Source of the DNA: Flavobacteriales bacterium | Lineage (GTDB): Bacteria; Bacteroidota; Bacteroidia; Flavobacteriales; BACL11 | Reading direction: 5' to 3' | DNA length: 50,638 nt | Assembly (NCBI GenBank): GCA_018647945.1 | Contig: JABGSE010000018.1 | Span: 1-50,638 of the forward strand | Shown: positions 1 through 50,638 of the stretch, in pieces | Numbering within the stretch: the first letter of the stretch is position 1 | Layout: every line of letters starts with the position of its first letter | Notes under the pieces: model-generated | Seen by the model: only the letters and a program-made list of their open reading frames with translations | Told to the model about the DNA's origin: nothing | Databases searched by the model: none | Translations under genes and position numbers: made by a program

Positions 1-1
1 C

Positions 2-181
2 GATAATATAGCTTATATTGGAGATGATGTAAATTGTTTTGATTTACTCTCAAATGTTGGGATTGCTGCTTGTCCAAACAATGCAATGAAAAAAATTAAG
101 TCTATTCCTAATATTATTCAATTACAGAAAAATGGTGGAGATGGTGTAGTTAGAGAATTTATTGAGTTAATTCTTTCTTAA
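2..181 (+). CDS. KdsC-like HAD phosphatase, C-terminal 59 residues only
   Basis: Only the end of this gene is in the window; the reading frame is open from base 2 to a TAA at 179-181. It reads DNIAYIGDDVNCFDLL, matching the GDDxND motif IV of the KdsC branch of HAD phosphatases, then AACPNNAM and the family ending NGGDGVVREFIE. KdsC dephosphorylates Kdo-8-phosphate. Close relatives dephosphorylate N-acylneuraminate-9-phosphate or form the C-terminal domain of long CMP-sialate synthetases. Because neuA, neuB and neuC follow, a nonulosonate-9-phosphate phosphatase, or a detached partner of the short NeuA, is my inference. The usual second acidic residue of the motif (D in GDDxND) is C here, which could affect metal binding. 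The next gene starts 9 bases downstream. Confidence 0.8.
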   Translation, partial: DNIAYIGDDVNCFDLLSNVGIAACPNNAMKKIKSIPNIIQLQKNGGDGVVREFIELILS

Positions 182-190
182 CTACCATTG

Positions 191-1249
191 ATGAAAAAGA
201 TAACAATTTTTCTTGCAGGATATGTAAATATGACCAATGCACAGAATCTTAATTGTAGATCTCTTCTTAGTCATTTAGATAAAGATAAATTTGAGGTGAT
301 TAGTATGTCTGTTTATTCTGGTAAATTAACTATTCCACAAGCAAGAGGTGTTAAAATAATTAATTGTTTCTATCCTCTAAAATTATCTTCTTATATCGCT
401 TATTTTAAGGGAATACTTATTTCAGATGTTGTTTATCTTCCTAAATCTTCATTTCCTTTTTTTGTGTTTCCACTTCTGAACTTGCTTGGGAAAAAGAGTT
501 TTGTAACTGTTGAGGGAGTATTTGATAAAACAAACCTGGAAAAAATATTATTGCAATTTTCTAATTCTGAAAATATTAAAAATTATTTTTCTTCATTTAC
601 AGAAACTTTTTCTATTACTTCTTTTATGAAAAAAAAGAATTATGAAAATTTAAAAATACAATCAAATGAGAAAACTTTGTATTTAGGAGTTAATTCTTCT
701 GATTTTTCATCTATACCAAAAACCTTACTTACTGATGTTGTTATTATCGCTAATAATTTTTATTACAAGGGATATAAAGATTTTTTTCATTTGTCCATTA
801 GGTTTCCTGAACTTAATTTCCATATTGTAGGTTCTGGCAATGGTCTTATTTCTATTGAAAATGAAATATTTAAACGGAATTTAACTAATGTTACTTTTCA
901 TAAACATTTAAATCATTTTGAATTGAATCAGTTATTGCAAAAAATTCAGTTACATGTTTTTCCTTCAAGATCTGAGGGTTTTCCAAAAGTTTTATTAGAA
1001 ACAGCTTGTGCCGGAGTCCCGTCATTAGTGTATTCTGATTATGGATCTTCTGAATGGATGACACATAAAAAAGATGGTTTTGTAGTTGAAAAAATTGATG
1101 AAATGGAGGAGGTAATTAGAGAATTAATACAAAACCCTACTCTGTTAAAAAATGTTTCTTCTAATGCAGTCCTTCTGGCTAAGTCATTCGATTGGAAAGT
1201 GAAAATAAAAGATTGGGAAAAAGTAATAATTAACTTGTCAAATTTGTAA
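191..1249 (+). CDS. GT4-family glycosyltransferase
   Basis: A 352-residue GT-B fold glycosyltransferase that should move a sugar from a nucleotide donor onto the growing lipid-linked repeat unit at the cytoplasmic face of the inner membrane. The C-terminal half has the GT4 signature PSRSEGFPKVLLETACAG, with the E-x7-E pair at about residues 262 and 270, followed by GVPSLVYSDYGSSEWM. The N-terminal half is divergent. I start at the ATG at 191; a TTG directly before it at 188 is also open but unnecessary. It lies 9 bases after the HAD phosphatase gene and 10 before neuA, so it is probably in the same operon. Placement inside a nonulosonate cluster does not reveal its sugar. Confidence 0.85.
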   Translation: MKKITIFLAGYVNMTNAQNLNCRSLLSHLDKDKFEVISMSVYSGKLTIPQARGVKIINCFYPLKLSSYIAYFKGILISDVVYLPKSSFPFFVFPLLNLLGKKSFVTVEGVFDKTNLEKILLQFSNSENIKNYFSSFTETFSITSFMKKKNYENLKIQSNEKTLYLGVNSSDFSSIPKTLLTDVVIIANNFYYKGYKDFFHLSIRFPELNFHIVGSGNGLISIENEIFKRNLTNVTFHKHLNHFELNQLLQKIQLHVFPSRSEGFPKVLLETACAGVPSLVYSDYGSSEWMTHKKDGFVVEKIDEMEEVIRELIQNPTLLKNVSSNAVLLAKSFDWKVKIKDWEKVIINLSNL

Positions 1250-1259
1250 ATTTGTAGAA

Positions 1260-1931
1260 GTGAAAAATAATACTAAAATATTAATAATTATCCCTGCTAG
1301 AGGTGGTTCAAAACGACTTCCAGGGAAGAATATAAAACAATTAAATGGAAAACCTTTAATTGCCTATAGTATTGAATATGCTCAAAAAAACATACCTAAT
1401 TCAGATATTATTGTTTCAACAGATAATGAGAAAATAGCAGAGATTTCAAAGAAGTGTGGTGCAATTGTACAGAAAAGACCTTCTTTTTTATCTGAGGATA
1501 ATACTCCTACAATTGATGTCCTTCAGTATGTAATTGACCATGCATTTAGTCAATATGATTTTGTAGTTTTATTACAGCCAACTAATCCTCTAAGGCCAAA
1601 TGATTTATTTCAAAAAGCGTGGAGTGTTTTTTCAGCTACAAATATTCAATCCTTATTTACAGTTAGTTTAAATCATCATAAATTAGGGAGGATAAATAAT
1701 GGATCATTTATTCCTACTACATATAATTTCGGTCAAAGAAGTCAGGATCTTACTCCATTGTATTATGAAAATGGCTTGATGTATATATCATCTGTCTCAT
1801 TAATTAAAAAAGGAATATTAATGGATGAAAATTCATTTCCCATGATTGTTAATCCTACTTATTCATCAGTAGATATTGATACTGAATTAGACTGGAAGTG
1901 GGTAGAATTTTTAATACAACAAAAAATATGA
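1260..1931 (+). CDS. neuA: CMP-N-acylneuraminate cytidylyltransferase
   Basis: This enzyme joins CTP to a nonulosonic acid (sialic acid or a relative) to give the CMP-sugar donor. The 223-residue product opens with the nucleotide-binding motif [13 protein letters not shown] (residues 12-24) followed by [10 protein letters not shown], then STDNE (53-57), LLQPTNPLR (104-112) and a late DIDTELDW. The length is that of a single-domain enzyme, without the C-terminal phosphatase domain of long NeuA forms; the HAD gene at the window edge may supply that activity. The start is a GTG at 1260, since no ATG precedes the conserved motif. Its TGA overlaps the neuB ATG by four bases (ATGA), a sign of translational coupling. 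The choice among Neu5Ac, KDN and legionaminate as substrate is open. Confidence 0.92.
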
Positions 1932-2968
1932 ATTCATTTATAGATATATCCGGAAGGAAAATAGGTAAGGATTACAAACCTCTTGTAATTGCTGAAATTG
2001 GCATCAATCATGAAGGAAGTTTATATTTAGCAAAACAGATGGTAGATGCCGCTAAAAGAGCTGGGGTAGAAATGGTGAAGCATCAAACTCATATAGTTGA
2101 AGATGAAATGAATAAGGAAGCTAAAAAAGTTATTCCAGGAAATTCAAATGTTTCTATTTATGAGATTATGAAGAGATGTTCTCTTTCTGAAAAAGAAGAA
2201 TTAGAACTTAAAGAATATGTAGAGTTAAATGGAATGATTTTTATAAGTACTCCATTTTCTAGATCAGCAGCAAATAGGCTAGAATCTTGGGATGTTCCAG
2301 CTTACAAAATTGGTTCGGGGGAATGTAATAATTATCCTCTTTTAGAGCATATCGCTTCTTTTGGTAAACCAATAATACTGAGCACGGGAATGAATACAAT
2401 TGAAAGTATTAATAAGGCAGTATCTATTTTTAAAAAGAACAATATTCCATTTGCTTTATTACACACTACTAATTTATACCCAACACCAAATAATTTAGTT
2501 CGTTTAGGCGCAATGAAAGAGATGTCAGATAGTTTTCCGAATATCGTTTATGGTTTGTCAGACCATACAATAAGTAATCATGCCTGTTTTGGAGCAGTTG
2601 CTTTAGGGGCTTCTATTTTAGAACGACATTTTACAGATAAAATGGATAGAATAGGTCCTGATATTATTTGTTCAATGGATGAAAAATCTTGTAATGAATT
2701 AATAACTGGAAGTGAAATTATTTGGACTCAAAGTGGTGGTAAGAAAGGTCCTGCTGTAGAGGAACAAGTGACTATTGATTTTGCTTTTGCTACAGTTTGT
2801 TCTATTCATGAAATCAAAAAAGGAGAGATTTTGACTATGGATAATATTTGGGTGAAGCGTCCTGGAACAGGAGAAATTTTAGCAGATAAATTCAATTCTT
2901 TATTAGGAAAAAAGTCTACTAGAAACATTGATAATGACGAACAATTAACTTGGGATGATTTTGAATAA
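1928..2968 (+). CDS. neuB: N-acetylneuraminate synthase family protein
   Basis: NeuB condenses phosphoenolpyruvate with ManNAc (or a related hexosamine) to form a nonulosonic acid. The 346-residue protein has the TIM-barrel signature [17 protein letters not shown] (from residue 22), a STPFS strand, the GSGE segment, [11 protein letters not shown] and [14 protein letters not shown]. It ends in a SAF (antifreeze-like) domain from about residue 285 ([20 protein letters not shown]). I chose the ATG at 1928, which overlaps the neuA stop and leaves a normal N-terminus; an earlier GTG at 1898 would add ten unrelated residues. The RHFTDxMxRxGPD segment reminds me more of sialate synthases than of legionaminate or pseudaminate synthases, but this is from memory and only suggestive. 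Confidence 0.93.
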
Positions 2969-4088
2969 AAAAAAATTACTTTTTGTAACAGGCACCAGAG
3001 CAGATTTTGGAAAAATAAAATCGCTAATTGAAATTACAAGACATCATTCTAATTTTGAGGTTCATATTTTTGTTACGGGTATGCATGTGCATGAAAAATA
3101 TGGAAATACCATAGTTGAAATTGAGAAAAGTAATTTTTCTAATATACGTCAATTTAGAAATTTTAATGGAGAAGAAAGTATGGATGAAATTTTAGCAAAT
3201 ACTATTCATGGACTTTCTAGTTTTACAAAAGAGATAAAACCTGATTTGATTATCATTCATGGAGATAGGGTAGAAGCTTTAGCGTCTGCTATTGTTGGTT
3301 CTTTAAATAATATATTTATTGCTCATATTGAAGGTGGTGAAGTGTCAGGAACTATAGATGAATTAATTCGCCATTCTGTTTCAAAATTAAGTCATTTTCA
3401 TTTGGTAGCAAATGATAAGGCTCAATCTAGATTATTGCAAATGGGAGAAAGGGAAGAATCAGTATTTGTAATTGGTTCTCCAGATGTTGATATTATGTTT
3501 TCTGATAAATTGAAGAGTATAGATTTTGTGAAAAAACATTATGAAATCTCTTTTGAAAAATTCTCTATTTTGATGTTTCACCCTGTAACTACTGAAGTAG
3601 AAGAAATAAAGAAATATGCATCAGATCTTGTAGATGAGGTGTTGAGTTCAGATTTAAATTACATAGTCATTCTTCCTAATAATGATTTAGGTTCTAGTTC
3701 TATTTTTAATGAATTTATAAGGCTAGAAAATAAAGATAATTTTAAGATTTATCCATCAATTAGATTTGAATATTTTTTAGTATTATTAAAATACTCTCAA
3801 TTTATTATTGGTAATTCAAGTACAGGAATTAGGGAGGCTCCATATTACGGTGTTCCAACAGTAAATATTGGTACACGACAACAAAGTAGATCTCTTCATT
3901 CAGAAATTATTAATTGTAATTATAGTAGAGAAGAAATAAATTTAGCTATTAAAGAGGCAATTGAATTTGGTAGTTTTACCGTAGAGAACAATTTTGGTTC
4001 TGGAAGAAGTGATCAACAATTCTTAGAAATTATTTGTAATAATGATTTTTGGGAATCTTCAAAACAAAAATTATTTAAAGATAGATAA
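2955..4088 (+). CDS. neuC: Hydrolysing UDP-N-acetylglucosamine 2-epimerase
   Basis: NeuC converts UDP-GlcNAc to free ManNAc and UDP, feeding NeuB. The 377-residue protein shows the family start [12 protein letters not shown] (residues 10-21), [13 protein letters not shown] near residue 100, the active-site segment [18 protein letters not shown] and, towards the C-terminus, [16 protein letters not shown] with NIGTRQQSR. All are typical of the NeuC/LegG group of GT-B-fold epimerases. It overlaps the neuB end by 14 bases. The trio A-B-C gives a full route from UDP-GlcNAc to a CMP-nonulosonate. LegG, which acts on UDP- or GDP-diNAc-bacillosamine, looks very similar, and the window edge could hide the extra legionaminate genes, so the exact sugar is not proven. 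Confidence 0.9.
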
Positions 4089-4144
4089 GTATTTAATATT
4101 CTAATTTTAGAGAAAGGAGTGAATCTTAAAATATGTTAAATTAA

Positions 4145-5641
4145 ATGAAAGAAATCGAGATCAGAATTTTTAAAGAAATGTATCTTTTTATAAAAGATGA
4201 GGTTTTTCCTGTAGATTCTGTTCCTTCTTTTAAAGAGATTATAAATATTGCTCAATCTCGTGAAGAAAATATAGTTTTACTTTCTTTAAAATCTGAAGGT
4301 AAAATTGTTGCTTTATCTTTGTTTTCTCAATCTGTTCGTCAGTTATCGACTTTAAAATACAATTCCTTATTTTTATACGGATTTGATTTTTTTGATTACA
4401 ATCCTATTTTTATTCAGAGTGGTTTTGAAAAACAATATATTGAGTTTGTAAAAAAATATGCTTCTAAAAACAATATAGAACTTATAATATTTGACAATAT
4501 TTCAGATTCTTTTACATCACTAAATGCAGTGAGAGAATCTCAAGAAATTAGCTTTTTCGATAAAAATATTACAGAAAATAGTTTTGATTTTATTACAAAG
4601 AAAAAGAGCTTAAAACGACATAAAAAAAAGGTGTTAAATAATAATTATTCTGTTTGCCACTTCAGAGGAAATCAGATAACGGATGATTTAATTTCTCAGT
4701 TTTCAAAATTACATAAAGAACGGTGGAATTTTGATGATATTGAAAGTGTATTCGAATCTGAAAAAAGAAAAATAAATTATCTGGAATCAACATATAATAA
4801 GTTATTGACTGTGATAAAGGTTAATGATGAAATATTAGCAATGCATTTTGGCATGATTTATAATGACTCTTTAATATGGCATTCTCCAGTTTTAAATATA
4901 AAGTTCTACGAATTCTCTCCAATTGAGATTTTATTGTTAGAAACATCAATATTTTGTGATGAAAATAATATCCGATTTCTAGATTTTGGTTTGGGAGATG
5001 AAACATATAAGGACAGATTTTCAAATCAGAATAAAACTATTTACACTTATTATTTTCCTGTTGGATTTAATCAAAAAATAAAAGTTATTTTTTCTATTTT
5101 CTTAAGGGATATTGGTGTGAATAATTTTTTAAATTTTCTGAAAAAAATCTATCGAAAACTAAGTGTTTTTGCAAATTCTGTAAATGTTTATAAGGGAGAA
5201 TACAAAGAAATAGATAAAATAAACCCCACAGAATCTAAAGTGAAATTTCATGTCATTTCTGATTATTCAGAATTAGTAAATTATTTCAGAACAATGCAAA
5301 AACCAGTGAAAAGGCATCATTATAAAAGATTGATGAGTGATGATATTTTCTATTGTTTATCTTCTGAAAATGATATTGTTTGTTCGGGATGGTCATCTGC
5401 CAGAGATTTACATGTTTCAGAGATAGAGAAGACACTAAATATTGATGGTAATTATGTGTTGTACGATTTTTTTACCCCACCCGAATTCAGAAACAATGGT
5501 TATTATAAAATGATTTTACAAAATATTTTGTTTCATCTTCAATCTGATGCTTATATTTATACCTTAAAATCAAATAAAGCATCTAATAGAGCGATACAAC
5601 ATATTGGATTTGAAAAAACTAATATTTATAATTTCGAATGA
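4145..5641 (+). CDS. Two-domain GNAT/CelD-like acyltransferase
   Basis: A 498-residue protein with two recognisable acyltransferase-like regions. Residues about 150-300 resemble the CelD/BcsL-type GNAT fold (often in polysaccharide operons): basic TKKKSLKRHKKKV, then LHKERWNF and the typical ending FLDFGLGDETYKDRFSN near residue 280. Residues about 365-498 look like a second GNAT domain: FFTPPEFRNNGYYKMIL (from about 441) matches the acetyl-CoA loop region, and SNKASNRAIQHIGFEKT is a common GNAT C-terminal pattern. A likely role is acylating a sugar amine or hydroxyl before export. A 56-base gap precedes it, the longest in the operon, holding GAAAGGAG but no clear promoter. It overlaps the next gene by ATGA. 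The fusion is unfamiliar to me; substrate unknown. Confidence 0.7.
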   Translation: MKEIEIRIFKEMYLFIKDEVFPVDSVPSFKEIINIAQSREENIVLLSLKSEGKIVALSLFSQSVRQLSTLKYNSLFLYGFDFFDYNPIFIQSGFEKQYIEFVKKYASKNNIELIIFDNISDSFTSLNAVRESQEISFFDKNITENSFDFITKKKSLKRHKKKVLNNNYSVCHFRGNQITDDLISQFSKLHKERWNFDDIESVFESEKRKINYLESTYNKLLTVIKVNDEILAMHFGMIYNDSLIWHSPVLNIKFYEFSPIEILLLETSIFCDENNIRFLDFGLGDETYKDRFSNQNKTIYTYYFPVGFNQKIKVIFSIFLRDIGVNNFLNFLKKIYRKLSVFANSVNVYKGEYKEIDKINPTESKVKFHVISDYSELVNYFRTMQKPVKRHHYKRLMSDDIFYCLSSENDIVCSGWSSARDLHVSEIEKTLNIDGNYVLYDFFTPPEFRNNGYYKMILQNILFHLQSDAYIYTLKSNKASNRAIQHIGFEKTNIYNFE

Positions 5642-6618
5642 AGAAAAAATTAATAAATTTACTTTTTATTTTCTCTTATTATTCTGGAATTAATAAGTTG
5701 TTTTATTATTTTTCAAATTCTAGGCAAAGAGTATTAACCTTCCATAATGTGATTCCTGATAATTATTTTGATAATAGTATTCATTTAGGGGTTTCCTGCA
5801 CAGAAAGTGTTTTTGAATCTCAGATTAATGAAATATTAAAACAGTATAAAATTACAACCAAAATTGGAATTCCAAATTCTTGTGTTATTACTTTTGATGA
5901 TGGATATTCTAATAATTTTGAGAATGCAAATAAAACTCTAAAAGAGAAAAATTTATCTGCAGTTTTTTTCATTGCTTCAGATTTAATTGAAAATCAAGAT
6001 ATTTTATGGGTTGATAAAATGTTGTTTTGGTTTGCGTATGTTCCTATAGGGAGTTATAATATTTGTGGCTTATCTTTTTGTGTTTCTAAAAAAAATAGAG
6101 AGAATTTATATATCGAATCGTATCTTTATATTTTAGAAAACTATAAAGAAAAAGATACATTTATTCAGGAGATGAATGGCTTGTATGCTTTCTCATCATT
6201 AAATATTAGTTCGGATTTGTATTCCTCTCGATTTAAGGCCTTAAGTAAATTTGAAATAGAAGAGATGAAGAGAAATGGACATCTTATTGCATGTCATTCT
6301 ACCTCTCATGATATTTTATCCAGATTAGATGATATTGAACTTTCTACTGAGATTTTAAAATGTGAAAAGTTGATTTCATCATTATACAATTGTAATTATT
6401 TTAGTTATCCTTTTGGAAGTGATAAAGAAGTAAATGATAAGGTTGTTAATGCATTTAAAAACTCATTATTCCAGAAATGTTTCACCAATAAATGGAGTTG
6501 GAAGATCGAAAACAATCCTTATTCAATACAGCGACTTTCATTGCCAAATACTCAGAATAAATATTTAATAAACGCTCATCTTTCAGGTTTTTATTATTTT
6601 ATAAAACATATATTTTAA
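5638..6618 (+). CDS. NodB-type polysaccharide deacetylase
   Basis: The 326-residue protein has the NodB homology domain of carbohydrate esterase family 4, which removes N- or O-acetyl groups from sugars. Motif 1 is VITFDDGYSNNF (about residues 83-94), giving the catalytic and metal-binding aspartates. Motif 2 is HSTSH near 220-224, the two metal histidines, and SYPFG follows as motif 3. The start of the protein (LTFHNVIPDNYF) also matches family members. The hydrophobic first 20 residues could be an uncleaved membrane anchor, so the side of the membrane is uncertain. It is coupled by ATGA to the acyltransferase before it and overlaps the next gene by one base. Confidence 0.88.
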   Translation: MKKKLINLLFIFSYYSGINKLFYYFSNSRQRVLTFHNVIPDNYFDNSIHLGVSCTESVFESQINEILKQYKITTKIGIPNSCVITFDDGYSNNFENANKTLKEKNLSAVFFIASDLIENQDILWVDKMLFWFAYVPIGSYNICGLSFCVSKKNRENLYIESYLYILENYKEKDTFIQEMNGLYAFSSLNISSDLYSSRFKALSKFEIEEMKRNGHLIACHSTSHDILSRLDDIELSTEILKCEKLISSLYNCNYFSYPFGSDKEVNDKVVNAFKNSLFQKCFTNKWSWKIENNPYSIQRLSLPNTQNKYLINAHLSGFYYFIKHIF

Positions 6619-7727
6619 TGATGAATTTTTTACAGTCATTGATTTATTTTATGATTCTTCCTTTTAGGAAAGTTTCGGTTGATGTTGTATTTTATGCTCC
6701 AACACATTTTAATAGAGGAGAAAATAATGAAAATCTATTATTTGAGCCATTGTTGAGGGCGTGTAGAAATAATAATATTAGTTTTATTGTTTTTGAAGAA
6801 CCTTCTTCATCTTCTACTATTTTAAGAAATAATAAATCTATTCCTTTTGATTTTATGTATTACCTTATTATCTTTTTCAGAAAATTATTTAGAAAGGAGA
6901 AGGATATTATTGTTATTGAAAATAAAATTGGGAGATTCTTGTCTAAAACTTTTTTCTGCAATTTTAAATATAAAAATTATATAGTTCTATCCAAAAGTAT
7001 GATTTCAGTCTTTTCATCAATCAATAAAGGTTCTAAATTATTTGATTTGCAACATGGTATAATTCATACAAATAAATCAGATTATTTTTCCAATAATATA
7101 ATTTCTCACCACCTTACAGCAAATAAAGTATCATTATTATTAAGCGGTATAGGGTTTAAAAATATACTTCTTAAAAATAGCGATTGTGACTTTATCAAGA
7201 ATTATGCAAATGTAATAGGAGTGAATAAAAAGAAATTTTTGTTTCATCATTCTTCAAATAAAAATATTTTAGTTACCCTTCAGTTTACTGAGGACCATAC
7301 TCAGATTCAAAATAATAGTTTATTAGAAGGGTTATTAGCTTTTATAGATAAACATAAGGATTTTACTTTTTATTTAAGAAATCATCCTAGATTTAACAAT
7401 GAGGTGGATTTGTCAGTATTGTTTGAAAAAGAAAATACACAGATATCTCAATCACTTCTATCAGATTGTTTTAATCAGTGTTCTATTCATCTTACAGCTT
7501 ATTCTACAACTACTTTTGAATGTGCTAATTTTGGTATTCCAACAATATTTTTAAACCCTTTAAAAGGAGATTTTAATATGTTTGAAACTAATTTTTATTA
7601 TCCTTTGAAAAATGATTTAAACTACATAGAACAACATTATTTGGAATGCTCAGATTTAGTTAGAAAGTGGGAGTCAGAATATTATTCTACCTTTGATGAA
7701 CAAAAATTTATTTCGTTACTAAAATGA
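6618..7727 (+). CDS. GT-B glycosyltransferase-like protein, candidate sialyltransferase
   Basis: A 369-residue protein of a divergent GT-B type. Visible landmarks are DLQHGIIHTNKSDYF (near residue 144), FYLRNHPRF and LTAYSTTTFECANFGIPTIFL (near 291). An HP pair followed by an S/T-S/T cluster is a feature of bacterial sialyltransferases of GT-B type and also of CDP-glycerol glycerophosphotransferase-like enzymes; I do not see a clear D/E-D/E-G motif. Since the operon makes a CMP-nonulosonate and needs an enzyme to use it, this gene is my best candidate for that step, as inference only. It begins at an ATG that overlaps the previous stop by one base (TAATG) and ends with an ATGA overlap to the next gene. 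Confidence 0.6.
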   Translation: MMNFLQSLIYFMILPFRKVSVDVVFYAPTHFNRGENNENLLFEPLLRACRNNNISFIVFEEPSSSSTILRNNKSIPFDFMYYLIIFFRKLFRKEKDIIVIENKIGRFLSKTFFCNFKYKNYIVLSKSMISVFSSINKGSKLFDLQHGIIHTNKSDYFSNNIISHHLTANKVSLLLSGIGFKNILLKNSDCDFIKNYANVIGVNKKKFLFHHSSNKNILVTLQFTEDHTQIQNNSLLEGLLAFIDKHKDFTFYLRNHPRFNNEVDLSVLFEKENTQISQSLLSDCFNQCSIHLTAYSTTTFECANFGIPTIFLNPLKGDFNMFETNFYYPLKNDLNYIEQHYLECSDLVRKWESEYYSTFDEQKFISLLK

Positions 7728-8857
7728 GAAAGAAGAAAATATTTTTAGTTATTACACCATTTTTTCCTTCAAATAATTCTTTTGTTGGGAGTTATGTTTT
7801 TGATCAAGTTAATGAGATCAGGAATCAGACTAATTTTAATATTGAAGTAATAAAAGTTGTTTCTGCATTTTCTTCAGAAAAGGATTATGAATTTAAAGGT
7901 TTTAGAGTACATATATTTAAACTTTTTGATATTCCATTCTTTATTTTCCCAGGGATATTTAATAGATTAAATAAAGTTAGATTTAAGAATTTTTTAAATG
8001 AAAAAGATATTGAAAAAATCCAATATTCTCATGCTCATGTTTCTTATCCTGCAGCTTATTTGGTTGAGGATTTAAATTGTAAAAAGATGGTGCAACACCA
8101 TGGCTTAGATGTTCTTCAACTTTTAAATGGAAGAAATAAATTGATAAAGAAAATTCAATGCAATTATCTGATAAGAAACACTATTAAACAACTCAATAAA
8201 GCGGATTTAAATATTGGAGTTTCAAAGCTGGTTCTACAGAAATTATCGGAGTTTCGTACTTACAATCCTAAAGAGGAATATGTTTTGTATAATGGTGTAG
8301 ATATATCTAAATTTTATCCAAAAAAAATAGATGAAAATAATATTTTCACGATTGGTTGTGTAGCTAACTTTTGGGAGATAAAAGATCAAATAACATTAAT
8401 AAAATCTGTACAATTACTGAAAGAACAAGGAAAAGAAATTCTGTTAAGATTAATAGGGACAGGACCAACTTTACAGATGTGTAAAAATTTTGTTTCGGAA
8501 AATAATTTATCAAAAAATATAGTATTTGAAAAGGAAATAAAACATGAAGAATTAAATCTGTTTTTTAATGAAATTGATGTTTTTATTTTACCTTCCTATT
8601 ATGAGGCACTAGGATGTGTGTATATGGAAAGTTGGGCTACAAATACCCCATTTATTGCAGTAAAAGGTCAAGGGATAACAGAATTGATTCCTTCTGAATT
8701 AAAAGAGAAATTAGTTATAGGGAAATCTGATGTAAATCAGTTAATTGAAAAAATAGATTTTTTAATGAAGAATCCTATGATTTTGAATTTTAATCAGAAG
8801 TATAATATAGACAACACTATTTCAGAATTCTTAAAAAATAAAATATTCCATGATTAA
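7724..8857 (+). CDS. GT4-family glycosyltransferase
   Basis: A 377-residue retaining-type glycosyltransferase with the two-domain GT-B layout. The N-terminus FLVITPFFPSNNSFVGSYVF is a typical GT4 opening, HAHVSYPAAY and QHHGLDV lie mid N-domain, LYNGVDISKFYP links the domains and PSYYEALGCVYMESWA carries the E-x7-E pair at residues 294 and 302. It should add one residue of the repeat unit in the cytoplasm. It overlaps the upstream gene by ATGA and the sulfotransferase gene by eight bases. Donor and acceptor cannot be read from the sequence. Confidence 0.88.
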   Translation: MRKKKIFLVITPFFPSNNSFVGSYVFDQVNEIRNQTNFNIEVIKVVSAFSSEKDYEFKGFRVHIFKLFDIPFFIFPGIFNRLNKVRFKNFLNEKDIEKIQYSHAHVSYPAAYLVEDLNCKKMVQHHGLDVLQLLNGRNKLIKKIQCNYLIRNTIKQLNKADLNIGVSKLVLQKLSEFRTYNPKEEYVLYNGVDISKFYPKKIDENNIFTIGCVANFWEIKDQITLIKSVQLLKEQGKEILLRLIGTGPTLQMCKNFVSENNLSKNIVFEKEIKHEELNLFFNEIDVFILPSYYEALGCVYMESWATNTPFIAVKGQGITELIPSELKEKLVIGKSDVNQLIEKIDFLMKNPMILNFNQKYNIDNTISEFLKNKIFHD

Positions 8858-9530
8858 ATTTATTCGAAATATAAATCAGTATTTTAAGAAAATAAAATTT
8901 GCAAACAATCAAAAGAAAAATCTTAATAAAAAAGGAACTTTACTGCACTCTTTTTCAGAAAAGAAACAGATTTTTATTCATATTCCGAAAACAGCAGGAA
9001 TCTCAGTTGTAAAAGCCTTTTTTGGAGATGTTACTTTAGAAGGACATAGATCAGTTTGGTTTTATAAACAAGTTTTCGGAAAGGATTTATCTGAGTTTTT
9101 TATCTTTACATTTGTTAGAAATCCGTGGGATAGGTTGTATTCTGCATATAAATTTTTACAAAAAGGTGGGATTAATATTCATGATGAAAATGCTTTTAAT
9201 ATGTATCTTTCAGAATATAATGATTTTGAAGATTTTGTACTTAATGGATTGAATGAGGAAATTCTTTTTAAAATAACGCATTTTATTCCTCAACATGAGT
9301 TTGTGTGTGATAAAAATGGTGAGATTTTAGTAGATTACATTGCTAGATTTGAGGATATAGAAAATGGAATTTCTGAATTAAATTCTCTTTTGAAAACAAA
9401 AGTAAAGTTAGATTTTCATAATGTGAATGTGAAGAAAAGTTATACTGAAATTTATACTCCACAAATGATAGAAATTGTAAAACGGTTTTACAAAAAAGAT
9501 ATTGATATCTTTGAATATTTTTTTAAATAA
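8850..9530 (+). CDS. Sulfotransferase family 2 protein
   Basis: The 226-residue product should transfer sulfate from PAPS to a carbohydrate hydroxyl. The 5'-phosphosulfate loop is IFIHIPKTAGIS (from residue 41) and the 3'-phosphate site is FVRNPWDRLYSAY (from residue 88), both textbook for the sulfotransferase-2 group that includes chondroitin and other carbohydrate sulfotransferases. The length is normal for bacterial members. No transmembrane helix is apparent, so it probably works in the cytoplasm on the lipid-linked or nucleotide-linked sugar. It overlaps the GT gene by eight bases and precedes the flippase by two. It implies a sulfated glycan. PAPS-forming genes are not in the window. 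Confidence 0.85.
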   Translation: MIKFIRNINQYFKKIKFANNQKKNLNKKGTLLHSFSEKKQIFIHIPKTAGISVVKAFFGDVTLEGHRSVWFYKQVFGKDLSEFFIFTFVRNPWDRLYSAYKFLQKGGINIHDENAFNMYLSEYNDFEDFVLNGLNEEILFKITHFIPQHEFVCDKNGEILVDYIARFEDIENGISELNSLLKTKVKLDFHNVNVKKSYTEIYTPQMIEIVKRFYKKDIDIFEYFFK

Positions 9531-9532
9531 AT

Positions 9533-10984
9533 ATGTTAAAATTAATAATCAGACAAGCAAATTGGGGAATACTGGGTTCGGTGTTTGCTTTTGTAATTGG
9601 ATTTTTTGTAAAAACATATGTTATCAGAGAGGTTGGTACAGAAGAATGGGGCAAATATGCAACAGCTCATACATTTGCTATTATTGCGGACACTTTTTTA
9701 TCTATTAGTATTCCCTTTATTATTTTAAAGTTCTTCCCTGACTTCATTAATAGATCTAAAGATGTTGTATCACAATTAATAAGAAAGATTTTTATTTATG
9801 CTTTTTCAATTAGCTCTATATTTTTAGTTTCCATGATTTTTTTATCTCCTATTTTAGATAAATATTTCTATGTGAAAACTGATGATTTTTCGTATCTATT
9901 ATTAGTGATTTCAATACATGTCCCTATTTCTATTTTTATGGGAGTAATCGCCTCTTTGTATAGGTCAGTTTTAAAAATTAAGGAAATAATCATTTACGGT
10001 ATTTTTGTGAGTGTTCCTGTTAGAGCAATACTTACATTTATTGTGTTTCAATACACAAATAATATTATGTATTTTGTAGCAATTGAGATTTTTACTCAAA
10101 TTCTAACATTATCTTTATTGTATTATTTTTTCAATAAAAATGAGTTTAGAATATTTAACATTAAGAAAGATCCTAATTTCTTTATTAAGAATGAAGTGAT
10201 CTCTTATGGAAAAAACATGTATGCAAATTCTTTGGTTTCACTTTTGTCTACACAATCTTTAAGTTTTATTTTAGGAGTCATGCTTACCCCCGACAAAATG
10301 GGCATTTATAGTATTTTATTGTCAATAAGTGCTTTGTCTATGTTTTTGAATAAGAATTTAAGACAAGTATTTGCTCCTGCTGTGTCAAAACTATTTGCCG
10401 AGAATAGATTATCAGAATTAAATAGTTTGTACAAGAATACTACTTTTATAGTTAATCTGTTTACTGTTCCTTTTGCAATTCTTGTTTGTTTTTTCTCTGA
10501 CGAAATACTTAAATTATTTGCTTCAGATTCTTCCTTGTCTGTTTATAAAAATTATTTATTTGCATTAATTATTGGAAACATGATTTGTTTACTTTCTGGT
10601 AATTCAAAAACATTTATGATTATGGCAGGAATGGAGAAAAAGGAACTTTCTATACAACTAATTAGAGGTGTATTGAGTTTTGTATTGGCTTTGGTTCTGA
10701 TAAGAGAATATGAGTTAGTTGCTGTGGTTACATTATTTATTATTTTTACTATTTATGTTGGTGCAGCTCAACTAATTTCAATAAAAAAGGAGATTAATAT
10801 TTCTCCATTTAGTAAAGAGTTATTATTTTTAGTTATTATTTCTCTTCCTATTATTTGGTTCTCAATTACACAAAATTATTCTTTTCAATTTTATCATTTT
10901 ATTATTGTACCAATAGGATTGTATTTACTTTATTTTTCTATTTTTTATAAACGAATATTTAATTTATACAAGAAATTGAAATGA
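9533..10984 (+). CDS. Wzx-type polysaccharide flippase
   Basis: A 483-residue, very hydrophobic protein with about 12-14 membrane segments, fitting the polysaccharide-biosynthesis branch of the MOP/MATE exporters that flip undecaprenyl-linked repeat units to the periplasm. The first helix region has GILGSVFAFVIGFFVKTYV followed by REVGTEEWGKYATAHTFA, a pattern seen in Wzx/RfbX-type proteins where a conserved G-x-Y follows helix 1. It starts two bases after the sulfotransferase stop and ends with an ATGA overlap to the polymerase gene. Presence of both flippase and polymerase here indicates a Wzx/Wzy-dependent pathway rather than an ABC-transporter route. Confidence 0.85.
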   Translation: MLKLIIRQANWGILGSVFAFVIGFFVKTYVIREVGTEEWGKYATAHTFAIIADTFLSISIPFIILKFFPDFINRSKDVVSQLIRKIFIYAFSISSIFLVSMIFLSPILDKYFYVKTDDFSYLLLVISIHVPISIFMGVIASLYRSVLKIKEIIIYGIFVSVPVRAILTFIVFQYTNNIMYFVAIEIFTQILTLSLLYYFFNKNEFRIFNIKKDPNFFIKNEVISYGKNMYANSLVSLLSTQSLSFILGVMLTPDKMGIYSILLSISALSMFLNKNLRQVFAPAVSKLFAENRLSELNSLYKNTTFIVNLFTVPFAILVCFFSDEILKLFASDSSLSVYKNYLFALIIGNMICLLSGNSKTFMIMAGMEKKELSIQLIRGVLSFVLALVLIREYELVAVVTLFIIFTIYVGAAQLISIKKEINISPFSKELLFLVIISLPIIWFSITQNYSFQFYHFIIVPIGLYLLYFSIFYKRIFNLYKKLK

Positions 10985-12126
10985 TACAATGGTTTTTTAA
11001 ATATGGTTATGTTGTTTTTTTGTTGAATACTATTTTGTATTCAATAAGCAATCTGCCTTTCTTTATCCCTCAAACATTATTTCTATCAATTATGTTTTTG
11101 GGAATTCTCTTTTTATTAATAAATCCAATTCAAATTAAAGAAATTTTATTCCATAAATCTTTTACATTTCTTTTTTTATTAAATTTAATAAACTTTTCAT
11201 ATTTCTTTATTTTTGATGAGATTAATAGTCAATCTTCTTTTGAATATTTAATGGCCAGATTTATGCAGTTTTCTCTGATTTCTTTATCTATTTATCATAA
11301 CTTGGAATATTTTAAAAAGAAGTTTTTTGATCATATTCTTTTCTGTGTTTACATTGTGATATTTTTAAGTTTAATTTTATATCCAGATATATTTACTGCA
11401 AGATATAGTGGAATTATTTGGAATGAAAATATGATGGGATCATTTACCATTATTGGTTTTGCTATATTGTTACTAAAAGAAGAAAAAAAGACATATTTTC
11501 AATTTTTTTTAATGGGTATTTTATTAATTGTTAGTATATCAACCGGATCTAGGATAGTGCTAATAGGTGTCGTACTTTCCTTTGTTCTTAAATTTGGGTT
11601 TTCATTAAGAAATATAATATATGCTATAATGGCATTAATCTCTTTTATTATTGTTTCTAGTACTAATTTGGATACAAGTATTAATCGAATTAACTCTCAG
11701 AGTTTATTTAATGATAGAACAGAACAATTTCAAAATGCTATTGAAAATATAATGGAAAAACCATGGACTGGTTATGGATTATCAAAGTATTCGGGAGATC
11801 CTGACCCAGAAAAAAGATTTGATGAGTTTGGAAAACAAATAATGCACGCGCACAATGGGTATCTTTCCCTTTTTATTCAATTAGGATTTATATTCGGATT
11901 TTTAACTTTATTCATCATCTTTAAAAAATCTTATACATCTTTGATGTTATTAAGGAATGAAACAGGATATATTCGCATTTATTCATTCATTGTTTTATAT
12001 ACATTATTTGCTGCAGTTTTTGAGAGTTTAATTACTGGAATTAATGAATTTCAGACTATTTTATTTTGGTTTTCATTAACTATTTTGTCTTATACTAAAT
12101 ATCAAGTTAATAATAATGAAGCTTAA
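10981..12126 (+). CDS. O-antigen ligase/polymerase family membrane protein (Wzy-like)
   Basis: The 381-residue protein has about ten hydrophobic segments and the Wzy_C/WaaL pattern: ISTGSRIVLIGVVL, then a periplasmic loop with DRTEQFQNAIENIMEKPWTGYG and MHAHNGYLSLFIQLG near residue 290. The H-N-x-Y-L motif is shared by O-antigen polymerases and ligases. Because it lies directly after the flippase gene inside the assembly operon, polymerisation of the repeat unit in the periplasm is the more likely job, but ligation cannot be excluded. It is coupled to the flippase by ATGA and overlaps the following gene by 11 bases. Confidence 0.82.
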   Translation: MIQWFFKYGYVVFLLNTILYSISNLPFFIPQTLFLSIMFLGILFLLINPIQIKEILFHKSFTFLFLLNLINFSYFFIFDEINSQSSFEYLMARFMQFSLISLSIYHNLEYFKKKFFDHILFCVYIVIFLSLILYPDIFTARYSGIIWNENMMGSFTIIGFAILLLKEEKKTYFQFFLMGILLIVSISTGSRIVLIGVVLSFVLKFGFSLRNIIYAIMALISFIIVSSTNLDTSINRINSQSLFNDRTEQFQNAIENIMEKPWTGYGLSKYSGDPDPEKRFDEFGKQIMHAHNGYLSLFIQLGFIFGFLTLFIIFKKSYTSLMLLRNETGYIRIYSFIVLYTLFAAVFESLITGINEFQTILFWFSLTILSYTKYQVNNNEA

Positions 12127-13117
12127 AATAATTCAAAATATTGAAGATTTTCAGTTATTAGAAAAGGATTGGAATAACTTATATTCTAAAGGAGAGTATT
12201 CTGTTTTTCAATCTTTTGAATATTGTTATAATTCAGCTTTAAAATTAAAAAATATTTTTGTAATTATTAAAACTGATGGAGGAGAAATACATGAAATTTG
12301 GCCGTGTATTTTAAAAAACAATAACTTAGAATTTATCAATCAAAAACATGCTGATTTTTGTGATATATTAACTGATAAAATTAGCAATGAAATATTAAAT
12401 TATATTCTGAATAATAAAGAAGTTAAATCTATTTCTTTTAAGAATATTAAGTCCAATTCTAATGCTCATGAAATACTTTCTAATTCACCTTATTCTCATA
12501 TTTCAAATGAAATTAATTATTCTGTTCTTAAATTATTAAAAACAGATAGTTTTCCTGCTAATTTCACACATTTTGTATACCGACAAAGAAGAAGGTTGAA
12601 GAGGATTTTAAAGAAGTATGATGGACAGATTTTTATTCATGAAAATACAAATTCAGTATTTCCTAAAGAAGAGATTTTATCTTTACGAAAATATATGATT
12701 GAAAATGGAATGAGAAGTAACACCTTTTTAGATGATGAAATGATACATTTGATAGAAATTCTATATTCTTCTAATTTACTGCAAATTAGTATTTTGAAAA
12801 TTAAATCTAATATTTCAGCAATATCTATCTTATTTCAAAAGGAAAAAGAATATTCGTTTTGGATAGATTTATTTGACAACAAACAGATGATTAATTTATA
12901 TCATAATACTATTTTTATAAAAGAGATAACAAAGAAATCTGATGCTTATTTTAATTTTGGAAGAGGTGATTATTCTTATAAAACACAGAATCTTTCTCCT
13001 GAAATTTCTCCTTTATTTAATGTGAATATTTTTAAAAATAAGTTTCAATTAATAAATTTTAGGATAAAACATATCTTACTTACTTTTGTGAAATGGCTTT
13101 ACAGAAAAATTAAATGA
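12116..13117 (+). CDS. CelD/GNAT-type acyltransferase
   Basis: A 333-residue protein of the CelD/BcsL-like GNAT group. It has the usual N-terminal SVFQSFEYCYNSALKL segment, a basic YRQRRRLKRILKKYDG stretch (about residue 155), a central acyltransferase region and the ending YFNFGRGDYSYKTQ (about 279), the F-G-x-G-D-x-x-Y-K signature also seen in the first domain of the 498-residue protein at 4145. It probably acylates a sugar amine such as a 4-amino-deoxy sugar, though no aminotransferase gene is visible. The product is soluble. The start overlaps the polymerase end by 11 bases and the stop overlaps the next gene by ATGA. Confidence 0.75.
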   Translation: MKLKIIQNIEDFQLLEKDWNNLYSKGEYSVFQSFEYCYNSALKLKNIFVIIKTDGGEIHEIWPCILKNNNLEFINQKHADFCDILTDKISNEILNYILNNKEVKSISFKNIKSNSNAHEILSNSPYSHISNEINYSVLKLLKTDSFPANFTHFVYRQRRRLKRILKKYDGQIFIHENTNSVFPKEEILSLRKYMIENGMRSNTFLDDEMIHLIEILYSSNLLQISILKIKSNISAISILFQKEKEYSFWIDLFDNKQMINLYHNTIFIKEITKKSDAYFNFGRGDYSYKTQNLSPEISPLFNVNIFKNKFQLINFRIKHILLTFVKWLYRKIK

Positions 13118-14175
13118 TAAAAGTATTTACATATTTTGTAGAACCTGCTTCTTATACTTTGGATTTGATAAAAAACATCCATTTTAAGTTGGGTATTCCT
13201 TATATTTTTATAAAAAATAAGTCGGAAGCAAAATCAGTTACTTCTTTAGATAATCAAGAATTCTTATCTGAAAAATTATTTTTCAGTAAACTGATATTTG
13301 TTTTTAATACTTGGAAAAATAATAATTTAATAATTGTAAATGGATATAATAATTACCCTTTTATTTTAACTTTTGTTTTTAATTTTTTTTCTTTTAAAAA
13401 GAGATATATTGCTGCGGAATCTGATACTCAATTAAAGATTCCTGAAAATATTTTAAAACGAATTATAAAGAGTGTTTATTTAAAGATTATTTTCAGAAAT
13501 AAATATGTTTTAGGATTTGCAGGTGGAAGTAAAACACATAAAGATTTATTTATATATTATGGAATGAAAGAGGAGAGAATATTCTTAATTCCCATGATGA
13601 TTGATAATCAGAAATATTATCAAGAGGAAAAAATATTCTCTGAAAAATTCATATTTTTATTTGTAGGACGACTTTTAGATACCAAAAATGTTGATGTACT
13701 TTGTAAGAGATTTATCTCTGTTTTTTCTGAAAAAAATGCAGAACTTATTATTGTTGGTGGAGGGGGTAATTTGGAGAAATATAGGAAAGATTATTCTCAT
13801 GAAAAAATATTGTTTAAAGGGAGTGTTTTTGGAAAGGAACTAATTGACATTTATCATAATTCATCTGTATTTATTTTCCCTTCCACTGTTGAAGCTTGGG
13901 GATTGGTGGTAAATGAGGCAATGTCGGCAGCTCTTCCTGTTATTGCACATAGGGAGGTAGGTTCCGTTCATGACTTTGTTCATGGGAAAGAAACGGGTTT
14001 TGTAATTGATAGTTGGGAAGAAATGGAAAACAAAATGTTAGAATTATATAACAATCCTAATTTATGTAAGATATTTTCTGATAATGCTGAACGATTAATG
14101 AAAGAGAAGTGGAATTATAACTTATATGAAGATAAATTATTAGAATCAATTAAAAAGGTAGAGGAGTGGGTATAG
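13114..14175 (+). CDS. GT4-family glycosyltransferase
   Basis: A 353-residue GT-B glycosyltransferase. The C-domain is clear: FLFVGRLLDTKNVDVL, LIIVGGGGNLEKY and PSTVEAWGLVVNEAMSAALP with E-x7-E at residues 260 and 268, then REVGSVHDFVHGKETGFV. The N-domain lacks the usual glycine-rich opening, reading IKVFTYFVEPASYTLDL, but keeps a sugar-acceptor-domain-like layout. It starts within an ATGA overlap with the acyltransferase gene and overlaps the following deacetylase by ten bases. Its sugar is unknown. Confidence 0.86.
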   Translation: MIKVFTYFVEPASYTLDLIKNIHFKLGIPYIFIKNKSEAKSVTSLDNQEFLSEKLFFSKLIFVFNTWKNNNLIIVNGYNNYPFILTFVFNFFSFKKRYIAAESDTQLKIPENILKRIIKSVYLKIIFRNKYVLGFAGGSKTHKDLFIYYGMKEERIFLIPMMIDNQKYYQEEKIFSEKFIFLFVGRLLDTKNVDVLCKRFISVFSEKNAELIIVGGGGNLEKYRKDYSHEKILFKGSVFGKELIDIYHNSSVFIFPSTVEAWGLVVNEAMSAALPVIAHREVGSVHDFVHGKETGFVIDSWEEMENKMLELYNNPNLCKIFSDNAERLMKEKWNYNLYEDKLLESIKKVEEWV

Positions 14176-14900
14176 CGAATAAAATAAAAAATAGTTTGAT
14201 TTATATTTTTGGAATGATTTATAATTCCAGAAATAGTAAATGTATTTTTTATCATGACATTCATTCTGATTCTTGTTTTACGAATATGTCTACTTCTTCA
14301 GATTTATTTGAAAAACATATTAGTATTATTAGAAAAAGTGGTTTTGAGATAGTATCTGAAATTACAAAAGAAAAAGGACAAATTTCTATTTCTTTTGATG
14401 ATGGGTTTAAGGGTTTTTATGAAAATATAGAGGTAATAAATAGACTTAAAATTCCGATTACAATATTTGTAGTTTCATCTTATTTAGGAGAAGAAAATTT
14501 CATTACAAAAGCACAACTTAAAGAGTTGCATAATAATCCATTGATAACTATTCAATCTCATACGCATACTCACCCTGATTTAACTTTATTGTCTTCTGAA
14601 AAGTTAGAAGAAGAATTGCGGAAATCAAAACAAATATTAGACGAAATTTGTGGTGTTGAAATCAATTCAATTTGTTTTCCTAAAGGATTGTTTAGTAAAA
14701 AAGTTGTGGAAATTGCAACTAAAATTGGATATATATCACAATATTCTACTCTTCCAGGTAATTATTACAATGAAGTTTTTCCTACTGTAAAAAGAAGGAG
14801 TTTGGTTCAATTTTCTTCTGAAAAAGAATTTTGTTCTATATTAAAAGGAGGAGACCATTTTTTAAATTATTGGTACACAAAAAAACATTTTTCAAGATGA
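14166..14900 (+). CDS. NodB-type polysaccharide deacetylase
   Basis: A 244-residue carbohydrate esterase family 4 protein, the second deacetylase of the operon. Motif 1 is ISFDDGFKGF (near residue 75), motif 2 is SHTHTHPDLT with histidines at about 132 and 136, and SICFPKG stands for motif 3. I use the GTG at 14166, which overlaps the upstream stop; an in-frame ATG at 14214 would give a product 16 residues shorter, missing little of the fold. The short N-terminal hydrophobic stretch is too weak for a clear signal peptide. The two deacetylases differ in length and motifs, so they are not recent duplicates. The end overlaps the next gene by ATGA. Confidence 0.85.
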   Translation: MGIANKIKNSLIYIFGMIYNSRNSKCIFYHDIHSDSCFTNMSTSSDLFEKHISIIRKSGFEIVSEITKEKGQISISFDDGFKGFYENIEVINRLKIPITIFVVSSYLGEENFITKAQLKELHNNPLITIQSHTHTHPDLTLLSSEKLEEELRKSKQILDEICGVEINSICFPKGLFSKKVVEIATKIGYISQYSTLPGNYYNEVFPTVKRRSLVQFSSEKEFCSILKGGDHFLNYWYTKKHFSR

Positions 14901-16057
14901 GAGTTTGTTTAATTTCTTCTTCTTTTTATCCCGCTATTTTCTATGGAGGTCCAATTTCTGCAACTTGGGATTTATCCAAAAAAATAGGAGAGAAGGGAGT
15001 GGAAATTTATGTTTCTACTACAAATGCTAATGGAAATAAAAGATTGGAAAATGTAGATGTTAAAAATCATAGAAAACAAGCTGAAAATGTTTTTGTTCGA
15101 TATTATCATGAGCAGATAATTAATCTCTTTTCTCTGTCATTTTTATTAAATATTTATTCCGATATTAAGAAATCTGATGTTGTTTATGTGCAATATTTAT
15201 TTCATTATACAGTAGCTATTTCTTTGTTCTTTTCATGTATTTTAGGTAAGAAAATAGTACTTTGTCCTAGAGGTAGTTTTTCGAATTTTACATTAACTAC
15301 TGATAAAAGTTTTTGGAAAAAATTATGGATTTCTATTTTCATAAAACCATACTTTACAAAAATAAATTGGCAAGCTTCTTCCTATTTAGAAAAGGAAGAT
15401 ATTTTGAAGTATTTTCCCAATTCAAAGGTGGATATTATTTCAGATGGAATTGACTTTGATTCTTTTCAGAATTCACAGAAAGTTGATATTAAAAGTTTAG
15501 TAAAAAAATATACAAATAAGGAATTTAAAGAAGTATCAGAAGTTATTTTTTCTATGGGAAGATTACATAAAATAAAAGGTTTTGATGTGTTGATTGATTC
15601 TTTTTCTATGTATGTAAAAGAGAACCCTTTTTCAAAACTCTTAATTGCTGGTGTAGATGATGGAATGGAGAATAAGTTATTAAATCAGATTGATAGTTTG
15701 GGTTTAATAGATTCTGTTTTTTTAATAGGATTGGTGGATTTTAACCAGAAAAAAGAAATACTTTCTAATAGTTCTGTATTTGCACTTTGCTCTGAATTTG
15801 AAAGTTTTGGTATTGTTATTACAGAGGCTCTAGCTTCCGGTGTACCCGTTATTGTTTCTAATAAAACACCATGGAAAGACATAGAGAAGAATAATTGTGG
15901 TATTTTTGCTGAAAACCGAAAAGAAGATTTTTTTAGAGCCTTAAACCAAATTAAACTAAGTAATTTCTCAAGTGAAGATTGTAAAAAATATGTGAAAGAT
16001 AACTTTGATTGGGAGGTAGTTTCTGAAAAATTCTTAAACCTAATAACAAAAAAGTAA
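14897..16057 (+). CDS. GT4-family glycosyltransferase
   Basis: A 386-residue GT4 enzyme. The N-terminus [20 protein letters not shown] is typical, including the glycine-rich donor loop. [44 protein letters not shown] and [19 protein letters not shown] follow, the last with E-x7-E at residues 302 and 310. I use the ATG at 14897, coupled by ATGA to the deacetylase; an in-frame start further upstream at 14831 would add 22 residues read through the deacetylase gene and lose the family N-terminus. The end overlaps the carbamoyltransferase gene by one base (TAATG). Confidence 0.9.
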
Positions 16058-17481
16058 TGTATATTTTAGGAATAAATGCCTTTCATGGGGATTCCTCAGC
16101 TTGCTTATTAAAAGATGGCGTTGTTGTTTGTGCTACTGAAGAAGAAAGATTCAGAAGAATAAAACATTGGGCAGGTTTTCCGACTGAAGCAATTAAATTT
16201 TGTTTAGAAGATGAAGGGATATCTGTTTCAGATTTAGATTATATCACCATTTCTAGAGATTCTAAAGCAAATTTCTCTAAAAAAATTATCCATACCCTTA
16301 AAAATAGAGTAGGGTTGAAATCTATTTTTGATAGGTTAATGAACTCTAAAAAAGTTAGATCTATAAAATCAGAGTTAGCAGATTTATTTGATCTGAAAGA
16401 ATCTGATATTACAGCAGAATTTCATAATATTGAGCACCACAGAAGTCATATTGCTTCTTCATTTTTCGCTTCAAAATTTAAGAAATCTGCTATCTTATCT
16501 ATTGATGGATTTGGTGATTTTACATCTACTATGACAGCTATTGGTACTGATAATAAAATTGAAGTATTAGATAGTGTAAATTACCCTCATTCCATAGGGG
16601 TTTTTTACACTGCAGTAACCCAGTTTTTAGGTTTTCCTAATTATGGTGATGAATATAAAGTAATGGGATTAGCTCCTTATGGAGAATCTAAATATTTAAA
16701 GGAACTTTCAGAAATTGTGGAGAAAACAGATGTAGGATTCTTTAAGCTGAATAAGAAATATTTTAAACACTTTAAAGAGGGAGTTGCAATGGATTGGGAA
16801 GACGGAAAACCTGCTATTGATTCCCTTTTCACAAATTACTGGGAGAAATTATTCTGGAAATCTAGAAATAAAGGAGATACTTTAGAACAATTTCATATTG
16901 ATTTAGCTACTTCTGTACAACGATTTACTGAGGATATAATTTTTCATATTCTTACAAATCTTCACGAAAGAACAGGATTAGATAATATCTGTATTACTGG
17001 CGGAGTGGCTCAAAATTCTGTTGCAAATGGAAAAATATTAGCCAATACTCCATTTAAAAACATGTATGTGCCTTCTGCAGGGCATGACGCAGGAACTTCT
17101 ATTGGTTCTGCTTTGTATTTGTACAATCATATTCTTGACATGGAAAGAATGCCGGAAATAAAAACAGCTTATTTAGGCAGGCAATCTACTGAAGAGGAGA
17201 TTATCTCTTGCTTAGAACATGAAGGAGTGAAATATGAAAAAGTAGATGATGACACACTATTCTTAAAAGTTTCAGATAAATTATTGAATGGAGGAGTTAT
17301 TGGATGGTTTCAAGGGAGGGCGGAATTTGGACCAAGAGCATTAGGTCATAGATCAATTTTAGTTGATCCTAGAAGAAAAGATGCAAAGGAATTATTAAAT
17401 GAAAAAATAAAGAGAAGAGAAAGTTTCAGGCCTTTTGCTCCTTCCATTTTAGAGGAATATGTGGAAGAGTATTTTGTGTAA
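16057..17481 (+). CDS. NodU/CmcH-type carbamoyltransferase, N-terminal 474 residues before an in-frame stop
   Basis: Carbamoyltransferases of this family move a carbamoyl group from carbamoyl phosphate, via carbamoyl-AMP, to a sugar hydroxyl. The Kae1-like first domain is complete: [36 protein letters not shown] with metal histidines near 127-131, [11 protein letters not shown] and [14 protein letters not shown]. The C-terminal YrdC-like domain starts normally with [18 protein letters not shown] (about residue 416) but is cut by TAA at 17479-17481, about 100 residues short of the usual 570 or so. The missing part continues in the same frame after the stop, so this is a nonsense change and not a frameshift. 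The fragment alone would probably lack activity. It overlaps the GT4 gene by one base. Confidence 0.85.
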
Positions 17482-17781
17482 AATGATGAAGTTCCTTTTA
17501 TGGAAAAGGTTTATGATATTAAAAAAGAGAAGCATTCTAAAATCCCTGCAGTAACTCATGTAGATGGAACGGGTAGATTACAATCGGTAAATAAAGAGAT
17601 TTCTCCAAGATATCACAGATTGATTTCTGAGTTTCAAAAGAAATCAGGAGTCCCCATTTTATTGAATACTTCATTTAATGAGAACGAACCTATTGTAAAT
17701 AAACCGGAAGAAGCGTTAGATTGTTTCCTTAGAACAAAAATGGATATGTTAGTGATGGAAAATATAATTATTGAAAGATAA
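17482..17781 (+). CDS. Carbamoyltransferase C-terminal fragment after the in-frame stop
   Basis: Directly after the TAA at 17479-17481 the same frame continues with NDEVPFMEKVYDIKKEK, IPAVTHVDGTGRLQSV, PILLNTSFNENEPIV and a normal family ending. These are the last conserved blocks of the NodU C-terminal domain. The join YFV-stop-NDEVPFMEKVY has no gap against what I recall of the family, so a single sense codon (for example CAA, AAA or GAA) was probably replaced by TAA. An ATG at 17500 could restart translation and give 93 residues, but I see no Shine-Dalgarno site before it. The stop at 17779-17781 overlaps the methyltransferase ATG by one base, as for intact operon genes. Confidence 0.8.
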   Translation, partial: NDEVPFMEKVYDIKKEKHSKIPAVTHVDGTGRLQSVNKEISPRYHRLISEFQKKSGVPILLNTSFNENEPIVNKPEEALDCFLRTKMDMLVMENIIIER

Positions 17782-18515
17782 TGGAGAAAACATTTTACGA
17801 TAGTACACCCTTTGAGTATGGATATTCTTCAAAAGAAGAAATCTTAGAAAACATGAATCCGAATCTTAAAAAAGTAATTGAGAAATCGGAAGGGAAAATA
17901 ATAACAGATATTGGGTGTGGTTGCGGAAGAAATCTAATATATGCTTCCAAGTATGCTTCTAAATTAATTGGAGTAGATTTAAGTAAACAATCTTTAGAAT
18001 TTGCTAAGAATTTTATACAATCGGATAATTTGAAATTAGTACTTGGTAATAACTTAGAAATTCCATTAGATTCTGATTTTTCAGACTTAGTTGTTAGTGA
18101 TGGAGTAGTACATCATACTGGGGATACGGTTGGAGCTTTTAAGGAATGTGTAAGGGTTTTAAAGCCAAATGGATTATTGTACTTAGCAATTTACAAAAAG
18201 TACAGATATTATCCTTTTTTGTATAAATACGTTGGTGCTTTTTTACGAATTTTAAATAAAACTAAAGTTGGTAATTTTATTATGGAAAATACTTTTGTAC
18301 TTTTACATTTTTTAATGTACAGAATATTCAGAAAACAAAAGTTAAGTTTGCAAGAAACAAGAAATATATTTTACGATTATTTTATTACGCCAGTAGCAAC
18401 CTTTCAATCTAAAAAGGATGTTCAGGTTTGGATAGATAATAATAATTGCAGTTTAGAAAAATATGATAGAACAAATGGTAATTGCCATGTCTTTATAATA
18501 AAGAAAGGTGAATAA
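17781..18515 (+). CDS. Class I SAM-dependent methyltransferase
   Basis: A 244-residue methyltransferase with the SAM-binding motif ITDIGCGCGRNLIYA (D43-G49 core), LIGVDLSKQSLEFAKNF as motif II, SDLVVSDGVVHHTGD as the acidic post-II region and VRVLKPNGLLYLAIYKK as motif III, all as in the Methyltransf_11 group. The substrate could be a sugar hydroxyl or carboxyl in the repeat unit, judged only from the operon. About 20 hydrophobic and basic residues in the middle (YYPFLYKYVGAFLRIL, then VLLHFLMYRIF) suggest membrane association near the lipid-linked substrate. It overlaps the following GT2 gene by eight bases. Confidence 0.82.
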   Translation: MEKTFYDSTPFEYGYSSKEEILENMNPNLKKVIEKSEGKIITDIGCGCGRNLIYASKYASKLIGVDLSKQSLEFAKNFIQSDNLKLVLGNNLEIPLDSDFSDLVVSDGVVHHTGDTVGAFKECVRVLKPNGLLYLAIYKKYRYYPFLYKYVGAFLRILNKTKVGNFIMENTFVLLHFLMYRIFRKQKLSLQETRNIFYDYFITPVATFQSKKDVQVWIDNNNCSLEKYDRTNGNCHVFIIKKGE

Positions 18516-19284
18516 AAATCCAAAAATATCAATAATCACAGTTACATTTAATGGTGAAGAAACGATTAAAGAAACAATAGAAAGTGTGTTTTCTCAGGAT
18601 TATAATAATGTAGAACATATAATTATTGATGGAAAATCTACGGATGGAACAATTGATATTATCAAGTCTTATGGAGATAAGATATCATACTTTATATCAG
18701 AGCAAGATGATGGAATTTATGATGCAATGAACAAAGGAATCAGAGCAGCTACAGGTGATGTAATTGGAGTTTTAAATTCTGATGATTTTTATCCTTGCAA
18801 TCATATTATTTCAGATGTAGTTAAAAAATTTAATGATCATGACACAGATTCTGTTTATGGGGACTTGGTTTATGTGGATGATGAACAGACAGATAAAGTA
18901 ACAAGATATTGGCAGTCAAAACATTTTTCCATGGCTAAAATCAGGAAAGGATGGACACTTCCTCACCCTACTTTTTTTGTAAAAAAGAAAGTTTATGATG
19001 AATTTGGACTGTACTCTATTCGTTTGAAAAGTGCTGCAGATTATGAAATGATTATAAGGTTATTATATAAAAATAAAATATCTGTAAGTTATTTACCAAA
19101 AATACTAGTAAAAATGAGAATTGGAGGAATAAGTAATTACTCTATTTGGAATAGGTTAAGAGGTAATAATGAGGACTATATTGCTTGGAAAATGAATGGA
19201 TTTTATCCTCCTTTATTTATAAGGATAATAAAACCATTATCTAAATTAAGTCAGTTTTTTAAGAGACCGAACAATGATGCGTAA
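18508..19284 (+). CDS. GT2-family glycosyltransferase
   Basis: A 258-residue GT-A fold enzyme starting at GTG 18508. It has the GT2 opening ISIITVTFNGEETIKETIES, IIIDGKSTDGTID, SEQDDGIYDAMNKGI and the DXD-like VLNSDDF (residues 88-94), then GWTLPHPTFFVKK and SAADYEMIIRLL near the catalytic base region. It belongs to the WcaA/EpsE-like soluble group and probably adds an early residue of the repeat unit. The start lies inside the methyltransferase end (8 bases) and the end overlaps the fucose synthase start by 11 bases. The gene neighbour suggests, but does not prove, that it uses GDP-fucose. Confidence 0.88.
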   Translation: MNKNPKISIITVTFNGEETIKETIESVFSQDYNNVEHIIIDGKSTDGTIDIIKSYGDKISYFISEQDDGIYDAMNKGIRAATGDVIGVLNSDDFYPCNHIISDVVKKFNDHDTDSVYGDLVYVDDEQTDKVTRYWQSKHFSMAKIRKGWTLPHPTFFVKKKVYDEFGLYSIRLKSAADYEMIIRLLYKNKISVSYLPKILVKMRIGGISNYSIWNRLRGNNEDYIAWKMNGFYPPLFIRIIKPLSKLSQFFKRPNNDA

Positions 19285-20215
19285 AAACTCTAAAATATAC
19301 ATATCAGGTCATAACGGAATGGTAGGGTCCTCTATTTTCAGATTGTTTAAATCAGAAGGGTTTGATAATATAGTTGTAAGGTCTTCTTCACAATTAGATT
19401 TAAGAAATCAGATAGAAGTAAAAGATTTTTTTGATCTGGAAAAACCGGAATATGTATTTATGGCAGCTGCAAAAGTAGGTGGTATCTTAGCTAATGATAC
19501 TTACAAGGCAGAGTTTCTGTACGATAATATGATGATTCAAAATAATGTAATTCATCAATCGTATAAAAGTGGAGTAAAAAAACTATTATTTTTAGGAAGC
19601 TCGTGTATTTATCCTAAATTAGCTTCTCAACCTTTAAAAGAAGAATATTTACTTACAGGTTTATTAGAGTCTACTAATGAACCTTATGCAATTGCAAAAA
19701 TATCTGGGATAAAAATGTGCGAGTTTTATAGAATGCAATATGGATGTAATTTTATATCTGCTATGCCAACAAATTTATATGGTCCTAATGACAACTATAA
19801 CTTACAAACCTCTCATTTAGTTCCAGCTTTATTGAGAAAGTTTTATGAAGCAAAACAAAATAATTCAGCTTCAGTGGAAGTGTGGGGAGACGGAACTCCT
19901 TTACGTGAATTTTTACATGTTAACGATTGTGCAGATGCATGTTTTTTTCTGATGGAAAATTACAATGATTCTTCTTTTGTTAATGTAGGAACAGGAGTAG
20001 AACATAGTATTTTTCAAGTAGCAGAAATAATAAAAGAGAAAGTAGAATTTGAGGGTGATATATTTTTTAATAAAACTTACCCAAATGGTACTCCCCGAAA
20101 ATTAATGGATGTAAATAGAGTTAATAATTTAGGATGGAAGCATAAAATTTCTTTTGAAAAAGGAATTGAAATGATATTGGAAAATATTGAATCAGAATTA
20201 GAAAAATATCATTAG
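19274..20215 (+). CDS. fcl: GDP-L-fucose synthase
   Basis: This short-chain dehydrogenase/reductase epimerises and reduces GDP-4-keto-6-deoxymannose to GDP-L-fucose with NADPH. The 313-residue protein has the Rossmann motif GHNGMVGSSI (residues 12-21), SSCIYPKLASQPLKEE as the family-specific loop, the catalytic YxxxK as YAIAK (138-142), MPTNLYGPNDNYN and LREFLHVNDCADAC. All are hallmarks of Fcl/WcaG. The partner GDP-mannose 4,6-dehydratase (gmd) is not in the window, so it must be encoded elsewhere. The start could be either of two adjacent ATGs (19274 or 19277). The end is followed by two bases and then the next gene. Confidence 0.93.
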   Translation: MMRKNSKIYISGHNGMVGSSIFRLFKSEGFDNIVVRSSSQLDLRNQIEVKDFFDLEKPEYVFMAAAKVGGILANDTYKAEFLYDNMMIQNNVIHQSYKSGVKKLLFLGSSCIYPKLASQPLKEEYLLTGLLESTNEPYAIAKISGIKMCEFYRMQYGCNFISAMPTNLYGPNDNYNLQTSHLVPALLRKFYEAKQNNSASVEVWGDGTPLREFLHVNDCADACFFLMENYNDSSFVNVGTGVEHSIFQVAEIIKEKVEFEGDIFFNKTYPNGTPRKLMDVNRVNNLGWKHKISFEKGIEMILENIESELEKYH

Positions 20216-20217
20216 AG

Positions 20218-20781
20218 TTGAAGGTTTTAATTATTGATAATTTTGATTCATTCACCTATAATCTCCATCATTATGTTTCTCAGTTTGCGATTAAATGTGA
20301 TGTGGTAAGAAATGATAATCTGGAGAATATAAATATTTCAGATTACAATAAAATAATTTTATCACCCGGACCATCTTTACCATCCGACCACACAAATATT
20401 TTTAATTTCTTAAAACAAAATTACAAAACAATATCTATTTTGGGAATATGTTTAGGACATCAAGCAATTGCAGAATTTTTTGGAGCCAAACTTAAAAATC
20501 TTAAAAAAGTAAAGCACGGAATTACTTCTGAAAATAATGTTCTTTCAGAGGATGTTTTGTTTAAAAATTTACCTAAAAAATTCACAATTGGTCACTACCA
20601 TTCTTGGGTGGTGGATAAGAGTACATTACCAACTTGTTTAGAAATTACTTCCGAAAATGAAGCAGGATTGATAATGTCTATTTCTCATAAAGAATATGAT
20701 TTAAAAGGTATTCAATTTCATCCAGAATCTGTATTAACAGATAAAGGAATTACCATAATAAAAAATTGGATTGAATCTTAA
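20218..20781 (+). CDS. Class I glutamine amidotransferase, PabA/TrpG-like
   Basis: A 187-residue glutaminase subunit of the type that supplies ammonia to aminodeoxychorismate or anthranilate synthase. It has VLIIDNFDSFTYNLHHY at the start, the oxyanion PGP (50-52), the nucleophile C78 in ILGICLGHQAI, HSWVV and the catalytic H169/E171 in GIQFHPESV. The only start that keeps the family N-terminus is a TTG at 20218, two bases after the fucose synthase stop. No synthase subunit (PabB/TrpE) is near, so it is either a stand-alone folate or tryptophan gene riding at the end of the operon or a subunit for another amidation. It converges on lptD with a four-base overlap. Confidence 0.85.
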   Translation: MKVLIIDNFDSFTYNLHHYVSQFAIKCDVVRNDNLENINISDYNKIILSPGPSLPSDHTNIFNFLKQNYKTISILGICLGHQAIAEFFGAKLKNLKKVKHGITSENNVLSEDVLFKNLPKKFTIGHYHSWVVDKSTLPTCLEITSENEAGLIMSISHKEYDLKGIQFHPESVLTDKGITIIKNWIES

Positions 20782-23267
20782 TTAAAGTCAGGATTAATCC
20801 AATCCTTCTTTCTTTCTAGTTTTAAATCTTTTAACATTGGTGCTTTTACCCTAATTGTAAGGGTGTAACTTCTGTGAAATCCAGTTGGAATCCAATGGAA
20901 TAGCATTTCCCAACAGTGCAAATCTCTGTATAGATCCAATGATGTATAGGTAAATTCTTTATCTGTAAAATCGTATCCAGAATGGAACCCTATTTTCCAT
21001 TTTGGAGTAATTTTCAGGTTACCTGAAAAACTAATATTCTGATTGGAAATGGACTCTGCGGAAGATAAATGTCCTTTGTTAAATGAATAAGTATAATTCA
21101 TATTCAAATTCCAAGGGATATTATAGAAGTCTCGCGCTTCCTCTTCAACTTTAAGGGTATCTTTTACAGTTGATTTTTTAAAAGTCTTATCACTCAGGCT
21201 AAATCCAATAGAAGTATTTGAGTTTGTAAATCTAGCAAGTCGCTTGTTTTCAGAAAATTCAAAAGTATTTAACCTTCCATTATTTGTTTTTACATAAGGA
21301 TCAAAATTACTGCTAAATGTAATGTTTAGTGAATTGAAAAGTTTTGTTCTTAAATTTAAACTAATATTACTAAAATTTAAAGAGTCAGCAAATATGTTGT
21401 ATGATGAGTTTATGTTTAAACTTTCAATTAGTTTTATCTTTTTAATTGTCTCAGTTGTGTCTTTTTTAGTTCTTATTTTCATTCCAAAAATATTAGATAA
21501 ATTTAAGGTGATATTTCCAGATTCATTTTTTCGGGGACTGCCGTAAATTCCATTTTCAGTTATTGAATAAATTTCTGTATTTCCTAAACTATCAGATTGA
21601 ACCGATTTGTAAAATCCAAATTTTTCATCTGCAAAACTTGGATTGTAATTAAAAGATAAGTTAGGAGTTAAGACATGTCGAAAAGCAGCTATTTTTCCTT
21701 TTTTAAATTGAGCTATTCCATATATTTTGGTATTTATAGAACTAGATAGATTATATTCCCCACCTCTTGTAAATTTATCCAATGTGTCAGTTATTACTTC
21801 AGAGCCATTCCATGTTCTTTGTATTTGGGAAAGATACCACCTTTCAGAAAGATTGATATTTTGAGAAACCGTAAAATATTTAAACATTTTAAAAGAACTA
21901 CTTATAGGAATATTGTGTCTCATACCAGAATTAAATGAACTCAATGTGCTATTGTGAAATAAGAGAGAATCCGCTACAGAAAGTTCATTTTTAGTATTCA
22001 TATTGTATCTTATTCCTACTTTATGATACCAATATTTTTTTCCACTTTTTCCTAATTCTTTGAATGGAAAAATCCTGTTCATACTAAAATCAATATTTGG
22101 TAGGGTAAGGTTTACTTTCTGTGTTTTAGTATTTTGATTGTGACCTAAATTTGAAGAGATATTAAAGGGAGTTCCTTCCCATCTTTTACTTAGGTTTATG
22201 CTAGATGAAAAAGTATTTGTCAAATAATCTTTAGTGTTGCTAAAAGTATTGTTTTTATGATATGTGTTGCTTCCTGCATTTACATTTGCAGAAAAACTAA
22301 AAGTAGGATTTGCTTTTGGGTCTTGTCTATGGTTCCACCGAATAAAGAAGTCTTTTTGTTCACTATAATCAGGAAATCCTTTTTCACTATTTATTATCTT
22401 TCCCAAGTTTACTTTAAGATTTCCATTGTATTTGTACCTATTCTTGTATCTGAAATTTGTTTTAGTTCTCCAACTCCCTTTTGTGTAGATATCTCCTTTT
22501 ACACTAAAATCCATGTAGTCGTTTAAAGTAAAATAATATCCACCATCTTTTAAAAAGAAACCCAAATTTGCAGACTCCCCATAGGAAGGTATTAAAATTC
22601 CAGAACTCTCTTTACTTGTGTTTGGAAAAAATCCAAATGGAAGTAAAAGTGGAGCAGGGATGTTGAAAAAAGTAAGATATGCAGGGCCAGTTACAATTTG
22701 TTTTTTCGGCACAAGTTTAATTTTATTTGCCTTTATAGAGTAATGTGGTTTTTCTTTGTCACAAGTGGTGTATTGTCCTTTTTTCAGATACAAAACATTA
22801 TCCTCCATTTTTTTAACTTTCAATCCGTGTATGTATCCTTCTCCCTCTTTAGTAATAATTTTACTGACAATACATTTCTTACTTTTGAAATTATATAAAA
22901 TTTCAGTTGCTTTAAAGCTATCTTTTCCTTCAGTGAAAACCGGAAAACCAATAAACTCTCCAATACTATCAGTTGTGGGTTTTGCATTTATTGTGCTATT
23001 ATTCCAGTCTATTTCAATGTAATTTGCACTAATAGTTATGTCTCCATATATAATTTTTGCATTACCAAATAAGAGTATTTTTTTATTTTCTAAATCCTGA
23101 ATTATTGAGTCATTAGCATATCTTTCAATATGATATTCAATTATTTCTTCTTTGTTTACGTTAGATAAAGTGTCTTCAGTAATTTGCTGTGGTTTCGCCC
23201 AGGAATTATTAAAAATCCCTGTTAATAAGAAAATGAATAAGCTTACTATTATTATTTTAATATTCAA
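20778..23267 (-). CDS. lptD: LPS assembly outer-membrane protein LptD
   Basis: LptD inserts lipopolysaccharide into the outer leaflet of the outer membrane. The 829-residue protein has a signal peptide (residues 1-24, ending NNSWA), an OstA/LptA-like beta-jellyroll region from about 60 to 190 (GNAKIIYGDITISANYIEID), a conserved link KLVPKKQIVTGPAYLTFFNI, PAPLLLPFGFFPN and a large beta-barrel to the C-terminus. The ending, with LHCWEMLFHWIPTGF and VKAPMLKDLKLER, is characteristic of Bacteroidota LptD. The ATG at 23267 gives a good signal peptide. It points away from the amidase gene; the two 5' ends are only 43 bases apart. Together with kdsA it shows LPS production. Confidence 0.88.
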   Translation of the reverse strand: MNIKIIIVSLFIFLLTGIFNNSWAKPQQITEDTLSNVNKEEIIEYHIERYANDSIIQDLENKKILLFGNAKIIYGDITISANYIEIDWNNSTINAKPTTDSIGEFIGFPVFTEGKDSFKATEILYNFKSKKCIVSKIITKEGEGYIHGLKVKKMEDNVLYLKKGQYTTCDKEKPHYSIKANKIKLVPKKQIVTGPAYLTFFNIPAPLLLPFGFFPNTSKESSGILIPSYGESANLGFFLKDGGYYFTLNDYMDFSVKGDIYTKGSWRTKTNFRYKNRYKYNGNLKVNLGKIINSEKGFPDYSEQKDFFIRWNHRQDPKANPTFSFSANVNAGSNTYHKNNTFSNTKDYLTNTFSSSINLSKRWEGTPFNISSNLGHNQNTKTQKVNLTLPNIDFSMNRIFPFKELGKSGKKYWYHKVGIRYNMNTKNELSVADSLLFHNSTLSSFNSGMRHNIPISSSFKMFKYFTVSQNINLSERWYLSQIQRTWNGSEVITDTLDKFTRGGEYNLSSSINTKIYGIAQFKKGKIAAFRHVLTPNLSFNYNPSFADEKFGFYKSVQSDSLGNTEIYSITENGIYGSPRKNESGNITLNLSNIFGMKIRTKKDTTETIKKIKLIESLNINSSYNIFADSLNFSNISLNLRTKLFNSLNITFSSNFDPYVKTNNGRLNTFEFSENKRLARFTNSNTSIGFSLSDKTFKKSTVKDTLKVEEEARDFYNIPWNLNMNYTYSFNKGHLSSAESISNQNISFSGNLKITPKWKIGFHSGYDFTDKEFTYTSLDLYRDLHCWEMLFHWIPTGFHRSYTLTIRVKAPMLKDLKLERKKDWINPDFN

Positions 23268-23276
23268 TCTAAGTGT

Positions 23277-23284
23277 TATTTTTG
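23277..23284 (+). promoter_or_regulatory. Putative -7 promoter element for the amidase gene
   Basis: TATTTTTG matches the Bacteroidota -7 consensus TAnnTTTG exactly and lies 26 bases before the TTG chosen as amidase start. No clear TTTG -33 box is visible; the area 19-21 bases upstream reads TTTTA. The motif would be expected by chance in roughly one of some tens of such short AT-rich gaps, so support is moderate. Confidence 0.4.
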
Positions 23285-23310
23285 TGTGTAGAACTATTAT
23301 AAATTCTAGA

Positions 23311-24483
23311 TTGGCAAAACTAAGTAAAATCTATCATTCAATTAATCCAATTAGTAAACGCATTTTTTTGTGTTTTCTTCTAATTCCTTTATCCTTTAAT
23401 TTTTCATTTAGTCAGAATACAGAAAATAAGATTAAAACAATAGTGATTGACCCAGGACATGGAGGCAAGGATCCAGGAAATTTAGGGACTGGTAGATATA
23501 AGATAACAGAAAAACATATTGCTTTAGCTATTTCATTAAAATTAGGAGAATATATAAAATCAGCTTTTCCTGACATTAAAATTCTTTATACAAGAACTAC
23601 AAATGAAGAATTTCTAGAATTATGGGAAAGAACTCAGCTAGCGAATAATAATAATGCAGATTTATTTATTTCAGTTCATTGTGATGCTTTTACTAATTCT
23701 AACGCATATGGTGCTGGAGTATTTGTGATGGGTATGAGCAAGTTAAAAGCTAATATGGACATTGCAATGAAAGAGAATTCAGTAATCTATTTAGAAGATG
23801 ATTATCAACAGAACTATGATGGTTTTGATCCGAATACTCCAGAGAGTTATATTGTTTTTAGTTTAACTCAAAATACATATCTCGACCAGAGTTTAAAGAT
23901 AGCGGAAAAAGTAGAGCATGAGTTTGATACAAGAGCAAATAGGAAAAGTAGAGGGGTGAAACAAGCTCCCTTTTATGTTATTAGTAGGGCTAATATGCCA
24001 TCTATTCTAATTGAAGCCGGTTTTCTTACTAATCCAAAAGAAGAGGATTACCTTCATTCTAAAATAGGACAAGTTTATTTGTCATCTGCAATTTTTAGAG
24101 CTTTTAAATCCTATAAAGAAGAAATAGAAGGAATTGAAAGTTTATCAGACAATAAGGAAGATAATTTAATAGAAAAAAGAACGAAATTTCCTGAAGTAGA
24201 AAAGGATGTAGAAGAGGAAAATGAAGTAGTTTTTAAGATTCAGATAGGTACTTATTTAAAACCAATGGTTAACGATCCAATTTTTGATGGTTTAAAAGTA
24301 GAGGAAATAAAGGTAAATGGAACTTATAAATACCTTACATTTACATGCTCTAACAAATTGAAAGCAGATAAAGAAAAAATAAAATTAAGATCTGATGGTT
24401 TTTCAGGAGCGTTTATAATAGCATTTTATAATGGAAAACAGATAAGTGTAAAAGAAGCACTAGATTTGCAAAATAATAAATAA
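23311..24483 (+). CDS. N-acetylmuramoyl-L-alanine amidase (Amidase_3), secreted
   Basis: This zinc enzyme cuts the amide bond between muramic acid and the stem peptide of peptidoglycan. Its Amidase_3 domain shows VIDPGHGGKDPG (first Zn histidine), KITEKHIAL (Zn glutamate), SVHCDAF (second Zn histidine) and the catalytic glutamate in SILIEAGFLTN. A C-terminal region with acidic linker and VVFKIQIGTYLK looks like a SPOR-type or related sensor domain. I choose the TTG at 23311: it gives 390 residues with a basic N-region and a signal peptide ending FSFSQ, and starts after the putative promoter. An ATG at 23233 would run backwards through the lptD start and is unlikely. The MCE gene follows after 8 bases. 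Confidence 0.8.
   Translation: MAKLSKIYHSINPISKRIFLCFLLIPLSFNFSFSQNTENKIKTIVIDPGHGGKDPGNLGTGRYKITEKHIALAISLKLGEYIKSAFPDIKILYTRTTNEEFLELWERTQLANNNNADLFISVHCDAFTNSNAYGAGVFVMGMSKLKANMDIAMKENSVIYLEDDYQQNYDGFDPNTPESYIVFSLTQNTYLDQSLKIAEKVEHEFDTRANRKSRGVKQAPFYVISRANMPSILIEAGFLTNPKEEDYLHSKIGQVYLSSAIFRAFKSYKEEIEGIESLSDNKEDNLIEKRTKFPEVEKDVEEENEVVFKIQIGTYLKPMVNDPIFDGLKVEEIKVNGTYKYLTFTCSNKLKADKEKIKLRSDGFSGAFIIAFYNGKQISVKEALDLQNNK
23315..23322 (-). promoter_or_regulatory. Putative -7 promoter element for lptD
   Basis: Read on the minus strand the sequence is TAGTTTTG followed by CC, an exact TAnnTTTG match. It would place a transcript start near 23309 and give lptD a leader of about 40 bases. It lies inside the first codons of the amidase gene, so the two divergent promoters face each other across about 30 bases. 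Confidence 0.4.
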
Positions 24484-24491
24484 ATAAAATT

Positions 24492-25439
24492 ATGGGTAAA
24501 ATGTCAAAATCGGTTAAAGTTGGATTATTTTCCATTCTATCAATTTTTATATTATACTATGGTATTAGTTTTCTGAAAGGTATCAATTTGATGAGTAAAG
24601 GAAATACCTTTTATGCTTATTATGATGAGATTGGAGGTTTGGATGAAGGGAACACTATAATGATAAAAGGGTATCAAGTAGGACTTGTCAGACAAATTGA
24701 ATTTGATCAGAATAGTGAAAAAAAATTGAAGGTTATGATTAGTTTGGATAAACAAATTAACATACCAATTAATACTGTTGCTCGAATTGTAAATCAAGAT
24801 TTAATGGGTTCAAAAGGAATAACTTTAGTATTGGGTAATGCAGAGGAAATGGCTGTTTCTGGTTCTGAATTGATAGGAGAAATAGAAGGAAGTTTACAGC
24901 AGGAAGTAAATGCTCAGATTTTACCATTAAAGAACAAAGCGGAGGAACTAATTAGTTCTATTGACTCAGTGATGGTAGTGATCACCTCAGTATTAAATAA
25001 AGATGCAAGAGCAAGTTTAACAAAGTCGTTAATTAGTTTAGACAATACATTTAACACTCTGTCCAGTACAATGTTAACAGTAAATAATATTGTAAAAAAT
25101 AATGAGCAAAACTTAAATGAAATTGTATCCAATTTTAAAACAATATCATCTAGTTTTAGCGAGAGTAATGCGGAAATAAAAAATATTCTTTCAAATTTTT
25201 CTTCCTTATCCGATTCGTTAGCGAAAGCAGATATATTATCTACTTTGAATAATATTGATAACATCACCAAACAAATCAATAATAAAGAGGGGAGTTTAGG
25301 TTTATTGATAAACGATAAAGCATTATATAACAATTTACAAAAAGCGTCAAAAGAACTAGAACAACTTTTAGGAGATTTGAAAAATAATCCTGGAAAATAT
25401 GTTCAGTTTTCAGTATTTGGAGGAAAGGATAAAGATTAA
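24492..25439 (+). CDS. MCE-family (MlaD-like) lipid-transport protein
   Basis: A 315-residue inner-membrane anchored protein with one transmembrane helix (about residues 10-30: VGLFSILSIFILYYGISFL) and an MCE domain from about 39 to 115: FYAYYDEIGGLDEGNTIMIKGYQVGLVRQIEF and VARIVNQDLMGSKGITLVLG. The rest is a helical, probably coiled-coil region rich in S, N and T ending in a NNKEGSLGLLINDKALY segment often seen in bacterial MCE proteins. MCE proteins form rings that carry phospholipids between membranes. No MlaE/MlaF permease or ATPase is near. It follows the amidase by 8 bases and precedes the Fe-S gene by 16, so these are probably cotranscribed. Confidence 0.86.
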   Translation: MGKMSKSVKVGLFSILSIFILYYGISFLKGINLMSKGNTFYAYYDEIGGLDEGNTIMIKGYQVGLVRQIEFDQNSEKKLKVMISLDKQINIPINTVARIVNQDLMGSKGITLVLGNAEEMAVSGSELIGEIEGSLQQEVNAQILPLKNKAEELISSIDSVMVVITSVLNKDARASLTKSLISLDNTFNTLSSTMLTVNNIVKNNEQNLNEIVSNFKTISSSFSESNAEIKNILSNFSSLSDSLAKADILSTLNNIDNITKQINNKEGSLGLLINDKALYNNLQKASKELEQLLGDLKNNPGKYVQFSVFGGKDKD

Positions 25440-25455
25440 ATAATAAGCAAGATTA

Positions 25456-26772
25456 ATGGGGATATCTAACTTTGTTTTTTTAGGAATATTTATTGTTTTT
25501 ATTGGAGTTTTTATTTGGAATTTGAAAAAGATAATTTCTAATATTAAACTAGGGAGGGAGATTGATAGAAGCGATAATAAACCACTCCGATTAAGGAATA
25601 TGATTCGTGTTGCTTTGGGGCAGTCAAAAATGACCAGGCGACCTATTGCAGGGGTTTTACACATCATAGTATATTTGGGTTTTCTTATCATAAATATTGA
25701 GGTTATTGAAATTGTTGTTGATGGAATTTTTGGAACACACCGATTTCTTGCAACTATAATTCCGACCTCTTTGTATGATTTTCTGATTGCATCTTTTGAA
25801 GGATTAGCAATACTGGTTTTAGTAGCATGTTTAATTTTCCTTATTAGAAGAAATGTACTCCGTATTAAAAGATTTTGGTCAAAAGAAATGACTTCTTGGC
25901 CACGAACAGACGCTAACTTAATTCTGATATTTGAAATTTTATTGATGGGAGCATTTTTAACTATGAATGCAACAGATACATTATTGGTTTCTGCTGGAGC
26001 AGATCATTATTCAACCACATTTTCTAATCCGATAAGTCAGTTTTTACACCCACTTTTTAGTGGTATGGAACAGTCTTCACTTATTTTTTTAGAAAGATGT
26101 TTTTGGTGGTTTCATATTATAGGTATTTTAGGGTTTATGAACTATATTCTGATTTCAAAACACCTTCATATTTTCTTTGCCTTCCCGAGTACTTACTTTG
26201 CAAATATCAATCCTTTGGGTCAGTTTAATAATTTAGAATCTGTTACAAAAGAAGTTAAATTAATGATGGATCCAAATGCGGACCCATTTTCCGTTCCTAC
26301 TGAAGGAGCATCTTCTCCACCACAAACTTTTGGAGCAAAAGATGCAACTGATTTAAATTGGGTTCAACTTTTAAATGCTTATAGTTGTACTGAATGTGGA
26401 AGATGTACGGATAATTGTCCTGCAAATCAAACGGGTAAAGAGCTATCTCCAAGGAAAATATTGATGGACACAAGAGATAGAATTTCAGAAATAGGAGATA
26501 ACAAAAGAAAGGGAATTGATGATAATAAATCCCTTTTAGGAGATTATATTACAAAAGAGGAATTGTGGGCTTGTACTACTTGCAATGCTTGTACAGACTC
26601 TTGTCCTATGAATTTAGATCCTCTTTCAGTAATAATTGATTTAAGAAGATATTTGGTAATGGAACAATCGGCTGCACCAACTGAACTAAACATGATGTTT
26701 ACCAATGTGGAGAATAATGGGGCTCCTTGGCAATTCCCCGCTGCTGACAGATTAAAATGGAAAGATGAATAA
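25456..26772 (+). CDS. Membrane-bound (Fe-S) protein with NarI/HdrE-like helices and two 4Fe-4S motifs
   Basis: A 438-residue redox protein. The first 280 or so residues hold about five membrane helices with histidines in VLHIIVYLG and WWFHIIGILGFMNYILISKHLHIFF, which could bind b-type haem as in NarI/HdrE. The soluble C-terminal part has two ferredoxin-like motifs: CTECGRCTDNCP (Cys 311, 314, 317, 321) and CTTCNACTDSCPMNL (Cys 373, 376, 379, 383), as in HdrC/GlpC-type subunits. It probably passes electrons between the quinone pool and the CCG-type protein encoded at 27186. It overlaps the following HAD gene by eight bases. The electron donor and acceptor are unknown. Confidence 0.85.
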   Translation: MGISNFVFLGIFIVFIGVFIWNLKKIISNIKLGREIDRSDNKPLRLRNMIRVALGQSKMTRRPIAGVLHIIVYLGFLIINIEVIEIVVDGIFGTHRFLATIIPTSLYDFLIASFEGLAILVLVACLIFLIRRNVLRIKRFWSKEMTSWPRTDANLILIFEILLMGAFLTMNATDTLLVSAGADHYSTTFSNPISQFLHPLFSGMEQSSLIFLERCFWWFHIIGILGFMNYILISKHLHIFFAFPSTYFANINPLGQFNNLESVTKEVKLMMDPNADPFSVPTEGASSPPQTFGAKDATDLNWVQLLNAYSCTECGRCTDNCPANQTGKELSPRKILMDTRDRISEIGDNKRKGIDDNKSLLGDYITKEELWACTTCNACTDSCPMNLDPLSVIIDLRRYLVMEQSAAPTELNMMFTNVENNGAPWQFPAADRLKWKDE

Positions 26773-27181
26773 ATTAGTAGAAAAGATTGTTGATGGAGAA
26801 CATATCTCCCCTGTATTACCAGATGATCTTAAAAATTATTTAATTGATATTGATGGTACAATTTGTGATGATATTCCAAATGAAGAAGCAGAAAGAATGG
26901 CAACAGCCAAACTATATCCAGACGCTTTAGAAACTTTAAATAAATGGTATGATGAGGGACATTACATAACTTTTTTTACATCAAGAATTGAAGAACACAG
27001 GGAAGTGACAGAAGTTTGGTTAAATGAAAATAGATTTAAGTATCATGGGTTACTTATGGGAAAACCAAGAGGTGGAAACTACCATTGGGTAGATAACCAT
27101 ATTGTAAGGGCAACCAGATTTGATGGTAAATTTACAGATTTAATAGATAAGGAAGTTACAATTCAAGTTTTTAAATCTTAA
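26765..27181 (+). CDS. Small HAD-superfamily phosphatase-like protein
   Basis: A 138-residue protein with HAD motif I as LIDIDGTICDD (nucleophile D28, general acid D30), motif II as FFTSR near residue 77, a lysine-containing MGKPRGGNYHWVD region (motif III) and a following aspartate. There is no cap domain, so it is close to the minimal size for this fold. I recall proteins of this kind being labelled phosphoheptose isomerase in Bacteroidota databases, but the sequence supports only a HAD fold. It sits between two Fe-S genes with an eight-base overlap upstream and a four-base gap downstream. Its substrate is unknown. Confidence 0.75.
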   Translation: MNKLVEKIVDGEHISPVLPDDLKNYLIDIDGTICDDIPNEEAERMATAKLYPDALETLNKWYDEGHYITFFTSRIEEHREVTEVWLNENRFKYHGLLMGKPRGGNYHWVDNHIVRATRFDGKFTDLIDKEVTIQVFKS

Positions 27182-27185
27182 AAAA

Positions 27186-27962
27186 ATGAGTGAACTACAA
27201 GTAAAAACAATGGCCGAATTTATGGCAGAAGGAAAAGAAGCAGACATTCTTTTTTGGGTAGGTAGTGCCGGAAGTTTTGACGATAGATCAAAAAAAATAA
27301 CAAAAGCATTTGTTCAGATAATGAATAAATCAGGGGTTAATTTTGGTGTTTTGGGATCTGAAGAATCTTCATCAGGAGATGCTGCTAAAAGAGCCGGAAA
27401 TGAATTCCTTTTCCAGATGCAGGCAATGATGAACATTGAGGTAATGAATACCTATAATGTGAAAAGGATTGTCACTACTTGTCCTCACTCTTACAACACT
27501 CTAAAAAACGAATACAAAGGTTTGGGAGGGGATTATAAAGTACAACATCATACTGAGTTTATTGAGGAATTAATATCAGAAGGAAAATTGAAAATAACTG
27601 GAGATTTAAGTGGAAAGAAGATTACTTATCACGATCCATGTTATTTAGGGAGAGCTAATAATGTATATGACGCTCCAAGAAATTTGATAAAATTTTTAGG
27701 AGTTGAATTAGTAGAAATGAAAAGAAGTAAACGACTTTCTTTTTGCTGTGGTGCCGGTGGTGCTCAAATGTTTAAAGAACCAGAAAAAGGATCTCAGGAC
27801 ATTAACATAAACAGAACGGAAGAAGCGCTTGCTCTTAAACCAGATATTATTGCTACTGGATGTCCGTTTTGTAATACCATGATGACAGATGGTGTAAAAT
27901 CTGTAAATGAAGGTGCGGCTGAAGTATTAGATATTGCAGAACTCATTGCAGAAAACATATAA
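27186..27962 (+). CDS. CCG-domain (Fe-S)-binding protein, HdrB/LutA/GlpC-like
   Basis: A 258-residue soluble protein with cysteine motifs of the CCG family: TTCPHSYNTLKNEY (Cys 99), ITYHDPCYLGR, FCCGAGGAQMF (Cys 187 and 188) and TGCPFCNTMM (Cys 226 and 229). In HdrB and lactate-oxidation subunits such cysteines bind a non-cubane or 4Fe-4S cluster. It is best seen as the partner of the membrane Fe-S protein at 25456: together they have the layout of an HdrDE/GlpC-like electron-transfer unit in separate polypeptides. The start at 27186 follows the HAD stop by four bases, and its TAA overlaps the ATG of the next gene by one base. Confidence 0.85.
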   Translation: MSELQVKTMAEFMAEGKEADILFWVGSAGSFDDRSKKITKAFVQIMNKSGVNFGVLGSEESSSGDAAKRAGNEFLFQMQAMMNIEVMNTYNVKRIVTTCPHSYNTLKNEYKGLGGDYKVQHHTEFIEELISEGKLKITGDLSGKKITYHDPCYLGRANNVYDAPRNLIKFLGVELVEMKRSKRLSFCCGAGGAQMFKEPEKGSQDININRTEEALALKPDIIATGCPFCNTMMTDGVKSVNEGAAEVLDIAELIAENI

Positions 27963-28429
27963 TGTTAGTTGATTTTAATACTACTGATGATCAGTCCAGG
28001 ATTTGGATTTATGCAGCAGATCAGAAATTAACAAATGAGCAAGAAAATTATATTCTAAAGTCTATTTCTGATCATCTTCAAAATTGGGAATCTCATAAAG
28101 TACCCTTAACTGCTGGGGTTACAATTTTAGAACATCACTTTATTATTATTGCTTTGGATGAAACTAAAAATGGAGCAAGTGGTTGTTCTATTGATACACT
28201 TCAAAATAAGATACAAAATTTAGAAAAAGAACTTTCTATTTCTTTACTAAACAGATTGAATATTTTCTGTAGAATAAACGATACTATAAAATGCATACCT
28301 ACCACCAAATTAGCAGATAATGCAAATAAAGAAACTTTATTTTACGACCTTACAATACAGAAAAAGAATGAACTTTCTAATTGGTTAAAACCAATAGAAG
28401 AGGGTTGGTGTGCTACTATTATTCTATAA
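27962..28429 (+). CDS. Conserved small Bacteroidota protein of unknown function
   Basis: A 155-residue soluble protein with no signal peptide. It has IWIYAADQKLTNEQENYIL at the start, a central GASGCSIDTLQ segment and NIFCRINDTI. The cysteine in SGCSID and the ending EGWCATIIL look conserved-like, and I recall this type of protein being next to Fe-S genes in Flavobacteriia and wrongly labelled ABC-transporter ATPase. No Walker A motif is present, so that label is wrong for this protein. It is coupled to the CCG gene by a one-base overlap (TAATG) and converges on the LRR gene with an 11-base overlap. No function is assigned. Confidence 0.7.
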   Translation: MLVDFNTTDDQSRIWIYAADQKLTNEQENYILKSISDHLQNWESHKVPLTAGVTILEHHFIIIALDETKNGASGCSIDTLQNKIQNLEKELSISLLNRLNIFCRINDTIKCIPTTKLADNANKETLFYDLTIQKKNELSNWLKPIEEGWCATIIL

Positions 28430-29630
28430 CTCTTCTTTTCTCTACTGTTCCATCATTATAGATGTAAAAGAGAGGTCGGTTCTTTGTTTCTCTTCCTAAA
28501 AGGTCTGTTGTTCGCAAGAGTTCTTTGTTGGTAGTGTGTTCTTCAATTATATTAGAAGTATTTCCACAATTAGAACTAAATGTATTCCAACTATCAATAC
28601 AATCATTATTTACAGTCCAATTCATCATAGACCACCCAGGGTTGTCAACATCTACACAGAACAAACTATAATTTCCAGTAATATCAATATCCCAAAAGGT
28701 TGTTCCAATATTTTGATTGTTATTGTTTCTGATATCTAATGAAGTTAACTGATTATCAAAACACCATATTGTTTGTAGAAAATAATTTCCACTAAGATCT
28801 AAGGATGTCAAATCATTTCTTTGACAAAAGAACAATTCCAAGAAAATATTTGCACTAACATCTATTGAAGTAAGATCATTATTATCTATTATTAAATTTT
28901 TTATTGCTGTATTATTAGTTACATTTAAGTTAGATATCTGATTATCATCACACCACAAAGATTCTAAAAGAGTGTTAACAGTAACATCTAAAGCCGTAAG
29001 TAAATTATAATTACAATATAATGCTATTAAATTTGGATTATTACTTATGTCTAAAGATGTAATCTGATTGTTCTTACAATCAAAAACAGCTAAATTAGAA
29101 TTCGTACTAACATCTATTGAGCTAAACAAATTAAAAGGAATAGTTAAATTTACTAGATTTGGATTATTGCTTACATCTATAGTAGGAATTTGATTATGTC
29201 CTGCAAATAAAAAAATAAGAAGTGGATTAGAAGTTACATCTAATGTTGACAGATTGTTATAACTACATTGCAGATTATTTAGGTTAACATTTGCCGTTAT
29301 ATCTAATGATGTAAGTTGGTTTGCATCACATTCTAAATAAATAAGAGTTGTATTATTACTGATGTCAATACTACTTAATTGGTTATCTTGACAATAAAGA
29401 TACAGTAATGCTGAGAAATCTTCTATTCCTGTTAAATCAGAAATACTTGTACTACTTAAATCAATAGTCGTTAAAGTATTAATATTTGCAGTAGGCACTG
29501 AACCATTTGGGGTTCCAGTATCATAACCTAAATTAATAAGTGCCTGTTCAAAATTAACATCAGGTATCATTGTTAATTGCCCAAACCCAACCAAAGGCAC
29601 ACATAGTAATAGTAGTAATAGTTTTTTCAT
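28419..29630 (-). CDS. Secreted leucine-rich-repeat protein with T9SS-like tail
   Basis: A 403-residue protein with signal peptide MKKLLLLLLCVPLVGFGQ, an N-terminal segment LTMIPDVNFEQALINLGYD common in Flavobacteriales LRR proteins, and eleven 21-residue repeats (residues 74-304) of the form LxxLxCxxNxLTSLDVSxNP. The region after that contains SWNTFSSNCG and ends in ELLRTTDLLGRET and FYIYNDGTVEKRRVIE, which resembles a type A T9SS sorting tail with conserved end. It is probably exported and either surface-attached or released, and could mediate binding; a ligand is not predictable. Its stop overlaps the 155-residue gene from the opposite strand by 11 bases, and its start overlaps the end of the upstream small membrane gene by one base. 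Confidence 0.82.
   Translation of the reverse strand: MKKLLLLLLCVPLVGFGQLTMIPDVNFEQALINLGYDTGTPNGSVPTANINTLTTIDLSSTSISDLTGIEDFSALLYLYCQDNQLSSIDISNNTTLIYLECDANQLTSLDITANVNLNNLQCSYNNLSTLDVTSNPLLIFLFAGHNQIPTIDVSNNPNLVNLTIPFNLFSSIDVSTNSNLAVFDCKNNQITSLDISNNPNLIALYCNYNLLTALDVTVNTLLESLWCDDNQISNLNVTNNTAIKNLIIDNNDLTSIDVSANIFLELFFCQRNDLTSLDLSGNYFLQTIWCFDNQLTSLDIRNNNNQNIGTTFWDIDITGNYSLFCVDVDNPGWSMMNWTVNNDCIDSWNTFSSNCGNTSNIIEEHTTNKELLRTTDLLGRETKNRPLFYIYNDGTVEKRRVIE
28719..29411 (-). repeat. Eleven tandem 63-base leucine-rich repeats
   Basis: Eleven in-frame units of 63 bases each encode 21-residue repeats with leucines, a common cysteine at position 7 and an asparagine at position 10. DNA similarity between units is only partial, so expansion is old, but repeats of this type can still change number by recombination. 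Confidence 0.8.
29609..29630 (-). repeat. 22-base exact repeat at the LRR gene start (copy 1)
   Basis: These 22 bases cover the first codons (ATGAAAAAACTA onward) of the LRR gene and occur identically at 30779-30800, upstream of the repeat-protein gene. A further 18-base block from the signal-peptide region (29592-29609) is identical to 30729-30746. It marks duplicated signal-peptide DNA. Confidence 0.8.
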
Positions 29631-29926
29631 TAGAATAACTCCATCAGTAAAAGAATTAAAACTATCAAAAGAGTAATTAGTTTAAGTTTAGTTAAAATTT
29701 TTGAAGGGACTCTTTTCTTTATTTGAATAATAATCCAGTATATTAACCAGTAAACAATAAATATCCCAACACCAAAAGGAATCCAACCAATAAGGTCATC
29801 GTAAGTAGTTTCAATTCCATATTTTTTAATTACATACTCACCATTATTTGTTTTTCTTAATAATAACTGAATAATAAATATTAAGCTAGGTAATATAGCT
29901 GATAAAATTAAATGTAATTTTTTCAT
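29630..29926 (-). CDS. Small three-helix membrane protein
   Basis: A 98-residue protein with three predicted membrane helices, at about residues 4-24, 47-69 and 77-98, and a basic loop KKRVPSKIL between the last two. I recognise no family. Its ATG at 29926 is inside an ATGA overlap with a 16-codon upstream frame (29923-29970), and its stop overlaps the LRR gene start by one base, which suggests one transcript with tight coupling. It sits between two secreted repeat proteins and could be a carried-along gene of the cassette. Composition is normal for an AT-rich membrane protein. The coding call rests on overlap structure and hydrophobic pattern only. Confidence 0.6.
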   Translation of the reverse strand: MKKLHLILSAILPSLIFIIQLLLRKTNNGEYVIKKYGIETTYDDLIGWIPFGVGIFIVYWLIYWIIIQIKKRVPSKILTKLKLITLLIVLILLLMELF

Positions 29927-29970
29927 AGTAATATAAGTAGTAGTTTTTTCATAGTTTTAAGTTTTTTCAT
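29923..29970 (-). other. Relic or leader frame encoding signal-peptide start
   Basis: A 16-codon frame reads MKKLKTMKKLLLILL then TGA, overlapping the start of the 98-residue membrane protein by ATGA. The second half, from the ATG at 29952, repeats the first residues of the two neighbouring secreted proteins. It could be a leftover signal-peptide start or a short coupled leader. Confidence 0.5.
29938..29963 (-). repeat. 26-base repeat with one mismatch (copy 1)
   Basis: Matches 30753-30778 at 25 of 26 positions; both copies carry ACTTAAAACT before an ATG and the first codons of a MKKLL-type signal peptide. In the second copy this ATG is the real start of the 26-residue-repeat protein; here it lies in the short frame at 29923-29970. 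Confidence 0.75.
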
Positions 29971-29996
29971 TTTGTTATTCGTTTCTTAAAGGGCAT

Positions 29997-30767
29997 TTAT
30001 TCGTAGTATTCTATTTCTCTTTCAGTAATCTCTAGTGGGTTACCATCTTCATATCTTGTTCTTACTATCCAATTATTTAGCTTATCAAACTCATATTGGT
30101 ATGTATAATTCCAATCACTTGGATATCCATAAGAAGAGTTTCCTATCATATTCCCATCCTCATCATATTGGTAATTAAATTTTAATGATAGGCGTCCATC
30201 TGATATTCTATAGCAACTCTTCTCCATCTCATTTCCATCCTCATCATATTGGTATTTATACTTCGTAGCTAGTTCTCCATCATAATATTTCCACTCCGTT
30301 TTATTACCATCCTCATCATATTTGTATTTAGAATTGCTTCCTAGCTCTCCATTTGCATTATAAGAAGTCATCTCTGTCATATTCCCATCCTTATTATATA
30401 GGTATTTATTCTTCCCATCTATCTCTCCATTTGCATTATAAGAAGTCCTCTCTGTCATATTCCCATCTTCATTATATTTGTATTTCTCATTCCAGTACCT
30501 TTGCACCTCTAATCCGTCCTCTATACCAAGAGCAGTCCCCTCCCACTCCGTCTTATTCCCATCCTTATTATATAGGTATTTATCCTTTCTATATATCTCT
30601 TCGCTTGCAATTACATACGTAGTTCCTGTAATTTGTTTAACTTTTATATTTTCTTCAGTTAAGTCATTTTCAATCTCTTTCTTTTTCTCATTTTCTGTAT
30701 CCTTCTTATTCTCCCCAAAAGAGAACATCAAAGGCACACATAGTAAAATCAATAGTAATTTTTTCAT
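29997..30767 (-). CDS. Secreted protein with 26-residue DGN/YD-like repeats
   Basis: A 256-residue exported protein. Residues 1 to about 18 form a signal peptide (MKKLLLILLCVPLMFSFG), followed by a charged stretch of E, K and N, then repeats of the pattern KYxYxxDGNxTExxxYxxxGE. Two adjacent copies (KYKYNEDGNMTERTSYNANG and KYLYNKDGNMTEMTSYNANG) are nearly identical. The pattern recalls YD/RHS-type or MORN-like beta-hairpin repeats, often seen in Bacteroidota cell-surface proteins, but the role is unknown. The TAA at 29997 has no obvious terminator. The start ATG at 30767 is preceded by ACTTAAAACT, part of the duplicated block. Confidence 0.7.
   Translation of the reverse strand: MKKLLLILLCVPLMFSFGENKKDTENEKKKEIENDLTEENIKVKQITGTTYVIASEEIYRKDKYLYNKDGNKTEWEGTALGIEDGLEVQRYWNEKYKYNEDGNMTERTSYNANGEIDGKNKYLYNKDGNMTEMTSYNANGELGSNSKYKYDEDGNKTEWKYYDGELATKYKYQYDEDGNEMEKSCYRISDGRLSLKFNYQYDEDGNMIGNSSYGYPSDWNYTYQYEFDKLNNWIVRTRYEDGNPLEITEREIEYYE
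30345..30500 (-). repeat. 78-base imperfect tandem repeat
   Basis: Two adjacent copies of a 78-base unit, starting at about 30345 and 30423, encode successive 26-residue repeats with few differences. Long stretches match exactly, so this pair looks like a fairly recent duplication inside an older repeat array. Confidence 0.7.
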
Positions 30768-30778
30768 AGTTTTAAGTT
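30753..30778 (-). repeat. 26-base repeat with one mismatch (copy 2)
   Basis: Second copy of the block at 29938-29963, here containing the true start codon of the repeat-protein gene. Confidence 0.75.
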
Positions 30779-30800
30779 ATAGTAGTAATAGTTTTTTCAT
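30777..30800 (-). other. Relic signal-peptide start (7 codons plus stop)
   Basis: The minus strand reads ATG AAA AAA CTA TTA CTA CTA TAA, MKKLLLL then stop. The first 22 bases (30779-30800) are identical to the start of the LRR gene at 29609-29630. It lies 9 bases before the true start of the repeat-protein gene and looks like a broken-off 5' end left after recombination at the signal-peptide region. Confidence 0.6.
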
Positions 30801-30838
30801 AGTATTTATCGTAAGTTAATCTAAGTAGTGTTTATTTT

Positions 30839-31651
30839 TTATCTAATAGTTTCTTGTATCTTTATTAGTTTAACAAGTAGTTCTTCTAATTGATCTAGCT
30901 CGAGCATATTTGCACCATCTGATTTTGAATTTTTAGGGTTAGGGTGTGTTTCTAAAAAGATTCCATCAACCCCAACTGCTATTCCTGCTTTAGCAATTGT
31001 CTCTATCATTTCTGGTTTACCACCAGTTACACCACTACTTTGGTTGGGTGTTTGTAGGGAATGTGTAATATCCAAAATAACAGGAACACCAAATTTTTTC
31101 ATAATAGGAATCCCTCTATAATCTACCACAATATCTTGGTAACCAAACATAGTTCCTCTATCGGTAAGCATTACAGTATTATTCCCACTTTCCTTTACCT
31201 TGTTTACTGCATGTTCCATACTTTCAGGAGAAAGGAATTGTCCTTTTTTAATATTCACCACTTTTCCTGTTTTGGCTGCTGCCACTAATAGTTCAGTTTG
31301 TCTGCACAAAAATGCTGGTATTTGTAATACATCAACATATTGTGCGGCAATTGAGGCTTCTTCAGCAGTATGTATGTCAGTTATAGTAGGAATGTTAAAG
31401 CGTTCACCTACCTTTTTTAGAATTTCCAAGGCTTCCATATCGCCAATTCCTGTGAAAGAGTCCAAGCGAGAACGGTTTGCCTTACGGTAACTTCCTTTAA
31501 AGATAAAGGGAATTTCTAATAGAGTACAAATATTGAGTATTTTCTCTGCAATTTCCATTGCTATTTCTTCACTCTCAATAACACAAGGCCCCGCCATAAG
31601 GAAGAAATTACCACTATTGTTATGTTGTAAGTTATTTATTTTTGATAGCAT
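30839..31651 (-). CDS. kdsA: 3-deoxy-8-phosphooctulonate synthase
   Basis: KdsA joins arabinose-5-phosphate and phosphoenolpyruvate to make Kdo-8-phosphate for the LPS inner core. The 270-residue protein carries FLMAGPCVIESEE (from residue 17), IFKGSYRKANRSRLDSF, IPTITDIHTAEEA, LQIPAFLCRQTELL, VMLTDRGTMFGY, PVILDITHSLQTPNQ and NSKSDGANML, in the order and spacing of the family. Cys 23 is in the position that decides metal-dependence in some KdsA enzymes. The start is the ATG at 31651. It follows the DUF5723 gene by five bases on the same strand. Like lptD it supports a Kdo-type LPS. Confidence 0.96.
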   Translation of the reverse strand: MLSKINNLQHNNSGNFFLMAGPCVIESEEIAMEIAEKILNICTLLEIPFIFKGSYRKANRSRLDSFTGIGDMEALEILKKVGERFNIPTITDIHTAEEASIAAQYVDVLQIPAFLCRQTELLVAAAKTGKVVNIKKGQFLSPESMEHAVNKVKESGNNTVMLTDRGTMFGYQDIVVDYRGIPIMKKFGVPVILDITHSLQTPNQSSGVTGGKPEMIETIAKAGIAVGVDGIFLETHPNPKNSKSDGANMLELDQLEELLVKLIKIQETIR

Positions 31652-31656
31652 ATTTT

Positions 31657-32925
31657 TTAAAAATAAGTTAATAAAGCTATAAACCCACTAAGGGATGTTT
31701 TATTGCCCTTTTGGAACAAACTTTCCAAATGATAAGTTCCTATTTGTATTTTGTTTTCTTTTGAAGATAAAAAGAGAGAAAAATTAATATTATCTGTAAA
31801 TCCACCTTTAGAAATTCCTGGGGATAACCAAAAATACTTGGCATCAATTTTTGTACTAATATGTATGGAAGGAGTATATCCAGACTCTTCTATTCCTTGT
31901 TTTATTTTAGAAAAAGAAAGAGGAGTGTCATCCATATAAGGCTGCCATTTTGATCGCACACTAACATATAATTCTTTTATTCTTTTATAATCCATCTCTT
32001 TACTAAAGGATAAGGTGATTCTTGCCGGAATGTAAGATTTAAATTTTGATTTTGAAGATGAATACAGATTATCAAAGGTATTGTCTATTACAGAGTCATT
32101 AAATTCAAAAATATCATCTATTTCTACTCCATTAAAGGAAAAGGAACTATCGGCAGCCGCTACAATAGAGGAGCTGTTCCAATTGATAAATCCTAAATCT
32201 TCTATACTAAAAGCCAATCTGAAATTATTATTAAAGTTATGAACTACTGCAATATCAATAGTTACACCTTTTCCGTTTCCTTTAAAAGCAGAAAAATCAG
32301 AGGTATCCGTAACAAATGCATTCATGTTGTATTGCAAATCCAAATCTGTCCCAAAAGGAGCAGTATATAAACTTCCTTTATCCATTATATAGGAAAGATG
32401 ATGATTTCCATTTAAATAGGATATTGCCATTTCGGTTTCAATGAGTTTATCTGAAATTAAAAAAGTACGACTGTATCCAAATTTGTATTGCTGAAATCGA
32501 TCGGCTCTAACTACTGTATTATCAAAGTTTAAAGTATCCCCTTGATAGTTGTAATTTCCCTGAAAAGTAAATTTTAGTAAGTCATCATTAAAAGAGGAAT
32601 TAAAAATATTTCTATCAGAAAATGAGAAAGAATATTTGTTAAAGTTTTGTGTCAGATAGCTGTATGAAAGACTATTGATAAGTTCAAAATTTACTTTGTT
32701 TATTTCATCTCCAGCATTAATCCAATTTATTTTCTGTTCTTCTGTAATAAAACCACCAAATAACATTCTGTTTATAAAATCAGATCCCAAAGTATTTGTT
32801 TTAGCATTTAAGTACGATTGCAGATGAATAGAATGATGATTTAATCTATCTTCCATCATAGTTGAGTCTTGTCCATTTAACAAAAATGGGAGTAGCAGTA
32901 ATATGATAAATATTTTTCTTATCAT
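31657..32925 (-). CDS. DUF5723-type outer-membrane protein
   Basis: A 422-residue protein with signal peptide MIRKIFIILLLLPFLLNGQ and a series of amphipathic strands such as YSYLTQNFNKYSFSFSDR, FGYSRTFLISDKLIETEM and FNNNFRLAFSIEDLGFINW. This pattern is that of the DUF5723 family of Bacteroidota beta-barrels, distantly like PorV/FadL-type proteins; no function is assigned to it. The last residues (SLSGFIALLTYF) end in an aromatic, as in outer-membrane barrels. It starts in an ATGA overlap with the large lipoprotein gene, which points to the two products working together at the outer membrane. Confidence 0.75.
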   Translation of the reverse strand: MIRKIFIILLLLPFLLNGQDSTMMEDRLNHHSIHLQSYLNAKTNTLGSDFINRMLFGGFITEEQKINWINAGDEINKVNFELINSLSYSYLTQNFNKYSFSFSDRNIFNSSFNDDLLKFTFQGNYNYQGDTLNFDNTVVRADRFQQYKFGYSRTFLISDKLIETEMAISYLNGNHHLSYIMDKGSLYTAPFGTDLDLQYNMNAFVTDTSDFSAFKGNGKGVTIDIAVVHNFNNNFRLAFSIEDLGFINWNSSSIVAAADSSFSFNGVEIDDIFEFNDSVIDNTFDNLYSSSKSKFKSYIPARITLSFSKEMDYKRIKELYVSVRSKWQPYMDDTPLSFSKIKQGIEESGYTPSIHISTKIDAKYFWLSPGISKGGFTDNINFSLFLSSKENKIQIGTYHLESLFQKGNKTSLSGFIALLTYF

Positions 32926-34979
32926 TCTCCTATGGTTTTACGGAACTTAGCTGCAATGCTTATATCCATTTTATATGATGAATAAATATTTACATGCTCT
33001 GTTAAAGATGAAGTAGTAAAAGAAGAAATATTCACCAATTTACTTAAATTGTCATAATCCTTATTTTCAATAGTAATATTTGTAACTGAAGATGATGTTA
33101 CCATATTATTTTGGTTTGTAGTAGCTGTAATTACAGAGGAATTAATCAAAGTATCCAACACATTGTTTTCAGCATCTAACATTAGTATTATAATATTTGC
33201 TGTAAGTGGTAATCCATTTTTAATTGTAATGTATAGTTCATCTATTTCCAAATCACTATCCGTATTTAAGTTTACAGAATTGGTATCGGTAAAAGTAAGA
33301 TTGTTTGCAATAAACGAAAGTGGGATAGTAGCATCAAAAGTTGCCTTAATAGGATAATCGGGATAGATAAAATCCTGTGTTGATTGTTGTCCATCAGGAT
33401 TAAGATAAAAAGTTGCAGAATAATTTACAATATCCGGTAATATTTCCAACATATTGCTTGCGTCTAATTCAATTTTTGTGTGAGTAGGATTCATTGGAGG
33501 TTCTCCACTGCTCAGTACTGCTCTTGTAATTGTGTACTCTTTTCCTATAATATTATCTCCATATTGGTCCGTCCCCGCATTTGTTGGAGGGTTATTATTG
33601 GAAGTATTATCAGTGTTAAACTCAGAGAAAAGAAAACCAACATCTGCCCCAATAAAATTATCTACCGAAAGATTTAAAGTTGCATCTTTCAAATCCAATA
33701 TTCCATTTATAATATTGTTAAACATATTTGTTTCTTCTTGCTGATTTCCAAATTCCATGGTGTCTTGTCCCAAATAACCTTTAGCATATTCTGGCACCAA
33801 ATTAAAATGAATGTAGGAGTAAAAACTATCCGCCTGATTTAAAGTTACAAGCTCTCCAGTAGAATCGATAAAAGTATAAGCTTCAGTATAAATTGTATTG
33901 ATTGTATCTCCCCCTAAACGCCCGTCTTGCCCTGTCAGATTCAATACATATCCCTCAAAATCAAATTCGAAAGCGGTTAGGCTTGTGCTAGTCGCCTCCG
34001 GAATAATCATATCACCACTAGTAAATGCTATTCCATTTTTTGTTAAAGATGGTATATTATAAATCATCTTTCCATTTGGTAATGTACTCAATATGTATAT
34101 TGTTACTGTTCCTGATTTGATTCCTATTTCCTCTATTTGTGCAGTTCCCAAATTAAAAGAATGTTCTTTTAAATTTTCAGTTAATTGTTGTTCCGGAAAG
34201 ATAGCTGTAGATTCTGTAATCCCAATATCTGAGATGGTTACAGTTGTAATAATTGCATCCGAATAGTCTATTAATACGGGACCATTACTTGCGTTAATAT
34301 CCATATTTTCCAGTACAGCTAAAAGATTTTCATCTATTGTTTGTCCGGCAATAGAAACACTATCGGAAACAACAGTTCCTGAAGGGATTAATGGAAAAGA
34401 GAAGGTAGCAATTGTATTTTGATTTGTAGCATTAATTAATAATAAATTAACATTTGAGATGTCAGTTGGGTAGCCATTACTCAATTCAATAGTTAACATA
34501 CCTCTATACAAAGTCATTGTTTCAAAATACTCGCTCGCATCAATATTAATTGTGTCTCCATTGGCAATGCCTGGCATTGCAGGAATGCTATTGGTACTTC
34601 CATCAGGTAAAAGTATTGTTCCCAATGGTATCTCGTTAATTGCTTCTCCTATTGTTGCAGTGTCAGCAATAACTACATCAGCAAAACTTGCTGAATCTAG
34701 GGTATGTGTTTGCTCGTCAGTAATAGCATCAATTTTAATTAATGAATCAAAACTCATGTCCATTAAGTCCATTTCGAAAATTAGGGCAATCAATCCTTCT
34801 TCATTTGTTAAAGTAGTGGTGCTGTCCGAAATCATATTTTCAATACTCATTTCGGAATGTGCTATTGGGGACATCATGTTCACCTCCCATGTTGGTTTCT
34901 CCAAATCGTGCTTACACGAAAAGAAAATTATTGATGAAATAGTAAAGAGAAGAATTTTTTTAATAAAAGTAAATTTCAT
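32922..34979 (-). CDS. Large surface or periplasmic lipoprotein of unknown function
   Basis: A 685-residue protein with a lipoprotein signal peptide ending FFSC (lipid-attached Cys 22), then HDLEKPTWEVNMMSPIAHSEMSI, a start I associate with Bacteroidota outer-membrane lipoproteins. The rest is rich in S, T, N and D with many short beta-strands; no catalytic motif is apparent. It ends by overlapping the DUF5723 gene (ATGA), so the pair is probably translationally coupled and may form a complex. The ATG at 34979 is only five bases after an exact TAnnTTTG element, which would give an almost leaderless message. I do not recognise the family. Confidence 0.72.
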   Translation of the reverse strand: MKFTFIKKILLFTISSIIFFSCKHDLEKPTWEVNMMSPIAHSEMSIENMISDSTTTLTNEEGLIALIFEMDLMDMSFDSLIKIDAITDEQTHTLDSASFADVVIADTATIGEAINEIPLGTILLPDGSTNSIPAMPGIANGDTINIDASEYFETMTLYRGMLTIELSNGYPTDISNVNLLLINATNQNTIATFSFPLIPSGTVVSDSVSIAGQTIDENLLAVLENMDINASNGPVLIDYSDAIITTVTISDIGITESTAIFPEQQLTENLKEHSFNLGTAQIEEIGIKSGTVTIYILSTLPNGKMIYNIPSLTKNGIAFTSGDMIIPEATSTSLTAFEFDFEGYVLNLTGQDGRLGGDTINTIYTEAYTFIDSTGELVTLNQADSFYSYIHFNLVPEYAKGYLGQDTMEFGNQQEETNMFNNIINGILDLKDATLNLSVDNFIGADVGFLFSEFNTDNTSNNNPPTNAGTDQYGDNIIGKEYTITRAVLSSGEPPMNPTHTKIELDASNMLEILPDIVNYSATFYLNPDGQQSTQDFIYPDYPIKATFDATIPLSFIANNLTFTDTNSVNLNTDSDLEIDELYITIKNGLPLTANIIILMLDAENNVLDTLINSSVITATTNQNNMVTSSSVTNITIENKDYDNLSKLVNISSFTTSSLTEHVNIYSSYKMDISIAAKFRKTIGE

Positions 34980-34984
34980 AAAAG

Positions 34985-34992
34985 CAAATATA
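34985..34992 (-). promoter_or_regulatory. Putative -7 promoter element before the large lipoprotein gene
   Basis: The minus strand reads TATATTTG followed by C, an exact TAnnTTTG match, ending five bases before the start codon at 34979. Transcription would begin almost at the ATG. No TTTG -33 box is clear. Because rarA ends at 34994, the motif could also be chance in an AT-rich gap. Confidence 0.35.
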
Positions 34993-34993
34993 G

Positions 34994-36265
34994 TTAATAT
35001 TTATATTTTCCTTTCCAGAGTGCTTTTAACTTTTCTCTGAAAGAGTTTTCTTTTACATTTTTACCAGGATTGTAGAAGGAAGTTCCTTTCACTTGTTCAG
35101 GTAAAAACTCTTGTTCTGAATTAGGGTTATCGTGGGAGTAGATATAGTTACTTCCATATCCTAATTCTTTCATCAGTTTACTTGGAGCATTCCTAAGGTG
35201 AAGAGGAACAGATAGGTTTCCTGTTTGTTTTACACTTTCTTGTGCTTTGTTTATGGCCATATAAGAAGCATTACTTTTCGGGCTACAAGCTAAATAAATT
35301 GCTGTTTGCGATAAAATAATTCTACTTTCTGGGAAACCAATTACAGAAACAGATTGAAAGCAATTGTTTGCAATTACCAATGCGGTAGGGTTTGCGTTTC
35401 CAATATCTTCAGAAGCAGAAATAAGTAATCTTCTGGCAATAAACTTTACATCTTCTCCTCCTTCTATCATTCGGGCCAGCCAATATACTGCTCCGTTTGG
35501 ATCGTTTCCTCTTATCGATTTTATTAGGGAAGAGATAATATCGTAATGGTGTTCTCCATTTTTGTCGTAAGCGGCAATGTTTTGCTGAGACATTTCCATT
35601 ACCATTTTATCGGTAATTTCAATAGTATCTTCTTTTTGCGAACCGACTACCAATTCGAATATATTTAATAATTTTCGGGCATCACCTCCTGAAATTCTTA
35701 ATAATGCATTTGTTTCTTTCAGTGTTATCTTTTTTTCTTTTAAGTGAATATCTTCCTTTATTGCTCTATCTAACATTTCTAGAAGTTCTTCTTTTTTCAG
35801 GTGTTCCAACACATACACTTGAGAGCGGGATAGGAGGGCTGATATCACTTCAAAAGAAGGGTTTTCGGTAGTAGCTCCAATAAGGGTAATTACTCCTTTT
35901 TCTACTGCACCGAGTAAGGAATCTTGTTGAGATTTGCTAAATCGGTGTATCTCATCAATAAATAAGATTGGGATATCTTTTCCAAAAAGACCTAAGGAAC
36001 TTGCTTTTTGTATTACTTCCCGAACATCTTTTACTCCAGAGTTTACAGCACTTAGGGTGTAGAAGGGTCTATCCAATTCTTTAGCAATTAGGTTAGCTAT
36101 GGTTGTTTTACCAACTCCGGGTGGTCCCCAAAAAATAATAGACGGAATTAACTTTTGATTTAACTGTTTTGTGAGGGTTGCATTTTCTCCAATAAGATGT
36201 TTTTGTCCTATTACTTCCGATATTTTGGTGGGGCGTAACCGTTCTGCTAAGGGGATGTTTTGCAT
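34994..36265 (-). CDS. rarA: Replication-associated recombination ATPase RarA (MgsA)
   Basis: RarA is an AAA+ ATPase of the clamp-loader type that acts at stalled replication forks. The 423-residue protein has AERLRPTKISEVIGQKHLIG at the start, Walker A GPPGVGKTT (residues 47-55), Walker B ILFIDEIHRFSKSQQDSLL (about 100-118), sensor GATTENPSFEVISALLSR and the C-terminal RarA tetramer domain with YWLARMIEGGEDVKFIARR and LRNAPSKLMKELGYG. Length and motifs fit the family well. The start is the ATG at 36265. The gene is divergent from pheT with a 107-base gap, and is followed on the same strand by the lipoprotein/DUF5723 genes. Confidence 0.96.
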   Translation of the reverse strand: MQNIPLAERLRPTKISEVIGQKHLIGENATLTKQLNQKLIPSIIFWGPPGVGKTTIANLIAKELDRPFYTLSAVNSGVKDVREVIQKASSLGLFGKDIPILFIDEIHRFSKSQQDSLLGAVEKGVITLIGATTENPSFEVISALLSRSQVYVLEHLKKEELLEMLDRAIKEDIHLKEKKITLKETNALLRISGGDARKLLNIFELVVGSQKEDTIEITDKMVMEMSQQNIAAYDKNGEHHYDIISSLIKSIRGNDPNGAVYWLARMIEGGEDVKFIARRLLISASEDIGNANPTALVIANNCFQSVSVIGFPESRIILSQTAIYLACSPKSNASYMAINKAQESVKQTGNLSVPLHLRNAPSKLMKELGYGSNYIYSHDNPNSEQEFLPEQVKGTSFYNPGKNVKENSFREKLKALWKGKYKY

Positions 36266-36372
36266 GAGCTAAAAGTACACAATATTGATAAATGAAAAGA
36301 TTAATTATTAAAATTCTTAAATTCGGATATTTTGATAACAATTTATATTTTAGCAGTCATTAAAAAAGAAAG

Positions 36373-38799
36373 ATGAAGATATCACTTAATTGGTTACAAC
36401 AATATATAAAGCTGGATTTAGAAGTGAATAAAATTTCGGAATACCTAACCGATACCGGATTGGAAGTAGAGGGTGTAGAGGAAATAGAAAGTATAAAGGG
36501 AGGTCTGAAAGGAATTATAATAGGAGAAGTATTAAGCTGTGAGCAACACCCTAATGCCGATAGATTGAAAGTAACTACCGTAAATATTGGAGAATCGGTA
36601 TTGGATATTGTTTGTGGAGCTCCAAATGTTAAAGCAGGCCAGAAAGTTCCTGTAGCTACTGTTGGATCTATTCTTTATGATGGAGACGAATCTTTTAAGA
36701 TTAAGAAAAGTAAAATAAGAGGTGAAGTTTCAGAAGGTATGATTTGTGGGGAAGATGAGTTAGGTCTTGGAAATGTGACAGATGGAATAATGGTGTTAGA
36801 TGATAATGTAAAAGTAGGAACTTTAGCTTCTGAATATTTTAAAGTAGAAAATGACACTATTTTTGAAATTGGATTAACCCCTAATCGTTCGGACGCAATG
36901 GGACATTTTGGGGTAGCTAGAGATTTGAAAACTGTATTGAATCATAATGGTTCAAAGTTAGAGATGTGTTTGCCTACTGTAAAAAACTTTAAAGTAGATA
37001 ATACTAATTTATCTATTTCGGTAGAAGTAGAAAACTCCCAACTTTGCCCAAGGTATTCTGGAGTTTCTATTAGTGGAGTGAAGATTGAGAAATCTCCTGA
37101 ATGGTTAGAAAACAGATTAAAATCTTTAGGGATAGAACCCAAAAATAATATAGTAGATATTACTAATTTCGTATTACACGAAACAGGACAACCCCTACAT
37201 GCTTTTGATACTGAAAAGATAAAAGGAAATAAGGTGGTAGTAAAAACCCTAAACAAAAAAACCAAATTCACTACTTTAGATGAAGTAGAAAGAGATCTTT
37301 CTGCTGAGGATTTGATGATTTGTAATGATAAGGAAGCAATGTGTTTGGCAGGAGTTTTTGGAGGATTAAATTCTGGAATTTCTGATAATACCACTTCTAT
37401 ATTTTTGGAGAGCGCTTATTTTAATCCTGTTTCTGTTCGTAAAACTGCAAAACGACATACTTTAAGTACCGATTCTTCTTTCCGATTTGAAAGAGGTTGC
37501 GACCCTAACATGACTATATACGCACTGAAAAGAGCTGCTCTATTAATAAAAGAAATTGCAGGTGGTGAAATATCTTCTGAAATAGTAGATATATATCCTA
37601 AGGAAATACAACATTTTGAAGTAGAATTAAACTACCAAAAATTAGATAGTTTGATAGGGGAGAAGGTAGAAAGAGAAGCCGTGAAATCGATACTAACAGA
37701 TTTGGAAATAGAAGTGGTTTCGGAAACAGAAAACGGACTTTCTTTAAGAGTGCCTCCCTTTAGATCAGATGTACAAAGAGAGGTGGATGTAATTGAAGAA
37801 ATACTAAGAATTTACGGATTTAATACCATAAGCATTCCCACAAAATTAAATACTTCTATTTCTTACTCTAAAGATGTACACCCTGAAACGATACGAAATA
37901 TTGTGTCTGACTTGTTGAGTAGTAATGGTTTTTCGGAAATAATGAATAACTCCTTAACAAAAGAGAGTTATACTCCACTTATCTCAGAATTAGAAGTAGA
38001 ACAAAATGTGCAACTATTAAACCCTTTAAGTCAGGATTTGAATGTAATGAGACAAACTCTTTTATTTTCTGGATTAGAAAATGTTTCTTATAACATAAAC
38101 AGAAAAAACCAAGATTTAAAGTTATACGAATTTGGAAAAACATACCATAAAGTAGAGGAGGGGAATCTAGAAAAACAACATTTAATGTTACTTTTAACTG
38201 GTAAGCTTAATTCTGAAAATTGGAACAGTAATAAAGATAAAACAGACTTTTTTGTGCTAAAAGAAAAGGTAGAACATGTTTTGTTCCGTTTGGGAATTAG
38301 TAAAATAAAATCGGAAGAGATTTTTACTCATGGTTTTTCGGAAGGATTGATGTATAAACACAAGAAAAATAGATTGGTTTGTTTCGGAAAAGTAGATGCC
38401 AAAATTTGTAAGAGTTTTGGAGTGAAAAAAGAGGTGTATTATGCCGATTTTAATTGGGATTTGGTACTGAACTTAGTTCTGAATACCAAAATTAAATATT
38501 CTGAAGTATCTAAATTCCCTTCTGTAAAAAGAGATTTATCGTTATTGATTGATAAGAAAGTTACTTTTAAAGAATTACTTTCTATTGCGAAAGATACAGA
38601 AAAGAATATACTGAAATCGGTAAATTTGTTTGATGTGTATGAAGGAGATAAACTTCCGAAAGGGAAAAAATCGTATGCATTGAGTTTTATATTGGAAGAC
38701 AAAACTAAAACCCTAACCGATAAATACATTGAAAAAGTAATGGGCAAACTAATTAGTTCGTACGAAAGTAAAGTAGGAGCTGAGGTGAGAAGTAAGTAA
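36373..38799 (+). CDS. pheT: Phenylalanyl-tRNA synthetase beta subunit
   Basis: PheT with PheS charges tRNA-Phe; the beta chain holds the tRNA-binding and editing parts. The 808-residue protein starts MKISLNWLQQYIKLDLEVNK and has the EMAP/tRNA-binding domain (IIIGEVLSCEQHPNADRLKV near residues 48-67), the B3/B4 editing region (NFVLHETGQPLHAFD), the B5 region, the core with STDSSFRFERGCDPN, and the ferredoxin-fold anticodon domain at the end (VKRDLSLLIDKKVTFKELL to LGAEVRSK-like ending). It is complete. pheS is not in the window. The upstream gap contains TATATTTT, one base off the -7 consensus, about 20 bases before the start. Confidence 0.96.
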   Translation: MKISLNWLQQYIKLDLEVNKISEYLTDTGLEVEGVEEIESIKGGLKGIIIGEVLSCEQHPNADRLKVTTVNIGESVLDIVCGAPNVKAGQKVPVATVGSILYDGDESFKIKKSKIRGEVSEGMICGEDELGLGNVTDGIMVLDDNVKVGTLASEYFKVENDTIFEIGLTPNRSDAMGHFGVARDLKTVLNHNGSKLEMCLPTVKNFKVDNTNLSISVEVENSQLCPRYSGVSISGVKIEKSPEWLENRLKSLGIEPKNNIVDITNFVLHETGQPLHAFDTEKIKGNKVVVKTLNKKTKFTTLDEVERDLSAEDLMICNDKEAMCLAGVFGGLNSGISDNTTSIFLESAYFNPVSVRKTAKRHTLSTDSSFRFERGCDPNMTIYALKRAALLIKEIAGGEISSEIVDIYPKEIQHFEVELNYQKLDSLIGEKVEREAVKSILTDLEIEVVSETENGLSLRVPPFRSDVQREVDVIEEILRIYGFNTISIPTKLNTSISYSKDVHPETIRNIVSDLLSSNGFSEIMNNSLTKESYTPLISELEVEQNVQLLNPLSQDLNVMRQTLLFSGLENVSYNINRKNQDLKLYEFGKTYHKVEEGNLEKQHLMLLLTGKLNSENWNSNKDKTDFFVLKEKVEHVLFRLGISKIKSEEIFTHGFSEGLMYKHKKNRLVCFGKVDAKICKSFGVKKEVYYADFNWDLVLNLVLNTKIKYSEVSKFPSVKRDLSLLIDKKVTFKELLSIAKDTEKNILKSVNLFDVYEGDKLPKGKKSYALSFILEDKTKTLTDKYIEKVMGKLISSYESKVGAEVRSK

Positions 38800-38836
38800 T
38801 AAAATAAGAAGGTTTTTCACCCCCTTTTATTTTATT
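38798..38836. terminator. AT-rich hairpin between convergent pheT and TonB-type gene
   Basis: Bases 38798-38812 and 38823-38836 are complementary (AATAAAATAAGAAGG against CCTTTTATTTTATT) with one bulged G and a 10-base loop. It covers the stop codons of both convergent genes, so it could end transcription in both directions. The stem is mostly A-T and so weak. Confidence 0.45.
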
Positions 38837-41300
38837 GTTCTCCAGATTGTTCCTGCTGAATGTCGTCATTTTTAATCTTAGTGTTTCCACTTTTCGATTT
38901 AAAGTTTAGTTTTCCAAATGTGTATTTGAAACTAATTCCGAAAGAACGGAATGGCATAGACCTATTACTATATTGAGAGAAATTATCTCCAACTAAGTCA
39001 GATGAAAAATCTTTGTTCTTTTTAAATGGATCTATAATTCGGAACCCCAATGAACCTCTTTTGTTTTTGAATGTTTTCTTTATTCCAAAACTCATCATGG
39101 AAAAAGTAGTTGTACTCCCTTGTATTGTTTGTGAAGGGGACATAAAAAACCCAAATGCTTCTGCTTTCCAATTGTTTCCTAAATCATAATTTCCTCCCAT
39201 ATGATAGTTGTATAAAATAACGGATGGACTCCATTCATTATTGAAAAAGGCAGTATCCTTTGCTTTATAAGAATACAGGTTGATTGAACCTCTTATACTC
39301 AATTTTTTAATTCTGATAGAACCAAAATAAGAAGCTCCAATTTGCTTGCTTTCCCCAATGTTTTTGTAAGTAGACATTGAAGTGTCTCCAGAAATCTCAA
39401 GGAATGATTCTATTACATCTGTAGAATGTTTGTAGTACAATTGGTAACTCCCTTGTGTTACTTTTCCAAAACTATTAAATCCTAATTCTAATTGTTCAGT
39501 AATTGTTGGTTTTAAGTTGGGATTTCCAATGGTAATATTCCTATTATCCAATCTGTTTTCATTTGGATTGATGTGACGAACACTTGGCCGACTTATCCTT
39601 TGACTAAAACTAAGTTTTAGGGATTGTATTGGACTAAATGATTTAGAAAAAACTACATTTGGTAAAAAGTTATTGTAGGATTTTTCAAACTCTGGAGTTT
39701 GATTAGATTTCCAATTTCCACTTACATTTGTAAGTTCGTGTCGTAAGCCTGCTTTTAGTCCTAAACCATAAGGTAAATTAAATTCTGTAGAAAGATAAGA
39801 AGAGGCAACTTTTTGATTGTAATCAAACTGCTCCGAACTAGTAAAACTTCCCTGATTTGAATAAACAATCTCTCTATCTCTGTTTATTATTTTTCCTCCA
39901 ACTTCTAATTTATTACTTCCAAAAGGATGTGTATAATCTATTTGTATTGTTTCTTCAATTACTTTTTCATCATTCTGGTTGTACAAATTTCTTCCGTCTT
40001 CATTAATATCAGTGTTCCCATCATTTATATCTCCTCCAATTTGGAAAGCAAAACTCAACTCTCTATCTTCATTATTAGCAAACTTTTTAGTGTAATCGGT
40101 AGTCCATTCCATATTAAGGGTTCGGTCGGTTTTATCTACAATATTTATTCTGTCGTATGAAAGAGAATCGTTTTCCCTATTGGTGTATTTAATTGAATCA
40201 GTACTTATAAAAGGATTTGTTCTGCCTCCAAATCGTAAAGATGAATTAATAGAATTGTAATGATTTATATCGTAAAAAGCACTTACAGAACCTCTGTAAC
40301 CATTGTAATAATTCTCTGAAGTCCCGTACTGTTCTAATGTATTTATGATGGTACTGTCCTCATTCCAATCGTGTCTTGTGTAACTATTTGTTCCGATTCT
40401 TCCAGGCCAAGTATAATGCATCCCTGCTCTGGCAGAAAGTCCAAACTTTCCTTTTCCAATACTTAAATTCAGTCCATCTCTATTCACTTTAGTTCCTATA
40501 GAACCATTTAAAGTTGCTTTATATCCATCAATAATTGTTTTTTTAGTAATGATGTTTACAATTCCTGCATCTCCTTCACCATCATATTTTGCTCCGGGAC
40601 TGGTAATCACTTCCACACTTTTTATTTGGTCAGCGGGAATCATTTGAAGAGCAGTTGCAACATCAGAAGAAAAGAAAGAAGACGCTTTTCCATTTACCAA
40701 AAATTTGATGTTTCTGGATCCTCTCAAACTTATATTTCCATCCAAATCTACAGATAAGAGTGGAGCTTTTCTTAAAACATCCGTTGCGTCATCTTCCGAA
40801 TCGTTTAAGTCATTTTCGGCATTATAAATTATTTTATCAATCCTGTTTTCGTAAATTGCTTTTTCTTCTTTTATTTCTATTTCTGAAATTTGTTTGGAAG
40901 ACGCTTCTAATATTATTTTTTTAAATTTGTAGTTAGGTTTTTTATTGGATGTTTCAAATTCTATTTCTTTGGTTTTGTATCCAATAAAACTAATACTTAA
41001 TTTGTATTTTCCTACTTCAATTTCCTTAAATGAAAACTTCCCATTTTTGTCAGAAATTGTTCCTTCCAAAGTTTTATTTTGATCAATACTAGAAATAGTA
41101 ATATTAGTGTATTCTACATATTCGTTGGTTTTTTGGTCAATTATTCTGCCAGAAATAGTTCCTTTTAGTATTGTTTTTGGAGCCTCTGACCATGTAGCTC
41201 CAGAGGTTGCGTTTACTTTTTCTTTTTTAGTGTTGTTTTTTTCTTGTCCAAAAATTAAGACAGGAGCTATTATTAAAATAGCGAATATTATTTTTTTCAT
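38832..41300 (-). CDS. TonB-dependent receptor-like outer-membrane barrel (OMP_b-brl_3 type)
   Basis: An 822-residue outer-membrane protein with signal peptide MKKIIFAILIIAPVLIFGQ, a carboxypeptidase-D-like domain (GTISGRIIDQKTNEYVEYTN to KYKLSISFIGYKTKEIEF, about residues 47-115), a plug domain (DATDVLRKAPLLSVDLDG, VEVITSPGAKYDGEGDAGIV, about 165-255) and a long barrel with many aromatic strand ends such as LSFSQRISRPSVRHINPNENR. This is the Bacteroidota group of TonB-receptor-like proteins whose substrate is mostly unknown; no N-terminal TonB box stands out and no SusD gene is adjacent. It begins directly after the stop of the 471-residue gene on the same strand. Confidence 0.88.
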   Translation of the reverse strand: MKKIIFAILIIAPVLIFGQEKNNTKKEKVNATSGATWSEAPKTILKGTISGRIIDQKTNEYVEYTNITISSIDQNKTLEGTISDKNGKFSFKEIEVGKYKLSISFIGYKTKEIEFETSNKKPNYKFKKIILEASSKQISEIEIKEEKAIYENRIDKIIYNAENDLNDSEDDATDVLRKAPLLSVDLDGNISLRGSRNIKFLVNGKASSFFSSDVATALQMIPADQIKSVEVITSPGAKYDGEGDAGIVNIITKKTIIDGYKATLNGSIGTKVNRDGLNLSIGKGKFGLSARAGMHYTWPGRIGTNSYTRHDWNEDSTIINTLEQYGTSENYYNGYRGSVSAFYDINHYNSINSSLRFGGRTNPFISTDSIKYTNRENDSLSYDRINIVDKTDRTLNMEWTTDYTKKFANNEDRELSFAFQIGGDINDGNTDINEDGRNLYNQNDEKVIEETIQIDYTHPFGSNKLEVGGKIINRDREIVYSNQGSFTSSEQFDYNQKVASSYLSTEFNLPYGLGLKAGLRHELTNVSGNWKSNQTPEFEKSYNNFLPNVVFSKSFSPIQSLKLSFSQRISRPSVRHINPNENRLDNRNITIGNPNLKPTITEQLELGFNSFGKVTQGSYQLYYKHSTDVIESFLEISGDTSMSTYKNIGESKQIGASYFGSIRIKKLSIRGSINLYSYKAKDTAFFNNEWSPSVILYNYHMGGNYDLGNNWKAEAFGFFMSPSQTIQGSTTTFSMMSFGIKKTFKNKRGSLGFRIIDPFKKNKDFSSDLVGDNFSQYSNRSMPFRSFGISFKYTFGKLNFKSKSGNTKIKNDDIQQEQSGEQ

Positions 41301-42716
41301 TTAATTAATTTCACAATTATAGCCAAATAGGCACTTTTCTTTTATTATTTCATCAACCCCTTCAGGTACCATGTCTTCCCATTCCCCTTGTTTATTATCT
41401 TTCAGAAGTTGCAAAACCTTTCTAGAAAATATACCTAAAACATCTTTATTATAGTCTAAATCTTCCACTCTCTTATTGCTGTACAAGTATTCGTACAATG
41501 CTTTAACTCTAGGATGTATTGGGATATTATCCGAGTTTAAGAATTCAGAATTGTCAGAAGGTTTAAAAGGATATAAATATATTTTTATATCTCTTGTAAA
41601 AATAATACCAAAGGCTTCCATTATTCCTCCATTCAGATTTCTGTAATATTTTTCTTCAAACATTTCAATTAGGTTATCTACACCAATAATTAATCCCATT
41701 CTGGCAGAAGAAAATTGAGAAAGATATTCAATTACCTTATAATACTTCCTAAAGTTTGAAATCATCACAGTATATCCTAATGAACATAAAATATCTACTC
41801 TATCTAAAAAGTCTTGCTCATCTACCTCTCCATCTGCTTTTAGGTTACTCAGTGTTATTTCGAAAATAACTTGAATATTATCTTTATCTACTTTAGGGTT
41901 GTCAGTAAATTTTTTAAGTCCATTTTCTAACATGTCAATATTTACTTTTGTAACCGGACGGAAACTACCTCTTATTGTAAGGATATTTTTTTTGTAAACA
42001 ATATCGGACGGTTGGTGATTTACACCATCAGGAGTAAAAATGACACTATCGGTCATCCCTTCTTTCACAAGAGTTAAACTTAGTAAACGATTATCAACAT
42101 CTTTAAAATCAGGACCTCTAAACTTTACCATATCAATATCTAAACTACTTCTTGAAAGGTTTTCGTAAAGTTTATTTAGAATTTCTTTTGGTTTATTGTT
42201 ATAGAAGCAAGCATGTAATAAATTTGTACCTAATATTCCAATAGTCCTTTTTTGTAAAGGAGAGTCTTGATCATGCAAATTAACATGAATAATAACATCA
42301 TTTGGTTTTTCATTTGCATCCCTTTGAAACCGTACTCCAATCCATCCATGACCTTTTATAGATTTATCGTAATTTACAGTGGCAATAGTATCGGCAAAAG
42401 TGAAATATTTTCTTTTTGGAAAATCAGTTCTATTCAATCTTTCTTCTAATAAATCATATTCATGATCCAACATGTTTTCCAAACGAGATTCGCAAACATA
42501 TCTGCTATCTTCTTCTTTACCGTATATAGCATCAGAAAAAGCTTTATCGTAAGCCGACATAGTTTTTGCAATAGTTCCAGAAGCAGATCCAGCTCTGAAG
42601 AACTCGCGAGCTACTTCCTGCCCAGCACCAATTTCTACCATGGAACCGTATATGTTGTTGTCAAGATTTATTTGTCGGGCTTTTTGTTTTGGGGATAGAA
42701 CTACTTTTTCTTCCAT
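41301..42716 (-). CDS. Conserved 471-residue protein, often labelled nicotinate-nucleotide adenylyltransferase
   Basis: A soluble protein starting MEEKVVLSPKQKARQINLD and carrying EIGAGQEVAREFFRAGSASG with TIAKTMSAYDKAFSDAIYG, blocks I recall from a family found in Bacteroidota and cyanobacteria. Public labels call it nicotinate-nucleotide adenylyltransferase or even TonB receptor, but the nucleotidyltransferase motif GxFxPxHxGH is absent here, so I assign no function. Other visible blocks are KGHGWIGVRFQ and NLHDQDSPLQKRTIGILGTNLLHA. The start ATG at 42716 is preceded by an exact TAnnTTTG element at 42740-42747. The gene abuts the TonB-type gene, whose label it may have inherited in databases. 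Confidence 0.75.
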   Translation of the reverse strand: MEEKVVLSPKQKARQINLDNNIYGSMVEIGAGQEVAREFFRAGSASGTIAKTMSAYDKAFSDAIYGKEEDSRYVCESRLENMLDHEYDLLEERLNRTDFPKRKYFTFADTIATVNYDKSIKGHGWIGVRFQRDANEKPNDVIIHVNLHDQDSPLQKRTIGILGTNLLHACFYNNKPKEILNKLYENLSRSSLDIDMVKFRGPDFKDVDNRLLSLTLVKEGMTDSVIFTPDGVNHQPSDIVYKKNILTIRGSFRPVTKVNIDMLENGLKKFTDNPKVDKDNIQVIFEITLSNLKADGEVDEQDFLDRVDILCSLGYTVMISNFRKYYKVIEYLSQFSSARMGLIIGVDNLIEMFEEKYYRNLNGGIMEAFGIIFTRDIKIYLYPFKPSDNSEFLNSDNIPIHPRVKALYEYLYSNKRVEDLDYNKDVLGIFSRKVLQLLKDNKQGEWEDMVPEGVDEIIKEKCLFGYNCEIN

Positions 42717-42739
42717 AAAAATTTTTAATTTCTAGGGGA

Positions 42740-42747
42740 CAAATTTA
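42740..42747 (-). promoter_or_regulatory. Putative -7 promoter element for the 471-residue gene
   Basis: The minus strand reads TAAATTTG, an exact TAnnTTTG match, 23 bases before the start at 42716, giving a leader of about 18 bases. No CAAA (TTTG on the minus strand) is visible 19-21 bases further upstream. Confidence 0.4.
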
Positions 42748-42809
42748 ATGACTTATTTTCATTTGAATGCTAATTAATGTATATTTTTACATATTCAAAA
42801 AAAAGATAA

Positions 42810-43577
42810 ATGAAGATTACCGTACTTGGAAGTGGAACATCTCAAGGTGTGCCAGTAATAGCATGTGATTGTGAAGTGTGTATTTCGGAAAATCCGAAAG
42901 ATGCCAGATTAAGATCTTCAGTGATGATAGAAGAAGATGGGCAAACTTTTGTAATTGATACTGGTCCCGATTTCAGGCAGCAAATGTTACGAGAAAAGGT
43001 AGAAAAAGTAGATGCAATTATTTACACTCACGAACACAAGGATCATGTTGCGGGAATGGATGATGTAAGGGCTTACAATTATAAGTGGAAAAAAGATGTA
43101 GAAATTTATTGCACTCAAAGGGTAAATGAAGCACTACATAGAGAATTTCCTTATGTGTTTTCGGATTACAGATACCCAGGAGCGCCTTCCGTAAATATGA
43201 ATATTATTGAAAATAAGGAATTTGAAATTAATGGAGTAAAAATATTACCAATTGAAGCCATGCATTATAAACTTCCAATATTTGGTTTTCGAATAAAGAA
43301 TTTTGTTTATCTTACAGATGTAAGTTCAATTTCGGAAAAGGAGAAAGAAAAAATGAAAAATACAGATTTGTTAATATTGGATGCCCTCAGAAGAAAACCT
43401 CATATTTCTCATCTCACTTTGGAACAGGCTTTGGAGTTAATTAATGAGTTAAAACCAAAAAGAGCTCTTCTTACTCATATCAGTCATTATATGGGGAAAT
43501 ATGACGATTTATTAAAAGAGTTACCTAGTAATATTGATCTATCATATGATGGACAAACAATCATTCTGAACGGATAA
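42810..43577 (+). CDS. Metallo-beta-lactamase-fold hydrolase, PhnP-like
   Basis: A 255-residue MBL-fold protein. LGSGTSQGVPVIACDCEVC (residues 6-24) is the PhnP-type start with three cysteines (19, 21, 24) that may bind a structural zinc. Metal ligands follow in THEHKDHVAGMDD (His 74, His 76, Asp 78, His 79), FVYLTDVSS and LLTHISHYM. Relatives hydrolyse cyclic phosphodiesters (PhnP) or other small phosphate esters; with no phosphonate genes nearby, I would not assign PhnP's role in C-P lyase. The ATG at 42810 is the only good start. The gene is divergent from the 471-residue gene and 69 bases before the metallopeptidase gene. Confidence 0.85.
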   Translation: MKITVLGSGTSQGVPVIACDCEVCISENPKDARLRSSVMIEEDGQTFVIDTGPDFRQQMLREKVEKVDAIIYTHEHKDHVAGMDDVRAYNYKWKKDVEIYCTQRVNEALHREFPYVFSDYRYPGAPSVNMNIIENKEFEINGVKILPIEAMHYKLPIFGFRIKNFVYLTDVSSISEKEKEKMKNTDLLILDALRRKPHISHLTLEQALELINELKPKRALLTHISHYMGKYDDLLKELPSNIDLSYDGQTIILNG

Positions 43578-43592
43578 AAACTTATTTTCTAT

Positions 43593-43624
43593 TTTGGGTA
43601 CAAACAAAATATTTGTGTAAATTG
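43593..43624 (+). promoter_or_regulatory. Possible promoter of the metallopeptidase gene
   Basis: TTTG at 43593-43596 and TAAATTG at 43618-43624, 21 bases apart, resemble a Bacteroidota -33/-7 pair (the -7 part deviates from TAnnTTTG by one base). The start codon follows 22 bases after. The region is A/T-rich, so the call is tentative. Confidence 0.3.
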
Positions 43625-43646
43625 CACAAAAATTAAAAACAAACTA

Positions 43647-46562
43647 ATGATGAGTAAAAAACTGATATTAATACTAACAATTTTAACAGTTAGTATCAAT
43701 TTATTTTCCTACACTAAAAATGTAAAAGATGAATATGAAGTAAAATATATTAAAGAAGCAATCCATTTGAATCCTGCTTTTCAAACTCAATTGATTAAAT
43801 CGGAAGATTGGCAATTATTTTTATCAAACAATTCGAATTGGTTTGTGTATTTTAATGAATTTAACCAAAAACCTCACCGAGCTTTTGGAGAGCCAATATC
43901 TAATTCTAATGGAGGAGCGATTGAGGATATTGCCTTTGAATTTATTCAAAATCAAATGAATATGTTTAATATTCCTTTATCTGATTTGTTTGTAAACTTT
44001 ATGTCTGAAAATGAAAAATATAATTCAGTTTCTTTCTTTCAAAAATACAATGGATTGGATGTGATTGATAGTAGACTGTATGTTAAGATGACTAAATTTA
44101 ATGAATTGATTTCTTTTGGTTTAGATGTTTTTTCGGATATAGAATTAAGTGTAATCCCAACAATAAGAACTTATGATGTAATATTAAAAGCTTCAGAGAA
44201 TTTACCATTTACGATTACAAAAAGTAATGTTGAGGAGAACTTGAAAATTTTACCAATCCCTGAAAATGGAAAATACACTTATCACTTGGTATATGTTGTC
44301 AATTTAAGTACAAAAAATAACATTGGCCCCGCGGAATACTTGTGTTATGTGGATGCTAATTCTGGAGAACTACTGATGAGAAGAAATGAAATTAAATTTG
44401 AAGCAACTCAATTGCAATCTTCAATTCATGTAGAAGGAGAGGTGTATACTTCTAATACTTTTAACCCATCTTCCATAGAAAATTGTGTTGATTTAAAGGT
44501 AAAGGATTTGAACACTTCAATGAGTTATTACACTGATAATAATGGTGATGTAACTATACCTTCAACTATTGGAACTCCATTAAATATTAGTTTGCAAGGG
44601 AGGTATTCTTTTGTGCAAACAAACTCGGTTATACCTAGTTTTACTACTTCAGTATCAGCGGTAAATAACTTTGTATTTGATAATTCTAATTCTACTATTC
44701 AGGAGAGAACAGCTTTTTATGCAATCAATAAAATACACAGCCATTTTAAGAATCAGTTTCCAACATTTTTAGGATTGGATTTTTCTATGGAAACAAATGT
44801 AGATGTCGGTTTGCAGGGAGGATGTAATGCCTTTTATGGTGGAGGGACAATTAACTTTTTGGAAGAAGATGGAGGATGTAATGCAACAGCTAAAATTCCA
44901 GATGTAGCTTATCATGAATACGGACATGCTATAAACGATTACCGATACAATGGTGGAGCGGGATTATGGAACGGAGCTTGCGGTGAGGGATTTGCTGATA
45001 TTTGGGCACTTTCATTAACTGAATATCCTGTTTTAGGAGAGGGGTGGCTTTTGAATGATCCTTTTTCAAATGTAAGAACTTACGATACTTTTCCAAAAGT
45101 TTATCCGCAAGATTTAACAGGAGAAGTACATGCAGATGGAGAAATTATTTGTGGCGCTTTTTGGGATACTTACATAAATTTAGGAAATATGCAACAACCT
45201 TTAGATATGTTTAGTAGTTTGTATGATGGTGGTCCTGATGGTCCTAATGGTACTGAAGGAGTGATTTTTACTGATATTTTATTAGAGTTTTTGTACTGGG
45301 ATGATAATGATGGTAATATTTTTAATGGAACACCAAATGATATAGCCATTGTAGATGCTTTTGCAAAACATGGAATTACATTGCTTTCAAACGCTATCTT
45401 AACACATACTGAAATAACAACTGCTACTAGTAATACAAATATTGATGTAGATGCAAATATTAACATGACTTATCCTTGGGCACTGAGTGATGCCTATTGT
45501 TTTTATAAAGTAAATGACGCTACAATTTGGGATAGTATTCCAATGGCTTTAATTTCTGGTTTCGATTATACCGGACAAATTCCTTCTCAAACAGGTGGAA
45601 CAGTAGTTTCTTATTATTTATCGATTGTTGATGTTTATGGTAAAAAATCTGCTATTACTCCATTTTCTTCTCATTTACCAAAACATGCAAATTTGCCTTA
45701 CTTTATTTTAGTGGGATACGAATTACAAGAAGAACAAGATTTCGATTTTAATATTGGTTTTTGGAGTACATCAGATGGAGATGATAATGCAACCACAGGA
45801 CAGTGGGACATTGGAACCCCTATAGGATCTTATTATAATGGAACAGTACCGGTACAAACTTCCACTCAGCATACTCCTGGAGGAAGTGATTGTGCTTTTA
45901 CAGGAAACGATAATACTGGTGGAAGTATAGGAGCGAATGATGTGGATGGTGGTAAAACAACTTTAACTTCACCTACTTATGATTTAACAGATTATGATAA
46001 TCCTACTTTTACTTATTACAGATGGTACACAAACAGTCCTCCAACAGGAGCGAATCCTGGGGCAGATTGGTGGCAAGTATTGATAACGGATGATGGAGTG
46101 AATTGGGTATATATAGAAAATAATATGAGCTCGGACAACAGATGGAGAAAGTTTGCTTTTAGAGTGAAGGATTATGTAAATATCACCTCTAACTTTAAAA
46201 TGAAATTTATTGCTTCCGATAGTATCAGATTGGGACAAAATTTAGATGGTGGTAGTTTGATAGAAGCAGCTATTGATGATTTATATTTATATGAAGGTGT
46301 AAATTCTACCTCAGTGGAAGAATTACAAATTTCAGAATTTGAAATTTACCCAAACCCAACAAATGGAGTTTTCTTTATTAAATCAGATAATTTTACAACT
46401 GTAAATGTAAAAGTGATTAATACTTTAGGAGAGTTAGTATTGGAAAAACAAATTGGTATTCACGATAATAAAATTGATATTTCCAATATGTCAAAAGGAA
46501 TTTATTATTTGGAATTCTATAATGATAAATTGATAGAAACAAAAAAGATAGTTTTAGAATAG
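43647..46562 (+). CDS. Secreted metallopeptidase (M36/M4-like gluzincin) with T9SS C-terminal domain
   Basis: A 971-residue exported protease. The start (two adjacent ATGs, 43647 or 43650) leads to a signal peptide MSKKLILILTILTVSINLFS. A FTP-like propeptide region covers about residues 50-250. The zinc site is HEYGHAIND (His 423, Glu 424, His 427) and the third ligand is Glu 447 in GEGFADIWA, matching the gluzincin pattern of M36 (fungalysin-like) or M4 peptidases. A C-terminal jelly-roll region follows. The last 70 residues (ISEFEIYPNPTNGVFFIKSD to KKIVLE) are a type A T9SS sorting domain with the usual YPNPT start. It should be released or cell-surface bound. A strong terminator follows six bases after the stop. 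Confidence 0.88.
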   Translation: MMSKKLILILTILTVSINLFSYTKNVKDEYEVKYIKEAIHLNPAFQTQLIKSEDWQLFLSNNSNWFVYFNEFNQKPHRAFGEPISNSNGGAIEDIAFEFIQNQMNMFNIPLSDLFVNFMSENEKYNSVSFFQKYNGLDVIDSRLYVKMTKFNELISFGLDVFSDIELSVIPTIRTYDVILKASENLPFTITKSNVEENLKILPIPENGKYTYHLVYVVNLSTKNNIGPAEYLCYVDANSGELLMRRNEIKFEATQLQSSIHVEGEVYTSNTFNPSSIENCVDLKVKDLNTSMSYYTDNNGDVTIPSTIGTPLNISLQGRYSFVQTNSVIPSFTTSVSAVNNFVFDNSNSTIQERTAFYAINKIHSHFKNQFPTFLGLDFSMETNVDVGLQGGCNAFYGGGTINFLEEDGGCNATAKIPDVAYHEYGHAINDYRYNGGAGLWNGACGEGFADIWALSLTEYPVLGEGWLLNDPFSNVRTYDTFPKVYPQDLTGEVHADGEIICGAFWDTYINLGNMQQPLDMFSSLYDGGPDGPNGTEGVIFTDILLEFLYWDDNDGNIFNGTPNDIAIVDAFAKHGITLLSNAILTHTEITTATSNTNIDVDANINMTYPWALSDAYCFYKVNDATIWDSIPMALISGFDYTGQIPSQTGGTVVSYYLSIVDVYGKKSAITPFSSHLPKHANLPYFILVGYELQEEQDFDFNIGFWSTSDGDDNATTGQWDIGTPIGSYYNGTVPVQTSTQHTPGGSDCAFTGNDNTGGSIGANDVDGGKTTLTSPTYDLTDYDNPTFTYYRWYTNSPPTGANPGADWWQVLITDDGVNWVYIENNMSSDNRWRKFAFRVKDYVNITSNFKMKFIASDSIRLGQNLDGGSLIEAAIDDLYLYEGVNSTSVEELQISEFEIYPNPTNGVFFIKSDNFTTVNVKVINTLGELVLEKQIGIHDNKIDISNMSKGIYYLEFYNDKLIETKKIVLE

Positions 46563-46567
46563 AAACA

Positions 46568-46597
46568 AAAAAAGGGAATCGAAAGATTCCCTTTTTT
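46568..46597. terminator. Bidirectional intrinsic terminator
   Basis: AAAAAAGGGAATC, loop GAAA, GATTCCCTTTTTT: a perfect 13-base-pair stem with A-run on one side and T-run on the other. It lies between the convergent metallopeptidase and 3-hydroxyacyl-CoA dehydrogenase genes and can work for both. Confidence 0.9.
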
Positions 46598-46609
46598 ATT
46601 AAGTTATTT

Positions 46610-47506
46610 TTATCTTCTAAACCGAGAAGAAACTTTCTTATTTCTTGCTCCCTCAGAATAATCGTAAAAACCTTCTCCAGATTTTATTCCCAATTTCCCC
46701 TCAGAAACCATGTTTATTAATGTTTTACTTGGCGCATATTTTGGATTGTCAAAGCCTTTATACATTACTTCCAAAATTGAAAGACAAACATCTAACCCAA
46801 TAAAATCGGCTAAATGAAGAGGTCCCATTGGATGAGACATTCCTAATATCATAACAGTATCAATTTCCTCAACTCCTGAAACATTTTCTTCCAAAGTTAA
46901 TATGGCTTCATTTATCATTGGCATCAGAATTCTGTTGGCTACAAATCCTGGAGCATCATTTACTTCTACAGGAGATTTCCCTAAGTTTTTGGAAAGTTGC
47001 ATTATAATTGATGTAACACTATCTGAAGTTTCCTTTCCTCTAATAACCTCAACTAATTTCATAATAGGAACAGGATTCATAAAATGCATTCCAATTACTT
47101 TATCCTTTCTATTAGTAACTGAAGCAATTTGTGTAATGGAAATAGAGGAAGTGTTAGTTCCTAAAATAGTGTTCTCATTACAAATTTTATCTAATTGTTT
47201 AAATATTTTTAGTTTGATATCTACATTTTCTGTAGCAGCTTCAATTACTAAATCTACCCCTTTTACTGCAGAAGTTAAATCGGTATTGGTTGTTATGTTA
47301 TCTAATGTTGCGTTTTTTTCTTCCTCCACTATTTTGTCTTTAGATACCATTCTGTCCAGATTCTTTGTAATTGTAGTAATTGCTCTTTCCAATGCATCTG
47401 CAGAAGTATCAACTAAATTAACTGAGAATCCACTTTGTGCAAAAGTGTGTGCTATTCCATTTCCCATTGTTCCTGCTCCAATTATTGTTACATTTTTAAT
47501 ATTCAT
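46610..47506 (-). CDS. 3-hydroxyacyl-CoA (3-hydroxybutyryl-CoA) dehydrogenase
   Basis: A 298-residue NAD(P)-dependent dehydrogenase that oxidises 3-hydroxyacyl-CoA or reduces acetoacetyl-CoA. It has the nucleotide-binding motif TIIGAGTMGNGIAHTFAQSG near residue 8, catalytic-type blocks LGTNTSSISITQIAS and IGMHFMNPVPIMKLVEVIRG with the conserved histidine, DAPGFVANRILMPMINEAI and SHPMGPLHLADFIGLDVC, and the usual GEGFYDY end followed by a basic tail (ARNKKVSSRFRR). Length fits single-domain Hbd/FadB2 enzymes. It begins two bases after the stop of the lipoprotein gene on the same strand and ends at the strong terminator. Confidence 0.92.
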   Translation of the reverse strand: MNIKNVTIIGAGTMGNGIAHTFAQSGFSVNLVDTSADALERAITTITKNLDRMVSKDKIVEEEKNATLDNITTNTDLTSAVKGVDLVIEAATENVDIKLKIFKQLDKICNENTILGTNTSSISITQIASVTNRKDKVIGMHFMNPVPIMKLVEVIRGKETSDSVTSIIMQLSKNLGKSPVEVNDAPGFVANRILMPMINEAILTLEENVSGVEEIDTVMILGMSHPMGPLHLADFIGLDVCLSILEVMYKGFDNPKYAPSKTLINMVSEGKLGIKSGEGFYDYSEGARNKKVSSRFRR

Positions 47507-47507
47507 T

Positions 47508-48386
47508 TTAGTATACTAATTTTAAATTATCAATTTTTAACCATGATGATTCTGTGGTGTCTGTTCTGTGTAAATTTAGGTAAAATTTTATAGATTGATT
47601 GCCAATAGCTTCACTCACGGTTTTTGTCATGTTTATGTATATTTTGTGCCAATCTTCCTTTTCGGTTACCCAAAGTAAATCCTTATTTACTACAGTTTGA
47701 GGATAGTTTATGAAAGCTCCAATCAGAATATTTTGGTTGCATTTATAGTCCATTTCCAGATAAACAGGAGATCCGCTTTGAGGAAGATTTTCAAAATCTT
47801 TTGTTACTAACTCAAAAGTAAGGTAGTTTTCATCCAAAATAGCAGATGCATATTTGTTTCCGTTTCCTTCTGTTTTAATCTCAAAATCCACTTCACTATT
47901 TAAACTGGTATCAATGTCAACTCCAACCCCTTCAAAATCCTCTATTTCAAAATTTGCACTTTCGGTATATCGGAAAGTCGGAAAAACAGTTGTTATACTG
48001 TCCTTTGTAAGGAAAATAACTTCCTCATAAAACTTGTAAAAATGATAACGAACTCTAGTACCTTCAATTCCATTGTCTTTTATTCCAGCAAATAATTTCA
48101 GGGTATGATTTCCTTCTTGTAAAATAGGAAATGAAACTGGTAGTGGATAAGTTCCCATAAACTGATCGTCAACATAAGCCCAAACATCAGTAATATTCTC
48201 TGTGTTTTCTCCTTGTTGTGAAGTAGTAGTTAAGTTAAAATCAGTTACTTTTATGTAGGCCGGAATTTCTTGTACATCATCTTCCTTTACACAGGAAGTG
48301 AAGAGTAAAGTAATGCAGAATATCGAAAATACAATTGTTTTTATATTAACAAAAGAGTGTGTATTTTTATGTCTGATAATGTGCAA
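47508..48386 (-). CDS. Lipoprotein of unknown function
   Basis: A 292-residue lipoprotein: after a basic and hydrophobic start the lipobox is LFTSC with Cys 32, followed by an acidic linker VKEDDVQEIPAYIKV. Later segments (DVWAYVDDQFMGTYPLP, GNHTLKLFAGIKDNGI) look like a small beta-sandwich, and the C-terminal part (SPVYLEMDYKCNQNILIGAF) reads like a jelly-roll or carbohydrate-binding fold. This two-part layout occurs in Bacteroidota lipoproteins of unknown role. The start is the ATG at 48386; a later start would shorten the N-region before the signal. The dehydrogenase gene follows after one base, so both are probably on one transcript, but a shared pathway is not obvious. Confidence 0.72.
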   Translation of the reverse strand: MHIIRHKNTHSFVNIKTIVFSIFCITLLFTSCVKEDDVQEIPAYIKVTDFNLTTTSQQGENTENITDVWAYVDDQFMGTYPLPVSFPILQEGNHTLKLFAGIKDNGIEGTRVRYHFYKFYEEVIFLTKDSITTVFPTFRYTESANFEIEDFEGVGVDIDTSLNSEVDFEIKTEGNGNKYASAILDENYLTFELVTKDFENLPQSGSPVYLEMDYKCNQNILIGAFINYPQTVVNKDLLWVTEKEDWHKIYINMTKTVSEAIGNQSIKFYLNLHRTDTTESSWLKIDNLKLVY

Positions 48387-48468
48387 GATTTCTATTTTTT
48401 TATTCTTTATTTGTTCTGAAATAAAACTGATTGCGAAAATATAAATTTATTATCTGTAAAACTATAAA

Positions 48469-49110
48469 ATGAAAGATACTTTTAGACATAAGGGATTGAG
48501 GAAAATATTGGTAGAAAATATTAGAGAAAATGGCATAAAAGATGAAAGCGTTTTGGAAATAATAAATTCAATTCCCCGACATTTGTTTATGGACAATGCT
48601 TTTGTTCAGTTCGCTTATCAGGACAAAGCATTTCCTATTGGCTCGGGGCAAACCATTTCACAACCTTATACAGTAGCTTTCCAGACGCAACTTTTACAGT
48701 TGAATCCTCATGAAAAAGTTTTAGAAGTAGGAACTGGTTCTGGCTATCAGGCAGCTGTACTTTGCGGTTTGGATGCTGAGGTTTACACCATTGAAAGACA
48801 AAAAGATCTCTTTAAAAAAACCAAAGAATTCCTTCCTAAATTGGGATATAATTGTAGTTTCTTTTTTGGAGATGGTTACAAAGGATTGGATAAATTTGCT
48901 CCTTTCGATAAGATAATAGTAACTTGCGGAGCACCACAAATACCGGAAGATTTAATAAAACAACTTAAAGTAGGAGGTAGAATGGTTGCTCCAATTGGTG
49001 GAGGTGATGTGCAAGTAATGCACTTAATTGAAAAACTATCGGAAACTGAAACTAAAATAACAACTCACGGGGAGTTTTCGTTTGTTCCCATGTTAAATAA
49101 TAAAAACTAG
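48469..49110 (+). CDS. pcm: Protein-L-isoaspartate O-methyltransferase
   Basis: Pcm methylates isoaspartyl residues in aged proteins, starting their repair. The 213-residue protein has the family N-terminus (GLRKILVENIRENGI and SIPRHLFM), the Pcm-specific IGSGQTISQPYTVAFQ, the SAM motif VLEVGTGSGYQAAVL (from residue 84), FGDGYKGL and PIGGGDVQVMHLIEK. All blocks are in order and length is normal. Its start is the ATG at 48469, 82 bases from the divergent lipoprotein gene. The next gene follows after 36 bases. Confidence 0.94.
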   Translation: MKDTFRHKGLRKILVENIRENGIKDESVLEIINSIPRHLFMDNAFVQFAYQDKAFPIGSGQTISQPYTVAFQTQLLQLNPHEKVLEVGTGSGYQAAVLCGLDAEVYTIERQKDLFKKTKEFLPKLGYNCSFFFGDGYKGLDKFAPFDKIIVTCGAPQIPEDLIKQLKVGGRMVAPIGGGDVQVMHLIEKLSETETKITTHGEFSFVPMLNNKN

Positions 49111-49146
49111 AATATTTTTCATAGTTTTACATCTTAAAATAAAACT

Positions 49147-49869
49147 ATGAAAAAGTTAATCGGAACCATTCTATTTAGTATTCTATTTATTACAACTTCA
49201 TTTTCACAGAAAGGTGATTTTACTCTTGGACTAGATTACAGTCAAAATAATCAGAATTATATTTACGGATATGATTATTATCCTTACGGATATTATTATA
49301 CACCAAATATAAATTTTCAGCCAAGAATAGGATATTTTATTTCTGATAATATTGAGATAGGATTAGGATATAAATCGGGAGATAATGAAATTGAAAGAAC
49401 ATATATCGCATATAATCCTAGTGGAATAGGAGAGAATTATAATTATTCTAATAAATCTAACTATTCTTACAATACTTATAGTCCGTATTTAAAATATTAT
49501 AAAAATAATATGTTTATTTCTGCCAGATTCTCAATAAGCGAAACAAATAATATGGACAATAATAATTATCCAATTTGGACTTTAGATTCCAATGGAGTAT
49601 ACATGGTTACTTCATTTGATAATTATGAATACAAATATAATTCTAAAACAACTACAACTGAAATAAGTGTTGGATATGTACTGAGTTATAATGATAAAAT
49701 ATTTTTTGAACCAAGTTTTTCTGTAAGAAAAGAAATTGGAGAGGTAGAAAGTATAAATATTACTACAACTAATTCAGAAAATCCTGTTGTAACTGAAATA
49801 ATATCCCCGATAACAGATGCTACTCATTTCCGGTTAAATCTATCTGTTAGTATACGATTAGGAAGATAA
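49147..49869 (+). CDS. Small outer-membrane beta-barrel protein, Y/N-rich
   Basis: A 240-residue protein with signal peptide ending ITTSFSQ and alternating strands such as GDFTLGLDYSQNN, PRIGYFISDNIEIGLGYKSGD, FISARFSISETNN, TEISVGYVLSYNDKIFFEPSFSV and the final FRLNLSVSIRLGR. This is the pattern of OmpA/OmpW-type eight-stranded barrels. The loops are unusually rich in tyrosine and asparagine (YGYDYYPYGYYYTP). No function can be assigned. TAGTTTTA at 49122-49129 is one base off the -7 consensus and could be a promoter. It lies 44 bases before another barrel gene. Confidence 0.75.
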   Translation: MKKLIGTILFSILFITTSFSQKGDFTLGLDYSQNNQNYIYGYDYYPYGYYYTPNINFQPRIGYFISDNIEIGLGYKSGDNEIERTYIAYNPSGIGENYNYSNKSNYSYNTYSPYLKYYKNNMFISARFSISETNNMDNNNYPIWTLDSNGVYMVTSFDNYEYKYNSKTTTTEISVGYVLSYNDKIFFEPSFSVRKEIGEVESINITTTNSENPVVTEIISPITDATHFRLNLSVSIRLGR

Positions 49870-49881
49870 CTATTTTTTTAA

Positions 49882-49889
49882 TAGATTTG
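49882..49889 (+). promoter_or_regulatory. Putative -7 promoter element for the last barrel gene
   Basis: TAGATTTG is an exact TAnnTTTG match 24 bases before the ATG at 49914, placing transcription start about 18 bases before translation start. A TTTG -33 box is not visible at 19-21 bases upstream. Confidence 0.45.
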
Positions 49890-49913
49890 TAGACTATTAA
49901 CTAACTAAAAATT

Positions 49914-50579
49914 ATGAAAAAATTATTTACAATTTTAACTTTAGTTGCTTTAACTGCAACAATTTCGTTTGCACAAACTTTTGGGATAAAAGCAGGTCTT
50001 AATATGGCTAATACCACTAATGGATCAGATCTTCAAGAGATGTATGATGCTTTTGAAATAAAAAACAATATGATGCTTGGTATTTCTGTTGGAGCAACTG
50101 GATCATTTGAGATATCTGATTTAATGAATTTAAGTGCTGAATTAAATTTTACTCAAAAAGGAACAAAAGCATCAATGGGAGGTGTGGATGATGATTTTGT
50201 GACAAAAATCAATTTTATTGATATTGTGCCATCAGCGTCATTTAAAATTGCTGAGGGCTTTTCTGCAAATGTAGGTCCCTACATTGGTTTTGCGTTATCA
50301 GGCACTCAAACAGTGCAAGAAATTGACTTGATTACAGGAGAAACAACAACAACCTCAGAAGCAATTGATTTTGAGGAAGATGAGATTGGAACGTTGGATT
50401 ATGGACTGAATATTGGTGTGTCTTATGTTTTGAATGAGATGATTGCAATTAATGCAGGTTATAGTTTAGGTTTAGCTGATTTAAATGCGGAAGGCGGAGA
50501 GTTTGATGATGAGGATTATTCTCAAAAAACTAATGGAATTTATTTTTCAGTAGGATATCTTTTTGGAGGCGGATATTAA
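49914..50579 (+). CDS. Porin-family outer-membrane beta-barrel protein (OMP_b-brl_2 / PorT-like)
   Basis: A 221-residue protein with signal peptide MKKLFTILTLVALTATISFAQ and the family start TFGIKAGLNMANTT. Later strands include GISVGATGSFEISDLMNL, LSAELNFTQKGTK, FIDIVPSASFKI, FSANVGPYIGFALSG, YGLNIGVSYVLNEMIAINAGYSLGL and ISFSVGYLFGG-like ending. It fits the small Bacteroidota barrel family typified by PorT and OMP_b-brl_2 proteins, usually about 200 residues; a role in T9SS is not implied. It is preceded by an exact -7 element and followed 25 bases downstream by a clear terminator, so it is probably a single-gene transcript. Confidence 0.85.
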   Translation: MKKLFTILTLVALTATISFAQTFGIKAGLNMANTTNGSDLQEMYDAFEIKNNMMLGISVGATGSFEISDLMNLSAELNFTQKGTKASMGGVDDDFVTKINFIDIVPSASFKIAEGFSANVGPYIGFALSGTQTVQEIDLITGETTTTSEAIDFEEDEIGTLDYGLNIGVSYVLNEMIAINAGYSLGLADLNAEGGEFDDEDYSQKTNGIYFSVGYLFGGGY

Positions 50580-50604
50580 TTAATTTAATATAATTAGATT
50601 TAAT

Positions 50605-50634
50605 AAAAAAGGAACCATATGGTTCCTTTTTTTT
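50605..50634 (+). terminator. Intrinsic terminator after the last barrel gene
   Basis: AAAAAAGGAACC, loop ATAT, GGTTCCTTTTTTTT: a 12-base-pair stem with following T-run, 25 bases after the stop codon. The A-run on the left would let it act on the other strand as well. Confidence 0.9.
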
Positions 50635-50638
50635 ATGC

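What the first reader, a model, noticed from the sequence alone, without database searches (positions are those of the whole stretch)
29592..30800. Duplicated signal-peptide DNA with relic starts between secreted repeat proteins
A 22-base exact repeat (29609-29630 and 30779-30800), an 18-base exact repeat (29592-29609 and 30729-30746) and a 26-base repeat with one mismatch (29938-29963 and 30753-30778) all cover MKKLL-type signal-peptide starts. Between genes lie broken frames MKKLLLL-stop and MKKLKTMKKLLLILL-stop. This looks like repeated recombination at a shared signal-peptide cassette that swaps mature secreted domains, leaving 5' stumps.
Basis: partly seen in the sequence, partly recalled or inferred. 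Interest (0 to 1): 0.55.

Follow-up and report, generated by a model that had tools for sequence, protein, structure and literature searches.

The report
Swappable signal-peptide front ends
A short DNA block that tells a marine bacterium to export a protein is copied in front of many unrelated genes, and related bacteria carry different exported proteins behind it at the same chromosomal spots, which looks like natural mix-and-match of secreted proteins.

Summary
The repeats and broken starts are real and exact. The "MKKLL" block is a roughly 54-nt repeat from the ATG to the Gln codon expected after the cleavage site. It gives 24 profile hits (E<=0.01) in this genome, 20 outside the window, and hits in all 24 same-family relatives searched; outside the family hits are few and weak. 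In 130 collected genes it fronts 64 mature-protein clusters. Similarity jumps at the ATG and is lost after codon 18. Codon choice mostly exceeds codon-usage expectation, while homologous gene pairs show no special conservation of the block, so copying is likelier than selection.

The window holds a 2.4-kb insert of two such genes plus a membrane gene, between two genes adjacent in 5 of 6 informative relatives. At four other loci related genomes share both flanks but carry different secreted genes. A relative (39% identity) of the window's YD-repeat gene lies elsewhere, behind another block version, in another genus. A broken start like the window's aligns, one base short, with a live start in a sister species.

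A few block genes lie in arrays with att-like modules ending in a tRNA-Pro 3' end; the window has none.

The parts
28430..30838 (.). Insert of three genes between the convergent neighbours 27962-28429 (+) and kdsA 30839-31651 (-)
   Evidence: The two neighbours range from a 9-nt overlap to 111 nt apart in G006, G010, G011, G012, G018 (5 of the 6 relatives with both in the fetched stretch; G015 has 830 nt with other short ORFs)
30777..30800 (-). Stump 1: first 22 nt of the type-A signal-peptide block, frame MKKLLLL*, then leader AACTTAAAACT
   Evidence: the 30-nt string occurs twice in G056 and otherwise nowhere in 52 family genomes at <=2 mismatches apart from the window; a copy with one base missing in G002 aligns with the live block of G004
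29997..30767 (-). YD/RHS-repeat gene (256 aa), type-B block at 30714-30767
   Evidence: Pfam RHS_repeat 24 bits against a cut-off of 22; NCBIfam YD_repeat_2x 19.6 against 15.8; one relative at E<=1e-6 in 52 family genomes, G060, at another locus with a type-C block
29953..29970 (-). Stump 2a: ATGAAAAAACT + TAAAACT
   Evidence: leader shared with 30768-30778 and with C54
29927..29952 (-). Stump 2b: type-C block truncated at ...ATTACT, joined to the ATG of the next gene
   Evidence: a similar join, block cut at ...TTACT then the ATG of an unrelated gene, before the ORF at L353:1979 (G056)
29630..29926 (-). 98-aa predicted membrane protein (my reading); its stop overlaps the next start (TAATG)
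   Evidence: only sub-threshold Pfam matches
28419..29630 (-). Leucine-rich-repeat secreted protein (403 aa) ending in the shared tail ..DLLGRE..PLFYIYNDGTVEKRRVIE
   Evidence: Pfam LRR_4 49.7 bits, cut-off 27
29577..29630 (-). Type-A signal-peptide block (54 nt, MKKLLLLLLCVPLVGFGQ)
   Evidence: 93-100% matches at C26, C56, C20, C9, C40 over 37-57 nt; profile E 3.9e-17; alignment

Best explanation
The ~54-nt block encoding the signal peptide is a dispersed, family-wide DNA repeat that serves as the shared 5' end of a pool of exchangeable secreted-protein genes. Such genes mostly sit directly after stop codons of resident genes. Over time the mature part behind a given upstream gene is replaced by an unrelated one, with joins falling in or near the signal-peptide block at the 5' side and in the shared C-terminal tail or near the stop at the 3' side. 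Truncated starts (stumps) are leftovers of such joins. Shown: the repeat, its sharp borders, non-homology of mature parts, different secreted genes at the same locus, near-identical mature genes behind diverged blocks, a stump orthologous to a live start. Inferred: that short homology in the block guides the recombination (RecA-type or microhomology-mediated), and that incoming DNA comes from related cells.
For: Identity between genes of different mature clusters is 0.28-0.45 upstream, 0.95-0.99 over codons 1-3, 0.60-0.94 in codons 4-14, 0.43-0.59 in codons 15-18 and 0.29-0.38 after (563 same-genome and 7,205 cross-genome pairs); 21 of the 563 same-genome pairs share 50 or more of 54 bases. 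Codon identity at same-residue sites, cross-genome: 0.80 at codon 4 and 0.91 at codon 8 against 0.31 expected. In 15 homologous pairs the block is more similar than mature DNA in 8 and less in 7. C54 homologues in other genera mostly carry ordinary signal peptides. Same-locus differences. Gene-precise sharing between genera, ATG to stop+2-6 with unrelated flanks: G003/G018 (mature 331/349, block 40/54, p=9e-6), G009/G013 (326/350 against 41/54, p=3e-4). Stump against live start. One chimeric A-to-C block.
Against: No significant within-genome homogenisation inside the genus (61 genes of G000-G004, p=0.19), although across the family p=0.007. Cross-genome codon identity shows no excess at codon 6 (0.30 against 0.31) and is below expectation at codon 10 (0.48 against 0.68). 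Only 1 clear chimera among 130. In 4 of 6 tested pairs block and mature identity do not differ significantly. At swapped loci the flank homology runs into the block, but all blocks resemble each other, so the crossover cannot be placed. The family genomes are drafts (G015 has 2 contigs). The post-stop count (93 of 130, one of them an N-run artefact) has no matched control.
Confidence: 0.62

Rival explanations
1. Whole secreted genes, each already carrying its own block and leader, are inserted and lost as units (site-specific or illegitimate), and the block plays no part in the recombination.
For: Gene-precise homology from ATG to stop+2-6; 12 of 130 block genes follow an att-like module; empty sites at the kdsA and M61-hpt junctions; the same relic plus leader recurs as one unit.
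Against: G003/G018 and G009/G013 keep mature DNA at 93-95% while the block is only 74-76% identical, so mature part and block have separate histories; in M61|X|hpt the last ~45 nt of the tail run with one mismatch into the conserved downstream gene while the mature parts are unrelated.
Confidence: 0.27
2. Ordinary selection: the same peptide and the same codons are kept because they start translation or export well, so unrelated genes converge or stay conserved.
For: 97 of 130 have Gln at residue 18, as the Bacteroidetes Q-rule predicts (PMC5837995, abstract read). No excess codon identity at codons 6 and 10 across genomes.
Against: Rare CTA codons in a fixed pattern; in homologous pairs the block is not better conserved than mature DNA; three DNA versions; the 15 same-order outgroup genomes show at most weak hits, best E 8.7e-4.
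Confidence: 0.07
3. Assembly artefact: metagenome contigs were wrongly joined at a 54-nt repeat.
For: Several block hits lie near contig ends, such as C40:111, C50:326, C6:424; most genomes here are fragmented drafts.
Against: G015, 2 contigs and 99% complete, has 31 hits; at the four swapped loci each genome has one continuous contig with conserved flanks on both sides.
Confidence: 0.04

Closest known systems
Polymorphic toxin systems (C-terminal cassette swapping)
   Same: A constant part kept while the attached domain is exchanged by recombination (PMC3482391, start of abstract seen in the search listing)
   Different: Here the constant part is a signal peptide of about 18 codons, and cargo includes LRR, YD-repeat and depolymerase-like proteins; no toxin family reported for the five proteins scanned apart from sub-cut-off LRR matches
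Conserved-signal, hypervariable-mature peptide families (conotoxins; prochlorosin leaders) - recalled, no call
   Same: Conserved DNA for the front end, variable mature part
   Different: Those are homologous peptide families; here mature parts fall into many clusters, one protein exceeding 1,000 residues
Integron gene cassettes
   Same: Mobile single genes; some block genes lie in module-separated arrays
   Different: The window has neither module nor tRNA; two integrases next to modules carry Phage_integrase, Arm-DNA-bind_5 and Phage_int_SAM_5 domains, and the modules end in a tRNA-Pro 3' end
Tycheposons (tRNA-targeted elements of marine bacteria)
   Same: tRNA-adjacent tyrosine integrase and cargo turnover (definition recalled; search listing only)
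   Different: Here repeated short modules separate one or a few genes each; the window insert is not at a tRNA

Membership tests
Bacteroidetes Q-rule signal peptides | Gln right after the expected cleavage site | tested here: met
   97 of 130 have Q at residue 18; 25 of 130 have a Cys in residues 16-20, 4 of these also with Q18. Cleavage itself not tested.
Type IX secretion cargo | Recognisable T9SS C-terminal sorting domain | tested here: not met
   No T9SS sorting-tail model reported for the window LRR protein by Pfam (E<=0.1) or for five proteins (window LRR and YD-repeat, C54, L016, L138) by NCBIfam (E<=1; L016 had a sub-cut-off PorE match, not a sorting tail). The shared tail resembles one by eye only (recalled); 42 of 107 complete genes match a loose tail pattern.
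Integron gene cassette | Recombination module next to the gene | tested here: not met
   No module hit in the window; 12 of 130 block genes elsewhere follow one
Integron gene cassette | IntI-type integrase and folded attC | tested here: inconclusive
   Two module-adjacent integrases carry PF17293+PF13102+PF00589, IntI phylogeny not tested; a hand-merged module consensus folded as RNA is no better than shuffles (z -0.27), the single-stranded DNA form was not tested
RHS/YD repeat protein | RHS/YD repeats above the curated cut-off | tested here: met
   256 aa only
Polymorphic toxin | Variable toxin domain with adjacent immunity gene | tested here: inconclusive
   No toxin domain above cut-off; immunity genes not searched

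The most novel reading that the evidence does not exclude
The signal-peptide DNA, together with the shared C-terminal tail, is a dedicated recombination docking site of a family-wide exchange economy for secreted proteins in small-genome marine Flavobacteriales. It is fed by gene arrays at tRNA-Pro whose att-like modules carry the promoter and reach to the signal-peptide start, so that captured genes are born expressed and exported.
Probability: 0.28. Interest if true: 0.82.

Novelty: new variant of a known kind. Interest (0 to 1): 0.63.

Why it matters
If the block guides recombination, it gives a concrete answer to how small-genome ocean bacteria rewire the proteins they show to the outside: a new mature gene would need only a match of a few dozen bases to become an expressed, exported protein at a proven site. 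It could also explain orphan secreted genes that share one N-terminus in this group. The stumps make past events readable in single genomes.

Tried and rejected
Selection on codons as the main cause: tested with a codon-usage null and with homologous pairs; rejected as main cause, though codons 6 and 10 show no excess across genomes. Strong within-genome gene conversion: not significant inside the genus (p=0.19), weak family-wide (p=0.007); not claimed. tRNA/att module as the direct cause of the window insert: no module and no tRNA in the window. Module as a known RNA or attC-like hairpin: cmscan of six loci gave no hit inside a module, only tRNAs and sub-cut-off matches overlapping them; RNA fold z -0.27. 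C-terminal tail as second repeat: last codons show excess codon identity in same-genome pairs (position -8, 0.89 against 0.36, n=18), but counts are small and several positions are at or below the null. T9SS membership of the tail: not met. Literature: searches, seen as listings, showed no paper on this; one paper opened as abstract and outline (PMC5837995). The library is open-access PMC only, so this is weak evidence of novelty. Stump 1 at <=2 mismatches: 1 copy in 40 relatives, 3 copies in 2 of 52 family genomes, so it is rare.

Rows dropped: of 151 nhmmer block hits, 130 kept (score >=28 and >=40 aa). Only hits printed were followed (its list is truncated); loci L070-L077 came in with it but were not used. 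G005, G007, G008, G011, G019, G021 and G022 give one kept gene each, and G020, G023, G024 none. One search's printed table was cut, so I read part of it only through later counts. Single linkage put C26 (LRR) and C56 in one cluster though a direct comparison gives E 0.045; the cluster count is approximate.
Full report
WHAT IS THERE. On the minus strand the window has kdsA (31651-30839), a truncated start (30800-30777), a YD/RHS-repeat gene (30767-29997), two more truncated starts (29970-29953, 29952-29927), a 98-aa membrane gene (29926-29630) and an LRR gene (29630-28419) whose end overlaps the oppositely oriented 155-aa gene (27962-28429). No tRNA lies in the window. Gene names kdsA, aroQ, hpt, M61 peptidase, carbonic anhydrase and the like are my readings; of these only the kdsA product was put through a family search (DAHP_synth_1).

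AN INSERT. In relatives the 155-aa gene and kdsA are convergent neighbours: from a 9-nt overlap to 111 nt apart in G006, G010, G011, G012 and G018, i.e. 5 of the 6 genomes whose fetched stretch holds both; G015 has 830 nt with other short ORFs. In G003, G004 and G005 kdsA has another neighbour (a 436/437-aa protein). The G001 and G002 pieces end inside kdsA; G013 and G014 lack the 155-aa gene in the piece. So the three window genes are an insert of about 2.4 kb.

THE BLOCK IS A DISPERSED REPEAT. The window is contig C32 of a 1.62-Mb, 99-contig genome. BLAST with the window piece found the block at C54, C26, C56, C20, C9, C40, C50 and C6 at 82-100% over 37-60 nt, in front of various proteins (12 kept own-genome genes in 8 clusters). 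A sequence-only model of 12 copies gives 24 hits at E<=0.01 in the own genome, 4 of them in the window, and hits in all 24 same-family relatives searched (1 to 31 each; two of these genomes, G020 and G023, are as weak as outgroups). Of 15 same-order genomes of other families 10 have 1 to 6 weak hits (best E 8.7e-4) and 5 have none. A degenerate exact pattern over GTDB contigs hit 23 stretches; 22 titles read Flavobacteriales or Cryomorphaceae and one Bacteroidetes.

BORDERS. 130 block genes from 22 genomes (of 151 hits) fall into 64 mature clusters after removal of the tail (single linkage at E 1e-2; the largest has 33 members and is certainly over-merged). Between clusters, DNA identity is 0.28-0.45 upstream, 0.99 at the ATG, 0.60-0.94 in codons 4-14, 0.43-0.59 in codons 15-18 and 0.29-0.38 after codon 18. 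Codon 18 is Gln in 97 of 130, the residue that the Bacteroidetes Q-rule places after the cleavage site (PMC5837995, abstract). Three DNA versions exist (A 38, B 10, C 61, other 21 of 130), and G000, G001, G002 and G003 hold all three; one A-to-C chimera was found. Shared 5' leaders also recur before unrelated genes.

NOT MERELY CODONS. The type-A Leu string has probability 1.6e-5 under the window's codon usage yet occurs 18 times; the type-C string (LLLILL) occurs 28 times; random encodings of LLLLLL reached 8 at most. The set was collected by DNA similarity, which inflates such counts, and codons 6 and 10 show no excess across genomes. The independent argument is that in 15 homologous pairs (of 18 rows; left out are the aroQ non-homologues, a 109-nt contig-edge pair and a frame-shifted pair) the block is more similar than the mature DNA in 8 and less in 7, so it is not specially protected, while genes of different clusters in one genome can share 53 of 54 bases. 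Within-genome similarity exceeds between-genome similarity family-wide (p=0.007) but not inside the genus (p=0.19).

MATURE PARTS MOVE. (a) The C54 protein has homologues at 60-70% in other genera. Those of G006, G007, G008, G011 and G012 have ordinary, mutually different signal peptides; that of G009 begins like type C for about 19 nt; that of G010 was not resolved. Only G000 (type B) and G004 (type A, 87% identical protein) carry the full block, behind different leaders. (b) G003 and G018, different genera, share a gene from ATG to stop+4; mature DNA 331/349, block only 40/54 (p=9e-6), flanks unrelated; G009/G013 likewise (326/350 against 41/54, p=3e-4); four other pairs tested show no significant difference. 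(c) Same locus, different gene: M61|X|hpt has a 427-aa repeat protein in G000 and a CDGSH-like gene plus a 374-aa LRR-like protein in G002, flanks 94% and 84%, mature parts without significant similarity; in G006, G012 and G013 homologues of the upstream gene (58-65% identity) abut hpt. aroQ|X has an LRR-like gene in G000 (3' flank not held), a 92-aa plus a 157-aa gene in G002, a 244-aa lipoprotein-like gene in G004, with the 3' flank shared by G002/G004 at 95% over 5.8 kb. The C39/C47 locus has 5' flank 94%, 3' flank 97% over 3.9 kb, and short secreted genes without detectable similarity. Gamma-carbonic anhydrase|X|aldehyde dehydrogenase has a 270-aa gene in G000 and, in G060 of another genus, a 300-aa gene that is the only relative (39% identity) of the window's YD-repeat gene found in 52 family genomes, with a type-C block instead of type B; flanks 80% and 88%.

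STUMPS. Stump 1 of the window occurs twice in G056 and, with one base missing, in G002; nothing else within 2 mismatches in 52 family genomes. In G002 the stump aligns, apart from that base, with the live type-A start of a different gene in G004 at the same locus. Because all these stumps break at the same base and continue with AACTTAAA, they may descend from one join that later spread, rather than from separate events. A join like stump 2b, block cut at ...TTACT then the ATG of an unrelated gene, also occurs in G056.

MECHANISM. I favour short-homology recombination at the block (and at the tail or near the stop) that places new mature genes after resident stop codons; 93 of 130 block genes start within 90 nt of the stop of an upstream ORF of 50 or more codons, one of them an N-run artefact, and without a matched control. 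Insertion of complete genes as units is the main rival. Both may act: insertion creates sites, recombination refreshes them.

A WIDER SYSTEM. Twelve of the 130 block genes follow an intergenic module (136-position model) that ends in the T-arm/acceptor end of tRNA-Pro(TGG) plus what follows that tRNA. In G018 the order is tRNA-Ser, tRNA-Pro, block gene, module, block gene, module, three other ORFs, module. Hits at E<=0.01, which include partial ones and tRNA-Pro ends themselves: 23 in G000, 27 in G003, 19 in G004, 18 in G002, 0-11 in the other family genomes, 3 in one outgroup, none in the other 14. Two G015 integrases carry Arm-DNA-bind_5, SAM_5 and Phage_integrase domains. They and relatives found by search lie about 205-330 nt from a module or intact tRNA-Pro at six family loci in five genomes (G015 twice, G001, G003, G008, and G013, where the gene is cut by the contig end); a weaker hit in G012 (29% identity) was not checked, and the own genome has none at E<=1e-15. 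This is a lead beyond the finding; the window carries no module.

LIMITS. Draft genomes, unnamed; no reads; clusters approximate; tail homology to T9SS domains not supported by Pfam or NCBIfam; literature checked only in open-access full text, by listings apart from one abstract and outline.

Noticed in passing
L173/L289 (G018), L284 (G003:C30), L288, L286 (G015), L293 (G000:C55), L299 (G001), L290 (G005): Arrays of one or a few genes separated by a conserved intergenic module whose 3' end copies the tRNA-Pro(TGG) T-arm/acceptor end; integron- or tycheposon-like; my listings 72, 74, 85 showed no description of it.
   Followed up: partly
L349 (G001), L315 (G015), L351 (G008), L352 (G013, cut by the contig end): An intact tRNA-Pro followed within about 350 nt by a tyrosine integrase; in G008 the integrase is followed by three large genes that look like a type I restriction-modification set (my reading, not searched), then modules.
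   Followed up: partly
L013:4005-4127 (G000:C9): The module is conserved up to GGTTGTAATCCTG and then diverges from the tRNA-Pro end, which may mark the crossover point.
   Followed up: no
upstream of block genes, e.g. L115, L141, L155:122, L158, L173:369: TAAGTTTG-type motif (Bacteroidetes -7 box, recalled) ends about 4 nt before the ATG, suggesting leaderless transcripts.
   Followed up: no
L299:2959-4476 and 4980-6326 (G001), L286:16000-17106 (G015): A DUF285 protein (Pfam hit for the first) and two genes with nearly the same N-terminus in module arrays of two genera.
   Followed up: no
L293:3329 and 3659 (G000:C55), L284:7743 (G003), L286:12649 (G015), L351:10258 (G008): Small proteins with N-termini like ..TNVSYASFP.. 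recur after modules in four genomes, perhaps a second recurrent front end.
   Followed up: no
G000:C40, C50, C6 and several G004 contigs: Block copies lie close to contig ends, so the true copy number may be underestimated in fragmented assemblies.
   Followed up: no
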